A stretch of DNA of 58,242 bases from Lolliginicoccus lacisalsi (GTDB lineage: Bacteria > Actinomycetota > Actinomycetes > Mycobacteriales > Mycobacteriaceae), in NCBI RefSeq assembly GCF_014841105.1, contig NZ_JACYWE010000001.1:325064-383305 (forward strand), given 5' to 3'. The notes beneath the pieces are model-generated. The model was not told the DNA's origin. It worked only from the letters and a program-made list of their open reading frames with translations, and did no database searches. Of this stretch, positions 1 through 58,242 are shown in pieces. The translations under genes and the position numbers were made by a program. The first letter of the stretch is position 1, and every line of letters starts with the position of its first letter.

Positions 1-35
1 AAACTTTTCCCGCTCCAGCCGGGAAAAGTTTCCAC
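1..35. repeat. Palindromic repeat copy 1 (cut by window edge)
   Basis: An inverted repeat with arms AAACTTTTCCCG and CGGGAAAAGTTTCCAC. The left arm begins at base 1, so its outer bases lie outside the window. The same element recurs near 1490, 2638 and 40277. It lies downstream of the permease stop codon. It could form a strong hairpin in RNA, but no U tract follows. Confidence 0.8.
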
Positions 36-166
36 TGGTGGCTGGCGGCGGGGATCCGCGGCTGGCGACGGCGCTCCGGACCGCCCACGGGACACTCGCG
101 GCGGGCACTCGCGACTGGCAGCGGACGACGGCGGGGCGCGGCCAACTGCCCGGCCGCCGCTGCGGA
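36..166. other. Non-coding GC-rich stretch
   Basis: The stretch is downstream of the permease gene. It holds GC-rich, weakly repetitive sequence and no gene that I can support. Confidence 0.5.
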
Positions 167-1405
167 CTATCGCGTGGCGTTCCGCCGTCGCGCCCCGTAC
201 ACCGCAGCGCCCAGCGCGAGAACGACCAGGCCAGCCACCACCGAGGCCAGCGGCAGCGCGAAGCCAAGGACGACGCACCCCAACGCGCCCGCCAGCGGCA
301 CCACCCGGGCCCGGGCCGACCGATCCAGCGTCCACGCCGACACGTTGGCCACGAGGTAGTAGAACAGCACCGCGAAGGCCGAGAACCCGATCGCACCCCG
401 TACGTCGAGCATCAGCACGAGCACCAGCACCGCGGCACCCACTGCCATCTCGGCGCGGTGCGGAACCCCGAACCGCGGGTGCACGGATGCCAGCGCCGAG
501 GGCAGATGCCCGTCGCGCGCCATCGCGAACACCGTCCGTGAGACCCCGAGAAGCAGTGACAGCAATGCGCCCGCGGCCGCGACCACCGCCCCGCCGCGGA
601 CGACCACCTCCGCCCCCGGTATCGAGCTCACCGCCTGGGCCAGCGGATCGACCGCGCCCGCGACGCCGTCAGTGCCTAGCGCGGACACCACCGCCACCGC
701 GACCAGGAGATAGACGCCCAGCGCGATCGCCAGCGCCCACCCGATCGCCCGCGGAATCGTCCGGGCCGGATCCCGCACTTCCTCCCCGAGCGTCGCGATG
801 CGCGCGTATCCCGCGAACGCGAAGAACAGCAGCCCCGCTGCCTGCAGGATGCCACCCACGCCGACAGCACCCGTGCCAGTCCACGGCCAAGCGGGGCCGC
901 CTGCATCGATCAGCGCGATCACCACCACGCCCAGCAGCACCAGCAGAACGAGCCCCACCATCAATCGGGCGGCGCGCGCGGACTTCTGCACCCCCGCATA
1001 GTTCACGGCTGTCACCACCAGCACCGTCAGCACCGCGACCGCAGTGGCATTGCCCGGCCACGCGTAGGCGCCGACCGTCATCGCCATGGCCGCGCACGAC
1101 GCGGTCTTTCCCACGACAAAGCCCCAGCCCGCGAGATAGCCCCAGAACGGGCCGAGCCGCTCCCGTCCATAGACGTACGTGCCACCCGACTCGGGATATA
1201 ACGCGGCCAGTCGCGCAGAGGAACGCGCATTGCAATACGCCACGACCGCAGCGATGGCCAATGCGACCAGCAACCAATCCCCCGCTGCCGCCGAAGCCGG
1301 GCCCAATGCCGCGAAGATGCCCGCTCCCACCATCGCGGCGAGTCCCACCATCACCGAATCCACCACGCCCAGCGACCGCGACAGCCGCGCATCCCCGATT
1401 CCCAT
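167..1405 (-). CDS. APC-family amino acid permease
   Basis: This is a 412-residue integral membrane protein of the amino acid-polyamine-organocation superfamily, likely a secondary transporter in the cytoplasmic membrane. The N-terminus carries the family hallmark of helix 1, GLAAMVGAGIFAALGPA, followed by PESGGTYVYGRE in the helix 2-3 region. About 11 or 12 hydrophobic segments follow, and the C-terminus is short and basic (GARRRNATR). I chose the ATG at 1405 because it opens the conserved MGIGDARLSRSLG start; the longer reading frame upstream runs through a palindromic repeat and has no membrane character. The substrate cannot be assigned from sequence. The gene is divergent from the AbiEi-like gene across a repeat-bearing 198-bp gap. 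Confidence 0.85.
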   Translation of the reverse strand: MGIGDARLSRSLGVVDSVMVGLAAMVGAGIFAALGPASAAAGDWLLVALAIAAVVAYCNARSSARLAALYPESGGTYVYGRERLGPFWGYLAGWGFVVGKTASCAAMAMTVGAYAWPGNATAVAVLTVLVVTAVNYAGVQKSARAARLMVGLVLLVLLGVVVIALIDAGGPAWPWTGTGAVGVGGILQAAGLLFFAFAGYARIATLGEEVRDPARTIPRAIGWALAIALGVYLLVAVAVVSALGTDGVAGAVDPLAQAVSSIPGAEVVVRGGAVVAAAGALLSLLLGVSRTVFAMARDGHLPSALASVHPRFGVPHRAEMAVGAAVLVLVLMLDVRGAIGFSAFAVLFYYLVANVSAWTLDRSARARVVPLAGALGCVVLGFALPLASVVAGLVVLALGAAVYGARRRNATR

Positions 1406-1489
1406 GCCACACAAGCTAGTCCCGCCCGGGCCTCGGCGCAGGGAGCCAGCGCCCCGCTGCTGGTGCCCCTCTGCCGCTGGTGCCCCGCC

Positions 1490-1536
1490 GCTGGTGGAAA
1501 CTTTTCCCGGCCAGATCGGGAAAACTCTCCACCAGC
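1490..1536. repeat. Palindromic repeat copy 2
   Basis: Two 20-base arms (1490-1509 and 1517-1536) pair at 18 of 20 positions around a 7-base loop. The core is GGAAACTTTTCCCG. The stem extends outward as GCTGGTGG/CCACCAGC. It sits between the divergent permease and AbiEi-like genes, preceded by GCCCCGCTGCTGGTG-type short repeats (about 1451-1490). Confidence 0.85.
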
Positions 1537-1603
1537 AAGAGCGGCTCGCTGCCAATCCGCGGCCAACGGAACCAACCCGCCCCCGGTTTGCGTCAAACCA
1601 GGC

Positions 1604-2491
1604 ATGCTGCCGAAAAAGGTTTCGCGGGTGATCGCCAGCCACGATGGGGTGATCACCAGGTCTCGCGCGCTCGAGCTCGGAATGTCCCGGCACCAGATCG
1701 ATGGTCGCCTAGACACGGGCGAGTGGCGTCGCCTGCACGCCGGGGTGTATTTGCCGGCTGACCGACCCGTGACCGCCGCAGCGAATCTGCGTGCCGCTGT
1801 GCTCGCGGCGGGTCCAGGAGCGGTGGCGCGTGGGCCATCCGCGGCGTGGTGGCACGGCATTCTCGACAGTCCGCCCGCCATTCCATGGGTCGTGATCCCG
1901 CGTGATCGACGAGCCTGCATTCGCAATGCCTTGGTGCTGCGCCGAGACATCCCGGCCGCTGACCGGACCCGCTCGCGTGGTGTCGCCGTGGTCTCCCGGG
2001 AACTCGCGATCCTCGAAACGGCAATCACGCTGCCCAGGGGCACAGCATTCCTGGACCGCGCGCTACAGCGCCACACCTTGCTGCCGTCGCTGATGCAGGC
2101 CCATGAGCGGAACCTGCCACGGCGCGGTGGCGCCCGATCGGCCCGGATGCTCGCGATCGCCGCGACCGGCGGGGCGTCCGAGGCGGAGCGGATGCTCGTG
2201 CGGGTCCTGCGGGGAAGTGGCATCACCGGGTGGCGGTTGCACGTCCGCGCCCACGGGTTCGAGATCGACCTCGCGTTCGAGCGCGAACGGGTAGCGATCG
2301 AGGTGGACGGGTGGGCTTGGCACCGGGATGCCGAGCGGTTCGCCCGCGATCTGCAGCGGCAGAACACCCTGGTCAACGCCGGCTGGCATGTATTGCGGTT
2401 CGACTGGCACCGGCTCGCGCATGATGTGGCTGGGGTGCTCGGCGAGATCCGTGCTGCTCTCGCGCGCGGGAGGACGCCTGGGCTTGGCTAG
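1604..2491 (+). CDS. AbiEi-like HTH / DUF559 nuclease-fold protein
   Basis: This 295-residue protein has two parts. Residues about 1-55 (MLPKKVSRVIASHDGVITRS..., GEWRRLHAGVYLP) look like the winged-helix AbiEi antitoxin N-domain. Residues about 210-280 resemble DUF559, a Vsr/PD-(D/E)XK-like nuclease fold, with FEIDLAFE, VAIEVDG and HVLRFDW at the expected catalytic spacing. Such proteins are common singletons in actinobacteria. They are often annotated as antitoxins, but no AbiEii-type toxin is adjacent here, so a toxin-antitoxin role is unsupported. The start at 1604 begins with the HTH domain; the frame upstream is repeat sequence. The gene is bracketed by palindromic repeat copies 2 and 3. 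Confidence 0.75.
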   Translation: MLPKKVSRVIASHDGVITRSRALELGMSRHQIDGRLDTGEWRRLHAGVYLPADRPVTAAANLRAAVLAAGPGAVARGPSAAWWHGILDSPPAIPWVVIPRDRRACIRNALVLRRDIPAADRTRSRGVAVVSRELAILETAITLPRGTAFLDRALQRHTLLPSLMQAHERNLPRRGGARSARMLAIAATGGASEAERMLVRVLRGSGITGWRLHVRAHGFEIDLAFERERVAIEVDGWAWHRDAERFARDLQRQNTLVNAGWHVLRFDWHRLAHDVAGVLGEIRAALARGRTPGLG

Positions 2492-2519
2492 CGCGGACGA
2501 GCAACGGGATGTCGCCCCC

Positions 2520-2643
2520 GGCCCCGCTGCTGGTGGTCCGCCCGCCGGCCCCGCTGCTGGTGGTCCGCCCACCGGCCCCGCCGCTGGTGGTTCCCCGCCG
2601 GCCCCGCCGCTGGTGGTCCGCCCGCCGGCCCCGCCGCTGGTGG
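2520..2643. repeat. 27-bp tandem repeat, about 4.6 copies
   Basis: Units begin GGCCCCGCTGCTGGTGG or GGCCCCGCCGCTGGTGG at 2520, 2547, 2574 (26 bp), 2600 and 2627. The last, partial unit runs straight into palindrome copy 3, sharing its CTGGTGG end. The array lies between the convergent AbiEi-like and patatin genes. Confidence 0.9.
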
Positions 2644-2680
2644 AAACTTTTCCTCCTCTGAGCGGGAAAGGTTTCCACCA
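2638..2680. repeat. Palindromic repeat copy 3
   Basis: The left arm TGGTGGAAACTTTTCC pairs with GGGAAAGGTTTCCACCA with minor mismatches. It lies between convergent genes, where a bidirectional terminator would fit. A short AAGCCACC/AAGCCATC microrepeat follows at about 2693-2720. Confidence 0.85.
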
Positions 2681-2730
2681 CGAAAGCGGCACAAGCCACC
2701 AAAGCCACCAAAGCCATCAAGGCCGCGCTG

Positions 2731-3666
2731 CTATTCCGCGAGCATGTCGTGCATGGCCACGGCACCGAGGTGGACGGCCTCGCGGTAGCCGCCGAGGTGC
2801 TTGGGATGGCGAATGATGCGCTCGGCCCCGTCGGGTGGCCGGACCTGGAGGATGTGCGGGGCGAGCTCGGGGTTGGTGCTGTGCTGGTGGAGGATGTCGT
2901 CGTCGGCGGTCTCGTGCTCGTAGCGATCGAGCCAGGCGGGCAGCGCACCGGGCGCGCGTCGAGCCAGCCATGCCCGCATGAAGGCGCGCTGGTGGACGGG
3001 TATCCGGGAGGGTGTGCTGCTCGCTGGGGTGGTGCGGAGCACGAGGATGTGCGTCGCGCCGTGGGATACAGCGCTGCGGTATGGGATGGGTTCGGCCACG
3101 CCCGCGTCGATGTAGCGGTGCCCGTCGATGGGAATGGGGGGCGCGCCGAGAACCACGAGGTTCGCGGTGGCGGCGAGGGCGCGCTGCAGGCTGGCGATGT
3201 CGGTGATGCGCGGGTGCAGGTCCACGGCGAGGCCTGTGTCCGCGTCGGTGGCGATGGGGTGGAAGCTGGTGGGGTTGTCGAGGATGCGCTGGTAGTCGAG
3301 CGGGATGACGCGGGTGTACACGGTGCGGGCGAGGTGGTGGGTGTCGACGACCGCGCCACGGCCGAGGAGATTGCGGGGGCGCCAGAGGTGTGGGAGGACG
3401 GCGGGGTCGGAGTAGGCGGCCGCGCCGAGCCCAGCTTGGTCGGCGAGCGCCCAGGCGGCGTTGAATGCCCCGGCGGAGGAGCCGTAGAGGGCGTCGAAGC
3501 GCGGGAGGAATCGGTGCGCGCCGAGGGCGGTGAGCATGCCCGCCGAGTAGGCGCCGCGCGGTCCGCCGCCCTCGATGGCGAGGGCAAGGCGATGGTTGTC
3601 GGTGTGGCCCGCGCGGCGTCGCGCGAGCAGCTCGAGGACGGGGTGCCTGCTAGGTGCCGGCGTCAC
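2731..3666 (-). CDS. Patatin-like phospholipase
   Basis: This 311-residue protein is a probable lipid acyl hydrolase using a Ser-Asp dyad. The oxyanion loop GGGPRG is at residues 33-38. The nucleophile elbow is GSSAG, with Ser64. The catalytic Asp is in DAG at 187-189. All three signature elements of the patatin family are present and in order. No signal peptide is visible, so it is probably cytoplasmic or membrane-peripheral. It lies downstream of trmI in the same direction, but a 96-bp gap with a tandem repeat separates them. The natural substrate is unknown. Confidence 0.88.
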   Translation of the reverse strand: MTPAPSRHPVLELLARRRAGHTDNHRLALAIEGGGPRGAYSAGMLTALGAHRFLPRFDALYGSSAGAFNAAWALADQAGLGAAAYSDPAVLPHLWRPRNLLGRGAVVDTHHLARTVYTRVIPLDYQRILDNPTSFHPIATDADTGLAVDLHPRITDIASLQRALAATANLVVLGAPPIPIDGHRYIDAGVAEPIPYRSAVSHGATHILVLRTTPASSTPSRIPVHQRAFMRAWLARRAPGALPAWLDRYEHETADDDILHQHSTNPELAPHILQVRPPDGAERIIRHPKHLGGYREAVHLGAVAMHDMLAE

Positions 3667-3700
3667 CGGGCCAGTGTGGCACCTCCGACTGCTTCTTGCG

Positions 3701-3754
3701 CGGCCGGGGTGGCCGGCGCGGCCGGGGTGGCCGGCGCGGCCGGGGTGGCCGGGG
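3701..3754. repeat. 18-bp tandem repeat, 3 copies
   Basis: The unit CGGCCGGGGTGGCCGGCG occurs three times head to tail with no gap (last unit ends GGGG). It sits between the trmI stop codon and the patatin start. Each unit contains the internal palindrome GGCCGGGGTGGCC-like core. Confidence 0.9.
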
Positions 3755-3762
3755 CCTGGCGG

Positions 3763-4685
<923 letters not shown>

Positions 4686-5555
4686 ATGGATTCCCCGACG
4701 CCGCAGCAGGCCACCGTCCCGCAAGACGCCTCGACCGCGCGCGCTGCCACCGCATCGGTGGTGCGCAAGCCGCTGTCGCTGTCGCCGTCGCGGGCGAACG
4801 ATTTCAAGCAGTGCCCGCTGCTGTACCGGTTCCGCGCGATCGACCGGTTGCCGGAGCCGTCGAGCAAGGCGCAGGCGCGGGGCACGCTGGTGCATGCGGC
4901 GCTCGAGTCGCTCTATGGGTTGCCGCGCCCACGACGCAGCCAGGAGCAGGCGATCGAGCTGCTGGAACCTGCTTTCGAGCGGCTGGTGGCCGATGATCCT
5001 GATGTGATCGAGCTGGTCGGCGAGGACCGCGAGGGGTTCCTGCGGGAGGCGCAGCGACTGGTCGAGCGGTACTTCACGATGGAGGATCCCACTCGCTTCG
5101 ACCCGGAGTCGTGCGAGCTGTTCGTGGAGGCCGAGACCGGTGACGGCGTGCGGCTGCGGGGGTTCGTGGATCGCATTGACGTCGCCCCCACCGGCGAGGT
5201 GCGGGTGGTGGATTACAAGACGGGCCGGGCGCCGAGGCAGCTCTATGCGGGCAGCGCGTTGTTCCAGATGAAGTTCTATGCGTTGATGCTGCTGCGCACG
5301 CGCGGGGTGATCCCGCACCAGTTGAAGCTGATGTACCTCGGCGATGGCGGGGTGATGACGCTCAGTCCGGACGAGGCCGAGCTGCGGAGCTTCGAGAGGA
5401 CGCTGGATGCGATCTGGGGCGCGATCCGGACCGCCGGGCTGACCGGCGATTTCCGGCCTCGCCCGAGCAAGCTCTGCGGCTGGTGCGATCACCAAGCGAT
5501 GTGCCCGGAGTTCGGTGGGACGCCGCCTGACTATCCAGGGTGGCCGGGCGACTAG
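4686..5555 (+). CDS. RecB-family PD-(D/E)XK exonuclease with likely Fe-S cluster
   Basis: This 289-residue stand-alone nuclease domain is of the RecB/Cas4 type (Rv2119-like). The active-site region reads GFVDRID then VRVVDYKTG. A QCPLLYRF cysteine near residue 44 together with CxxCxxxxxC in LCGWCDHQAMC near the C-terminus gives the four-cysteine 4Fe-4S pattern seen in AddB and Cas4 nucleases. The start is the ATG at 4686, just before MDSPTPQQ; the longer frame overlaps the divergent trmI promoter. The biological role is not established; DNA repair is an inference. Confidence 0.88.
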   Translation: MDSPTPQQATVPQDASTARAATASVVRKPLSLSPSRANDFKQCPLLYRFRAIDRLPEPSSKAQARGTLVHAALESLYGLPRPRRSQEQAIELLEPAFERLVADDPDVIELVGEDREGFLREAQRLVERYFTMEDPTRFDPESCELFVEAETGDGVRLRGFVDRIDVAPTGEVRVVDYKTGRAPRQLYAGSALFQMKFYALMLLRTRGVIPHQLKLMYLGDGGVMTLSPDEAELRSFERTLDAIWGAIRTAGLTGDFRPRPSKLCGWCDHQAMCPEFGGTPPDYPGWPGD

Positions 5556-5672
5556 CGCTCGCTCTGCGATCCCAGGCCCGCCACGGCCTGGCAGCGGGCT
5601 GCAAGAGACAGACCGCCTAGATTTGTCCGGGCTGTGACGTGTCGCACGCCCTAATCGTCCGCTGCGGCTAGT

Positions 5673-5701
5673 TTGAGAGAACTTCCTCGCACGTTCTGTA
5701 T
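5673..5701 (+). promoter_or_regulatory. Candidate promoter with AGAAC/GTTCT dyad upstream of the NRPS operon
   Basis: TTGAGA (5673-5678) and CTGTAT (5696-5701) are spaced by 17 bases, a plausible -35/-10 pair about 50 bases before the NRPS start codon. Between them AGAAC (5678-5682) and GTTCT (5693-5697) form an inverted repeat with a 10-base spacer, a possible operator. Nothing else is recognised in the gap 5556-5749. Confidence 0.4.
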
Positions 5702-5749
5702 GGAGGAACGGGTCCGTGGGTATCCCCGGGCAATCGTGAGGAGCAAGAT

Positions 5750-7636
5750 ATGACGGATCGGCGAGCTTCGCTTCATTCAGCAGCACAGGTATGGGCGCAC
5801 CCGAGCCCCCCGGCCCCGCGGGCAGGGGTCGCGGGCAGGGTCGCGCTGAGGGCATCTGAGCAGCCGCGTGCCCTGGCTATCTGCGGGGGCGGCGAGAGTC
5901 TGGACTACCAGAACCTGGTCGCGCAGTCGCTGGCCCTCGCGGGCAGGCTGCGAAACGCGGGCGTTCGCGAGCAGGACCTCGTCGCTCTGTGCCTTCCACG
6001 CTCGGTCGACCTCGTCGTCGGTGCGCTCGGGATTCTTGCGAGCGGTGCGGCATATGTGGCGCTCGATCCGTCCCAGCCGGATGCCCGCTTGCAGTACATG
6101 CTCGAGAACAGCGGGGCTAGCATCCTGGTAGCTCACCAGGCTGTTGGCCGACGCCTCCGGGCCGATCACGTGCTCGCTCCCCGCGTCCCACCGGGCGATG
6201 CCGGGAACGAGGAGGAATCCGCCGCACAGGGACCCGCCGCCCCAGCATCCCTGGCTTATGTCGTCTACACCTCGGGCTCGACCGGGAACCCTAAGGGCGT
6301 CCTGGTCGAGCAGGACGGCCTGCTCAATCTCGCGGACTGGCACGCTCGCGCTTTCTCGCAGTCGGTGACGGATCGATCGACGCTGCTCATGAACCCAGGC
6401 TTCGATGTGTCGGCGAACGAGATCTGGCCCACCTTGCTGTCGGGCGGATCCCTGCATGTTGCCGACGAGGCCATCAAGAATGATCCACCTCGCCTGCGCG
6501 ACTGGCTCGTCGCCGAAGCAATCACCCAGGGCTTCGTCGCTGCCCCGCTCGCCGAGGAACTGATCGCTCTGGACTGGCCCCGCTCGACCGCGCTGCGCTA
6601 CCTCCATACCGGGGGCGATGTACTGCACCACCGTCCGCGTCCGGGCCTGCCGTTCGCGCTGGTCAACAACTACGGGCTCTGCGAGGTGACCGTGACGGCC
6701 TGCTCGGGCATCGTCGAGGCACCGTGCGAGGGGCAGCCGGATCTGCCGCCGATTGGTCGCGCTATCGACAATTCCTACCTCCGCGTCATCGATGAGGGCG
6801 GCCAGCCGGTCGCTGATGGCGTGGCTGGCGAGCTCCTCGTTTGTGGCGCATGCGTCGCCCGGGGCTATCTCAATCTTCCCGAGCAGACCGCGCAGCGCTT
6901 CATCACGGACCCGCTGGACCCTTCGGTCCGGGCCTTCCGCACCGGCGACCGCGCACGGGTGGGCGCTGATGGCTCGGTCGAGTTCATCAACCGGGCGGAT
7001 GAGCAGGTCCAGGTCCGCGGCCACCGCGTGGAGCCCGGCGAGATCGTTCATGCCCTCAACGACTATCCGCAGTTGCGAAACAGCGTTGTCGTGCCGGCGC
7101 AGGGGCCGGGGGGCGTGCGGCTGTGTGCTTTCGTCATCGGCGAGCCGGGCGAGCGCATTGACATCACCGCGCTGCGCGCGCACGCCTCCTCCCGCCTTCC
7201 CGACCACATGCTGCCGAGCCTGATCGTGCAGGTCGACGACCTGCCCACCACTGCGCACGGCAAGGTCGACAAGAGCGCCCTCGTGGAGCTCGCCGTCTCG
7301 TTCGCGCGATCGCGGAGGAATCCGCACCGCCTGGCGCTGGTGGAGCCCCGCAACGAGCAGGAGAGAGTGCTCGCCGATCTGGTCGCCGAGCTGCTGTGGC
7401 TGCCCGAGGTCAGCGTGGACGAGAACTTCTTCCTGCTCGGCGGGCATTCGCTGCTCGGGGCTCAGCTCATCGGCCGGATATCGGAGATCTTCGAGGTGGA
7501 GATGACCATGCTCGCGTTGTTCGACAATCCCACCGTCGAGTCGATGGCGATCGAGGTGGAGCGGCTGATCATCGAGCAGATCGACGGGATGCCGCCCGAA
7601 GCGTTGCTCAGCGACGCCGAGGCCCGTGAGCAATGA
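5750..7636 (+). CDS. Nonribosomal peptide synthetase, A-T didomain
   Basis: This 628-residue stand-alone adenylation-thiolation protein activates one amino acid and loads it on its own carrier domain. A-domain motifs in order are VVYTSGSTGNPKG (A3), FDVSANEIW (A4), NNYGLCEVTV (A5, with LC replacing the usual PT), FRTGDRARV (A7), QVQVRGHRVEPGEI (A8) and HGKVDK (A10). The carrier motif is LGGHSLLGAQ with the phosphopantetheine Ser at 567. No condensation, thioesterase or MbtH domain is present. Reading pocket positions by eye gives D-V-N-F-H-G-N-V-T-K, which I cannot match to a known substrate. The start at 5750 has GAGGAGC just upstream. The P450 gene overlaps its 3' end by 11 bases, a layout known from NovH/NovI-type A-T plus P450 pairs that beta-hydroxylate carrier-bound amino acids. 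Confidence 0.9.
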   Translation: MTDRRASLHSAAQVWAHPSPPAPRAGVAGRVALRASEQPRALAICGGGESLDYQNLVAQSLALAGRLRNAGVREQDLVALCLPRSVDLVVGALGILASGAAYVALDPSQPDARLQYMLENSGASILVAHQAVGRRLRADHVLAPRVPPGDAGNEEESAAQGPAAPASLAYVVYTSGSTGNPKGVLVEQDGLLNLADWHARAFSQSVTDRSTLLMNPGFDVSANEIWPTLLSGGSLHVADEAIKNDPPRLRDWLVAEAITQGFVAAPLAEELIALDWPRSTALRYLHTGGDVLHHRPRPGLPFALVNNYGLCEVTVTACSGIVEAPCEGQPDLPPIGRAIDNSYLRVIDEGGQPVADGVAGELLVCGACVARGYLNLPEQTAQRFITDPLDPSVRAFRTGDRARVGADGSVEFINRADEQVQVRGHRVEPGEIVHALNDYPQLRNSVVVPAQGPGGVRLCAFVIGEPGERIDITALRAHASSRLPDHMLPSLIVQVDDLPTTAHGKVDKSALVELAVSFARSRRNPHRLALVEPRNEQERVLADLVAELLWLPEVSVDENFFLLGGHSLLGAQLIGRISEIFEVEMTMLALFDNPTVESMAIEVERLIIEQIDGMPPEALLSDAEAREQ

Positions 7637-8855
7637 GCGCACCGTGAATTCCGCGCGGGCTCCGCTCAGCCTGTACCCGCTGCTCGACCCAGCCGTGCTC
7701 AGCGACCCCTACCCCCTCTACACGCGCATTCGCGAGCATGCGCCCGTGACCTGGGATCCCTACCTGCATGTCTGGGTGGTCGCGCGCTACCAGGAAGCGA
7801 CCGAGGCGCTCGCTCGCTTCAGCGCGGAGCGCGCCGCCACGCCGAGCGCCCTGCTCGCGCTCGGAATGGGCAAGCTCGTGCCGATGGCCGAAGTGATGCT
7901 GCGGCAAATGCTCTTCCTTGATGCGCCGCGCCACGGCCGGGTGCGGGGGCTTGCGGCGTCGGCGCTGAGCCCCCGCCGGGTCGCCTCGATGCGCGCCCGC
8001 ATCGAGGCGATCGCTGGCTCGCTGGTGGACGCCGTCGCTGGGGATGGCGAGATGGACATCGTCGCTGATCTTGCCGAGCCGCTACCGGCGATGGTCACCG
8101 CCGAGCTGCTCGGCCTCCCTGCGTCCGATCATGTCCTGCTGAAGAAGTGGTCGCGTGATTTCGCCGATGTGCTCGGAACGTTCCAGCACAATCCCGTGAA
8201 CGCTGCGTCGATCATGAGCAGCATCGACGAGATGACCAGCTACTTCCGCGATGCGCTGCGCGACCATGCCGACGAAGGCCTGATCGCGGCGCTGCTCCGG
8301 GCCCGCGCTGACGGCGACCGGCTGACCGAGGAGGAGATCATCGCGAACCTGATCCTGGTCATGGTCGGCGGGCAGGAGACCACTACCCCGCTGATCGGCA
8401 ACGGCACGCTGACCCTGCTGCGGGATCCAATCGCTGCCGCTGCGCTGCGCGCGGACCCAGCCCTGATGCCCTCGGCCATCGAGGAGCTCCTTCGCTTCGA
8501 GAGCCCGAGCCAGCACACCGACCGGATCGCCGCGATGGATACCACCATCGCTGGCGAGGAGATAGCTGCCGGTGACACCATCGTGGTCGTCCTCGCGGCA
8601 GCCAACCGCGATCCGCGGCGCTTTGTCGACCCCGACCGCTTGGACCTTCGCCGCCCCAACAACCGGCACCTCGCGTTCGGCTGGTCCAGCCACACTTGCT
8701 TCGGCGCGGGTCTAGCGAGGCTGGAAGCGCGGATCGCGCTGGACGCGCTGCTGAACCGGTTGCCGGAACCGAGGCTCGACGAGGAGTCCGTCCGGTGGCG
8801 CTCGAACCACGCGTTCCGGAGCCTGAGCGCGCTGCGCGTGAGGTGGGAGTCATGA
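7626..8855 (+). CDS. Cytochrome P450
   Basis: This 409-residue soluble bacterial P450 is a haem-thiolate monooxygenase. The I-helix motif is VGGQETTTP, the K-helix ExxR is EELLRF, and the haem loop is FGWSSHTCFGAGLARLE with Cys358 as the axial ligand. The GTG start at 7626 lies inside the end of the A-T gene, so the two are translationally coupled. Its position between the A-T and C-A-T genes suggests it oxidises an amino acid while it is tethered to a carrier protein. That is an inference from NovI/NikQ-type systems. Redox partners are not in the window. Confidence 0.93.
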   Translation: MSNERTVNSARAPLSLYPLLDPAVLSDPYPLYTRIREHAPVTWDPYLHVWVVARYQEATEALARFSAERAATPSALLALGMGKLVPMAEVMLRQMLFLDAPRHGRVRGLAASALSPRRVASMRARIEAIAGSLVDAVAGDGEMDIVADLAEPLPAMVTAELLGLPASDHVLLKKWSRDFADVLGTFQHNPVNAASIMSSIDEMTSYFRDALRDHADEGLIAALLRARADGDRLTEEEIIANLILVMVGGQETTTPLIGNGTLTLLRDPIAAAALRADPALMPSAIEELLRFESPSQHTDRIAAMDTTIAGEEIAAGDTIVVVLAAANRDPRRFVDPDRLDLRRPNNRHLAFGWSSHTCFGAGLARLEARIALDALLNRLPEPRLDEESVRWRSNHAFRSLSALRVRWES

Positions 8856-11800
8856 CGTCGGCAGGAGACCCAGGCCTGGACGAGGCGCGCCGGGCCTTGT
8901 TGCGCCACCGCCTGCGCGGCCTCGGCAATTCCGGCGATCGGAGCGCGCGCCCCGAACCGAGCCCCGGCCCCTGGCAGGAGGGCCCGCTGCGGCTATCCGC
9001 TGCCCAGTCGCAGCTCTGGTACTTCGCGACCTACGCGCCCGGCACGGTTGCCTACAACGAGATCGTCACCCTGCGCAAGACCGGAGGCTTCGATGCTGAC
9101 GCTTTCCGCTGGGCGTTCAACGAGATCGTGCGCCGCCATGAGGCGTGGCGGACCTCGTTCGGCGTCGTCGACGGCGAGCCGTGCCAGATCGTCAGCGAGC
9201 CGAGTGATTATGAGCTTCCCATCGCTGACTTCAGCTCGCTCGCCCTCGAGGACGCGATGGTAGCGGCGCGGGAACTCGTGGCCGACGACGTCCTGCGCCC
9301 CTATGACCTCGAGGCCGGGCCGCCGCTCCGGCCACACCTTGTCCGGATGGCTCGTGACGATCATTACCTGTTCCTCGCGGCGCATCACATCGTCTTCGAC
9401 GGGGTTACCATCAATACGATCGTGCTTCCCGAGCTGATACGCCTCTACGAGGCGCGGTCCAGGGGGATCGCGGCATCGATCCCCCCTCCCGCCGCGCAGT
9501 ACCGCGACTTTGCATCGTGGGAGCAGGACTGGCTCCGCGGTCCAGAGGCCGCGCGCCGGGTGGACCAATGCCGCAGCCGCCTCGCGGGACTGGTGCCACC
9601 GGAGCTGCCGCACGATCATCCGCGCCCGGCACGCCGTGCTTTCGCTGGCAACGCCGTGCCTCTCTACCTCGCTCCCCGGACCGTCGCGCGCCTGCGGGAG
9701 ATCGCTGCCGGGCGCGGCGCGAGCCTCTTCCACGCGGTCGCCGCGGGCTATGCGTTCTGGCTGGCCCGGTACGCCGGTGGGGCGGAATCCAGTTTCGCTA
9801 TCGCTAGCGATCTTCGACGCCCGCGGTTCGCGTCGGTGGCTGGCTACTGCCTCAACACGGTCGTGCTGCGGGTGCCGCTGGCGCGCACCGCGTCGTTCGA
9901 GCAGCTAGTGGGGGTGGTCCGCGGCGAGGTGCTCGCGGCGCTGGACTGCGCGGTGCCGTTCAGCCATCTGGTCCGCGCGCTCAACCTACCGCGCGATCCG
10001 CGCGCGAACCCCGTGTTCAATGCTCTGCTCGCCCTGGAGCCGCCCCCCGCGTCGCTCGACCCTGCTTGGAGCTCCCCACAGATGGACAACGCGCTCGCCG
10101 ACGTTCCGGTCAGCGCTGTCTGCGACATCAGTGTCGAGCTCGACGAGCAGCCCGATGGATCGATCGCTGGTCGGCTGATCGCCGATTCGGCGTTGTTCGA
10201 CGATGCGACGGCCCGGCTCATGGCGCAGCATCTCCTGAGGGTTCTCCGGTGTGCTGCCGAGCAGCCCGATCGCGCGCTCGGTGAGATCGCGGGCCCGGAT
10301 GCTGCCGATCGCCGCGAGCAGCTCGGGGTGTTCAATCCCGCAGTGCCGCCCGGAGCGTTCCGTGCCGTCCATGACCTGGTGGCAGAGCAGTCCGCCCTCG
10401 CGCCCGATGCGGTAGCCGTGGAAGTGGGCGGGCAGGAGCTGACGTACTCCGGGATGGTGGAGCGGGCAGAGCAGATCGCCGATCTGCTCGCGACAGAGGG
10501 CGTGGGCCGGGGCGATGTCGTTGCGGTGTTTCTCGGCCGCACGATCGATCTGGTCCCGGCCCTGCTCGGGATCATGATGTCCGGCGCCGCCTACCTGCCA
10601 CTGGAGAAGACCCACCCCGCCTCGCGCGCCCGGTTCATGATGGCCGACGCCGGAGCGAGAGTGATCCTCACTGATGAGGCCACGCGCGACGCCGTGCCCA
10701 AGGAGGGCAGGGCAGTCCTGGTGATCGAGCATGCGGCGGACTGTCCTGCGCGCCGTGGACGAACGCGTCCCGGGTGCATGGCGCCGGACCTGGCATATGT
10801 CATCTATACCTCGGGGTCGACGGGAGCCCCCAAGGGCGTGCAGGTCGAGCACGGCAATCTCGCGCACCTGGTGGACGCGATGCCCCGCGCGCTCGGGCTG
10901 GACAAGCAGGATCGGGTGCTGTCGGTGAGCTCGTACACCTTCGATGTGTCGGTCGGCGATATCTTCCCCACCCTCGTCGCCGGTGCCACGCTCATCCTCG
11001 CGACCGGCGAGCAGATCCAGGATCCGCGGCTGCTCGCCCGCTTGATCGACCAGTCCTCGCCGACGTTGCTCTGCGCGACCCCGACCGCCTGGACCGCGCT
11101 CCTGGCTGCCGGGTGGCAGGGAAAGCGTGATCTGATCGCGGGCAGCGTCGGCGAGAGCCTGCCCGATGCCCTGGCATCCGAGCTGCACGCGCGCTGCCGC
11201 GGCGTGTGGAATGGCTGGGGCCCCACCGAGGCGACTGTGTATGCGGGTGGCGGGTTCGTCGCGGCGGGCGAACCGGTTACCGTCGGACTCCCGCTGCGGG
11301 GAACCCGGATACTGGTCATGGATGAGGACGGGAGATTGCTGCCCACAGGGGTTCCCGGCGAGGTCGTGATCGCTGGCCGCGGTATCGCGCGCGGCTACAT
11401 CAATCGGCCGGGCCTGACCGCGAGCCGATTCGTTCCTGACGGCCTTGCCCCGTCGAGCGAGGGTGGCCGGGCGTACCGCACCGGCGATCGTGGACGTCTT
11501 CTGGCTGATGGCCGGTTGCAGCACCTCGGTCGGCTCGACGACCAGATCAAGCTGCGCGGCTTCCGCATCGAGCCGGGAGAGATCGAGGCCGCGCTCACCG
11601 AGCATCCAGGCGTCGATGCGGCGGCGGTGGCCGTGCGACCCGGCCATGACGGTCAGGCACGCCTGATCGGCTATGTCGTGAGCAGCGCGGATCCGGGCGC
11701 GGCAGGGCTGCGCGATTGGCTGCGCGCGCGCCTGCCGGAATACATGGTGCCGACGGCCTGGGTTGTCCTGCCCGCCCTCCCGAGGCTCCCGAGCGGCAAG

Positions 11801-12175
11801 CTCGATCGCGCCGCGCTGCCAGACCAGGTCGGCTGGTCGGGCATGGACATCGGCGGGACGGGGGCCGAGGAAGTGATGCCGGAGGGGCCGTGGACGCCGG
11901 TGCAGCGCGAGCTGGCACGCATCTGGTCAGGCCTCACCGGGACCGCCGTGACCGACTTGCACGCGACATTCTTCGACGTTGGTGGTCATTCCTTGCTGGC
12001 CGCGCGCGTCGTTTCCCGGGTCGAGAGCGAGCTCGGAGCGCACGTGCCGCTCGCGGACTTCCTCGAGCGCGGGACGACGATAGCCACTCTCGCGCACCTC
12101 GTCGAGGCGAGCACAGGGTCTCCGGATGATGGTCCATACCGGGCGCCCGCGACGAAAGGAACTGCGCCATCATGA
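8852..12175 (+). CDS. Nonribosomal peptide synthetase, C-A-T module
   Basis: This is a 1107-residue extender module. The condensation domain covers about 48-480, with the active motif HHIVFDG at 178-184. Adenylation motifs are VIYTSGSTGAPKG, FDVSVGDIF, NGWGPTEATV, YRTGDRGR, IKLRGFRIEPGEIE and PSGKLD. The carrier domain has GGHSLLAAR with Ser1047. There is no epimerase, thioesterase or reductase, so product release must use another protein or be spontaneous. Pocket residues read by eye are D-V-G-C-G-V-G-V-Y-K; the substrate is unassigned. The start is the ATG at 8852, which overlaps the P450 stop as ATGA; the longer frame upstream only shadows the P450 gene. Confidence 0.93.
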   Translation: MTSAGDPGLDEARRALLRHRLRGLGNSGDRSARPEPSPGPWQEGPLRLSAAQSQLWYFATYAPGTVAYNEIVTLRKTGGFDADAFRWAFNEIVRRHEAWRTSFGVVDGEPCQIVSEPSDYELPIADFSSLALEDAMVAARELVADDVLRPYDLEAGPPLRPHLVRMARDDHYLFLAAHHIVFDGVTINTIVLPELIRLYEARSRGIAASIPPPAAQYRDFASWEQDWLRGPEAARRVDQCRSRLAGLVPPELPHDHPRPARRAFAGNAVPLYLAPRTVARLREIAAGRGASLFHAVAAGYAFWLARYAGGAESSFAIASDLRRPRFASVAGYCLNTVVLRVPLARTASFEQLVGVVRGEVLAALDCAVPFSHLVRALNLPRDPRANPVFNALLALEPPPASLDPAWSSPQMDNALADVPVSAVCDISVELDEQPDGSIAGRLIADSALFDDATARLMAQHLLRVLRCAAEQPDRALGEIAGPDAADRREQLGVFNPAVPPGAFRAVHDLVAEQSALAPDAVAVEVGGQELTYSGMVERAEQIADLLATEGVGRGDVVAVFLGRTIDLVPALLGIMMSGAAYLPLEKTHPASRARFMMADAGARVILTDEATRDAVPKEGRAVLVIEHAADCPARRGRTRPGCMAPDLAYVIYTSGSTGAPKGVQVEHGNLAHLVDAMPRALGLDKQDRVLSVSSYTFDVSVGDIFPTLVAGATLILATGEQIQDPRLLARLIDQSSPTLLCATPTAWTALLAAGWQGKRDLIAGSVGESLPDALASELHARCRGVWNGWGPTEATVYAGGGFVAAGEPVTVGLPLRGTRILVMDEDGRLLPTGVPGEVVIAGRGIARGYINRPGLTASRFVPDGLAPSSEGGRAYRTGDRGRLLADGRLQHLGRLDDQIKLRGFRIEPGEIEAALTEHPGVDAAAVAVRPGHDGQARLIGYVVSSADPGAAGLRDWLRARLPEYMVPTAWVVLPALPRLPSGKLDRAALPDQVGWSGMDIGGTGAEEVMPEGPWTPVQRELARIWSGLTGTAVTDLHATFFDVGGHSLLAARVVSRVESELGAHVPLADFLERGTTIATLAHLVEASTGSPDDGPYRAPATKGTAPS

Positions 12176-13065
12176 TCTCCACTGCGACGCGATGCCTGGC
12201 ACAAGCGCACCTGGCGGTAGTGCGGGCCATGCCGGTGACGGCACGCCGCTCCTACGGGTACCTCCTCGCGATGGGGCGTCCTCCTCGGCTCCGTCATCCA
12301 CGCACGTTCACCGAGAAGGTGAACTGGCGCATTCTGCGGGACCGGCGGGAGCTGCTCGCGGGCACGTGCGACAAGCTCCGCATGAAGGAGCTAGCTTGGC
12401 AGAGCGCCGGGGACCTCGTGAGAGTGCCCCGCACCTTGTGGAGCGGCCGGGACCTGCGCGAGCTCGCGGGCATCGCGCTTCCGCACCGCTGGGTGCTCAA
12501 GCCAAATCACCGTTCCTCCGGAATCGTGATTCTCGGCGAGGGCGCGCCAGATATCGATGATCTCGTCGCTCGCACCCAGGGCTGGCTGGAGAACCCGAGC
12601 TGGGAGCTCGGCGGCGAATGGGCCTATAGCCATGCCCGGCCGATGTTCATCATCGAGGAGTTGATCGGGGATGGCAGCTCTCCCCCGTGCGACTTCAAGT
12701 TCTTCGTGTTCGATGGGGTTCCGCGCCTGGTGATGACGAGTGTTGATGCCGGGAGAACCATCAACACCTACACGCCGGACTGGAAGCCCTTCGATATCTG
12801 CGCGCGAAAGAAGCTGGGCGCGCCGATGCCTCGTCCAGACAGCCTGGACCGGATGCTGGCGATCGCTGCGCGGATCGGTGGTCCTTTCGACTTCCTCCGC
12901 GTCGACCTGTACGACCACGACGGCGTCGTGTGGTTCGGCGAGACGACACCGTATCCGGGCAGCGGGATGTCGGACTACAGCCCCCGCGGCAAGGCCGACG
13001 CCGAGATCGGCAGCTGGTGGACCTTGCCGGATCTCGCGCTCCACGAGGCGCGCCGGGCTTCGTAG
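12172..13065 (+). CDS. TupA-like ATP-grasp protein
   Basis: This 297-residue protein resembles the TupA-like ATP-grasp family, named after teichuronopeptide synthesis. Such proteins use ATP to join a carboxylate to an amine or hydroxyl. The N-terminal signature RTFTEKVNWRILRDRRELLAGTCDK-like region (written here only in part) is typical. A lysine-containing WVLKPNHRSSGIVI strand, the FIIEELIG loop, and acidic residues in DFLRVDLYDHDG and GETTPYPGSGM fit ATP and metal binding. It starts with an ATGA overlap with the NRPS stop, so it belongs to the same operon. With no thioesterase in the locus, it could capture or extend the dipeptide product. That role is inference. Confidence 0.8.
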   Translation: MISTATRCLAQAHLAVVRAMPVTARRSYGYLLAMGRPPRLRHPRTFTEKVNWRILRDRRELLAGTCDKLRMKELAWQSAGDLVRVPRTLWSGRDLRELAGIALPHRWVLKPNHRSSGIVILGEGAPDIDDLVARTQGWLENPSWELGGEWAYSHARPMFIIEELIGDGSSPPCDFKFFVFDGVPRLVMTSVDAGRTINTYTPDWKPFDICARKKLGAPMPRPDSLDRMLAIAARIGGPFDFLRVDLYDHDGVVWFGETTPYPGSGMSDYSPRGKADAEIGSWWTLPDLALHEARRAS

Positions 13066-13097
13066 CCCCATACCCGTAGCCCCATACCCGTAGCCCG
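13063..13097. repeat. 14-bp tandem repeat starting at a stop codon
   Basis: The unit TAGCCCCATACCCG is present twice, followed by TAGCCCG. The first TAG is the stop codon of the ATP-grasp gene. The array ends 15 bases before the stop codon of the convergent TetR gene. Confidence 0.9.
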
Positions 13098-13112
13098 CGC
13101 CGCTCGCGCCGG

Positions 13113-13715
13113 TCAGCGCTGCACGGTGGCGAGCGCGTCGATGAGCCGCTTGCTGCGGGCGCTCATCTCCGCGGCGGTCTGCTCGGGGTGGCGCAGCCAC
13201 CAGTTGACGAGCGAGGTCACCGCTCCCATCCAGACGTCGGTGAGGGCGGAGAGATCGTTGGGGTCGGTGATACCGGTGGCGTCGAAGACCGTGGCGATTC
13301 CCTGCGCTGCTTGGTGGGCGATGCGTCGGCGGGCGATGCGCACGGCATCCCCGGCGGGGCCGCCGCGGGGGGCGGAGCGGTCGAAGAGGACGTTCCAGTC
13401 GTGGGGGCGTGGCTCGAGGGCGGCGAAGAGCGCGTCGAGCGTGTGTTGTGCCATCTCGAGGCTGGCGGTGCTGGTGATGGCCTGCTCGATGGCTTCGGCG
13501 AGGATGGTCGCGGCGCGCTCGACGCAGGCGGTGTAGAGGCCGTCCTTCGTGCCGAAGTAGCCGTACACGAGGGGCTTGGAGCCTCCGGCCTGGTGGGCGA
13601 TCTCGGCGAGGGATAGCCCTGCGTAGCCGACGCGGCCGATGTGCTGGGCTGCGACGTCGAGGATCTGGCGCTCCCTCTCGGGGCGCGGGACTCCTTTGGT
13701 TCCGGCTGTGGCCAT
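13113..13715 (-). CDS. TetR-family transcriptional regulator
   Basis: This 200-residue regulator has an N-terminal helix-turn-helix: ERERQILDVAAQHIGRVGYAGLSLAEIAHQAGG-type helices, then KPLVYGYFGTKDGLYTAC, all typical of TetR. The C-terminal ligand domain is unassigned. The start at 13715 (MATAGTKG) is preferred over a longer frame that would run into the operator region. It is divergent from the sterol-desaturase-like operon, with a palindrome at 13767-13797 between them, so it probably represses that operon and perhaps itself. Confidence 0.88.
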   Translation of the reverse strand: MATAGTKGVPRPERERQILDVAAQHIGRVGYAGLSLAEIAHQAGGSKPLVYGYFGTKDGLYTACVERAATILAEAIEQAITSTASLEMAQHTLDALFAALEPRPHDWNVLFDRSAPRGGPAGDAVRIARRRIAHQAAQGIATVFDATGITDPNDLSALTDVWMGAVTSLVNWWLRHPEQTAAEMSARSKRLIDALATVQR

Positions 13716-13747
13716 GGCCTCTATCCAAGCATTCGAGGGGAGAGGGG

Positions 13748-13777
13748 TTGACGGGACCACCCTCATTTGACTAAATA
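13748..13777 (+). promoter_or_regulatory. Candidate promoter of the lipid cluster
   Basis: TTGACG (13748-13753) and TAAATA (13772-13777) are spaced by 18 bases. The -10 element lies inside the left half of the palindrome described next, which would let a bound regulator block RNA polymerase. Confidence 0.5.
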
Positions 13778-13797
13778 GTAACTTACGAACTGGTCAA
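13767..13797. promoter_or_regulatory. 31-bp palindromic operator candidate (TetR type)
   Basis: The outer arms TTGAC (13767-13771) and GTCAA (13793-13797) flank a central GTAACTTAC (13778-13786). The whole reads as TTGACnA, six bases, GTAAnTTAC, six bases, TnGTCAA with dyad symmetry. It lies between the divergent TetR and desaturase genes and overlaps the -10 element, as expected of a TetR operator. Confidence 0.65.
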
Positions 13798-13812
13798 TTG
13801 AGAGGCGCAACG

Positions 13813-14748
13813 ATGCTCCACGACATCTGGCAGCAGATCGAGAACCCGATCCTCTACGCCCTGCCCGTGTTTGCCATCTTCATGGGCATCGAGGCGATCG
13901 CGCTGCGGCACCATCACCACCACGAGGCCGGGATCGCCGAGTCCGAGCGCGAGGCAGCCCCGCCGCCTCGCGGGCACCTCGGCATCGACACCCGCACCAG
14001 CCTGAGCATGGGCGCGGGCGCGCTGGTCTTCATGGCGATCTTCAAGCTGCTCACCATGGTGGCGTTCGTCTTCCTGTTCACCTACCTCGCGCCCTGGCAC
14101 CTGCCCACCGACACCTGGTGGTACTGGGTCCTGCTCTTCGTGGTCGTTGACATCGCCTGGTACTGCAATCACCGCTTCTCGCACCGCGTGCGCATCGGCT
14201 GGGCCGCGCACCAGGCCCACCATTCCTCCGAGTACTTCAACCTCGGCACCGCGCTGCGGCAAAAGTGGAACCCCTGGTCCGAGGCGATCTTCTGGGCCCC
14301 GCTCCCCCTCCTCGGCTTCTCCCCCTGGACCATCTATGTGGCGTTCGGGCTCAACCTGGTCTACCAGTTCTTCGTCCACACCGAGACGATCGGCAAGCTC
14401 CCCCGCCCGTTCGAGCTGGTCCTCAACACTCCCTCGCACCACCGCGTGCACCACGGCAGCGACCCCGAGTACCTCGACAAGAACTATGGCGGCGTGCTGA
14501 TCGTCTGGGATCGCCTGCTAGGCACGTTCCAGGAGGAGCTGCACCGCCCCCGGTACGGGCTGACCACCCCGGTGGGCACGTACAACGTTCTCAAGCTCCA
14601 GTACCACGAGTACGGGAACATCTTTCGCGACGTGCGCTCGGCCCGATCCTGGCGCGATAAGCTCGGGTTCATCTTCGCCCCGCCCGGATGGAAGCCACAA
14701 CAGGCCACTGTAGTGGCCAACCAGCAGGCAGAGGAGGCAAGCGCATGA
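13813..14748 (+). CDS. Sterol desaturase / fatty acid hydroxylase family membrane protein
   Basis: This 311-residue integral membrane di-iron enzyme has the family's histidine boxes: NHRFSH, HQAHHSSEYF, HTETIG and HHRVHHGSDPEYLDKNYGG. There are about four hydrophobic segments. The NYGG and WDRLLGTF motifs resemble the branch that includes alkylglycerol monooxygenase, so the substrate may be a lipid other than a sterol. The start at 13813 has GAGAGGC upstream. The next gene overlaps as ATGA. It is the first gene of a probable operon controlled by the divergent TetR protein. Confidence 0.88.
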   Translation: MLHDIWQQIENPILYALPVFAIFMGIEAIALRHHHHHEAGIAESEREAAPPPRGHLGIDTRTSLSMGAGALVFMAIFKLLTMVAFVFLFTYLAPWHLPTDTWWYWVLLFVVVDIAWYCNHRFSHRVRIGWAAHQAHHSSEYFNLGTALRQKWNPWSEAIFWAPLPLLGFSPWTIYVAFGLNLVYQFFVHTETIGKLPRPFELVLNTPSHHRVHHGSDPEYLDKNYGGVLIVWDRLLGTFQEELHRPRYGLTTPVGTYNVLKLQYHEYGNIFRDVRSARSWRDKLGFIFAPPGWKPQQATVVANQQAEEASA

Positions 14749-15851
14749 GTGCCCTCGCTGGAGATCTCACGGAGAAAGCGCTCGGGCTCGGCACCCGCCT
14801 GCTGCTCGATCATGTGGCGCCCCGCCTCGATCAACGCATGTCCTTCTCGACGCGGCCGTTCGATGAGCCCACGCTGATGCGACCGCACGCGGAGTCACGC
14901 CGCTGGGCGTGGACGCACTACGGGGTTTTCCTCCCGCGCCTGCCCGAGCCCTACCGGTTCCTGAACACGATGACCTTCATCGGCGCCACCGGCACCCGGT
15001 GCTTCGACAATGACTACCTCGCGATGCCCGACGCCCGCGACACCGCGACCGTCCTGTCCACGACGGCGACCGGTCCGCATCATCACTACCAGGCGTATGA
15101 CTCGCAGCGTGATTGCGGCTTCCGCGAGGACGGGACCGTGCTCTCCTGGGGAGAGCACCTCACCATCACCGCACGCCATCCCCGCTACGAGGCGCGCGGC
15201 CGCTACGAGCATCTCGCGGTGGAACTGGAGGTCGTGGCGACCAATCACGCCTCCTGGTTCGTGCGGACTCCCCCGTACGATCACCTCAGCCTGCTCGCTA
15301 CGGTCACCGGCACCATCACCGACGAGCGCGGCACCACCTCGATCTCGGACCTGTGCACGGTCGAGTACGCCCGCTGCATGTCCCCCCAGGCGCTGACGGC
15401 GCGACCACTGCCCGAAGCAGCGAAGCTCCCCGTGGACTTCTTTACCTACCAGATCGTCAATCTCGATGAGCGCACGCAATTGCTGCTCACCGATGTGCAG
15501 GCCGCGGGCTCCACCGCCTGCCGGCTGGCGCACCTGCGATCGCTCGACGCGCCAGCCGAGGTCTACGACGATGTCGCTTTCGAGGTGCTCGAGCACCGGG
15601 CAGCGCCTGCCGTCGATCCGCTGGGGCGGAAGATGCGGATCCCTGAGCTCATGAGATGGACCGTGCGGAGTCTCGACGCCGGCGAGATCGTGGGGCACTT
15701 CGTGGCGCGGGTGGATTCCGAGCCGCGCTACGGCCACGGCCGCGGCTATGTCGCGGCGTGCACCTACGAGGGCGAATGGCGCGGCAGGCCCATCACCACC
15801 ACCGGCTATCTGGAGTGGATCGATTGCCGCCCCGGGCCACCAACCGCATGA
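14745..15851 (+). CDS. Conserved hypothetical protein in lipid cluster
   Basis: This is a 368-residue soluble protein that I do not recognise with confidence. It lacks membrane segments and is rich in beta-strand-like patterns (for example YEHLAVELEVVATNHASWFVR and CTYEGEWRGRPITTTGYLEW, shown as short excerpts), suggesting a lipocalin- or hydroxylase-cofactor-like barrel. The ATG overlaps the desaturase stop as ATGA, and GAGGAGG lies just upstream, so the two are tightly co-expressed. Function is probably tied to the desaturase substrate, which is inference from context only. Confidence 0.7.
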   Translation: MSALAGDLTEKALGLGTRLLLDHVAPRLDQRMSFSTRPFDEPTLMRPHAESRRWAWTHYGVFLPRLPEPYRFLNTMTFIGATGTRCFDNDYLAMPDARDTATVLSTTATGPHHHYQAYDSQRDCGFREDGTVLSWGEHLTITARHPRYEARGRYEHLAVELEVVATNHASWFVRTPPYDHLSLLATVTGTITDERGTTSISDLCTVEYARCMSPQALTARPLPEAAKLPVDFFTYQIVNLDERTQLLLTDVQAAGSTACRLAHLRSLDAPAEVYDDVAFEVLEHRAAPAVDPLGRKMRIPELMRWTVRSLDAGEIVGHFVARVDSEPRYGHGRGYVAACTYEGEWRGRPITTTGYLEWIDCRPGPPTA

Positions 15852-15885
15852 CCCGTTGCGCCACGACTAGCGAAAGGCCAAGCGC

Positions 15886-16755
15886 TTGACCAGCAAGCCC
15901 GCGAAGAACTACCTGCTCGATCCGCCCCGGCGGCTCGGTGACACCGTTCGCTCCGTCCTCCCCGGGCGCCTAGACCGCTCCCGGCGGCAGGCCATCGAGA
16001 GCAGGGTCATCGTCGTCACCGGTGCATCGAGCGGGGTGGGCCGGGCTGCCGCGCTCGCCCTCGCCGCGCGCGGCGCCACCCTGGTCCTCATCGCCCGGGG
16101 CGCCGAGGCGCTGCACGAGGTCCGCGCCGAGATCTTCGCGGCCGGTGGCTCCGCGGAGGCGATCACCGGCGACCTGGCGAGCGCGGAGGATTCCGCGCGC
16201 CTGGCCACCGAGATCCTCGCCCTGCACGGGCGGGTGGACGTTCTCGTCAACAATGCCGGCCGCTCCATCCGTCGCAGTGGTGCTGACGCCGCCGATCGCT
16301 TCCATGACTACGAGCGGACCATCGCGATCAACTACTTCGGTGCGGCGCGGCTCACGATGGCGCTGCTGCCGTCCATGCTCGAGGCTCGCTCCGGGCACAT
16401 CGTCAATGTCGCTACCTGGGGCGTCGCCGCGGGGTCCATGCCGTTGTTCACCGCCTACCACGCCTCGAAGGCCGCGCTCGCCGCGTTCGGCCGCAGCCTG
16501 GCCGCGGAGACCAGGCCCCAGGGCGTGGACGTCACCACTATCGGGTTCCCCCTGGTCCGCACCGCGATGATCGCGCCGACCGCGAAGTACGCCTCGGCGC
16601 CGGCGATCAGCCCCGAGCGCGCTGCCGAATGGATCATCGACGCGATCCGCACGCGGCCCGTGGAGGTGCACCCGCGCTACGCCCACGTGCTCCGCGCGAT
16701 CGGGGCGTTCTCCCCCCGCGCGGTGGACGCCCTGGTGTGGCGCATGGGCATCTAG
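15886..16755 (+). CDS. SDR-family oxidoreductase
   Basis: This 289-residue short-chain dehydrogenase is NAD(P)-dependent. The nucleotide motif TGASSGVG, the NNAG motif (VNNAGRS) and the YHASK catalytic pair are all present. The N-terminal extension NYLLDPPRRLGD precedes the Rossmann fold. The start is the TTG at 15886, preceded by GAAAGG; no ATG lies before the conserved region. It follows the unknown protein by 34 bases and is probably in the same operon. It likely oxidises or reduces an alcohol or ketone formed on a lipid. Confidence 0.88.
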   Translation: MTSKPAKNYLLDPPRRLGDTVRSVLPGRLDRSRRQAIESRVIVVTGASSGVGRAAALALAARGATLVLIARGAEALHEVRAEIFAAGGSAEAITGDLASAEDSARLATEILALHGRVDVLVNNAGRSIRRSGADAADRFHDYERTIAINYFGAARLTMALLPSMLEARSGHIVNVATWGVAAGSMPLFTAYHASKAALAAFGRSLAAETRPQGVDVTTIGFPLVRTAMIAPTAKYASAPAISPERAAEWIIDAIRTRPVEVHPRYAHVLRAIGAFSPRAVDALVWRMGI

Positions 16756-16798
16756 TGCCCGCTCGGCCCCATGGCGTCCAGGCGATAGGGTGGGCACC

Positions 16799-17608
16799 AT
16801 GATGGCGCAGCCGTTCTACCTGCCCCTCGACGGGCAGGACGACACCGAGTGGGAGCACGTCCAGCCGACGAGCTCGACGGTGAGCGTGTGGTCGTCGAGC
16901 ATGCAGCATGGCTCCCCGCCCGCAGCGCTGCTCGTGCGCGCGCTCGAGCGCTGCGGGCCGCGCGACGATGCCCGGCTCTCGCGCGTGGCGGTGGATATCC
17001 TCGGGCCCATCCCGCTCACCGAGTGCCGCGTCCGCGCCTCCGTCACGCGCCCGGGCACTAAGGTCGAGCTTCTGCGGGCCGAGCTCGAGGCCAAGCAGGA
17101 CGATGGAACGTTCCGGGCGGTAGCGACCGCGCAAGCCTGGCGGCTGGCCACCGCGGACACCAGCGGCTCCACCATCGTGCACGACGAGGCCATGAGGCAT
17201 CGCGATACCGGACGAGATGCTGATCCGGCCAAGTTCTTCCCGCCCGGCTACGTGCACATGGTGGAGTGGGTGCTGCTGAACAAGCCCGGCGGCACCGGGC
17301 CGGGGCAGTTCTGGGGGCGGCCGCTCGTGCGACTGGTCGGAGACGAGCCGATGTCTCCCTTGCAGCGCCTCTTCGCGGTGGTCGACTCGGCGAACGGGCT
17401 CGGCGCCAAGCTCGACATCCGCAAGTGGACCTACCTCAACACTGACCTGACCGTGCACCTGTACCGGCAGCCCGTGGGCGACTGGGTGGGTGTTTCCGCG
17501 GAGTCCTCCGTCGGCCCGGATGGCATCGGCATGTGCGCGGCAACGCTCCATGACGCGAGCGGGCCGCTCGGGCGCTCGGCGCAGACGCTGCTCGTGCGTC
17601 GCCGCTAG
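16799..17608 (+). CDS. Thioesterase-family (TesB-like double hotdog) protein
   Basis: This 269-residue protein resembles mycobacterial acyl-CoA thioesterase family members with two hotdog repeats. GSPPAALLVRALERC and VAVDILGPIPLTECRVRA mark the first repeat. FAVVDSANGLGA and WTYLNTDLTVHLYR mark the second, followed by GVSAESSVGPDGIGMC. The start at 16799 (ATGATG) has an AGGGTGG site upstream. It lies 43 bases after the SDR gene on the same strand. The acyl substrate is unknown. Confidence 0.8.
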   Translation: MMAQPFYLPLDGQDDTEWEHVQPTSSTVSVWSSSMQHGSPPAALLVRALERCGPRDDARLSRVAVDILGPIPLTECRVRASVTRPGTKVELLRAELEAKQDDGTFRAVATAQAWRLATADTSGSTIVHDEAMRHRDTGRDADPAKFFPPGYVHMVEWVLLNKPGGTGPGQFWGRPLVRLVGDEPMSPLQRLFAVVDSANGLGAKLDIRKWTYLNTDLTVHLYRQPVGDWVGVSAESSVGPDGIGMCAATLHDASGPLGRSAQTLLVRRR

Positions 17609-17729
17609 CGGTCCGGCAGGTCAACGCCCCGCTCGAAGCGCTGAACGACCCTGCGGCTCGGTAACATTTCGTGCCAGCAGTCGCGCGATCGCCACATCGC
17701 CACCCGCTGCCGCACTAGGGTTGTTCCCC

Positions 17730-18371
17730 ATGGCAGATGAACCGAGCAGGAAGAAGTCCGGTCGGCCGAGAGTGCTGCACGAGCACGATATCGTGGCCGC
17801 CGCGCTCGCGGAAGGCCTGCTCGATGCCACCATGCCCGCCGTCGCACGCCGCCTCGGGGTGTCGCACTCCGCGCTCTACCGCTACTACGCCGACCGCAGC
17901 ACCCTGATGCTGGCCTGCATCGGGCAGGCGGTCGCTTCCATGCCCTGGCCCGCCCCCGAGGAGCCCTGGCGCACGATGCTGCCGCAGCTCGCCGGGACCA
18001 CCTGGGACATGCTGGAGCGCTACCCCGGCCTCACCGAGACCATGCTCACGGCGACCCGCTCCCCCGAGGAAATGACTGCCCTCGCCGAGAAGTTCGTCGG
18101 GGGGCTCGTTGCACAGGGTTTCACTCCGCGCGATGCGATCCTGGCGATCGAGCTGATCGGTGACCTGACCCTCACGACGTTCACGGCCGCGCAACGGCTC
18201 GATGTGCCCGTCGATGGTGGCGGCACCATCCGCGATCTAGCACGGGAGGACTGGGTTCGCCCCGGCGTGCTTTCCGACGCACTATCCGACGAGACGCTCT
18301 GGCACGGCCGCGCCAGGCTCGACAACAAGGTGGGGCTGCTCATCGACGGCTTCGCCCAGCGCGTCAGCTAG
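17730..18371 (+). CDS. TetR-family transcriptional regulator
   Basis: This 213-residue protein has an HTH at about residues 20-65 (LHEHDIVAAALAEG, VARRLGVSHSALYRYYADRSTL). The C-terminal part (residues about 80-210) resembles TetR C-terminal ligand domains. The start at 17730 (MADEPSRK) is the only ATG consistent with the usual N-terminus. It closes the lipid cluster on the plus strand. The preceding 121-bp gap shows no clear operator. Its target is not known. Confidence 0.85.
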   Translation: MADEPSRKKSGRPRVLHEHDIVAAALAEGLLDATMPAVARRLGVSHSALYRYYADRSTLMLACIGQAVASMPWPAPEEPWRTMLPQLAGTTWDMLERYPGLTETMLTATRSPEEMTALAEKFVGGLVAQGFTPRDAILAIELIGDLTLTTFTAAQRLDVPVDGGGTIRDLAREDWVRPGVLSDALSDETLWHGRARLDNKVGLLIDGFAQRVS

Positions 18372-18386
18372 CCGGCCCCAGGCTCC

Positions 18387-19235
18387 CTACAAGCGGCAGG
18401 ACCGGATGTCCGAGGCGAGGATCGCCTTGGTGCCCAGCGCCGCGAGGTCGTCCATCACATTGTTCACGGAGCGGCGCGAGACCATGGCCCGCACCGCCAC
18501 CCACCCTGGATCTGCGAGCGGCGCCACGGTGGGCGACTCGATCCCGGGCGTGATCGCGGTGGCCTGCTCGAGCAGCTCCCTGGGGCAGTCATAGTCGAGC
18601 ATCATGTACTGCTGCGCGAACACCACGCCCTGGATGCGGGCGACGAGCTGATCGCGCGCTGGCGTCGAGGGCACATCGCTCTCCCGCTCGAGCAGAACCC
18701 CCTCGGAGGCGCACAGGGTCTCGCCGAACGCGACAAGATCGTGCTGGCGCAGCGTGCGCCCGGAACCCACGACGTCCGCGATGGCGTCGGCGACACCGAG
18801 CTGGATGGAGATCTCCACCGCCCCATCGAGCCGGATCACCGTGGCGTTGATGCCGCGCCGCGAGAGGTCGGCGCGCACCAGGTTCGGGTAGGAGGTGGCG
18901 ATGCGCAGCCCCTCGAGCTCCTCGACCGTCCAGTCGCGCCCCTGCGGCGCGGCAGAGCGGAAGGTGGACTTGCCGAAGCCGAGCGCGAGGCGCTCCCGCA
19001 CGGGTGCCCCGGAGTCGGCGGCGAGATCGCGCCCGGTGATGCCGAGATCAAGCTCGCCGGAGCCGACATAGATCGCGATGTCCTTGGGCCGGAGGAAGAA
19101 GAACTCGACCTGGTTGATCTGGTCGAGCACGGTGAGGTCCTTGCTGTCCGAGCGGCTGCGGTAGCCCGCCTCGGCGAGGATCTCGGCAGCGGCCTCGGAC
19201 AGGGCTCCCTTGTTCGGGACAGCAACGCGCAGCAT
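18387..19235 (-). CDS. hisG: ATP phosphoribosyltransferase
   Basis: This 282-residue long-form HisG condenses ATP and PRPP in the first step of histidine synthesis. The N-terminus [25 protein letters not shown] and the PRPP-region [14 protein letters not shown] are diagnostic. The C-terminal domain (about 210-282, [22 protein letters not shown]) is the regulatory extension that gives feedback inhibition by histidine in this family. It is downstream of hisE in the same direction with a 50-bp gap, matching the mycobacterial hisE-hisG pair. Confidence 0.97.
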
Positions 19236-19285
19236 GGAATTCGTTCCTTCGGTTCTCGCGGTCGTGGTGGGGGCGGAGGCAACGC

Positions 19286-19549
19286 TCAGAGATGCCGGTA
19301 GACGTCCTCGAGGGACAGTCCGCGCCCGACCATCAGCACCTGGACCCAGTACAAGAGCTGGGAGATCTCCTCGGAGAGCTCCTCGTTGGACTGGTACTCG
19401 GCCGCGATCCAGACCTCGCCCGCTTCCTCGAGGACCTTCTTGCCCTGGGCGTGAACGCCAGCGTCGAGCGCCTTGACGGTGCCCGAGCCCTCGGGGCGGG
19501 CGGCGGCACGATCCTGCAACTCCGCGAACAGCGCGTCGAAAGTCTTCAC
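19286..19549 (-). CDS. hisE: Phosphoribosyl-ATP pyrophosphatase
   Basis: This 87-residue MazG-like alpha-helical protein hydrolyses phosphoribosyl-ATP in step two of histidine synthesis. [31 protein letters not shown]-type helices (quoted in part: [23 protein letters not shown]) carry the metal-binding acidic residues. Length is normal for stand-alone HisE. The preceding kinase operon ends 39 bases upstream on the same strand, so read-through from that operon into hisEG is possible. Confidence 0.96.
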
Positions 19550-19588
19550 GACCGCCTATTGTGGCACGGAAGCCGCGCCGACCGCGAT

Positions 19589-20647
19589 TCAGCGTGCCCG
19601 GGGCAACGATTCCGGCGTGATCTCGAACCGGGTGACACCGTTGTCCGCCATGCTCAGTACGGTCGCGATGGCCCCGCGGCCGGGAGGCAGCACGCGCGCC
19701 GTCACCGTCGTTCCCGGCCCCGCGTGGACCAGCGCGCCGCGCAGCGCCTCGCTGATCGCGTGCACGGCTGATGCTCGCTCCTCCTGCGCGAGGTGGTCGA
19801 GGCCGCCATCGTCGAGCAGGATGACTGTCGCGCCCCGGGCCCGGGCATCCCGAGCGGCCGCGAGGACCTCCTCGGTCGCCAGCGACCTGGCCCGGATGCG
19901 GTCGCGGAGCTGGGCCTCCACCGAGGAGATCCGGGCGAGATCGCTGGCAGAGATCTCGTCGGCGCGCACGATCGCCTCGAGCAGGGGCCGCGCGGTCGCG
20001 TTGAGGAACACGAGCTGGCGATCACGCTCGGCGACCCGCGCTGCCGCGCCCGATCGGTCGGCTTCCACCGAGGCAGCGGTATCGCGCAACTCGTTGATGA
20101 CACTGACCTGTCGGCGCAGCGTGATGCCCAGGATGGTGCAGGTGCCGATCATGCTGAGGTTCCAGGACAGCTCCTGCCACGGATCGGCGATGTCCGACGG
20201 CACGGGGCCAGCGGCGAACCACCAGCCGAGGATGGTCGCCGAGAGCAGCGCCTCGCCCGCCCAGGCGGCGAGCGTCCGGCCGCGCAGGACCAGGAAGGAC
20301 AGGATGATCGTGCCCGTCGGCCAGGTCCACGAGGCGTAGAGCGCCACGCGGTCCGGAGCGCCGATCATCGCGACGTTCGCGAGCGCCGCCAGACCAGGCA
20401 GCACCGCGATCGCGGCGGTCGCCCGGGCCGGCAGCGGGTCGCCGGGCGCGCGGAGGAGCAGCAAGGTCGCGGCGCCGATCAGCAGCACCGAGGCCAGCCA
20501 CCAGGCGGGGCCGCGTTCCCACGTGCCCGTCGTCCACGCCCGCGCGCACTCGGCGATCGTCCATGCCGCGGCGATGGCGAGCGCCGGCCCGCTGCGCAGC
20601 CCGATCATCCGGGGCGTGTCGGTGCGGCCGCTAGTCCCCTCAGTCAT
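19589..20647 (-). CDS. Membrane pseudokinase paralogue B (kinase-like, catalytic residues lost)
   Basis: This 352-residue protein has about five or six membrane segments (residues about 15-185), a helical region, and a C-terminal region collinear with the ATPase domain of the neighbouring kinase. Where that kinase has EAARNSIRHAG (N-box), this protein has [11 protein letters not shown], so the Mg-binding Asn is gone. No phospho-acceptor His is seen at the helical position ([12 protein letters not shown]). A motif [12 protein letters not shown]...VILLDDGGL is shared with the paralogue at 21821-22867. Its start overlaps the kinase gene by 8 bases. It likely partners or regulates that kinase, which is inference. 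Confidence 0.7.
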
Positions 20648-21830
20648 CGTTGCCGCTCCAGGTCACTGTGACGGTGGTGCCCTCGCCGGGCGCGCTGTCG
20701 ATCTCGAGCCCAGCACCCTCGATGAGCGCGACGCGTCCCCGCATCGCGGTGTGGATCCCGAGCCTGCGCGGCGGGACGCGCGCGGGGTCGAAGCCCCTGC
20801 CGTTGTCGGCGAGCATCGCGAAGATCGAGCCGGAGCCACATCGCACCAGCAAGCCGCGGCGCGCATCCTGCCCCGCATGGCGGATGCTGTTGCGGGCAGC
20901 TTCGGCGATCACTTCCTGGAGCATCCGCACTACCTCGAGCGGATAGGTGGCGCCAACGTCGTCGACGCTGGCGTGGAACGCGAAGTCCTCGCGGACATCA
21001 CCGACGATCTGGCGCAGCCGAGCGATTGCCTCGCGAGCGATGACGGGCTCGGTGTCGCTGTCGCTGCGCGCGAGGGAGTCGAGCGTCTCGAGGCTGCCGA
21101 GCGCCGATTCGCGGACCTTGTGCGCGGGCGCCCCGGTGCATGCCGCCACGAAGGTCGAGACGATCGTGTCGTGCACGAGCGCGTCGAGCCTGTCGCGCTC
21201 CTGGTTGATGGCCGTCTCGCGGACCCGCTCGCCCGCCCTGGCGCGCAGCACCTCGGACTCGGAATCGATGAGTGCGGCATTCGCTTGCACGCTTCGGATC
21301 ATCGCCGCGAAGATGACGCCGATCATGGCGATGGAGATGCCCTCGCGGATGGCCCAGTCCACGGGCACCCCATCCTGGGCCCAGTAGGTGTCGATCGCGT
21401 GCAGCGCGGCATAGATGACCGCGATCGGGACGAGCCTTCGCAGCGGCAGCACGAACGACGCGGTGATGATCGTCCCGGACCCGATGAGCAAGGGCCAGGG
21501 CATCGTGATGGGCGGGAGCTGGTGCGGCTCGAATGCCAGCGGGAGCGCGGCGATGACGGGGATGTACAGGACCGGATACGTGCCGCAGATGAGGCGGACG
21601 GCGCGAGCACTGCCCCACACCGAGGCGATGATCATCGCGGCATACATCCCCGGTATCGCGATGATCGCGGGAAGCAGCCACCACCATGGGTTTCCCGCCA
21701 TCTGCTCGAGAATTGCGGGGAACTCGATGCCCAGGAACGCGGCCCCAGCGAATCCCAGGGCAAAACCGAGGACGCGGGTCATGCGTCCTGACGCGGTGTC
21801 CTCGCGAGCCATGAGCCTCGCTAGTGGCAT
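20640..21830 (-). CDS. Sensor histidine kinase B
   Basis: This 396-residue membrane histidine kinase has an N-terminal multi-helix membrane domain (about 20-185) and a dimerisation helix with the acceptor motif DALVHDTIVS (His about residue 219). The HATPase domain has N-box EAARNSIRHAG, G1 DNGRGFD and G2 GEGTTV. The HATPase is compact and ends at the C-terminus, as in NarL-partner kinases. The start at 21830 is chosen for a GGAGGGG site 6 bases upstream and a 10-base overlap with the preceding gene. No response regulator with a receiver domain is encoded nearby. Confidence 0.87.
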   Translation of the reverse strand: MPLARLMAREDTASGRMTRVLGFALGFAGAAFLGIEFPAILEQMAGNPWWWLLPAIIAIPGMYAAMIIASVWGSARAVRLICGTYPVLYIPVIAALPLAFEPHQLPPITMPWPLLIGSGTIITASFVLPLRRLVPIAVIYAALHAIDTYWAQDGVPVDWAIREGISIAMIGVIFAAMIRSVQANAALIDSESEVLRARAGERVRETAINQERDRLDALVHDTIVSTFVAACTGAPAHKVRESALGSLETLDSLARSDSDTEPVIAREAIARLRQIVGDVREDFAFHASVDDVGATYPLEVVRMLQEVIAEAARNSIRHAGQDARRGLLVRCGSGSIFAMLADNGRGFDPARVPPRRLGIHTAMRGRVALIEGAGLEIDSAPGEGTTVTVTWSGNDD

Positions 21831-22867
21831 GCGGGCCCCTCCGACTCCTCGTCGATCTGGATGGGTGTTCCCTGGCGCACGGTGACGCGGCGCGCCCCGT
21901 CGGGGGAGCTCGCGACGATCGAGCACGCGTGCTCGCGCCCCGGAGGCACTACCCGTACGGTCACGGTACCGTTCCCTTGCTCATCGAGCACGCGCGCGAC
22001 CAGCGCGTCCACCGCATCCTTGGTTTCGCTGCGCGCGCCCGACAAGCCCCCATCATCGAGCAGCACGACATCGATGCCCCGGCGCCGAGCACGGGTGGCC
22101 GCGTCGAGCACGCGCTCGGTGGCCAGGACCCGCGCCCGCATACGGTCCCGCAGTCCGGCCTCGATGAGGAGCAGTTCCGAGCGCTCCCGCGCATCCAGCG
22201 GACCGCCTCCAGCGATGCGCTCGAGGCCAGGGATAGCGCTCTGCCGCAGCTCGGTGACCAATGCGGCGGACTCGCGCTCGCGGGCTGCCACCGCCGCCCG
22301 CTCCACGAGGAGGGACTCGCCTGCCGCGCGCAGCGTCGTGGCCCTGCGGCTCTGCGCCCGCAGCATCAGCGCGCAGCCGAGACCGATGGCGAAGAGGCAC
22401 GAGGTCCAGATCAGCTTGGGCACTATGCTGTCCTGCCAGCCCGGGCCCGCCGCGACGGGCATGAGGGCATGCGTCGCCGACACCATGACGTGCCCGGTGA
22501 TGGCGGTCGCGGTGCGTCCCCGCAGGGCCAGCACCGCCATCATCGCCGCGATCACTACCCACGCCCATCGCGGCTGGCTGGGTTGCATCTCGATCACCCA
22601 GCCCTCCGCGATCGCGACGATCATGGCCAGTCCCACCACCAGCCATGCACGTCGTGCGCGGATCGGCTCGCTCCGCCCGCTGACGGCGAGGATCGCCAGT
22701 GCCAACGTCGCCGGGCCGATGACCAGCGCTCCGATCGCCCCGAGCCACGTGTGGTTGGCGATCACTGCCCCGCTGGTCCCCACCACCACCCAGGCCGTGA
22801 CGACGCCGATCGCTCCCCTAGTGCCGAGCCCCGCGATCGCCGCGGCGGACACGTCGTCGTTCCTCAT
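21821..22867 (-). CDS. Membrane pseudokinase paralogue A
   Basis: This 348-residue paralogue of the product of 19589-20647 has the same layout: about five membrane segments, a helical linker, and LRDRMRARVLAT...VVLLDDGGL. The C-terminus, VTVRVVPPGR, matches [10 protein letters not shown] in the other copy. It lacks the acceptor His, N-box and G-boxes entirely; the expected ATP-binding part is reduced to DALVARVLDEQGNG. Its ATG overlaps the stop of kinase A as ATGA. Two copies of the same kinase-then-pseudokinase order argue for co-function. Confidence 0.7.
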   Translation of the reverse strand: MRNDDVSAAAIAGLGTRGAIGVVTAWVVVGTSGAVIANHTWLGAIGALVIGPATLALAILAVSGRSEPIRARRAWLVVGLAMIVAIAEGWVIEMQPSQPRWAWVVIAAMMAVLALRGRTATAITGHVMVSATHALMPVAAGPGWQDSIVPKLIWTSCLFAIGLGCALMLRAQSRRATTLRAAGESLLVERAAVAARERESAALVTELRQSAIPGLERIAGGGPLDARERSELLLIEAGLRDRMRARVLATERVLDAATRARRRGIDVVLLDDGGLSGARSETKDAVDALVARVLDEQGNGTVTVRVVPPGREHACSIVASSPDGARRVTVRQGTPIQIDEESEGPACH

Positions 22868-24000
22868 GAGGCCTGCCAGCCGATCCGCACGGTGGTCCCC
22901 CGGCCTGGCATCGACTCGACCTCGGCGAGCCCGCCCGGCAGGTGCCGCATCCTTTCCTTGATCGACAGGGCGATGCCGATGCGCCTCGACGAGACCTTTC
23001 GTGGATCGAACCCGGCCCCGTCGTCGATGACACTGATCGCGATCCGCCCCGCGGCCACGTGCCCACGGATGCAGCGAGAAACGTGCCCGGGGCCGGCGTG
23101 GCGCAGCGAGTTCGCTACCGCCTCGCCGACGGCCGCCTGGACCGCGCGGACTGCCACGGCGGGGACGGGCAGCTCACCGACCGCGATGACATCCTGGGTG
23201 AAGCCGCATCGCTCGGCGTGGCCGGGCACGATCATTGCTGCGGCGACGCGCGGGGCAAGGGTGCTCGCGCCGTCCTCGTCGCGATGCTGGAGGCCGCGGA
23301 TCGCGCGCAACCCTTCGCGGGCAGCCTTGACGGCCTCCTCGTCGGCGTGCCCCTGGCCCGCTAGGAGCAGGGCCGAGAGAACCGAGTCATGGACGAGAGC
23401 GTCCCCCCGCGCGCGCTCCTCGCTGCTCGCCCGCTCCGCCGCGACGCTCGCGGATTCCGCCCAGATCACCGCTGTCTCCCGATCGACCAGCGCTGCCCCG
23501 TTGCGCAGCGCGACCACGGCGACGACGAGAATGACGACAAGGGCCAGGGAACCGGAGATCTCCTCGCTGAGCAACCGTGCCCACAGCCCCCCGGTCGCCC
23601 AGCTCATCTGCGCCACGACCAGGCCCATCATTGCCCCCAAGTGGATCCAGGCGACCCTGCGGGAGGAGACCGCGGCGGCCACCGATGCCACTGCGCCACA
23701 GACGGCACTGGTCCAGGGCCAGCCTCCCCAGTCCAGGCTGCCCCGGGGATACGCGGCGAAACCGGACAGGACGATGAGGGCGTACAGCACGACGTAGGTG
23801 CTGCCCGCGCGGCACACCCCGCGCAACGGGGCCAGCGCCCCCGCCACTACCGTGAGCATGGCAGCGGCAGCGAGTGCCGCAGCGCCGGCGAACGACCATG
23901 CCGGCGAGGCGATGGCCGCTTGTTCACGGACCGCGGGAAGTGCCGCGAGGATGAAGACAACACCGGCGATCCCCGCCATGATCGCCACGAGCCGGATCAC
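22864..24000 (-). CDS. Sensor histidine kinase A
   Basis: This 378-residue membrane histidine kinase has an N-terminal membrane domain of about five helices and the acceptor motif DALVHDSVLS (His about residue 203). The HATPase has GEAVANSLRHAG, DDGAGFD and GRGTTV. Residues are intact, so it should autophosphorylate. The GTG at 24000 is preceded by GAGGAG at good spacing; an ATG at 23979 is an alternative. The much longer frame upstream is antisense-like shadow of the HAD gene. It is the first gene of the four-gene operon. Confidence 0.86.
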   Translation of the reverse strand: MIRLVAIMAGIAGVVFILAALPAVREQAAIASPAWSFAGAAALAAAAMLTVVAGALAPLRGVCRAGSTYVVLYALIVLSGFAAYPRGSLDWGGWPWTSAVCGAVASVAAAVSSRRVAWIHLGAMMGLVVAQMSWATGGLWARLLSEEISGSLALVVILVVAVVALRNGAALVDRETAVIWAESASVAAERASSEERARGDALVHDSVLSALLLAGQGHADEEAVKAAREGLRAIRGLQHRDEDGASTLAPRVAAAMIVPGHAERCGFTQDVIAVGELPVPAVAVRAVQAAVGEAVANSLRHAGPGHVSRCIRGHVAAGRIAISVIDDGAGFDPRKVSSRRIGIALSIKERMRHLPGGLAEVESMPGRGTTVRIGWQAS

Positions 24001-24103
24001 CCGCTCCTCGGTGCGCGAACGTGCGTCCAGTGCTCCGTGCTCCCCTCGTGCGATGCAGGCTCCGGCAATGGCCGTGGGTGGGATCTCCTCCCGGGACTGC
24101 CGG

Positions 24104-24779
24104 CTAGCTCGGCATCCAGATGGCGCGCAGGTCGTCCAGGGTGAGGCCCTCGAGGCTCTCGCGCTGGATGCGCCGGGGCCCGTCCGGAACGGGCACCGCG
24201 CAGGGGATGACCAGGACGGTCGCGCCCGCTGCCTCGGCGGCGGCGGTTCCCGTCGGCGAGTCCTCGATGGCCAGGCAATCGCCGGGCCGCAGCCCGAGCT
24301 CGTTCGCGGCCTTCTGGTACGGCTCGGGGTGCGGCTTGCCGAGCTGTACCTCGTCACCGCAGATGATGGCCTTGAACCTGTCCTGGCCCAAGGTGCCCAG
24401 CGCCCGCTCGGTGAGGTAGCGCTCGGTGTTGGTGACCAGTGCCATCGGCAGCCCGCTGGCCTCGACGAGATCGAGCGCCTCGCGCGCGCCCGGGCGCCAT
24501 TCGAGCCCGGCGTCGAAGAGCTCGGCCGTCCGTGCACGCAGCCATTCCCGGGCCGTATCCAGATCGTCAGGCGTGCAGGGGATGCCGAGGTCGTCGAAGA
24601 GGATGGTCAGGCTGTGCGCCATGTTGGAGCCGACCATCGCTTCGCGTCCCAGGGTGGAAAGCGTGCCACCAAGATGCTCGGCAAGCGCCTCGAGGGAGAC
24701 ATCCCACAGCTTCTCGCTGTCGAGAAGAGTGCCGTCCATGTCCCAGAGGATCGCCGACGGCCCCCCGGCGCTGCTCCGG

Positions 24780-24787
<8 letters not shown>
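24104..24787 (-). CDS. HAD-family phosphatase
   Basis: This 227-residue haloacid dehalogenase-type hydrolase acts on a small phosphorylated metabolite. Motif I is WDMDGTLLDS (two Asp), motif II is LVTNTE, the lysine is in LGKPHPEPY, and the acidic motif is AIEDSPTG. The cap region between motif I and II is helical, as in beta-phosphoglucomutase-like members. The ATG at 24787 overlaps the end of metH by 8 bases, so the two are co-translated. The substrate cannot be read from sequence. Confidence 0.9.
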
Positions 24788-28346
<3,559 letters not shown>

Positions 28347-28387
28347 GGGCTCCAGGGTAATGGTCAGGACCGACAATCCTCATCTTT

Positions 28388-28413
28388 GGCGCTCGCGCTG
28401 CAGCGCGAGCGCC
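28388..28413. promoter_or_regulatory. 26-bp perfect palindrome between metH and the PAC2 gene
   Basis: GGCGCTCGCGCTG followed by its exact reverse complement gives a palindrome with no spacer and no mismatch. It lies 42 bases before the metH start and 90 bases before the PAC2 start, in a 156-bp divergent gap. It could be a protein-binding site or a cruciform. No other promoter element is clear in the gap. Confidence 0.7.
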
Positions 28414-28502
28414 TCGCCCGCGCCACGCTACCCGCTCGCTCAGGACCGCCGAAACCGCGCACCGGTACGCCGCCCCGGCCCGATCGGTCGTAGGCTGCAT
28501 AT

Positions 28503-29405
28503 GTGAGCTTCCGCTACGTGACCAACGACCCGCCAGTCCTCCGCGCCCCCGTCATGGTGGCCGCGTTCGAGGGATGGAACGACGCGGGCGACGCAGCCAC
28601 CGACGCGGTGGAGCACCTCGAGCTCAACTGGGACGCCGCGCCGCTCGCCGAGCTCGACGCCGACGACTACTACGACTACCAGGTCAACCGCCCCATCGTG
28701 CGGCTTGCCAACGGCGTCACCCGGGAGATCACCTGGCCCACCACGCGCGTCTCCGCGTGCACGCCCCCCGGCAGCGATCACGACCTCGTGCTGCTGCGCG
28801 GCATCGAGCCGAACTTCCGGTGGAAGACCTTCTGCGACGAGCTGCTCGAGCTCGCCGAGTCCCTCGACGTCACCAGGATCATCCTCATCGGGGCGCTGCT
28901 CGCCGACGCCCCCCACACCCGGCCCGTACCGGTATCCGGCACGGCCTTCAGCGCCGAGGTCGCCAAGCAGTACGGCTTGGAGCAGACCAAGTACGAGGGC
29001 CCCACGGGCATCGTGGGCGTGCTGCAGGACGAGTGCGTGCGGCGCGGTATTCCCGCAGTAAGCTTCTGGGCCGCGATCCCCCACTATGTGGCGCAGCCGC
29101 CCAATCCCAAGGGCACCGTCGCGCTGCTGCGCCGCGTCGAGGACGTCCTCGACATGGAGGTCCCGCTCGGCGAGCTCCCCGCCCAGGCCGAGGAATGGGA
29201 GCAAGCGATCAGCGAGATGGCCGAGGACGACGAGGAGATCGCCGAGTACGTCCGGGCGCTCGAGGAACGAGGAGACGCCGAGGACGATCTCGGGCAGCTC
29301 GCATCAAAGATCGATGGGGATGATATCGCCCACGAGTTCGAGCGCTACCTGCGCCGACGCGGCCCTGGCACCGCCGGAGGGCATGGTCCCGGCTCCCCTG
29401 CCTAG
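28503..29405 (+). CDS. PAC2-family protein
   Basis: This 300-residue protein is a member of the family named after proteasome assembly chaperone 2, and is Rv2125-like. Features include MVAAFEGWNDAGDAATDAV near the N-terminus, ILIGALLADAPHTRPVPV and an acidic tail. Actinobacteria encode a proteasome, but a chaperone role for this protein is not established. The GTG at 28503 starts the conserved MSFRYVTNDPP. It is divergent from metH and followed by a small membrane protein. Confidence 0.88.
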   Translation: MSFRYVTNDPPVLRAPVMVAAFEGWNDAGDAATDAVEHLELNWDAAPLAELDADDYYDYQVNRPIVRLANGVTREITWPTTRVSACTPPGSDHDLVLLRGIEPNFRWKTFCDELLELAESLDVTRIILIGALLADAPHTRPVPVSGTAFSAEVAKQYGLEQTKYEGPTGIVGVLQDECVRRGIPAVSFWAAIPHYVAQPPNPKGTVALLRRVEDVLDMEVPLGELPAQAEEWEQAISEMAEDDEEIAEYVRALEERGDAEDDLGQLASKIDGDDIAHEFERYLRRRGPGTAGGHGPGSPA

Positions 29406-29480
29406 CAGCGCCCCTCGCGCTCGCGCCGCGGATCCGGGATCCTGGAGGAGTACCACCAACGCCAAGAACAGGAGGATCGC

Positions 29481-29777
29481 ATGTTCGCCATCCTCGCGCT
29501 GGTCGCCATCGCAGTGATGACCGCGACCGTGCTCGCCTTTGCCGCGACCGGGCCCAAGACCTACTGGAGGGTCAGCGCGGTAGTGCTGTGGGCGGGGATC
29601 GGGGTGTTCATTGCCCGCGCCACCGTGCTCGAGGATCTCGACGGACTACCGTTCCTCCTGCCGATCGCGATGCTGCTGCTGATCGCCGGGAGCATCGCCA
29701 CCTACACGCGCGTCATCGTCAGCACCCTCGACACCCTGGAGCGACGGAGCGGCCCGATGGGACGACGGCGCTGGTAG
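29481..29777 (+). CDS. Small membrane protein
   Basis: This 98-residue protein has three hydrophobic segments (about 3-24, 30-48, 55-75) and a basic tail. An AGGAGG site lies 5 bases before the ATG, which supports real translation. I recognise no family. It ends in the convergent gap with the WS/DGAT gene. Confidence 0.7.
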   Translation: MFAILALVAIAVMTATVLAFAATGPKTYWRVSAVVLWAGIGVFIARATVLEDLDGLPFLLPIAMLLLIAGSIATYTRVIVSTLDTLERRSGPMGRRRW

Positions 29778-29779
29778 CC

Positions 29780-29843
29780 CCGGCCGGGCTAGTCGCCGGT
29801 TGGGCTAGTCACCGGTTGGGCTAGTTCCCGGCTGGGCTAGCCC
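29780..29843. repeat. 16-bp tandem repeat, 4 copies, spanning a stop codon
   Basis: Units of the form CCGGTTGGGCTAGTCA begin at 29780, 29796, 29812 and 29828. The array fills the convergent gap and runs into the last codons of the WS/DGAT gene, whose stop codon (29821-29823) is one of the CTAG elements. Confidence 0.9.
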
Positions 29844-31248
29844 CGGCGCGCATAGCGGCAAGCTCCTGCGCGAACGCCCCCTGGTACGAATCGAGGTCGG
29901 TGATGCTTCCCGATCGCGCCAGGACACCGATCGTCATGTCATCGCCGAGCGTGGAAACCCAGTGCGCCACCCCGAGCCCCTCGATGAAGGGGACGCCCAG
30001 CGATCGATAGACCGGGGCACCGCCGAGCGCGAGCGGACCAGGACCGATCGGAACGTTGACCAGCACAGCGTTGGCCGCCGGAGCCTGCGTGCCCGGCGTC
30101 CGCCGTCGTTGCAGGCGGCCCAGCAACGACAGTGCCCGAGGCAGGAACAGCGGCGGGATCGCCTGCATCGCCCGTTCCCCATGCAGCCGAGGCCCGTCGG
30201 CGAGCGCGGTCTTGATCCGACCCGATGCGCCCGCGATCGCCGCGACACGTTCCAGCGGGTCCTCGATATCGGTGCGCAGGGGAAAGATCACCATGGCGAA
30301 ATCGTTGCCGATCAACCGCTCCCGGCCATCCGTGCCACCAGTGGTCGAGACGGTCACGATCGATCGAAGCGGGACCTCGGGCAACGTGGCGTGCTCCAGA
30401 AGGTATCGGCGCAGCGCGCCGCCGACCAGCGCGAGCACCGCATCATTGACCGTCGCGCCAGGAATGCCCGCCCGCGCCTCGTTCATCGCGCGCAGCGAGG
30501 TCGTCACCACGAAGAACCGATGCCCGGAGCCCGCCGGATCAGTGGCCGCCCGCGGTCCACGGCCCTCCAGCCCCTCGACCGCTGCGCCGCCCGAGCCGGA
30601 TCTCGTCCGCGCCTGCCCGATGCTCGCGGCGAACCGCAATGCGCGCCGCGGCATCTCGGCGATGCTGCTCGCGGCCACGACCGTCGCCGGGGGAAGAGGT
30701 AGGGCTCGTGCCCCCGAGCCGGAGTCCGTCGTGGGAGGCCGGGCCGGAACGAGCGGCGATACCGCCAGCAGCGCCCGGACGAAAGCCGCCGAGGCGCCCC
30801 CGTCCATCACGGCATGCTCGGTGCGCACCACCAGCGCCATCGTGCCCGGCCGGATTCCGGGCCCATCCGGCACCCCGGTCAGCAACATCACATGCCAGGG
30901 CGCGCGCTGCGGATCGAGGCGCTCATGGCGGATCGCCACCAGCCGGTCACAGAATCCTGCCCACGTCAGCGAAGGGTCGAGAGCCTCGACACTGACATGG
31001 TCAGCGATATCGAACCCGGGATCCACCACCAGATGGCTACTGCCCAGCCCACCCGGAGAACGAACGATACGACGCTGGAAACAGGGGTGATGCGCGAGGC
31101 GCTCCGCGACGAATCCCCGCAGCAAGGCCGACGAATCGGGAACCCCATCGGCCTGCCGGGGATCGACGAACAGGACATGCATTATCGCCGAAGCCTGCGC
31201 ACCCTCGTTCAGGTAGGTCATCCAGGTGCTGGTGTCGTCGAGCCTCAC
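29821..31248 (-). CDS. Wax ester synthase / diacylglycerol acyltransferase-like protein
   Basis: This 475-residue WS/DGAT-family protein would use acyl-CoA to form wax esters or triacylglycerol. The catalytic motif is EHAVMDG at 144-150; the usual first His of HHxxxDG is Glu, but the second, catalytic His145 and Asp149 remain. The C-terminal domain carries NVPIGPGPLALGGAPVYRS and DLDSYQGAF, typical of the family. The GTG at 31248 starts the common xRLDDTST N-terminus. It is inserted between the PAC2 gene and mshC relative to the conserved backbone. Activity with the altered motif is uncertain. Confidence 0.87.
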   Translation of the reverse strand: MRLDDTSTWMTYLNEGAQASAIMHVLFVDPRQADGVPDSSALLRGFVAERLAHHPCFQRRIVRSPGGLGSSHLVVDPGFDIADHVSVEALDPSLTWAGFCDRLVAIRHERLDPQRAPWHVMLLTGVPDGPGIRPGTMALVVRTEHAVMDGGASAAFVRALLAVSPLVPARPPTTDSGSGARALPLPPATVVAASSIAEMPRRALRFAASIGQARTRSGSGGAAVEGLEGRGPRAATDPAGSGHRFFVVTTSLRAMNEARAGIPGATVNDAVLALVGGALRRYLLEHATLPEVPLRSIVTVSTTGGTDGRERLIGNDFAMVIFPLRTDIEDPLERVAAIAGASGRIKTALADGPRLHGERAMQAIPPLFLPRALSLLGRLQRRRTPGTQAPAANAVLVNVPIGPGPLALGGAPVYRSLGVPFIEGLGVAHWVSTLGDDMTIGVLARSGSITDLDSYQGAFAQELAAMRAGASPAGN

Positions 31249-31284
31249 AGGCTCGACCCTACGCCCCGGCGCTTGCCGGTGTCC

Positions 31285-31653
31285 CTAGCTCGCCATCGCC
31301 ACGGGACGGGCCGCGCGCAGCGCCGGCGCGATCGTCAGGGAGTAGCCGCCCACGCTGGTCTGGCTGACGCCTGCCGTATACGTCGGCGGGCACCATGCCT
31401 CGACGATCGAGGACTCCTCCGGCCCGCCGAGGTACAGGAACACCGGGCGATCACGGTCGCCCCCGACGAGGAGCGTCAGCCCATGCGCGCTGCTCGCGGG
31501 CACTCGGAAAGCGACCGCTGCGCGAGGCGGGATCATGGCGGGAGCTGGAATGGCGTCGCTCCTGTTCGCTCGGTCGGCCGGGGAGGGCGAATCGACAACG
31601 AGCGGCTCTGCGGTGAGGTTGGTCACGCTGATGGTCAAGGCGGTGTTGCGCAT
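31285..31653 (-). CDS. Hypothetical small beta-rich protein
   Basis: This 122-residue protein is not one I recognise. The pattern of alternating hydrophobic residues (LTISVTNLTAEPLVV, PVFLYLGGPEESSIV, GYSLTIAPAL) suggests a beta-sandwich. No signal peptide or membrane segment is seen. The ATG at 31653 has GGTGGAG about 9 bases upstream; a GTG at 31668 is possible. It precedes the WS/DGAT gene on the same strand by 36 bases, so the two may be co-transcribed. Confidence 0.55.
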   Translation of the reverse strand: MRNTALTISVTNLTAEPLVVDSPSPADRANRSDAIPAPAMIPPRAAVAFRVPASSAHGLTLLVGGDRDRPVFLYLGGPEESSIVEAWCPPTYTAGVSQTSVGGYSLTIAPALRAARPVAMAS

Positions 31654-31816
31654 CGAGTTGATCTCCACCTAGTTCTGCAGTGTGGCTGGGCACGCTCGGG
31701 GGCAACGAGCGTGGCGTACTACCCTGCTTATCGGTAGTTGCCGGAGCAATGTTTCAGGAATCCTGGTGAACACCCGGCAAACTCGGTGTGATAGCGCACA
31801 CAGCGTGGGCTCCTCG

Positions 31817-31900
31817 CTGGCTCCGCGCGGTTGGCTCCCGCGCGGTGGGCTCGCGCGGTGGGCTCCGCTCGGTGGGCTCGCGCGGTGGGCTCCGCGCGGC
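31817..31900. repeat. Short tandem array of GGTGGGCTCGCGC-type units
   Basis: Roughly six imperfect units of 13-15 bases of the form GGGCTCGCGCGGT or GGGCTCCGCGCGGT follow each other. It lies downstream of the mshC 3' end. Confidence 0.8.
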
Positions 31901-31918
31901 AAAAGCACCCGATATCGC

Positions 31919-31968
31919 CAAACGCGATAGAAACTGACCTGGATTCGCAGCAGCTTCTATCGCGTTTG
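31919..31968. terminator. 14-bp perfect inverted repeat downstream of mshC
   Basis: CAAACGCGATAGAA (31919-31932) and its exact reverse complement (31955-31968) are separated by 22 bases. It begins 58 bases after the mshC stop codon. A transcription terminator for mshC, without a U tract, is possible; so is a binding site. Confidence 0.45.
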
Positions 31969-32026
31969 CGGGCCCGCGCCGCCACCGAGCGCCGAGCCAG
32001 CCAACCAGCGAGGAGCGCCGAGAAAG

Positions 32027-33280
32027 CTAGCCCAGCAGCGACACCCCGAGCAGCGCATCCACAGTGGCAGCAACGTCGGCACCGGCGGTGGCGCTGCGTC
32101 CTCCGCGATCGGTGGCCTCCGCCGCCCAGAAATCCAGGGCGGCCAGCGCGCCCGGGGTGTTCAGATCATCGGCGAGATGCCTGCGCACCTCCGCGATGAC
32201 GCCGGAAGCATCGGGGGCGCCCTCTCGCCGGACGGCGTCGCGCCAGCGGGCGAGCCTGCGCTCCGCGTCGGCGAGCAGCTCGTCCGTCCAGTGCCGGTCC
32301 TCCCGGTAGTGGCCATTGAGCAAGGCGAGGCGGATCGCGGCCGGGTCGACGCCCTGCCCGCGCAGCCGCGAGACGAACACGAGGTTGCCCCGGCTCTTGG
32401 ACATCTTTTCCCCGTCGAGGCCGATCATGCCGGTGTGCACGTAGTGCCGCGCCATGCGTCGCGCGCCCGTCGCGGCCTCGGCGTGCGCGGCGGAGAACTC
32501 GTGATGCGGGAAGATGAGATCGCTTCCGCCGCCTTGAATGTCGAAGCCGACACCGATGCGGTTGAGCGCGATGGCGGAGCATTCGATGTGCCAGCCAGGC
32601 CGTCCCTTGCCGAAGGGCGAGTCCCAGGACGGCTCGCCGGGCCGCTCGGCCCGCCAGAGCAGTGCATCGAGGGGGTCCCGCTTGCCCGGGCGATCGGGGT
32701 CGCCGCCGCGCTCGGCGAAGAAGCGGCGCATGGTCTCGGCGTCGTAGCCCGACTCGTACCCGAACTGCTCGGTCGCGGCGATGGGGAAATACACGTCCGG
32801 GTGCTCGGCATCGTCGACGGTGTAGGCATGGCCGGAGGAGACGAGCTTCTCGACCATCTCGATCACTTCGTGGATCGACTCGACCGCACCGATGTAGTCG
32901 CGCGGCGGGAGCACGCGCAGGGCTTCCATGTCCTCGCGGAACAGCGCGGTCTCGCGCATCCCGAGGACGATCCAGTCCTCGCCGTCGCGCTCGGCACGCT
33001 CGAACAGGGGGTCATCGACATCGGTGACGTTCTGCACGTAGTGAACGTCGTGCCCGAGGTCGCGCAGGACGCGATTGATGATGTCGAACGCCAGGTAGGT
33101 CGCCGCGTGGCCGAGGTGCGTGGCGTCGTAGGGGGTGATGCCGCACACGTACATCGTGGCGGTCGGCCCTGGTGAGACCGGACGCAGCGCGCGATCAGCG
33201 GTGTCGAAGAGGCGGAGCGCCGGGCCACGGCGATGCGGTGCCCCGATGGAGGGCAGATCAGGGGCAGACCAGGACAGCAT
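32027..33280 (-). CDS. mshC: Cysteine:GlcN-Ins ligase (mycothiol synthesis)
   Basis: This 417-residue class I cysteinyl-tRNA synthetase-like enzyme joins cysteine to glucosaminyl-inositol to make the mycothiol precursor. [14 protein letters not shown] carries the zinc-ligand Cys and the HIGH-like motif. HIECSA and [10 protein letters not shown] are the zinc-site region. KMSKSRGN is the KMSKS loop. It lacks the tRNA-binding domain of CysS, as expected. The ATG at 33280 gives the usual [11 protein letters not shown]-terminus. Mycothiol marks an actinobacterial host. Confidence 0.96.
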
Positions 33281-33339
33281 GTCTCCCACTGTAGGCGTTG
33301 CGCTGCTGCTCGCCACAGTCGCGCGCCCTCATGCCCCGG

Positions 33340-34128
33340 CTACCAGAGCGGCCACGGGATGGGGTTCGGCGAGACCGGAACGGGCAGCATGCCTGATTCC
33401 CGCAGCCGCGCGGTCCGGTCGCGCAGCGCCGCGAGCTCCGCGGGGGGCAGGTGCTCGGCCAGCGCTTCCGAGAGGTTTTTGTCGAGCGCCGCGAGGAGCG
33501 CGCCGAGGCGGTCGTGCTCGTCCGCGGTGAGCGGCGCGCCCGCCCATCCCCACAGCACGGTGCGGAGCTTGTCGTCGGCGTGCAGGCAGATCCCATGATC
33601 GATGGCGTGGATGCGCCCGCCCGGCCCGGCGATGACGTGCCCGCCCTTGCGGTCGGTGTTGTTGAGCACCACGTCGAGCAGGGCGATCTCGCGCAGGCGC
33701 GGTTCGTCGCGGTGAGCGATGACGAGCTCCTCGGGTGGCTCGTCGTCGGACCATGCCCGCAGCACCGGCAGGTAGCCGGGCTCAATCGCGGCGGCGGGGA
33801 ACACGCCCACGAGGTCGTCGGTCTCCTCGGTCGTCTCGATCCATTCCTGCACCATGCCCGGGCCGTGCGGGCCATCGCGCAGCACTGTCACGGGTATCGC
33901 TCCGATGCCGAGCGCGCGGTCGATGAGGTAGGAGGCGTGCTCGCGGCCTGCGAGCGTCCCGTCAGGAAAGTCCCAGAGTGGCCGCTCACCGCGCACAGGC
34001 TTGTAGATGCAGCGTTGCCGTCTCCCATCGAGCTGCGCGTCGCACAGGAAGCTGACGTTGCTCGCGGCGGGGATGCGGCCCAGTATCGCCAGCGCTCCCT
34101 CGCCGAGCACGCTAGCGGTGCCCGCCAT
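33340..34128 (-). CDS. SCO1664-family protein (kinase-like fold)
   Basis: This 262-residue protein is of the Rv2133c type, related to phosphatidylinositol 3/4-kinase-like folds. IYKPVRGERPLWDFP contains the probable ATP-binding Lys. LLDVVLNNTDRKGGHVI resembles the catalytic loop and IHAIDHGICLH the metal-binding Asp motif. The ATG overlaps the stop of the DUF3090 gene as ATGA. This pair with the phosphatase gene upstream is conserved next to mshC. The substrate is unknown. Confidence 0.88.
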   Translation of the reverse strand: MAGTASVLGEGALAILGRIPAASNVSFLCDAQLDGRRQRCIYKPVRGERPLWDFPDGTLAGREHASYLIDRALGIGAIPVTVLRDGPHGPGMVQEWIETTEETDDLVGVFPAAAIEPGYLPVLRAWSDDEPPEELVIAHRDEPRLREIALLDVVLNNTDRKGGHVIAGPGGRIHAIDHGICLHADDKLRTVLWGWAGAPLTADEHDRLGALLAALDKNLSEALAEHLPPAELAALRDRTARLRESGMLPVPVSPNPIPWPLW

Positions 34129-34727
34129 CACTCGTCGTCGTCGCTATCGGGCGCTTCGTGCGGATCTATGTGCACGCCGCGGCGGTAGCCATTGAGCCGG
34201 ATGCAGAGGTGGCCCTCGGGGTCGAGGGGCTCGCCGCAGAGGGGGCATGTGGGCCGTCCGGCGGAGACGATGGAATGAGCGCGCGCGACGAACTCCCGTG
34301 CCCGCTCGGGCACCAGGAACACGCGCAGTGCGTCGGGGCCTTCCTCGGCGTCGCCGAGCACCACGGATTCGTCGACCTCGCCCTCGGTGAGCGCGAGCAG
34401 CTCCACGACCACCGAGCCGGCCTCCGCGTCCCAGCCCAGGCCCATCGTGCCGACCCGGAACTCGGGCTCGACCGGGCTGACCAGCGGATCGGTGTCAGTG
34501 AACTCGTCCGCGGGCGGCGGTATGGGTGCTCCGAACCGCTTGCGCACCTCGTCGAGCATCGCCCCGACGCGGTCGGCGAGAACCTGGACCTGCTGCTTCT
34601 CGAGCATCACGCTCACCACGCGCTTCTCGTGGATCGCTTGCAGGTAGAACGTGCGATCGCCGGGCTGCCCGACGGTTCCGGCGATGAAACGATCGGGGCT
34701 GCGGAAAACATGGATCACGCGTGACAT
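34128..34727 (-). CDS. DUF3090-family protein
   Basis: This 199-residue protein is of the Rv2134c type and unknown function. A conserved N-terminus MSRVIHVFRSPDRFIAGTVG and a C-terminal CPLCGEPLDPEGHLC zinc-ribbon-like motif are seen. The tail is acidic (APDSDDDE). It overlaps the following SCO1664-family gene as ATGA, so the two products probably act together. Confidence 0.9.
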   Translation of the reverse strand: MSRVIHVFRSPDRFIAGTVGQPGDRTFYLQAIHEKRVVSVMLEKQQVQVLADRVGAMLDEVRKRFGAPIPPPADEFTDTDPLVSPVEPEFRVGTMGLGWDAEAGSVVVELLALTEGEVDESVVLGDAEEGPDALRVFLVPERAREFVARAHSIVSAGRPTCPLCGEPLDPEGHLCIRLNGYRRGVHIDPHEAPDSDDDE

Positions 34728-34774
34728 GGCTTCTCCAACCCTACTGTGTGCGGTTCCGGTCGCGCGAGTCGATG

Positions 34775-35461
34775 CTAGCGAGGCACATGGCCGCCCACGG
34801 CGGCCTCCGACGACGCGCCGCCGCCCGTGCCAGGGTGCCCGAGCCCATCGAAGCGCGAGCCATGGTCGTTCAAGTGGTGCAGGAACGGGCGCGTCTCGGT
34901 GTAGCGGACGACGCTCACCGAGCCGGGCTCGACTACGATCCGCTGGAACCCGTCGAGGTGCAGGCCCAGCGCGTCAGCGACGATCGCCTTGATGATGTCG
35001 CCGTGCGAGCAGGCCAGCCATGCCACATCGCGACCGTGCTCCGCGCGAAGGCGCTCGTCATGCTCGCGGACCGCCGCGACGGCGCGGGCCTGCATCGCTG
35101 GCATCGACTCCCCGCCCGGGAACGCCACTGCCGCTGGGTGCTGCTGCACCACCCGCCACAACGGCTCGTCCACGAGGTCCGCCAGCGAGCGGCCCGTCCA
35201 TGAGCCGTAATCGACCTCGATGAGCCGGTCCTCGATGATCGGCTCGATGCCACAACGCTCGGCCAGGGGCGCGACGGTCTGGGCGCAGCGCAGCAGTGGC
35301 GAATGCACGATGCGGACGAGCGGGACGCCGGATAGTCGCTCCACCAGGTCGTGTGCCTGGGCCAGGCCACGCTCGTCGAGGCTGATGTCGCTGCTGCGCC
35401 CGGCGAGGATGCCGGAGGTGTTGGCGTGGGATCGACCATGGCGCAGCAGCAGGACCGTCAT
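34775..35461 (-). CDS. Histidine-phosphatase superfamily protein
   Basis: This 228-residue phosphoglycerate-mutase-like phosphatase is Rv2135c-like. The phospho-acceptor motif is LLRHGRSHAN and the second catalytic His lies in CSHGDIIKA. VDYGSWTGRSL contains the usual acidic residue. A Gly-rich tail ends the protein. It sits upstream of the DUF3090/SCO1664 pair on the same strand (47-bp gap). Its physiological substrate is not determined by sequence. Confidence 0.92.
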   Translation of the reverse strand: MTVLLLRHGRSHANTSGILAGRSSDISLDERGLAQAHDLVERLSGVPLVRIVHSPLLRCAQTVAPLAERCGIEPIIEDRLIEVDYGSWTGRSLADLVDEPLWRVVQQHPAAVAFPGGESMPAMQARAVAAVREHDERLRAEHGRDVAWLACSHGDIIKAIVADALGLHLDGFQRIVVEPGSVSVVRYTETRPFLHHLNDHGSRFDGLGHPGTGGGASSEAAVGGHVPR

Positions 35462-35524
35462 GCCATCACTGTAGTGCCGGTGCCGGCGCGGTGGCCGCCC
35501 CCATGTCGAGTGCTCGGCCTCCCG

Positions 35525-36400
35525 TCACGTCGCGCTGATCGTGCCCGCTGACAGCAGGGCCAGCATGATCACGCCGACGATGACCCGGTATCCCACGAAC
35601 CACATCATCGAGTAGCTCTGGACGAAGCGCAGGAACCAGGCGATGGTCGCATAGCCGACGATGAAGGTGATCACTGTGGTCACCGCGAGCTGGAGGCCCG
35701 TGGCGCTCAGCCCCGTTCCCGACGGATTGAACGCATCGGGCAGGCTGAACAGTCCCGCGGCCACTACGGCGGGGATGGCGAGGTAGAACGAGAAGCGGGC
35801 GGCGGCGTAGCGGTCGAGGCCCAGGGCGAGGCCCGCGGTCATGGTGCCGCCCGAGCGGGACACACCGGGAATCAGCGCGAATGCCTGCGCTATGCCCATG
35901 CCTACGGCGTCCTTGCCGTTGATCTCCGCGACAGGACGGCGCTTGCTGCCCCAGTAGTCGGCGGCACCGAGGAGCAACCCCGCGATGATGAACATCCACG
36001 CGATGATCCACAGGTTCCGCGCTCCTTCCCGGACCTCGTCCCGGAAGATGAAGCCGAGCACGCCGATCGGCAGCGAACCAATGATGATGTACCAGCCCAT
36101 CCGGTACTCGAACGCCTGCCGCGCCTCCTTGCTGATGAGGCCGTGCAGCCAGCCGCGCGCGATGGAATAGATGTCCTTGGCGAAGAACACCAGGACCGCC
36201 GCCTCGGTGCCAAGCTGCGAGACCGCCGTGAACGACGCGCCGGCGTCGGTGCCGAACAGCAGCTCATCGGCCAGGCGCATGTGCCCCGAGGAGGAGATGG
36301 GCAGGAACTCGGTGAGCCCCTGGATGATCGACAACACGATCACTTGCAGCCAGGACATGTGCTCGGCCGTCCCGGCAGCCTGCGCGACGAGCTGGTTCAC
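35525..36400 (-). CDS. uppP: Undecaprenyl-diphosphate phosphatase
   Basis: This 291-residue polytopic membrane enzyme recycles the cell-wall lipid carrier by removing a phosphate from undecaprenyl diphosphate. [15 protein letters not shown] and [21 protein letters not shown] are the two catalytic signatures. Eight or so membrane helices follow the family pattern. The GTG at 36400 overlaps the preceding oxidoreductase stop as GTGA; an ATG at 36358 ([10 protein letters not shown]) matches the usual family N-terminus and may be the real start. Confidence 0.95.
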
Positions 36401-37440
36401 TCGGCGACCCCTGACTTCTCGTACGCCTCGATGGCGGTGCGCAGGACCGCGAAGGGGTCGAGCCCCGGCATCACGCTGATGATGAGATTGGTGACGCCCG
36501 CCTCGGCGTACGCGCGCATCTTCTCCGCGATCCGGTCGACCGGGCCGAGCAATCCCACCTCGTCGAGGAACTCCGCGGGCAGCGCCGCCTGTGCCTCGGC
36601 GTAGCGCTTGGCGAGGAAGTGATCCTGCACCTCGTCCGCTGCGGCTCCGTAGCCCATGCGCGTGGCGTTCTGGTGGTAGAAGTTCTTCTCCCGGCTGCCC
36701 ATGCCGCCCACGTAGAGCGCGGTGAACATGCGGGTCGCGTCGGCGGCGGCGCGCCAGTCATCGCCGGGCACGAGCGGCAGCGTCGGCGCGACGTCGAAAC
36801 CGGCGAGCTGCTTGCCTGCCTTGGCGCGCCCGGCCTCCACGTGGGCGAGCTGCTCGGGCAGCATCCCGGGCGAGGCGAACATGCCGAGCCAGCCGTCCGC
36901 GATCTCCCCGGACAGCTCGAGGTTGCGTGGCCCGATGGCCGCCAGGTAGATCGGGATGTCCTCGCGGGCGCCCTGCACGGTCAGGTGGATCGGCTTGCCC
37001 GGGCCGTCGGGAAGCGGCAGGGGGTAGTGCTTGCCCTGGTGGACGAGCTTCTCGCGGCGCAGCGCGGACCGCACGATCTCGACGTACTCGCGGGTGCGGG
37101 CGAGCGGCTGGGAGAACCGCACCCCGTGCCAGCCCTCGGACACCTGCGGGCCGGACACGCCGAGCCCGAGCCGGAAGCGGTGACCGGACATCGTGTCGAG
37201 CGTCGCCGCGGTCATCGCGGTCATTGCCGGGGTTCGCGCGGGGATCTGCATGACGGCGGAGCCGATGCCGATGCGCGAGGTATGGGCGGCGATCCAGGCC
37301 ATCACCGTGGCGGCGTCCGAGCCATAGGCCTCCGCCACCCAGACCGAGGAGAATCCGAGCTCCTCCGCACGCTTCGCTACTTCGAGGTTGCCCCCATCGT
37401 TGCCGAGCCCCCAGTAGCCGGCATTCAGGCCGAGTTTCAT
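36397..37440 (-). CDS. LLM-class (probably F420-dependent) oxidoreductase
   Basis: This 347-residue luciferase-like TIM-barrel oxidoreductase begins [54 protein letters not shown] and [13 protein letters not shown] are typical of the F420-dependent branch in mycobacteria. Deazaflavin use is inferred from similarity, not from a decisive residue. The ATG at 37440 is the family start. The stop overlaps the uppP start, so the two are coupled, an unusual pairing whose meaning is unclear. Confidence 0.88.
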
Positions 37441-37489
37441 GCCTAGAACGGTACCGCGCCAAGCGTGCCGGGGGCGTGCGGACGGTGGA

Positions 37490-37864
37490 TCAGCAGCGGG
37501 CGTGGCTTGGCTCGCGCCGATCGAGGAGGGAGGTGATGCGGTGGAGCCAGGTCGAGAGCGGGCTCTCGACACGGAGATGGTCGAGCCGATGCTCGGTGTC
37601 GGTGACCGCGTCGCGCACGGCCGCGATGACGCTGCGCTCGTCGGCGACGTCGATGTCGACGATGGAGAGGTCTGCTGTGCCTGCGACGTCCGCGGTGTCG
37701 GGTACGGTTGTCGAGAGGCCGGGGCGGTACACCTCCACGTGCAGGAGATGGTTGCGGACCTGGAAGGTGAAGGTGCGCCCGTCGGGCGTCTGCCCGAAGC
37801 CGTGGGCGTAGGGATCGAGGGAAAGGTCGTCGATGACAAAGCCGGGAGCGGTGCTCGCTGTCAT
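37490..37864 (-). CDS. Conserved hypothetical protein (Rv2137c-like)
   Basis: This 124-residue soluble protein has an N-terminal region FVIDDLSLDPYAHGFGQTPDG and helical C-terminus. A GGAGGT site ends 6 bases before the ATG at 37864. Position between uppP and lppL matches Rv2137c by synteny. No function is known to me. Confidence 0.75.
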   Translation of the reverse strand: MTASTAPGFVIDDLSLDPYAHGFGQTPDGRTFTFQVRNHLLHVEVYRPGLSTTVPDTADVAGTADLSIVDIDVADERSVIAAVRDAVTDTEHRLDHLRVESPLSTWLHRITSLLDRREPSHARC

Positions 37865-38070
37865 GCCATTACCTCCATGCTGGTGAGTAACCACGTTGTT
37901 CCTCTAGACACGCAGAGCGCAATGGTCGGTTTCGTCCGCGACCTTCGTGGGCGCGTCCCCTATCATTGCAATGCCCACGGTACCGCCAACGACACGCCCG
38001 TATCGCACTTTTTGCGAGGCCCGTCGACCCGGCCCGCGTCGTCCCGCGCACTGGAAGGCTTACCCGCATC

Positions 38071-39114
38071 GTGAACGTCCCCCGCGGCCTCCCGGCCCTG
38101 CTCGCGCTTGCCTGCGCTCTAGCCCTGTCGGGCTGCGGCGACCAGCAAGGATCCCCGAACGTGCCCACCGTGCCTCCGGCGACCCCCGCGGCCGCCCCCG
38201 CGCAGGACGCTGCGGAAGACCTCGACATCGTTCCGCTGGCCAGCGCGGTCCACGGCATCGAGTGGGACCCCGCCACCGGCGCGACGATCCTGCTCGCAGA
38301 GCAGGCAGTCCTGATCACCCGCGAGCTCGCCACCGCGCCCACCGATGCTCCCCCGCCCGGCCTCGAGCAGATCGATCTGCCCGCCAGCCCGACGGCCCTC
38401 GCCCTCGACGGCGCTGGCACGGCCTACGTCACCGCCGGGCCGGCCGTGCTCGCGATCGACCTCAACGATCCCCGTCCGCGCGAGATCGCCCGCCTCGAGG
38501 GAGGCGCTGATCTCGTCTCCATCACCCTCGTCGCCGACGATGTGCTCGCCGCCGGCACCAGCGACGGGGCCATCCACGTCCTTGACCCGGCTTCAGAGGG
38601 AATCTCGCTCGAAGAACCGCGGATCACCGGGCTCGTGGGAACGGACGTGCTCGTCAGCGTGGGCGGCAGCATCGCCGCGCTCGACCGTCGCCAGTCCAAG
38701 ATCACCGAGGTCCTGCTCGCGCGGGACACCGTCGGATTCGCTCTGCGGGCGGGCAACGGGGCATCCACCATGGTCGCGGATCCGCGGGGGCGCGTCCTCG
38801 TCGCCAACACCCGCGACGGCGAGTTGCTCGTGTACTCGCTCGACCGGCTCATCCTGCGCCAGCGCTATCCCGTTCCTGATTCGCCCCACGGCATTGCCTA
38901 CGATGCACAAGAGGATCTTGCCTGGGTCACCCAGACGGGTCGCAACGAGATCGCCGCGTACACGCTCGACACGGGGATTCCCGTAGAGGTCGCCCGGTAT
39001 GCGACCGTACGGCAACCTGACTCTGTCACCATTGACAGCGACAACGGATTTGTCTACATCGCGTCCGCGACCGGCGACGGAATCCAGCGCATCCGGGCCT
39101 CGGACGCACGCTAG
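38071..39114 (+). CDS. lppL: LppL-like lipoprotein with beta-propeller repeats
   Basis: This 347-residue predicted lipoprotein has a signal peptide ending in the lipobox LALSGC, so it should be anchored to the outer face of the cytoplasmic membrane. The mature part has a Pro/Ala linker then repeated strands such as VHGIEWDPATGATILL and PHGIAYDAQEDLAWVTQ, consistent with a beta-propeller. The GTG at 38071 gives a normal signal peptide; a longer frame from 37966 would bury it. GGAAGG lies 12 bases upstream. The name rests on synteny with Rv2138, just upstream of pyrD. Confidence 0.85.
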   Translation: MNVPRGLPALLALACALALSGCGDQQGSPNVPTVPPATPAAAPAQDAAEDLDIVPLASAVHGIEWDPATGATILLAEQAVLITRELATAPTDAPPPGLEQIDLPASPTALALDGAGTAYVTAGPAVLAIDLNDPRPREIARLEGGADLVSITLVADDVLAAGTSDGAIHVLDPASEGISLEEPRITGLVGTDVLVSVGGSIAALDRRQSKITEVLLARDTVGFALRAGNGASTMVADPRGRVLVANTRDGELLVYSLDRLILRQRYPVPDSPHGIAYDAQEDLAWVTQTGRNEIAAYTLDTGIPVEVARYATVRQPDSVTIDSDNGFVYIASATGDGIQRIRASDAR

Positions 39115-39132
39115 CCGCACGATCAGGGAGAA

Positions 39133-40215
39133 ATGGTGTACCGCATACTGCTGAGGCTGATGTTCCTCCTGCCACCAGAGGTCATCCACCGGTTCGTGTT
39201 TGGCGCGATCAAGGCGGTAGGCATCATTGCGCCGCTGAGCTGGATCAGCAGTGCGCTGCTCGCCCGCCACGACCCCATCCTCCGCAGCACCGCCTTCGGG
39301 GTCGGGTTCCCGGCACCCCTCGGCCTCGCCGCCGGCTTCGACAAGAACGCCGCGGCCGTCAACTCGTGGGGACCGATCGGTTTCGGCTACGCCGGGATCG
39401 GCACGGTCACTGCTCACGCCCAGCCCGGCAACCCCGCGCCGCGCCTGTTCCGGCTCCCCGCCGACCACGCGCTCATCAACCGCATGGGTTTCAACAACCA
39501 CGGCGCCGGCTTCGCCACCAACAACCTCCGCAAGCGGCGCACCAGCATTCCGATCGGTGCGAACATCGGCAAGACCAAGGTCGTCCCCACCGACGAGGCG
39601 ATCAGCGACTACCTCGCCTCCGCGCGCCTGCTCGGCCCGCTGTCGGACTTCCTCGTCGTCAACGTCAGCTCCCCCAATACGCCCGGGTTGCGTGACCTCC
39701 AGGCCGTCGAGTCCCTGCGCCCGCTGCTCACCGCGATCCGCGCTGCCGTCACCGTCCCCGTCCTCGTCAAGATCGCCCCCGACCTCTCCGACGAGGACAT
39801 CGACGCCGTCGCCGACCTGGCGCTCGAGCTCGAGCTCGACGGCATTGTCGCGACCAACACCACGATCTCCCGAGCGGGCCTCAACACTCCCGCTGCCGAG
39901 GTCGAGGCCATGGGCGCTGGCGGGCTCTCCGGCGCCCCCGTCGCCGACCGCTCGCTCGACGTGCTCCGGCGCCTGCACCGGCGGACGGGCGGGCGCATCA
40001 CCCTCGTCTCCGCGGGTGGCATCGAGACCGTCGACCAGGCCTGGCAGCGCATCCAGGCGGGCGCCTCGCTGCTCCAGGGATACACCGGGTACATCTATGG
40101 CGGGCCGCTGTGGCCGCGCCGCATCAACGAGGGGATCGCCCGCAAGCTGCGCGCCCACGGATACGCATCGCTCGCCGAGGCGGTGGGCAGCGAGAACCGG
40201 CAAGGCGCCCGCTAG
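39133..40215 (+). CDS. pyrD: Dihydroorotate dehydrogenase (quinone), class 2
   Basis: This 360-residue FMN enzyme oxidises dihydroorotate to orotate in pyrimidine synthesis and passes electrons to quinone. The N-terminal amphipathic helix ([20 protein letters not shown] region) is the membrane-association feature of class 2. The catalytic Ser is in [15 protein letters not shown] contacts include GIGTVT and VSAGGIET. The start at 39133 has AGGGAG just upstream. It is followed by repeats and a palindrome in the convergent gap. Confidence 0.96.
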
Positions 40216-40225
40216 CTGGGGCTGG

Positions 40226-40285
40226 CCCCAGCCGCGGAGCAGGAACCCCAGCCGCGGAGCAGGAACCCTAGCCGCGGAGTGGAAA
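40226..40285. repeat. 20-bp tandem repeat grading into a palindrome
   Basis: CCCCAGCCGCGGAGCAGGAA occurs at 40226 and 40246. A third, changed unit (CCCTAGCCGCGGAGTGGAAA, 40266-40285) forms the left arm of palindrome copy 4. Confidence 0.9.
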
Positions 40286-40319
40286 CTTTCCCCGCTCGGG
40301 CCGGGAAAAGTCTCCACTC
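40277..40319. repeat. Palindromic repeat copy 4
   Basis: Arms GAGTGGAAACTTTCCCCG (40277-40294) and CGGGAAAAGTCTCCACTC (40302-40319) pair at 16 of 18 positions. It sits between the convergent pyrD and YbhB-like genes. The outer bases (GAG/CTC) differ from copies 2 and 3 but remain paired. Confidence 0.85.
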
Positions 40320-40374
40320 TCAAGCGACATCGCCCGGCACCGCCACGCCCGGGCTTCAAGCGCGGCCGGGGCGG

Positions 40375-40905
40375 CTACTCCTGGCTGTAGGTGCCGACGA
40401 TCACCGCGCGGGCGATGGCCTGCGAGAAAAGGTTGAACCCGAGGAATGCCGGCGTCGCGGTCTCGGACAAATCGATGCTCTCGGTCGCTACCGCGTGCAC
40501 CGCGATGTAGTAGTGGTGGATCCCATGCCCGGCAGGCGGGCCGGCGCCGATGTAGCCACGGAAGCCCGCGTCGTTGCCGAGCTGCACCGCGCCCTCGGGA
40601 AGGGCGTTGCTGTCCTGGGAGCCCGCGCCGGAGGGCAGCTCGGTGACGCTCGCCGGGATGTTGGCCACGGCCCAGTGCCAGAAGCCGGAGCCTGTGGGCG
40701 CGTCCGGATCAAGGACGGTGACCGCGAAGCTCTTGGTCTCCTCCGGGAATCCGCTCCACGCGAGCTGCGGGGAGATGTCCTCGCCCCCCGCGCCAAGCAT
40801 GCCCGAGACCTGGGGCATCGCCAGGCGCTCGCCGTCGGTGACATCGGTGGATGTCAGGGTGAAGGTGGGCAGCACGGGCAATGATGCGTACGGATTGATG
40901 ACCAT
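40375..40905 (-). CDS. YbhB/YbcL-family (PEBP-like) protein
   Basis: This 176-residue phosphatidylethanolamine-binding-protein-like domain corresponds to Rv2140c. The ligand-pocket motifs are [15 protein letters not shown] and [11 protein letters not shown]. The ATG at 40905 (MVINPYAS) has GAGAGGAAAG upstream. No signal peptide is seen. The ligand is unknown; it is convergent with pyrD. Confidence 0.92.
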
Positions 40906-40987
40906 ATGCTTTCCTCTCGTTGTTGTTCCCGCCCGTACCAGGTCGGCAGGGCTGCGTGATGCCACGCGCTCCGATGGGCAACTGGGG

Positions 40988-42382
40988 CTAGCAGCGCCTC
41001 AGGAGCTCGCCGAGAACGCGGGTGCCAAAGCGGAGCGCATCGACGGGCACTCGTTCATCGACGCCGTGGAAGAGCGAGGCGAAGTCGAGCTCGGGCGGTA
41101 GCTGCAACGGCGCGAACCCGAAGCAGCGGATGCCGAGCTTCGCGAAAGCCTTCGCGTCCGTCCCGCCGGAGAGCATGTAGGGCACGGTGCGCGCGCCCGG
41201 GTCCTGCGACAGCAGGGCATCGTTCATGGCGTCGACGAGATCGCCGTCGAAGGTCGTCTCGTAGCTATCGAGCTTGGTCACCCACTCGCGGGTGACGTCG
41301 GGACCGAGCAGCGCATCGACCTCCTTCTCGAACGCTTCCTGGCGCCCGGGCAGCACCCGGCAGTCCACGACGGCCTCGGCGGTCTGCGGGATGACGTTGG
41401 CCTTGTAGCCAGCGCGGAGCATCGTGGGGTTGGCGGTATCGCGGAGGGTGGCGCCGATGATGCGGGAGATGCTGCCGAGCTTGGCGAGGGTGCCCTCGAG
41501 GTCGGGAGATTCCGGGGAGAGGTCGAGTCCGGTCTCCTCCCCCACGGCCGCGAGGAACTGCTCCACCGATTCGGTGAGCACGAGCGGGAACCGGTGCCGG
41601 CCGAGCCGCGACACTGCCTCGGCGAGATAGGTGACGGCATTGTCCTCATGCAGGAAGGAGCCGTGCCCGGCGCGGGCCTTGGCGGTCAGCTTCATCCAGG
41701 CGATGCCCTTCTCGGCCGTCTCCACGAGGTACAGGCGGCGGTCAGTGCCGTCCGGCCGGGGCACGGTGAGGGAGAAGCCGCCGACCTCGCCGATCGCCTC
41801 GGTGACCCCCTCGAACAAGTCGGGGCGGTTCTCCACCAGCCAGTGCGAGCCGTACTTTCCGCCGGCCTCCTCGTCGGCAAGGAACGCGAACACGAGATCG
41901 CGGGGTGGCACGGTGCCCTCGCGCTTGAACTGCCGGGCGAGGGCGATGGTCATGCCGACCATGTCCTTCATGTCGATCGCGCCGCGGCCCCACACGTAGC
42001 CGTCCTCCACCGCGCCCGAGAAGGGGTGCACGCTCCAATCGGCGGGCTCGGCGGGCACGACGTCGAGGTGGCCGTGGATCATCAGGGCCCCTCGCGCGGG
42101 GTCGGCACCCGGGAGGCGGGCGAACACGTTGCCGCGGCCCGGCCCCCCCGACTCGACGTAGGTGGTCTCGTACCCGGCCTCGTGGAGCTGCTCGGCCACC
42201 CACTCGGCGCAGGGTCGCTCGGGGTTGAGCGTCTCGGGATCCCCGGTGTTGGTGGTGTCGAAGCGGATGAGGCGGCTGACGATATCCACGACCTCCGCCT
42301 CGGCGGCGCTGCGGCGTTCCCCCGCGGTGCTGCTCGCGGGAACGGGCTCGGATCCTGGAGTGCTGTGCTTGTCGGCCGTCAC
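40988..42382 (-). CDS. M20-family metallopeptidase
   Basis: This 464-residue zinc peptidase/deacylase is of the dipeptidase or succinyl-diaminopimelate desuccinylase-like group, syntenic with Rv2141c. Metal ligands are in [27 protein letters not shown] and LADEEAGG (catalytic Glu). A dimerisation domain follows at about 215-330. The GTG at 42382 has AAAGGAGT upstream. Peptide specificity cannot be determined from sequence. Confidence 0.92.
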
Positions 42383-42521
42383 ACTCCTTTCCTACCACCG
42401 TGGGCGGGCGAAGTCAGGGATGCGTGGCTGGATTACCCCCAGCATGCGGCGTGAGCAGCGGATTTTGGACTCCGGCCGCCGATGGGCTAACCTATCTCGG
42501 CACGCGCAAAAAACCGCGCAT

Positions 42522-42606
42522 GTCCGGGTGGCGGAAATGGCAGACGCGCTAGCTTGAGGTGCTAGTGCCCGTATAGGGCGTGGGGGTTCAAGTCCCCCCT
42601 CGGACA
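42522..42606 (+). tRNA. tRNA-Leu (anticodon GAG)
   Basis: The 85-base gene folds as a class II tRNA. The acceptor stem GTCCGGG pairs with CTCGGAC, the anticodon stem CTAGC/GCTAG holds the loop TTGAGGT with GAG at 42556-42558, there is a long variable arm (GTGCCCGTATAGGGCGT), and the T-arm is GGGGG-TTCAAGT-CCCCC. CCA is not encoded. It would read CUC and CUU codons. Confidence 0.97.
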
Positions 42607-42614
42607 CAGAGGCA

Positions 42615-42643
42615 ACACCCTGCATCATCGCGATGCAGGGTGT
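42615..42643 (+). terminator. Hairpin terminator after tRNA-Leu
   Basis: An 11-bp perfect stem ACACCCTGCAT/ATGCAGGGTGT encloses a 7-base loop, followed by TCTCTCGTTGTC. It starts 9 bases after the tRNA. The T-rich tail is weak, as usual in high-GC actinobacteria. Confidence 0.75.
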
Positions 42644-42736
42644 CTCTCGTTGTCGCGGGGTCAGCACGGATGCCGGTCGATCCGCCGGCTCCTCCGTGGC
42701 AGGTCCGGGCGCGCTTGTGCTGAGCCGACCAATCCG

Positions 42737-43060
42737 TCAACGCCGCCGCTGGTCCTCCTGCTTCGAGATCTGCTTGTCGAGCTGGCTCCACAGCTCGTCG
42801 CGCACCTCCGCGATGGCTGTCTCGATCTGCTGCTCGGTGGAGGTGGCAACGAGCTTGGGCATGCCGGAGATCCAGCACTCGAGGACGACGCGCTGCGAGG
42901 GGGTGTCGCGCTCCTTGACCGAGATCTCCATCTCGACCTGCTCGGGCGACCAGCGGGAGAGCCGGGAGTCGAGGCGACCGAACAGGATCCCGGTAATCGC
43001 ATCACCGTCATCGCTGGTGAACTGGGGGACGATCCGCACGCGGTCGGCGTAGTCGCTCAT
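42737..43060 (-). CDS. HPF/RaiA-like ribosome-associated protein (probable)
   Basis: This 107-residue protein has the beta-alpha-beta-beta-beta-alpha pattern of the ribosome hibernation-factor N-domain. VEMEISVKERDTPSQRVVLECWISG and ATSTEQQIETAIAEVRDELWSQL (given in short parts) align in character with the HPF strand-helix order. The start ATG at 43060 is preceded by a short GGAGCC. If real, it would bind the 30S decoding region in stationary phase. The match is by pattern only and lacks the long HPF C-domain. Confidence 0.6.
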   Translation of the reverse strand: MSDYADRVRIVPQFTSDDGDAITGILFGRLDSRLSRWSPEQVEMEISVKERDTPSQRVVLECWISGMPKLVATSTEQQIETAIAEVRDELWSQLDKQISKQEDQRRR

Positions 43061-43264
43061 GGTGGCTCCATTCGTTGCTGGCAGTGGTGCCCCCTCGATG
43101 CTAGTCCTGGAATTCACGATGCCGCTGGTGGAGCGGTATCATCGACGCCGCGCACGGGCTGCTTCGCGGCATCCCGGGGCGCTTGTCCGAGACGGCGGCA
43201 CGATCGCGCGGGGTGGCTCGATGGCCCGGCGCCTGGAGCACAGAATGGCTGGCACGCACCCCTC

Positions 43265-44698
43265 ATGATCGATCCCGACGAGCTGGCGACGTGCCTGCGC
43301 GTACTGGAGCAAGCCGGTGAGCTTGACCCGGAGCATCCCGATTCCCTCACCGTGCAACGCGCGGTGGGTGGCTTGTTCAAGTCCTTGAAGCGGCGCCGGC
43401 GCGTGCAGGCCCGGGCCGAGAAGAACGCCCACGACCGGGCGATCATCGAATCGACCGCCACCGGCTCGCCCACGCGCATTGACGACGAGACCGAGGGGAT
43501 CCCGCTGACCTCCACCGCCAAGGGCGCCTCGGCAGGCACGCTGCTGCAGCCGCAGGGCTGCTACATCTGCAAGACCGATTACACGCGGATCGATGCGTTC
43601 TATCACCAGCTGTGCCCGCGATGCGCGGCCTCGAGCCATGCCAAGCGTGACGCCCGCACGGACCTCACGGGCCGGCGAGCGCTCCTTACCGGTGGCCGCG
43701 CCAAGATCGGCATGTACATCGCGCTCCGGCTGCTCCGCGATGGCGCGCACACCACCATCACCACGCGCTTCCCCCAGGATGCCGCGCGCCGGTTCGCCGC
43801 GATGGACGACAGCGCGGACTGGATGCACCGGCTCCGCATCGTCGGCATCGACCTGCGTGATCCCGCGCAGGTGGTGTCGCTCGCGGACCTGATGCAGGCC
43901 GATGGCCGGCTCGACATCCTCATCAACAACGCCGCGCAGACGGTGCGCCGCTCCCCCGGCGCCTACAGCGCGCTCGCCGAGGCGGAGGCCGCCCCGCTGG
44001 CCTCGGGAATGCTCGCCGAGGTCGTCACCTTCGGCAAGCCCAGCCAGTTGCACCCTGCCGCGCTCACCGGCGATCTCGACGTGGCCGCGATGGACGCCTC
44101 CCGCCTTGATGCCGCGACGGTGACATCCCTGGCGCTGCGGGCCGGCTCCGCGACCGTGGAGCGCATCAGCCAGGGCGTCGCGATCGATGCGGGCGGGCTG
44201 CTGCCGGACCTCGCGCGGTCCAATAGCTGGGTGCAGCGCGTGCACGAGGTCGATCCCCTGGAGCTGCTCGAGGTCCAGCTATGCAACTCGGTCGCTCCGT
44301 TCATCCTGGTGTCCCGCCTGCGCGCCACGCTCGCCGCCTCCCCGGCGCGCCGCAAGTACGTCGTGAACGTCTCGGCGATGGAGGGCCAGTTCTCCCGCCG
44401 CTACAAGGGACCCGGGCATCCGCACACCAACATGGCGAAGGCCGCGCTGAACATGCTCACCCGCACCAGCGCGGAGGACATGAAGGACGAGGGCATCCTG
44501 ATGACCGCGGTGGACACGGGCTGGATCACCGACGAGCGCCCGCACTACACAAAGGTGCGCCTCGCTGAGGAGGGCTTCCACGCCCCGCTGGACCTCGTGG
44601 ACGGCGCGGCGCGCGTATACGACCCGATCGTGCAGGGCGAGAACGGCGTGGACCTGTACGGCTGCTTCCTTAAGGACTACAAGCCCTCCGCCTGGTGA
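43265..44698 (+). CDS. SDR-family protein with N-terminal zinc ribbon and altered active site
   Basis: This 477-residue protein has a helical N-terminus (1-65), a zinc-ribbon-like segment with Cys99, Cys102, Cys117 and Cys120 (CYIC...CPRC), and a Rossmann domain starting TGGRAKIG at 142. NNAAQT replaces the usual NNAG. In the catalytic stretch GHPHTNMAKAALNM the SDR Lys is present (about 392) but the residue four before it is Thr, not Tyr. There is also an insert of about 100 residues between NNAAQ and the catalytic region. The cofactor is probably still bound, but normal dehydrogenase chemistry is doubtful. The ATG at 43265 is the first in-frame start consistent with the protein. Confidence 0.82.
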   Translation: MIDPDELATCLRVLEQAGELDPEHPDSLTVQRAVGGLFKSLKRRRRVQARAEKNAHDRAIIESTATGSPTRIDDETEGIPLTSTAKGASAGTLLQPQGCYICKTDYTRIDAFYHQLCPRCAASSHAKRDARTDLTGRRALLTGGRAKIGMYIALRLLRDGAHTTITTRFPQDAARRFAAMDDSADWMHRLRIVGIDLRDPAQVVSLADLMQADGRLDILINNAAQTVRRSPGAYSALAEAEAAPLASGMLAEVVTFGKPSQLHPAALTGDLDVAAMDASRLDAATVTSLALRAGSATVERISQGVAIDAGGLLPDLARSNSWVQRVHEVDPLELLEVQLCNSVAPFILVSRLRATLAASPARRKYVVNVSAMEGQFSRRYKGPGHPHTNMAKAALNMLTRTSAEDMKDEGILMTAVDTGWITDERPHYTKVRLAEEGFHAPLDLVDGAARVYDPIVQGENGVDLYGCFLKDYKPSAW

Positions 44699-44773
44699 GC
44701 CAGCACCCGGCCCGGGCCACGTGCTGGCCAGGCCGGTCCCGCCTAGCATGGAGGGAGAGGCAGGAGGCGGATC

Positions 44774-45166
44774 ATGGTGTACCGGATCATCGGCGACGTC
44801 ACCATGGTCACGCATTTCCTGTTCCTCGTCTACGCGATGCTCGGGGGGTTCCTCGCCTGGCGCTGGCCGCGCACCATCATCCTGCATGTGCTGTGCGTGG
44901 CGTGGGCAGTGGGGCTGACGGTCGTCAATATGCTCGGTGTGGCCTTGTACTGCCCCCTCACCTATGTCGAGGATTGGGCACGCCGCCGCACGGGCGAGGA
45001 GGGACTGCCCGATACCGGGTTCATCGATCACTACCTCACCGGCGTGATCTACCCGGAGCAGTATCTCGGCCTCGCCCGCGCGGCGCTGCTCGGATGCGTG
45101 ATCGTCTCGTGGATCGGGTTCGTCGTGATCCGGCGGCGACGCCGCAGCCTTGTCCTGGTCCGGTAG
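44774..45166 (+). CDS. DUF2784-family membrane protein
   Basis: This 130-residue membrane protein has four hydrophobic segments. The family signature CPLTYVEDW and GFIDHYLTGVIYP are present. AGGAGG lies 7 bases before the ATG. Function is unknown in the family. Confidence 0.9.
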   Translation: MVYRIIGDVTMVTHFLFLVYAMLGGFLAWRWPRTIILHVLCVAWAVGLTVVNMLGVALYCPLTYVEDWARRRTGEEGLPDTGFIDHYLTGVIYPEQYLGLARAALLGCVIVSWIGFVVIRRRRRSLVLVR

Positions 45167-45170
45167 CGGG

Positions 45171-46154
45171 TCATTCGAGCTCGAGGAGATCCTCGAGCCG
45201 TCGCCGCGGAACCGGTGGCAGCGCGGGACCGCTCGCGAGTCCCAGCCGGATCGCGGCCTGGGTCCGGGCGAGCGTGGGGCCCGAGCGCGACGCTGCATCG
45301 TGGACGAGCTCGCGGGGGCGCGGTTCCTCGGTCATGTGGGTGAGCGTGCACGTTGCCACGCCTCGTGCCGTGGCCTCGAGCAGCACCGCGGAGAGCGCCT
45401 GCCCCGCCATCAACCACGCCTCCGGCGAGGCCTCGGCGGTAGCGAGGACAAGGACGCGGGCCTCGTCGGTCGTGCTGGCCGCGGGGAGCGTGCCCCGCTC
45501 GGTCTGGAAGTCACGGCCCGCTGCCCCGCTCGTGCCCGGGCGAGGCAGGGCGGTCGCCGGGATCCCCTCGTCGCGGGTGCTCGCGCCGATCCACCAGTGC
45601 GTGTCGTGCTGGTAGTCGGCGTCATACCGGTGCTGGGCGGTCACCATGCCGGATGCCTCGGTGATCAGGTGGTGCATGCCTGGGTCGATCAAGGTGCTGG
45701 ACACCCCGAGCTCATGGGCTTGGGCGGCGAGCGTTGCCGCGAGATCGTCGAGCGTTCTCGGCTCGAGCGGCCGGTAGGGGCGCCGGTCGGTGCGGCGCAG
45801 CGGGATAGCGGCCGCGATGCGGGCCGCGCGCGGATCGGCACGGTCAAGCGGCGCGGCGGTGACCTCGGCCAGGATCCGCGGATCCCCGCCCGGCATCGGG
45901 CGGACGTGGGTCTCCCAGCCCTCGGCGCGCAGCGCGGCGCGCACATGGTGGAGGGCGGCGCCGCAGCTGATCATCGCCTGCCGCCCTTCCGGGTCGGCGT
46001 GCCGCAGCGTGCGCAGGTCGTCGAGGCGCAGGCGCAGGAGGCGCCCATCCGTGGTCCACAGCCAGGGCTGCGAGTTGTGGACCGAGGGCGCGTGCCGGGA
46101 TTGATCAACAGCCGAACGGAGAGTCGCGAGGCCAGGGGTGTGAATGGTGGTCAT
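45171..46154 (-). CDS. Acg-family FMN-binding protein (1)
   Basis: This 327-residue protein resembles mycobacterial Acg/Rv3131-type nitroreductase-fold proteins. RHAPSVHNSQPWLW is the conserved N-terminal FMN-site motif. AWLMAGQALSAVLLEATARGVATC is the second hallmark region (quoted in two parts elsewhere). The ATG at 46154 has GGAAGG upstream. It follows the second Acg-like gene by 41 bases and is probably its operon partner. In M. tuberculosis such proteins belong to the dormancy regulon and bind flavin without strong reductase activity. Confidence 0.88.
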   Translation of the reverse strand: MTTIHTPGLATLRSAVDQSRHAPSVHNSQPWLWTTDGRLLRLRLDDLRTLRHADPEGRQAMISCGAALHHVRAALRAEGWETHVRPMPGGDPRILAEVTAAPLDRADPRAARIAAAIPLRRTDRRPYRPLEPRTLDDLAATLAAQAHELGVSSTLIDPGMHHLITEASGMVTAQHRYDADYQHDTHWWIGASTRDEGIPATALPRPGTSGAAGRDFQTERGTLPAASTTDEARVLVLATAEASPEAWLMAGQALSAVLLEATARGVATCTLTHMTEEPRPRELVHDAASRSGPTLARTQAAIRLGLASGPALPPVPRRRLEDLLELE

Positions 46155-46195
46155 CGGTGTGCCTTCCGGCGAGGAGGGGTGGGTAGGCCTGCTGG

Positions 46196-47062
46196 TCAGC
46201 GGCATTGCAAGAGGTCCTGCACGGCCCGCCGGTTGGTTCGCGGCAGCGCCGGGTAGCGGCGCACCCCGATCCGGAGAACCGCCTGCGCATGGTTCCCGGC
46301 GCCCGAGCCCGGGCCGGGGCCACGGGCGCAGCGTTGCGCCTCGCTGGCGATTCCCGCGCGGTCAGGGAGGTCCACGACGGGGCAGGTGGCGAGGCCGTGG
46401 GAGGTGGCGACGAGCAGCGCCTCGGAAAGCGCCTCCCCGGCGCGCAGCCAGTCCCTCGGGGTGTCGTGATGCGTGGTGAGGACAGCGATGGCGGAGTAGT
46501 CGGGATCCATGCCCCAGTGCCCGAGCCGCTCGGTGCGCACGGGCAGGCGCGCGGAGGGCGCGACGAGGTACGCGCCGCGGTCGTCGAGGATCGTGATTCC
46601 CACGCCGTGGTTCTCGGCCGTCGCGCGCAGCGCGGCGAACACGGCGTGGTCGTGGGCGGGCGCTGCCAGGGGCCGCGTCTCGGTGCGCCGCTGCTCGATC
46701 GCCAGGAACATCGCCATGTCGCGAGGGCTGGTCATGTAGCGCGGAGCGAGCCGCACGGTGGCTACCAACGTGTCGCTGATGCCGCGGGGGAACCGTTGCA
46801 CCGCGCCGTCCCAGCTCTGGCCGAGCAACGCCACCAGACCGTGATGGAGGGCAACTCCGCAGCTCAGGATCGTGAGCCTGCCGAGCGGGTCGCGGACTCC
46901 GGACATCCGCTCGGGATCGGCATACAGGTGCAGGCCCTTGGTGTCGAACCGCCACTGCCAGGGCTGCCGGTTCCACACCGAGGGCGCGTGACGAGCAATG
47001 CCGAGGGCATCCTGGACGACGCCGGGGGCAGGCATGGTCGTGGGCATATCGATGTGTGGCAT
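46196..47062 (-). CDS. Acg-family FMN-binding protein (2)
   Basis: This 288-residue paralogue of the next gene has ARHAPSVWNRQPWQW at the N-terminus and DWLRAGEALSEALLVATSHG near the C-terminus. The ATG at 47062 has GGGGAG upstream; a longer frame to 47209 is not supported. It is first in the pair. A dyad GGGACC...GGTCCC lies 130 bases upstream. Flavin storage or sequestration has been proposed for the family; the role here is unknown. Confidence 0.88.
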   Translation of the reverse strand: MPHIDMPTTMPAPGVVQDALGIARHAPSVWNRQPWQWRFDTKGLHLYADPERMSGVRDPLGRLTILSCGVALHHGLVALLGQSWDGAVQRFPRGISDTLVATVRLAPRYMTSPRDMAMFLAIEQRRTETRPLAAPAHDHAVFAALRATAENHGVGITILDDRGAYLVAPSARLPVRTERLGHWGMDPDYSAIAVLTTHHDTPRDWLRAGEALSEALLVATSHGLATCPVVDLPDRAGIASEAQRCARGPGPGSGAGNHAQAVLRIGVRRYPALPRTNRRAVQDLLQCR

Positions 47063-47191
47063 CGTGGTCTCCCCGGATGTGGCGACGCGGCGCGCGCTGG
47101 TGGTCCTGTCACGTTCCAGGGTCGCTCGCGCGGGGCCCGCCTCGACACGGGAGAAGGTCACTGCAGCGCGCCCCGGTATTCCCCAATGCCA

Positions 47192-47216
47192 GGGACCTTC
47201 GGCCACCATTGGTCCC
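47192..47216. promoter_or_regulatory. GGGACC/GGTCCC dyad upstream of the Acg pair (DosR-like?)
   Basis: GGGACC (47192-47197) and GGTCCC (47211-47216) are separated by 13 bases. The stretch GGGACCTTCGGCC resembles one half of the mycobacterial DosR box (GGGACTTTnnGnCC type). It lies in the 224-bp gap between the Acg pair and the divergent nucleoside hydrolase gene. No DosR homologue is in the window. Confidence 0.35.
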
Positions 47217-47286
47217 GCATGGCCTGCTGCCCGGCGCTTCCCTCCATCTCGTAGGATGCTGGTGGCCCTGCGGGAAGGAATGGACC

Positions 47287-48327
47287 ATGCGCCAGCAGAT
47301 GATGATCGACCTCGATACGGGGATCGACGATTCGCTCGCGCTGGTATACCTGCTGGCGTCGCCGGAGGCCCGGATCCGGGGCATCGCCTCCACCGGGGGC
47401 AATGTGACCGCGCGGCAGGTCGCGGCGAACAACCTGGCCTGGCTGGATGTCTGCGGCGCGCCGGACATCCCGGTCGCCCTGGGCGCGGAGGCCCCGATCC
47501 TCGATGAGCTGCGCACCAGCGAGGAGACGCATGGTCCGCAGGGCATCGGCTACGCGGAGCTGCCAGCGGCCCGGCGGGAGCTGTCCCCGCTCAGCGCCGC
47601 CGAGCTGTGGGTGAAGCTCGCGCGCGAGCACGAGGGCACGCTCGTCGGCCTCGTGACGGGCCCACTGACGAACCTGGCGCTCGCCCTCGATCTCGAGCCG
47701 CGCCTGCCGGAGATGCTCTCGCGGCTGGTGATCATGGGCGGTGCGTTCCATCATCCGGGCAACACCACCCCGAGCACCGAGTGGAACATCTCGGTGGATC
47801 CGGAAGCCGCAAAGCAGGTCTTCGATGCCTTTGGAGCGGCCGAGACCCATCCGCTGCCGATCGTGTGCCCGCTCGATCTGACCGAGCGCATCATCCTGCG
47901 CCCCGACGACGTCAGCGCGCTCGCCGAGGTCGCGGGCGTGCCGGGCGAGGTCATCGCCCCTGATGATCCGCTCGGCGAGCGCTCCACCTCACCGAACCCG
48001 CTCATCCGGCACCTCTCCGATGCGATCCGGTTCTACATGGAGTTCCATCGGGCCTACGACCAGGGCTTCATCGCGCACATGCATGATCCGTTCGCCGCAG
48101 CCATCGCCCTGAACCCGCACTGGGCCAAGACCCGCGCAGCCACGGTGGACGTGGAACTATCCGGGACCATCACGCGCGGCACGACCGTCGCCGACTGGGC
48201 AGGCATGTGGGGGCGGCATCCCAACGCCGACATCGCCTCCGATACTGATCCGGAGGCGTTCCTCGCGCACCTCGTGGAGCGCGTGGGCAGCTTCGCGGCA
48301 TCGTTGACGGCCGATGGGCAGCGCTGA
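47287..48327 (+). CDS. Nucleoside hydrolase
   Basis: This 346-residue member of the inosine-uridine nucleoside hydrolase family cleaves the N-glycosidic bond of nucleosides. The calcium-binding motif is DLDTGIDDSLAL at the N-terminus. VTGPLTNLAL, VIMGGAF, TEWNISVDPEAA and MHDPFAA complete the active-site set. The start at 47287 has GGGAAGGAAT upstream. The ECF transporter genes follow after one membrane-protein gene, suggesting uptake followed by cleavage. Confidence 0.94.
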   Translation: MRQQMMIDLDTGIDDSLALVYLLASPEARIRGIASTGGNVTARQVAANNLAWLDVCGAPDIPVALGAEAPILDELRTSEETHGPQGIGYAELPAARRELSPLSAAELWVKLAREHEGTLVGLVTGPLTNLALALDLEPRLPEMLSRLVIMGGAFHHPGNTTPSTEWNISVDPEAAKQVFDAFGAAETHPLPIVCPLDLTERIILRPDDVSALAEVAGVPGEVIAPDDPLGERSTSPNPLIRHLSDAIRFYMEFHRAYDQGFIAHMHDPFAAAIALNPHWAKTRAATVDVELSGTITRGTTVADWAGMWGRHPNADIASDTDPEAFLAHLVERVGSFAASLTADGQR

Positions 48328-48940
48328 GCCCAGCGAGCCCGTGTCGCCGCGCGGCCCCGATCGCGTCGCGCGATGGGAGCAATCCCTCGCCCTGCCGGTG
48401 CTGGTCGCCGCGCTCGTCTCGGTGCCGGCGGTGTTCCTGACCCTCATCGACGGTCCGCTCGCCACGCTGGGGCACATCGTCAACTGGCTGTCCGCGCTGG
48501 TCATCGTGGGCGAGTCCCTGGTGCTGATGATGGTCAGCGGTGATGCCTGGCGATGGGCGCTCCGGCACAAGTGGACCTTGCTGCTCACCGCAGCGATGAT
48601 CCCAGCGGTAGTGCTGGCCATCGGGCCGCTGCAGATCGTGCGCGCGATCGCCTGGCTCGGCGCGCTGCGCATCCTGCGCGTCACCCGCATCATCAAGGCG
48701 GGGCGGATCATGCAGCAGCGCACCGGAATGGGCCGGCGCTCGGGCACGATCGTGATCGGCGGGCTGACGGTGGTGGCGGTGATCTTCGTGGTGTTCGCCC
48801 TCGCCGACCCTGGCAGCGGCACCCGGCAAGCGGCGTCGTGGGTACTCGAGGTGCTCGGCCCGGTGCCCGCCATCATCGCGGGGGTGATCGTGTTCGCCAC
48901 GACCCTGGTGACGTTGCGCTTCCGGCAGCAGCGCCGCTAG
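48314..48940 (+). CDS. Voltage-sensor-like six-helix membrane protein
   Basis: This 208-residue protein has six hydrophobic segments (about 25-45, 52-74, 86-106, 107-124, 143-165, 180-200). The fourth holds positive residues every third position: R119, R122, R125, K128, R131. This is the S4 pattern of voltage sensors. Helices five and six with a short loop (DPGSGTRQAASWVLE) mimic a pore, but no TVGYG or TLESW filter is present. The start overlaps the nucleoside hydrolase gene by 14 bases, so it is co-translated. Voltage sensing is inference. Confidence 0.65.
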   Translation: MGSAEPSEPVSPRGPDRVARWEQSLALPVLVAALVSVPAVFLTLIDGPLATLGHIVNWLSALVIVGESLVLMMVSGDAWRWALRHKWTLLLTAAMIPAVVLAIGPLQIVRAIAWLGALRILRVTRIIKAGRIMQQRTGMGRRSGTIVIGGLTVVAVIFVVFALADPGSGTRQAASWVLEVLGPVPAIIAGVIVFATTLVTLRFRQQRR

Positions 48941-49057
48941 CCGCGCTGCCTGCGGGTGTCCGGTTCAGCCGCGGTGCTGCTATCATTCTGCACGCCGTCG
49001 GGGCAGCGGCGGCCTGCGCACCAGACCTCATTGTCGTCGAGCCGAGCAGGAGTGGAC

Positions 49058-49846
49058 GTGGCCGCCCCGAACCAGATCGTTCCCCGTCATCGCGCGAGCG
49101 TCATCCTCGGCGCTGGGATCATCATCGCTACCTACTCGTACCTGGTGCTGCTGCGGCCCGAGGGCCTGCCCGATGGCACGGGCATGGCGAGCGTCATCGC
49201 GCTGGTCGGCAATATCGCGGGCGCGCTGCTCCTCCTCGCCGGGGTGATCCATCGCTTGCCGCTGACGACGATCGCGTTGATCCCGAGCGCGATCGCGCTG
49301 AACATCGTCATGGGCCAGATCACCTCGCAGCTTGGCATCAACCTCTACCTGGATTCGCTGGGCACCGTCCTCGTCGGGGCGCTCGCCGGACCGGCCGCCG
49401 GCATCGCCGCGGGGGTGCTCGGCAACGTCGTCTGGGGCGTGACGCTGGCCCCGGTCGCCACGGCATTCGCCTCGGTAGCGGCGCTGACTGGCGCGATCGC
49501 CGGGTACATGGCGCGAGCCGGAATGTTCCGCCGCATCTGGACCGCCCCCATCGCCGGGGCGCTGACAGGCGTGGTGACCGCGCTCGTGGCCGCGCCCATC
49601 GCTGCGTTCGCGTTCGGTGGCACCACCGGGGGCGGCGCGACGGCCGCGGTCGCCGCGCTGCGCGCGATGGGCTCGAGCCTGCTGCAGGCGACCACCGTGC
49701 AGGGACTGATGTTCGATCCGCTGGACAAGGCCATCATCTTCACCGTGGCGGCCCTGGTCCTCGCCGCCCTGCCCCAGCGCGTCCTCGCGCAGTTCGGGCC
49801 CACGCCGACAAGACCGGAGCGCTTCCCGGAACCTGCCCGTGAATGA
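49058..49846 (+). CDS. ECF transporter S component (substrate-binding)
   Basis: This 262-residue integral membrane protein with about six helices is the substrate-capture subunit of an energy-coupling-factor importer. The N-terminal half has LGINLYLDSLGTVLVGALAGP, typical of S components that present an Asp-containing helix, and MFDPLDKAIIF near the end. The GTG at 49058 has CAGGAG upstream; a GTG at 49052 is possible. The T and A genes follow with overlaps. The substrate is unknown; the neighbouring nucleoside hydrolase suggests a nucleoside or base. Confidence 0.86.
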   Translation: MAAPNQIVPRHRASVILGAGIIIATYSYLVLLRPEGLPDGTGMASVIALVGNIAGALLLLAGVIHRLPLTTIALIPSAIALNIVMGQITSQLGINLYLDSLGTVLVGALAGPAAGIAAGVLGNVVWGVTLAPVATAFASVAALTGAIAGYMARAGMFRRIWTAPIAGALTGVVTALVAAPIAAFAFGGTTGGGATAAVAALRAMGSSLLQATTVQGLMFDPLDKAIIFTVAALVLAALPQRVLAQFGPTPTRPERFPEPARE

Positions 49847-50639
49847 GCCGGGCCCCGTCGATAAGCTGGGGAGCGTGGATAAGCTGGGCCCCGTCGATGA
49901 GCTGGCCTGGGCACGGCGGCGCCACCCCGTGCTGCTGCTTATCGGGTTCCTGTGCTCGATCGTGCTGGTGTTCGTCACGCCCATCTGGTGGTGGCTGCTG
50001 CCCGGCATGATCGTGCTGGTCGTGGTGCTCGCGCGCGACGGCAGGGCTGGCGCCTGGGTCGTGCTCGCCGCCCCCTTCGCGGTGCTCGCCTTCCTGCTCC
50101 AGGGCATGTTCTATCCGGAGGGCGTCACCGAGCTGGCGAGCCTTGGCCCTGCCCGGGTGCCCACCGAGGGACTCGAGTTCGCGGCGCTGCTGAGCCTGCG
50201 CATCGGCACCAGCGTCGCGCTGTTCCTCGTGCTCGGGTCCGCCGTGACGCCCGCGCGGATGATGCCCGCGCTGACCAGCATCGGCGTGAGCCCGCGGATC
50301 TCCTACATCGTCATGTCGAGCGTGACGCTCGTCCCTGCGCTGCGGGACCACGCCACGACAGTGCTCGATGCCCAGCGTGCCCGCGGCCTGCGCACGCGCG
50401 GCGGACCCGTGCATCGCCTCCGCATCGTCGCCGGAGTGGCGCTGCCGGTGGTGCTGCGCATCATTGCCGAGTCCGGCGAGAAGGCGCTCATGCTGGAGCA
50501 GCGGGGATTCGGTGCCGCGCGGCGCCCAACGAGCTACCGGTCGCTGGAGTTCCCCCAGTGGGAGCGGCTTGCCAGCGTGCTGCTGGTGTTCCTAACGATC
50601 ATCCTGGTGATCGTGCTGGTGACGCGGTGGGCGCAATGA
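49839..50639 (+). CDS. ecfT: ECF transporter T component
   Basis: This 266-residue membrane coupling protein links the S component to the ATPases. The C-terminal coupling helices carry AQRARGLRTRG and MLEQRGFG, the two ARG-type motifs. The N-terminus has a threefold six-residue repeat (GPVDKL, GSVDKL, GPVDEL). The GTG at 49839 overlaps the S gene by 8 bases. The ribosome site is weak, consistent with coupling. Confidence 0.9.
   Translation: MNEPGPVDKLGSVDKLGPVDELAWARRRHPVLLLIGFLCSIVLVFVTPIWWWLLPGMIVLVVVLARDGRAGAWVVLAAPFAVLAFLLQGMFYPEGVTELASLGPARVPTEGLEFAALLSLRIGTSVALFLVLGSAVTPARMMPALTSIGVSPRISYIVMSSVTLVPALRDHATTVLDAQRARGLRTRGGPVHRLRIVAGVALPVVLRIIAESGEKALMLEQRGFGAARRPTSYRSLEFPQWERLASVLLVFLTIILVIVLVTRWAQ
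49851..49904 (+). repeat. 18-bp in-frame tandem repeat inside ecfT
   Basis: Three 18-base units encode GPVDKL, GSVDKL and GPVDEL at the very N-terminus of EcfT. Being in frame, the array can change length without breaking the gene. Confidence 0.9.
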
Positions 50640-52330
50640 TCCGTGCCACGGGCGTTGCCTACGAGCACCCGCACTCCGCCGGACCGGTGCTCCACGGTCT
50701 CGAGCTGAGCGTGGCTGCGGGAAGCTGCACCGGGATCATCGGTGCGAACAGCAGCGGAAAGACCACCCTGGCACGGCTGATCGCGGGGTGGCAGGGGCAT
50801 GGACTGCTCTCCGGCACCATCAGCATCGCGGGGCAGGACATCCACGCGGTGCCGTTCCGGGTGCGGGCCGGGCTGGTCGGGTTCGTGGGCGACAATCCCA
50901 TCACCCAGCTGACCGGCATCACCGATACGGTCGAGGATGAGATCGCGTTCGGCCTCGAGCAGCGCGGCCTCTCCCCCGCCTCGATGCGCGAGCGGGTCGC
51001 CGCGATCGCTACCGAGCTGCAGATCGAGCACCTGCTCCCCCGTCGTCCGCGCACCCTCTCCGGCGGGGAGCAGCAGTGCGTGGCGATCGCCGCGATCCTC
51101 GTGGCCCGGCCCGAGGTGCTCGTGCTCGACGAGCCCACGACGATGCTCGACCCCCACGGCCGCGAACGTGTCTCCCGGCTGCTGCACCAAGCGCGGAAGG
51201 CCGGCACGACCATCCTGCTGGTCGAGAATGATCCTGTCCTGCTCGCCGAGCATGCCAGTACCATCGCGGTGCTCGACGAGGGCCGCATCGCGATGACCGG
51301 GGACGCGCGCGAGATCCTCGGCTCCCCGGGGCTCGCATCGACGGGCGCGAGGCCGAGCCGGTACAGCATCGCGGCGGCGCTGGCGCGCCTCCCGGGCCGG
51401 CCGCTTCCGGTGACGCTGCAGGATGCCATCGCCGTGTTCGCGCCCTTCGGATTGCGCGACCGGCAGCCGGATCGGCCGCCGCGCATCGACGGCGAGCACG
51501 CCCATGACCGGGAACGCGGGCTGACGATCGAGCTGGAGGACGCCGTCGTCGATCATGGCGGGGCCGTGCCGGCGCTCGATCGGGTGTCGCTGGTGATCCC
51601 CGACGGCAACCGGCTCGCCATCGTGGGTCGAAACGGCGCCGGGAAGTCCACCCTAGCCGCGCTGCTGAACGGCAGGTTGCTGCCATCCTCGGGGACGGTA
51701 CGCGTCGCTGGCTCCGATACTCGCGAGGCGCTCGCGCACCGGCTGGCGCAGCGCGTGGGCGTCGTCCTGCAGGATCCCGATGCCCAGTTGTTCGCGCACA
51801 CGGTCCTCGATGAGGTGACGTTCGGGCCGCGCGCGTGCGGGTTCCATGATGCGAGCGAGCGGGTCGCCGAGGCGCTGGGGCTGGTGGGGCTGGCCGGGCA
51901 GGAGCGGGCGCATCCGCATGACCTCGGGCGCGCGGGGCGGCGGATGCTCGCGCTGGCGTGCGTACTGGCCTTGCGTCCGGCGGTGGTGGTGCTCGACGAG
52001 CCCACGGTGGGGCTCGACGCCGCGGACCTAGCGCGGCTGGAGCGGGTGCTGGGCGTGCTGCGGGAGCAGCGCCGCACCATCGTGATCATCACCCACGATG
52101 TGGACTTCGCGGTCGAGCAGTGCGATCGGCTGGTGCTGCTCCACCAGGGCCGGATCATCGCGGACCGGCCCGCGGCAGCGATGGTGGGCAGCGGCCTGCT
52201 CGCTGAGATCTACGGGAGGGAGCCGCAGCTCGCGGCCCTCGCGGGGCGGCTGGGCTGGCCATGGGCCCCGCGCACCTGCGAGGAACTCGTGGAAGCGCTC
52301 GCGCCAGCGACGGTAGATCCGGGCGATTGA
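50636..52330 (+). CDS. ecfA: ECF transporter fused ATPase (A-A')
   Basis: This 564-residue protein fuses two ABC ATPase domains (about 1-255 and 300-560). Domain 1 has Walker A GANSSGKTT, signature LSGGEQQ and Walker B VLVLDEPTT, but VENDP where the switch His should be. Domain 2 has Walker A GRNGAGKST, Walker B VVVLDEPTVG and the switch His in ITHDVDF, but its signature reads DLGRAGRRM instead of LSGGQ. The ATG overlaps the ecfT stop as ATGA. The gene completes the S-T-AA' operon. Confidence 0.93.
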   Translation: MIRATGVAYEHPHSAGPVLHGLELSVAAGSCTGIIGANSSGKTTLARLIAGWQGHGLLSGTISIAGQDIHAVPFRVRAGLVGFVGDNPITQLTGITDTVEDEIAFGLEQRGLSPASMRERVAAIATELQIEHLLPRRPRTLSGGEQQCVAIAAILVARPEVLVLDEPTTMLDPHGRERVSRLLHQARKAGTTILLVENDPVLLAEHASTIAVLDEGRIAMTGDAREILGSPGLASTGARPSRYSIAAALARLPGRPLPVTLQDAIAVFAPFGLRDRQPDRPPRIDGEHAHDRERGLTIELEDAVVDHGGAVPALDRVSLVIPDGNRLAIVGRNGAGKSTLAALLNGRLLPSSGTVRVAGSDTREALAHRLAQRVGVVLQDPDAQLFAHTVLDEVTFGPRACGFHDASERVAEALGLVGLAGQERAHPHDLGRAGRRMLALACVLALRPAVVVLDEPTVGLDAADLARLERVLGVLREQRRTIVIITHDVDFAVEQCDRLVLLHQGRIIADRPAAAMVGSGLLAEIYGREPQLAALAGRLGWPWAPRTCEELVEALAPATVDPGD

Positions 52331-52407
52331 TCGCTTCCGGGTCCGCGCGGGCATGCCCGGTCATGCCTGGTCATCGGCGATAGCGCTGTCATCTGCTTCG
52401 ATGTCAT

Positions 52408-52458
52408 CCTGCGCTGTACGGACTTCGTATGGCTATTCCGTACGGGATTGAGCGCAGG
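52408..52458. promoter_or_regulatory. Nested inverted repeat upstream of the LuxR-type gene
   Basis: CCTGCGCT-GTACGGA (52408-52422) pairs with TCCGTAC (52437-52443) and AGCGCAGG (52451-52458). A 7-base bulge, GGGATTG, separates the two right-hand segments. This gives a 15-bp interrupted hairpin with a 14-base loop, 63 bases before the start codon. It may be an operator or an RNA structure. The remaining gap (52331-52520) shows no further feature. Confidence 0.6.
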
Positions 52459-52520
52459 CCATTCCTGGATCATGATAAGGGGCACATACCGCATAGCGCC
52501 CATCCCGGAAAGGCCACGTG

Positions 52521-52817
52521 ATGATGAGCCTCACCACGCTTCCCCCGACCCCGTCCCGCGGCAGCGATGATGAGGACAGGGGCTCGCGGCCGCGGCCCGG
52601 CTTGTCCCAGCGCGAGGAGGAAGTCCTCGTTGCCTGGATCAAGGCCGACACCAAGGAAGAAGTATCCCGGGAGCTCAAGGTCGCGATCGGCACGATCAAC
52701 ACCTACCTCGCGCGGATCCGGGCCAAGTACGCCGCCGTCGGTCGTCCAGCGAGCACCAAGGCAGCGCTCGTCGCCCGCGTGCTGCAGGACGGCATCATCG
52801 ACCTCGACGACTTGTGA
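52521..52817 (+). CDS. LuxR/NarL-type DNA-binding protein without receiver
   Basis: This 98-residue protein is only a GerE-type helix-turn-helix: LSQREEEVLVAWIKADTKEE, VAIGTINTYLARIRAKYAAV and GRPASTKAALVARVLQDGI. This resembles the output domain of NarL-type response regulators of corynebacteria and relatives, as I recall them. The phospho-receiver domain is absent; the first 28 residues are an unrelated Pro/Ser/Asp-rich stretch. The start at 52521 has GGAAAGG upstream. A small ORF overlaps its stop as GTGA. Confidence 0.85.
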   Translation: MMSLTTLPPTPSRGSDDEDRGSRPRPGLSQREEEVLVAWIKADTKEEVSRELKVAIGTINTYLARIRAKYAAVGRPASTKAALVARVLQDGIIDLDDL

Positions 52818-53056
52818 GCCGCCCTGCGCGAGGCTGCGAGGGGTGCGAGACTCTCCCCCATGGCAGGGGCAGCGCTGTCACCGATGAGAGCGGGCTCCGC
52901 GATGGCCTGTCCCGCTACTGGCGATGGGTGCTACGAAGCAACAAGCGCGCGACTGGCGCTCCATTGAGCTTCCTCGCGTTCTCGGTCGACGCTCGCCCCG
53001 ACCGCATCCTCGGGCTGATCGAGGAGCACCAGTCGCGATTCGGCGCGGGTCGCTAG
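52814..53056 (+). CDS. Possible small hypothetical protein
   Basis: This 80-codon frame starts with a GTGA overlap with the LuxR-type gene. The C-terminal part (LSRYWRWVLRSNKR, PDRILGLIEEHQSRF) has protein-like composition. No homologue is recalled and no separate ribosome site is seen. It may be real by coupling, or chance. Confidence 0.35.
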   Translation: MSRPARGCEGCETLPHGRGSAVTDESGLRDGLSRYWRWVLRSNKRATGAPLSFLAFSVDARPDRILGLIEEHQSRFGAGR

Positions 53057-53084
53057 CTCGTTGTTCCGGGCGGTGTCGTCGGGC

Positions 53085-54062
53085 TCAGGCCGTGCCGTCG
53101 AAGGCGTCAAGGATGCGTTGCGCCCCGAGCGCCGCGGTCAGCTCGCCGCCACGCACGGCCGCTTCGACCTCGCTGCGGATGCTCTTCACGTCCGGGTTCT
53201 CGGCGAGCCGCTGCAGGATCTGATCGTGCACCATCGTCCAGGTCCAGTCGACCTGCTGCTGGCTGCGCCGCTCGTCGAACACTCCGGCCTCGGTGAGGGT
53301 GCGGCGGTGGCGCTGCACGGTCTCCCAGAACGTGTCGATGCCCGAGTCCTCGAGAGCGCTCATCGTCAGCACGGGAGGCTGCCAGAGCGACCCGCGCGGG
53401 TGGATCAGCCGCATCGCCCCGGCGAGCTCGCGCGCGGCCTTCTTGGCGTCGCGCTCGTGCGGACCGTCGGCCTTGTTGACCGCGACCACGTCGGCGAGCT
53501 CGAGGACGCCCTTCTTGATGCCCTGGAGCTGATCCCCGGTCCGCGCGAGGGTGAGGAAGGTGAAGCAATCGACCATGTTGGCGACAGTCACCTCGGATTG
53601 CCCGACCCCGACGGTCTCGACGAGGATGACGTCATATCCGGCGGCCTCGACGAGCACCATGGTCTCGCGGGTGGCCTTGGCGACGCCGCCGAGCGTTCCC
53701 GCGGTCGGGGACGGACGGATGTAGGCATCCGGCTCCACGGAGAGGCGAGCCATGCGGGTCTTGTCACCGAGGATGGAGCCACCGGTGCGGGTGGAGGACG
53801 GATCCACCGCGAGGACGGCGACGCGGTGCCCCTTGCTGATCAGCTGCATGCCCAGGGCATCGATGAAGGTGGACTTGCCCACGCCCGGCACGCCGGTGAT
53901 GCCGACACGGTAGGCGTTGCCGGAGCCGGGCAGCAGCTTCAGCAGCAGTTGCTGCGCGAGGTCGCGGTGATCGCGGCGGGTGGATTCCACGAGGGTGATG
54001 GCGCGGGCGAGGTCGGCGCGCCGACCATCGCGGATGGCGTCGGCGAGTGCGTCGGCATCCAT
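53085..54062 (-). CDS. meaB: Methylmalonyl-CoA mutase GTPase chaperone MeaB
   Basis: This 325-residue G3E-family GTPase (ArgK/MeaB) loads and protects the B12 cofactor of methylmalonyl-CoA mutase. Walker A is GVPGVGKST (about 56-64), with VDPSSTRTGGSILGDKTRM (switch region), ETVGVGQSE and NKAD (base recognition). The C-terminal part contains the helical dimerisation arm. The ATG at 54062 lies 2 bases after the mutB stop, so it is the third gene of the mut operon. Confidence 0.95.
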   Translation of the reverse strand: MDADALADAIRDGRRADLARAITLVESTRRDHRDLAQQLLLKLLPGSGNAYRVGITGVPGVGKSTFIDALGMQLISKGHRVAVLAVDPSSTRTGGSILGDKTRMARLSVEPDAYIRPSPTAGTLGGVAKATRETMVLVEAAGYDVILVETVGVGQSEVTVANMVDCFTFLTLARTGDQLQGIKKGVLELADVVAVNKADGPHERDAKKAARELAGAMRLIHPRGSLWQPPVLTMSALEDSGIDTFWETVQRHRRTLTEAGVFDERRSQQQVDWTWTMVHDQILQRLAENPDVKSIRSEVEAAVRGGELTAALGAQRILDAFDGTA

Positions 54063-54064
54063 GC

Positions 54065-56341
54065 TCAGGCGGGCTCGCTCGTCTCGTGTCCGAGCTGGCG
54101 AGCAAGCTTGTCCAGCAGGTCCACCGCGGCATCGGCGATGACGGTGCCGGGCGGGAAGATCGCGGCGGCACCGGCCTGGTGGAGCTCGTCGAAATCGCCG
54201 GGCGGGATGACTCCGCCCACCACGATCATGATGTCGGGCCGCCCGACCGACGCGAGGGCATCGCGCAGCGCGGGCACCAGCGTGAGGTGCCCAGCCGCGA
54301 GCGAGGAGACGCCCACGACATGCACGTCGTTGTCGGCGGCCTGCTGGGCCACCTCCTCGGGAGTCTGGAACAGCGGGCCCACATCGACATCGAAGCCGAG
54401 ATCGGCGAACGCGGTGGCGATGACCTTCTGGCCGCGATCATGGCCGTCCTGGCCCATCTTCGCAACGAGCACGCGGGGACGGCGCCCCTCCTCGTCGGCG
54501 AAGCGCTGCACGACCTCCATCGCCCGGGACACGTTGCTCACATTGCCTGCCTCGTCCTTGTACACGCCGCTGAGGGTGCGGATCTCGGCCTGGTGGCGGC
54601 CGAACACCTTCTCGAGGGCATCGGAGATCTCGCCGACGGTGGCTTTCGCGCGGGCCGCATCGATGGCGAGCGCGAGCAGGTTCAGCTCGAGGCCCTCGCC
54701 CTCGCTGGGGTGACCGGCAGCGAAGGTGAGCTTCTCGAGGGCGGCCTGGACCGCGGCGGGGTCGCGGTCGGCGCGGAGCTGCTCGAGCTTGTCGAGCTGC
54801 TCGCGGCGCACCCGAGAGTTCTCCACCTTCAGGACCTCAACGGCATGGTCCTCCGGCACCTGGTACTTGTTGACCCCGATCACCGGCTGGCGGCCGGAGT
54901 CGATGCGCGCCTGGGTGCGCGCCGCGGCCTCCTCGATGCGCAGCTTGGGAATGCCCTCGCTGATGGCCTGCGCCATGCCGCCATGCTCGGCGACCTCGGC
55001 GATGTGGGCCCGCGCCTTCTTGGCTAGCTCGTGGGTCAGCCACTCGACATAGTAGGAGCCGCCCCAGGGGTCGATCGGCCGGGTCGTGCCGGATTCCTGC
55101 TGCAGCAGCAACTGCGTGTTGCGGGCGATGCGGGCGGAGAAATCCGTCGGCAGGGCCAGCGCCTCATCAAGGGCGTTGGTGTGCAGCGACTGGGTGTGCC
55201 CCTGGGTGGCGGCCATCGCCTCGATGCAGGTGCGGGCCACGTTGTTGTAGACGTCCTGCGCGGTCAGCGACCAGCCGGAGGTCTGCGAATGGGTGCGCAG
55301 CGAGAGCGACTTGGGGTTCTGCGCGTCGAAGCCCGCGACGAGCTCGCTCCACAGCAGCCGCCCGGCCCGCAGCTTGGCCACCTCCATGAAGAAGTTCATC
55401 CCGATGCCCCAGAAGAAGGACAAGCGCGGCGCGAACGCGTCCACATCAAGCCCGGCGGCCATGCCTGCCTTGATGTACTCGACACCGTCAGCGAGCGTGT
55501 AGGCCAGCTCGAGGTCAGCGGTGGCACCGGCCTCCTGGATGTGATACCCGGAGATGGAGATCGAGTTGAACCGCGGCATCCGCTGGCTGGTGTAGGCGAA
55601 GATATCGGAGATGATCCGCAGCGACGGCTGCGGCGGATAGATGTAGGTATTGCGGACCATGAACTCCTTGAGGATGTCGTTCTGGATGGTCCCGGCAAGC
55701 TTCTCCGGCGGCACGCCCTGCTCCTCGGCGGCCACCACATACAGCGCGAGGATCGGCAGCACCGCGCCATTCATGGTCATCGACACCGACACGCTGCCGA
55801 GATCGATGCCATCGAACAGCTGGCGCATATCGAGGATCGAGTCGATCGCCACCCCGGCCATGCCGACGTCGCCCTGCACGCGCGGATGGTCCGAGTCATA
55901 GCCACGGTGAGTGGCGAGGTCGAACGCCACCGACAGGCCCTTCTGCCCGGCGGCGAGGTTGCGGCGGTAGAACGCGTTGGACTCCGCCGCGGTGGAGAAT
56001 CCCGCGTACTGGCGGACCGTCCACGGCTGGTTCACATACATCGTCGGGTAGGGGCCGCGGATGTAGGGGGCGGACCCGGGCACGCTGTCGAGCGGGTAGC
56101 CATCAGCGACAGCGCCCTCACGATCCTCCCGGGTGAACAGCGGCGGCACCGCGATGCCCTCGGGGGTGTGCCAGACGACATCCTCGGCCGAGTAGTTGTT
56201 CGCCCGCGCCGCCGCGGCCTCGTGCTCGCGCGCCTGCTCGGCGGTGGGTGGCGTGCTGGTCGATCCGGGATCGCTCAGCGGGATGTCCTGGAACGAGGGG
56301 AAGCCCTCGGCCGTGCCTGGCGTGGTTGGTGTGCTGGTCAC
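54065..56341 (-). CDS. mutB: Methylmalonyl-CoA mutase large (alpha) subunit
   Basis: This 758-residue subunit is catalytic. It interconverts methylmalonyl-CoA and succinyl-CoA with adenosylcobalamin. The substrate barrel includes [20 protein letters not shown] and [17 protein letters not shown]. The B12 lower-ligand motif is DGHDRG at 632-637 (His634). GTG start at 56341 overlaps mutA as GTGA. Full length is normal for the family. Confidence 0.97.
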
Positions 56342-58230
56342 TGGACCCCCAGTTGGTCGAGCAGTTCTGCGAGCGCGCGGGCCGCGTCCATGCGGGCGGA
56401 GACGAACCCATCGGGCCGGGCATCATCGGTCAGTGCATCCTCGGGAAGGGCGCGTGCGGATCCGGCCACGAGGACCGTGCCGATGCCACTGCCGCGGAGG
56501 GCCGAGATCGCCTCCGTGGCCTCGGTGCCGTAGCGGGCATCGGTGCCGCACACCACCGCGACGGTGGTGCCCGCTTCCTTCGCGGCGCTTCCGAGCTCGT
56601 CAAGGCTGGTGGGCCCGGGGTTGATGCCCTCGATGCCGCCTGCGGCAAGGAAGTTCATCACGAAGGTGGTGCGCACATTGTGCTCGGCGAGCGGCCCGAG
56701 CGGCGCGAGGAGAACGCGGGGCCGCTCTCCGGTACGGGCGAGGTGCGCGTCGGAGCGGTCGCGCAAGGTCTCGAAGGGCTCGGCGTAGCGGTGCACCTGG
56801 TCACCGATGAGGGGTGTTCCCGCGCTCTCCTGGGCCGGCTTCTCGCCGAGGTCGGGGAACTCGTTGACCCCGGTGATGCTCCAGCGCCGCTCCGCGACCG
56901 CCTGGTCGCGCGCGCCGCGGGTGGTGGCGATCTGCTCGCCCAGCCAGCCATCAACGATCGCGGCGTCGAGCCCGCCGCGTCGTTCGATCTCCTGGAGGAA
57001 CTCCCACGCGGCCGCGGCGATCGTGGCGGTGAGGCTCTCGACGAACCACGAGCCGGCGGCAGGATCAAGCACTCGGCCCAGGTTGGATTCCTCGAGCAGC
57101 AGCAGCTGCGTGTTGCGGGCGATGCGCTGGGCGAACGCTTCCGAGATGCCCATCGATCCGGGCGGCAGAGCGGCATCGAACGGCAGGACGGTGACGAAGT
57201 CGGCACCGCCCACGCCCGCGCCGAACGCGGCCACGGTGCCCCGGAGCATGTTCACCCAGGGGTCCCGCTGCGTCAGCATCGCCGCGGACGTCACCGCGTG
57301 CTGGGGGGCGCTGCCTGCCTCGGGCGCGCCGAGGACCTCCGCGATGCGGGCCCAGGCCTGCCGGGCCGCGCGCAGCTTCGCGATGGACTGGAACTGGTCA
57401 TCGGTGACCGAGAAGCGGAACTCGACCTGCGACAGCGCATCGGCGGCGGGCATTCCCGCGGCCATCATGGCTTGCACGTACGCGATGCCGGCCGCGCACG
57501 CGGCCCCGACCTCCTGCGTGTCCGATGCCCCGGCGTCGTGGAAGACTGTGGCATCGACGAGGAACGCGCGGATCTGCTCGCTCCGCGCCAGTGCTGCCTG
57601 CGCCAGGGAGACCGCCGCGGCCATATCGATCGACTCGCGGGCAGATCCAGCGCCCCGCGCGAATGCCGTGGTCAGTGGCGCGGCGCCGAGGCTGATGCGT
57701 GCCGTGGCGCGATCGAACCGCTCATCGCGGCCCCGCTCATCGAGCAGCGACAGCACCGCGTTGGCCGCGGTGGCCACCTCCGACCCCGCGTCGAGCATCA
57801 CCGGGGCCAGGTCGAGGTAGACGCCGTCGAGCACCCGAGCGAGGGAATCGACGGTGATCGCGCCCCGGCCGATGACCAGCCACAGCGCGGAAGCGCCGTT
57901 TTCCAGCGCGCCCACCACGTCGTCGTGCACGGAGTCGCCGGTGCCGTCGAACCGGCAGGTGACGTGCCAGCCGCGGATCGTATCGCGATGCGGATCGGCG
58001 CCCCGGACAAACGGGTGACTGCCGGGCAGCGGAGGCTCGGGGAGCTCATCGGCGCTGGTGTAGAGCGGCCGGATCCCCAAGCCGTCGAGCGTCTCGGTGA
58101 CCAGGTGATCATCCGGTGTGGCGCCAAACTCCGCGGCGTCCTTGCGCTGTGCCTTGGCGAGCACTGCCGCGACCCCGCGCCGCCAGGACGCGAGATCCGG
58201 GCCCGCCTTCGCTGCATCGTCGACCGTCAT
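56338..58230 (-). CDS. mutA: Methylmalonyl-CoA mutase small (beta) subunit
   Basis: This 630-residue structural partner of MutB has the same barrel and B12-like fold. As expected for the beta subunit, the DxHxxG cobalamin motif is missing at the C-terminal domain ([17 protein letters not shown] instead). The ATG at 58230 begins MTVDDAAK. It is first in the mutA-mutB-meaB operon. Its promoter lies largely beyond the window end. Confidence 0.95.
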
Positions 58231-58242
58231 TGTTGAGAGTCT

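Follow-up and report, generated by a model that had tools for sequence, protein, structure and literature searches.

Textbooks present histidine kinases as homodimers. Reports of heterodimers between two sensor kinases are called rare in the available text of work on FasBCA of Streptococcus pyogenes, a 'three-component' system of two adjacent histidine-kinase-like proteins and one response regulator (PMC12675982). According to that text, FasB and FasC each have six transmembrane (TM) segments, DHp and HATPase regions, heterodimerization was seen in a two-hybrid assay, and one partner was proposed to be a pseudokinase (PMC12675982). In Corynebacterium glutamicum, the accessible part of another report describes two-hybrid heterodimerization of native ChrS and HrrS and a CA-defective ChrS variant that modulates signalling by the paralogous kinase (PMC9491836). 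DivL of Caulobacter, as presented in excerpts of two sources, is a catalytically inactive histidine-kinase-type protein that sets the kinase/phosphatase state of CckA (PMC12189002, PMC9491836). In Streptomyces coelicolor, two histidine kinases and one response regulator (AbrC1/C2/C3) are encoded together (PMC9739842, in the portion available). As far as these texts go, FasBC, ChrS/HrrS and DivL/CckA provide a precedent for inactive histidine-kinase-type proteins that pair with or steer real kinases.

We analysed a stretch of 58,242 nucleotides from Lolliginicoccus lacisalsi (the window), which encodes two pairs of a kinase (K) and a kinase-like partner (P). The original prediction, made from the DNA letters, described four overlapping genes reading kinase A, pseudokinase A, kinase B, pseudokinase B, and their order, strand and coordinates are as it described:

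22864..24000, minus strand: kinA, multi-TM sensor histidine kinase, 378 aa, GTG start at 24000; H204, N297, DDGAGFD; HATPase_c
23389..23391, minus strand: codon of the kinA phospho-acceptor His204 (VHDS)
21821..22867, minus strand: partA, pseudo-histidine-kinase partner of kinA, 348 aa, ATG at 22867; Arg at the His position
20640..21830, minus strand: kinB, multi-TM sensor histidine kinase, 396 aa, ATG at 21830; H220, N314, DNGRGFD; HATPase_c
21171..21173, minus strand: codon of the kinB phospho-acceptor His220 (VHDT)
19589..20647, minus strand: partB, pseudo-histidine-kinase partner of kinB, 352 aa, ATG at 20647; Asn (N216) at the His position

The genes overlap by 4 nt (kinA/partA), 10 nt (partA/kinB) and 8 nt (kinB/partB), and two sister species have ATG at the place of the kinA GTG start. 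HAD hydrolase/metH genes flank the cluster on one side and hisE/hisG on the other (names assigned by eye except HAD). BLAST matched kinA with kinB (30% identity, E 2e-36) and partA with partB (36% identity, E 2e-27), as expected from the paired duplication that had been proposed; kinase and partner sequences gave no BLAST match with each other. The duplication is old, since copies A and B share one 15-row clade of the partner tree described below, yet sit in separate subclades of it. The best explanation of the locus, and in our judgement a likely one, is an asymmetric membrane kinase/pseudokinase receptor that signals in trans to an orphan response regulator (R) on contig C14 of the same genome.

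The kinases have the hallmarks of sensor histidine kinases, namely HATPase_c with N and G1 boxes and an acceptor His in the DHp helix. HATPase_c matched kinA at E 3.1e-9 (37.7 bits, above the cut-off of 26.4) and kinB at E 1.3e-5 (26.0 bits, just below it). Both retain the His in VHDS or VHDT, the N-box (N297, N314) and the G-boxes, in agreement with the prediction of intact kinases. Family-wide, the acceptor His is present in 160 of 166 non-redundant K, the N-box Asn in 164 and the G1 Asp in all. For conservation counts, identical rows and rows with less than 85% profile coverage were dropped, reducing P from 175 to 163 and K from 177 to 166, and the pieces at L052 and L140 were excluded, as was the broken partner in the first unit of L068. 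Three extra K–P units (L080, L143, L144) have Arg in place of the kinase His, which counts against an asymmetric receptor. Membership of K in HisKA_3 (PF07730) was rejected, as no profile match was obtained at E up to 10 and K was not among the six HisKA_3 matches of its own genome. The MacS family (NF047322) was also rejected, at 52.5 and 34.6 bits against an equivalog cut-off of 300 bits. In style, the H-box of K is similar to that of HisKA_3 despite the absent profile match.

The partners, by comparison with Pfam and NCBIfam, belong to no family of note: the best chance-level matches of partA and partB had E values of 0.0097 and above. Across the family, 91 partner sequences gave weak matches to 46 families, and the 25 of these that were listed include no HATPase family (one of 92 rows, L099, was left out of the partner alignment for its long N-terminus). 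Profile comparison showed that P is homologous to histidine kinases over DHp and CA. The loss of the His and of the N-box Asn, first noted in the two window partners, is a property of the whole family: none of 163 non-redundant P has the acceptor His, the position being occupied by Asp (129), Asn (16), Ala (10), Glu (4), Gly (2) or Arg (2), and the N-box Asn is not conserved. In partA, the His position is Arg in the window genome and Glu in both sister orthologues.

P also has invariant residues of its own. In partB numbering, R248, D249, R269, R318 and P321 are found in 163 of 163 P, R252, R271, G272 and R324 in 162, D279 in 160 and D280 in 158, and the near-invariant residues form the groups LRD..RA, ARxRG, LLDD and RxLPPGR. 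LRDRxRAR and LLDDGG had been singled out as motifs shared by the partners, and both occur in partA and partB; RV(L/V)PPGR is added here as a third:

19886..19909, minus strand: partB LRDRIRAR (R248, D249, R252), near-invariant partner motif, end of the second DHp-like helix
19802..19819, minus strand: partB LLDDGG (D279, D280), partner motif
19676..19696, minus strand: partB RVLPPGR hairpin (R318, P321, R324), partner motif
22130..22153, minus strand: partA LRDRMRAR, partner motif
22046..22063, minus strand: partA LLDDGG, partner motif
21935..21955, minus strand: partA RVVPPGR, partner motif

Such residues argue against decay. The notion that each pair is simply a duplicated kinase with one copy in decay, and that the pairing has no function, would be in keeping with the missing His and ATP-lid/G2 segment and with the broken or partial P pieces seen in three loci. 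However, P is conserved over many genera with its own invariant residues, a sign of purifying selection, adjoins K in all 163 full-length cases and co-occurs with R; we consider decay very improbable.

The same residues could also mean that P is a new functional domain, whose invariant Arg and Asp would form a ligand or phosphate site and which would act mainly on phospho-R, for example as a phosphatase or a sequestering factor. In HisKA_3 kinases, a Gln five residues past the His is needed for phosphatase activity. This position is Ser in 130, Ala in 25 and Thr in 4 of 159 paired K and never Gln, and an action of P on phospho-R was proposed because K does not have this residue; the five residues present in every P point in the same direction. 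We know of no catalytic signature for P, though, the invariant residues may equally form an interface, and the fold match of partB is a CA domain, which together make a new domain of this kind rather improbable.

To return to the asymmetric receptor, structure models bear on both the partner and its packing with the kinase. The AlphaFold (AF2) model of partB (pLDDT 93.3) has a CA fold at residues 253–346, and its top Foldseek match is DivL (4q20, E 0.05). In the models of partB and of a natural K=P fusion, a P segment with the ATP lid, G2, a helix and one strand is missing; an intact ATP site, which would have spoken against the pseudokinase assignment, was not seen. Profile comparison and the partB model together show P to be a degenerate histidine kinase, and loss of its ATP-site segment is predicted by modelling. 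In a single-chain AlphaFold model of the natural fusion, the two halves packed confidently (pTM 0.77). Because MAFFT placed K rows on the P half in a mixed alignment, this model was built from 12 true K=P fusion rows and 40 of 87 prepared K rows, with P-only rows left out. The K and P halves are predicted to pack together, and a physical K:P heterodimer is moderately supported. Natural fusions and the confident model of one of them lend support to the idea of a heteromeric sensor put forward in the original prediction. K–P covariation (mean-field DCA on 159 of 163 pairs, Neff 81) gave hub-like noise and no helix pattern. Counting against an asymmetric receptor, the truncated ChrS pseudokinase gave no two-hybrid heterodimer signal in the part of the report available (PMC9491836).

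The shape of the fusion model weakly recalls membrane adenylyl cyclases, a likeness that rests on this model only, with AC5/AC8/AC9 and Cya as comparison (PMC9433096, PMC4821796, both in part). No adenylyl cyclase was among the structure matches listed for the partB model alone, and the sequence link between K=P and adenylyl cyclases is very weak (E 0.0097). Membership was rejected, since K has HATPase_c for its catalytic region and the fusion matches no cyclase family; K=P and membrane adenylyl cyclases share at most an arrangement.

A docked regulator would be another way to account for a membrane partner: P might bind to a K homodimer as LiaF does to LiaS, with K an ordinary homodimeric kinase. 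The window's own genome has K homologues without P at C10, with its own response regulator, and at C7. K-type kinases can hence work without P, which favours a docked regulator and also counts against an asymmetric receptor, and the conserved residues peculiar to P are compatible with docking. P is, however, a full-length homologue of K with a DHp-like hairpin and a CA fold, both halves pack confidently in the single-chain model, and in 12 of 163 cases the two are fused, which sets the K:P ratio at 1:1. On balance, we regard a docked accessory regulator as unlikely.

All 163 non-redundant full-length P are directly preceded by K, 151 as adjacent genes and 12 in one ORF, and unlinked genes were not seen among these cases; these loci were picked for holding P, so the linkage counts are not unbiased frequencies. 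The partial P pieces at L052 and L140, which are not in this count, have no K in the stretch around them and count against the asymmetric receptor. R lies immediately upstream of the pair in 121 of 163 cases: 112 directly, 3 with a HTH-only LuxR-type protein (h) between and 6 before a fusion. Another 15 pairs stand second in a tandem array, and in 11 of these h separates the two units; among the four without h are the window B pair and the two orthologues of that pair in Lolliginicoccus, all three following a first unit that has no R. In the other 27, no R was detected upstream, some lying at a contig end (L159) or having K split by the gene model (L151, L183, L220); these 27 count against the asymmetric receptor. 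With 15 such second units, tandem K–P units are a recurrent theme.

On a quick maximum-likelihood tree of the 163 partners, gene fusion needs at least three changes: in a Cryobacterium group, in one Nocardia transvalensis row and in one 15-row clade, the inner details of the tree being unsure because of long branches. The 15-row clade (SH-aLRT 99) holds both window partners, their Lolliginicoccus and Hoyosella orthologues and six fusions. The window's own genome contributes a K=P fusion of 752 aa to it (contig C3, locus L045). R is immediately upstream in one member of this clade (L059), which again counts against the asymmetric receptor. That K and P form a paired module is well supported.

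Related loci read R–K–P, and R, which lies beside the pair in most relatives and co-occurs with it, is an atypical LuxR-type response regulator. With roles assigned by position, its receiver residues are kept in nearly all of 55 rows (acidic pair 54 and 54, phospho-Asp 54, Thr 54, Lys 55). Among 201 genomes of one large actinobacterial family, searched with thresholds of E 1e-3 for P and 1e-20 for R, P was found in 104 and R in 101; both occurred in 101, P only in 3 (G034, G081 and G087, with P at E 2e-12 to 5e-4), R only in none and neither in 97, a co-occurrence that is inflated by relatedness. At the window, none of the 19 receiver-domain matches of the genome falls inside, as had been stated. 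The description of the operon as lacking a response regulator therefore holds for the locus but not for the genome, which keeps R as an orphan. That the window locus has no R linked to it counts against the asymmetric receptor.

This orphan, at C14, is the one close R of the genome; the second-best match, at C10 with a kinase of its own, shares 35% identity. Four other genomes (H. rhizosphaerae, H. altamirensis, G051 and G026) have R–K–P–h facing the gene L134 in a syntenic block, which is flanked on one side by rplI, ssb and rpsF and on the other by genes for a glycosyltransferase and a penicillin-binding protein (names by eye). At C14, R faces L134 with ~40 bp between the 3' ends and K–P–h is absent; the R/L134 arrangement of L. 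levis and L. suaedae is the same, with no P at that place. Since R–K–P is the common state, loss of K–P–h beside the C14 R is likelier than gain. H. rhizosphaerae has the orthologue of the B pair ~6 kb from R. R outlived its neighbours, and the window genome has three K–P units (A, B and the fusion) away from it, which is most simply read as convergence on R: the regulator that receives the signal of the window pairs is most likely encoded at another place in the genome, and both pairs and the C3 fusion probably converge on one R. One further component lies in the window, 28 kb from the K–P genes and associated with them by homology only:

52521..52817, plus strand: HTH-only LuxR-type protein (h), 98 aa, GerE 2.1e-7, lone in the window

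It is 59–62% identical to the h that follows R–K–P in four Hoyosella-type loci. No inverted repeat is shared upstream of kinA, the fusion, R, h and L134, which counts against the asymmetric receptor. No conserved target gene was found beside R–K–P, whose neighbours vary by genus (by eye, dapA/dapB-like in Nocardia and rpsF/ssb-like in Hoyosella, with hisG/metH at the window).

Across the class, P was detected in at least 35 of 394 genomes and at least 14 of 138 genera (E up to 1e-10); these are minimum figures because at most five candidates were scored per genome. By tblastn, P is also present on plasmids, in 12 records from Rhodococcus, Gordonia and Pseudarthrobacter; the three plasmid regions examined all read R–K–P by annotation, under the names 'ATP-binding protein' and 'hypothetical protein'. 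No description of the K–P family was found in the accessible text of the open-access literature.

K–P resembles FasBCA, as described in the available text, in its adjacent histidine-kinase-like pair with six TM segments and its one response regulator. There, however, the required His is found in FasC, the proposed pseudokinase, and the active kinase domain in its partner (PMC12675982, in part); here K has both and P neither, and a FasC-like acceptor His occurs in 0 of 163 P. A linked regulator, as in FasBCA, adjoins K in the 121 pairs of relatives, but not at the window locus. P is moreover truncated, has its own invariant motifs and comes from another phylum. The ChrS variant is a laboratory-evolved frameshift whose natural occurrence in corynebacteria is not described, according to its authors in the part available (PMC9491836), whereas P is an old, widespread, linked gene. 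AbrC1/C2/C3 differs in being described as two histidine kinases, the word pseudokinase being absent from the available text (PMC9739842). Compared with FasBC, ChrS/HrrS and DivL/CckA, K–P is linked throughout, widespread and sometimes fused, and P is without His and ATP site. DivL/CckA also has another architecture, and we know of no operon pairing or fusion of the K–P kind in it.

Collectively, these results confirm that the observation behind the original prediction is real and support its reading in outline. In the mechanism we favour, in which we infer stoichiometry, direction of the P effect, phosphotransfer to R, signal and regulon, each gene pair would encode one receptor made of an active multi-TM kinase K and an obligate pseudokinase P. 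K and P would share a 6-TM bundle, a long signalling helix, a DHp-like hairpin and a CA fold, truncated in P, and would associate through their membrane bundles and helices as a heterodimer or as K2P2. ATP binding and the His would reside in K only; P would sense or transmit the signal and set the kinase state of K via its conserved Arg/Asp cluster. Phosphate would then pass from K to the atypical LuxR-type R, and the orphan at C14, having kept its place while the adjoining K–P–h was lost, would serve both window pairs and the C3 fusion.

More tentatively, and with somewhat more doubt than confidence, these proteins may represent a widespread class of histidine-kinase receptors, not described before, that are obligately asymmetric, with a catalytic and a dead subunit in an adenylyl-cyclase-like 12-TM assembly, a signalling site of invariant residues peculiar to P, a dedicated R and a HTH-only satellite. 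If true, membrane adenylyl cyclases with their two unlike halves would have a counterpart among histidine kinases in this 12-TM class. A matching regulator can now be named for the K–P pair. The natural fusions supply both proteins at 1:1 in a single construct, with which one could ask how a pseudokinase affects a kinase and whether autophosphorylation in cis is possible with a single His. Of the 201 genomes sampled from one large actinobacterial family, 104 encode a dead partner together with a live kinase, sometimes fused to it.

Outside the kinase–partner tandem, the window encodes a protein that consists only of a LuxR-type helix-turn-helix (HTH).
52521-52817, + strand: HTH-only protein, 98 aa
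The gene has an ABC-type ATPase gene on one side and meaB/methylmalonyl-CoA mutase on the other, and is kept in the three Lolliginicoccus genomes, ~30 kb from the tandem in each. Its orthologue in Hoyosella, the h gene, stands 3' of the regulator–kinase–partner (R-K-P) module. In both genera, R, the atypical LuxR-type response regulator, is faced by another HTH protein, L134, whose N-terminal part matched none of the Pfam receiver models.
L135:5659-6288 (contig C14 of the window's genome): L134, HTH protein (Sigma70_r4_2/GerE)

The same genome also encodes two K-type kinases without any partner, one of them divergent to a response regulator with 35% identity to R.
L136:6292-7560 with L136:7624-8280: K-type kinase without partner
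L137:7025-8335: K-type kinase without partner

R-K-P modules are also carried by plasmids of Rhodococcus, Gordonia and Pseudarthrobacter; in the three records examined (NZ_CP054209, NZ_CP126457 and NZ_CP047900), they are annotated as a LuxR-type or sigma-like HTH protein, an ATP-binding protein and a hypothetical protein. Elsewhere, incomplete partner genes, either C-terminal fragments or genes divided between two reading frames, are perhaps leftovers of lost kinase–partner units.
L052:6045-6377: partial or broken partner gene
L140:6930-7214: partial or broken partner gene
L068:4212-5191: partial or broken partner gene

Some kinases and kinase-like proteins lack the acceptor His.
L080, L143, L144: Arg-for-His kinases, each in an extra kinase–partner unit upstream of another unit
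L178, L209, L225 (Cryobacterium): additional kinase-like protein, ~2 kb upstream of R and a fused kinase–partner gene
The Cryobacterium proteins, with Gln or Asn at the His position, perhaps represent a second type of pseudokinase. The Arg-for-His kinases retain the N-box Asn and G1 Asp and, judging from these residues, could phosphorylate only another chain.
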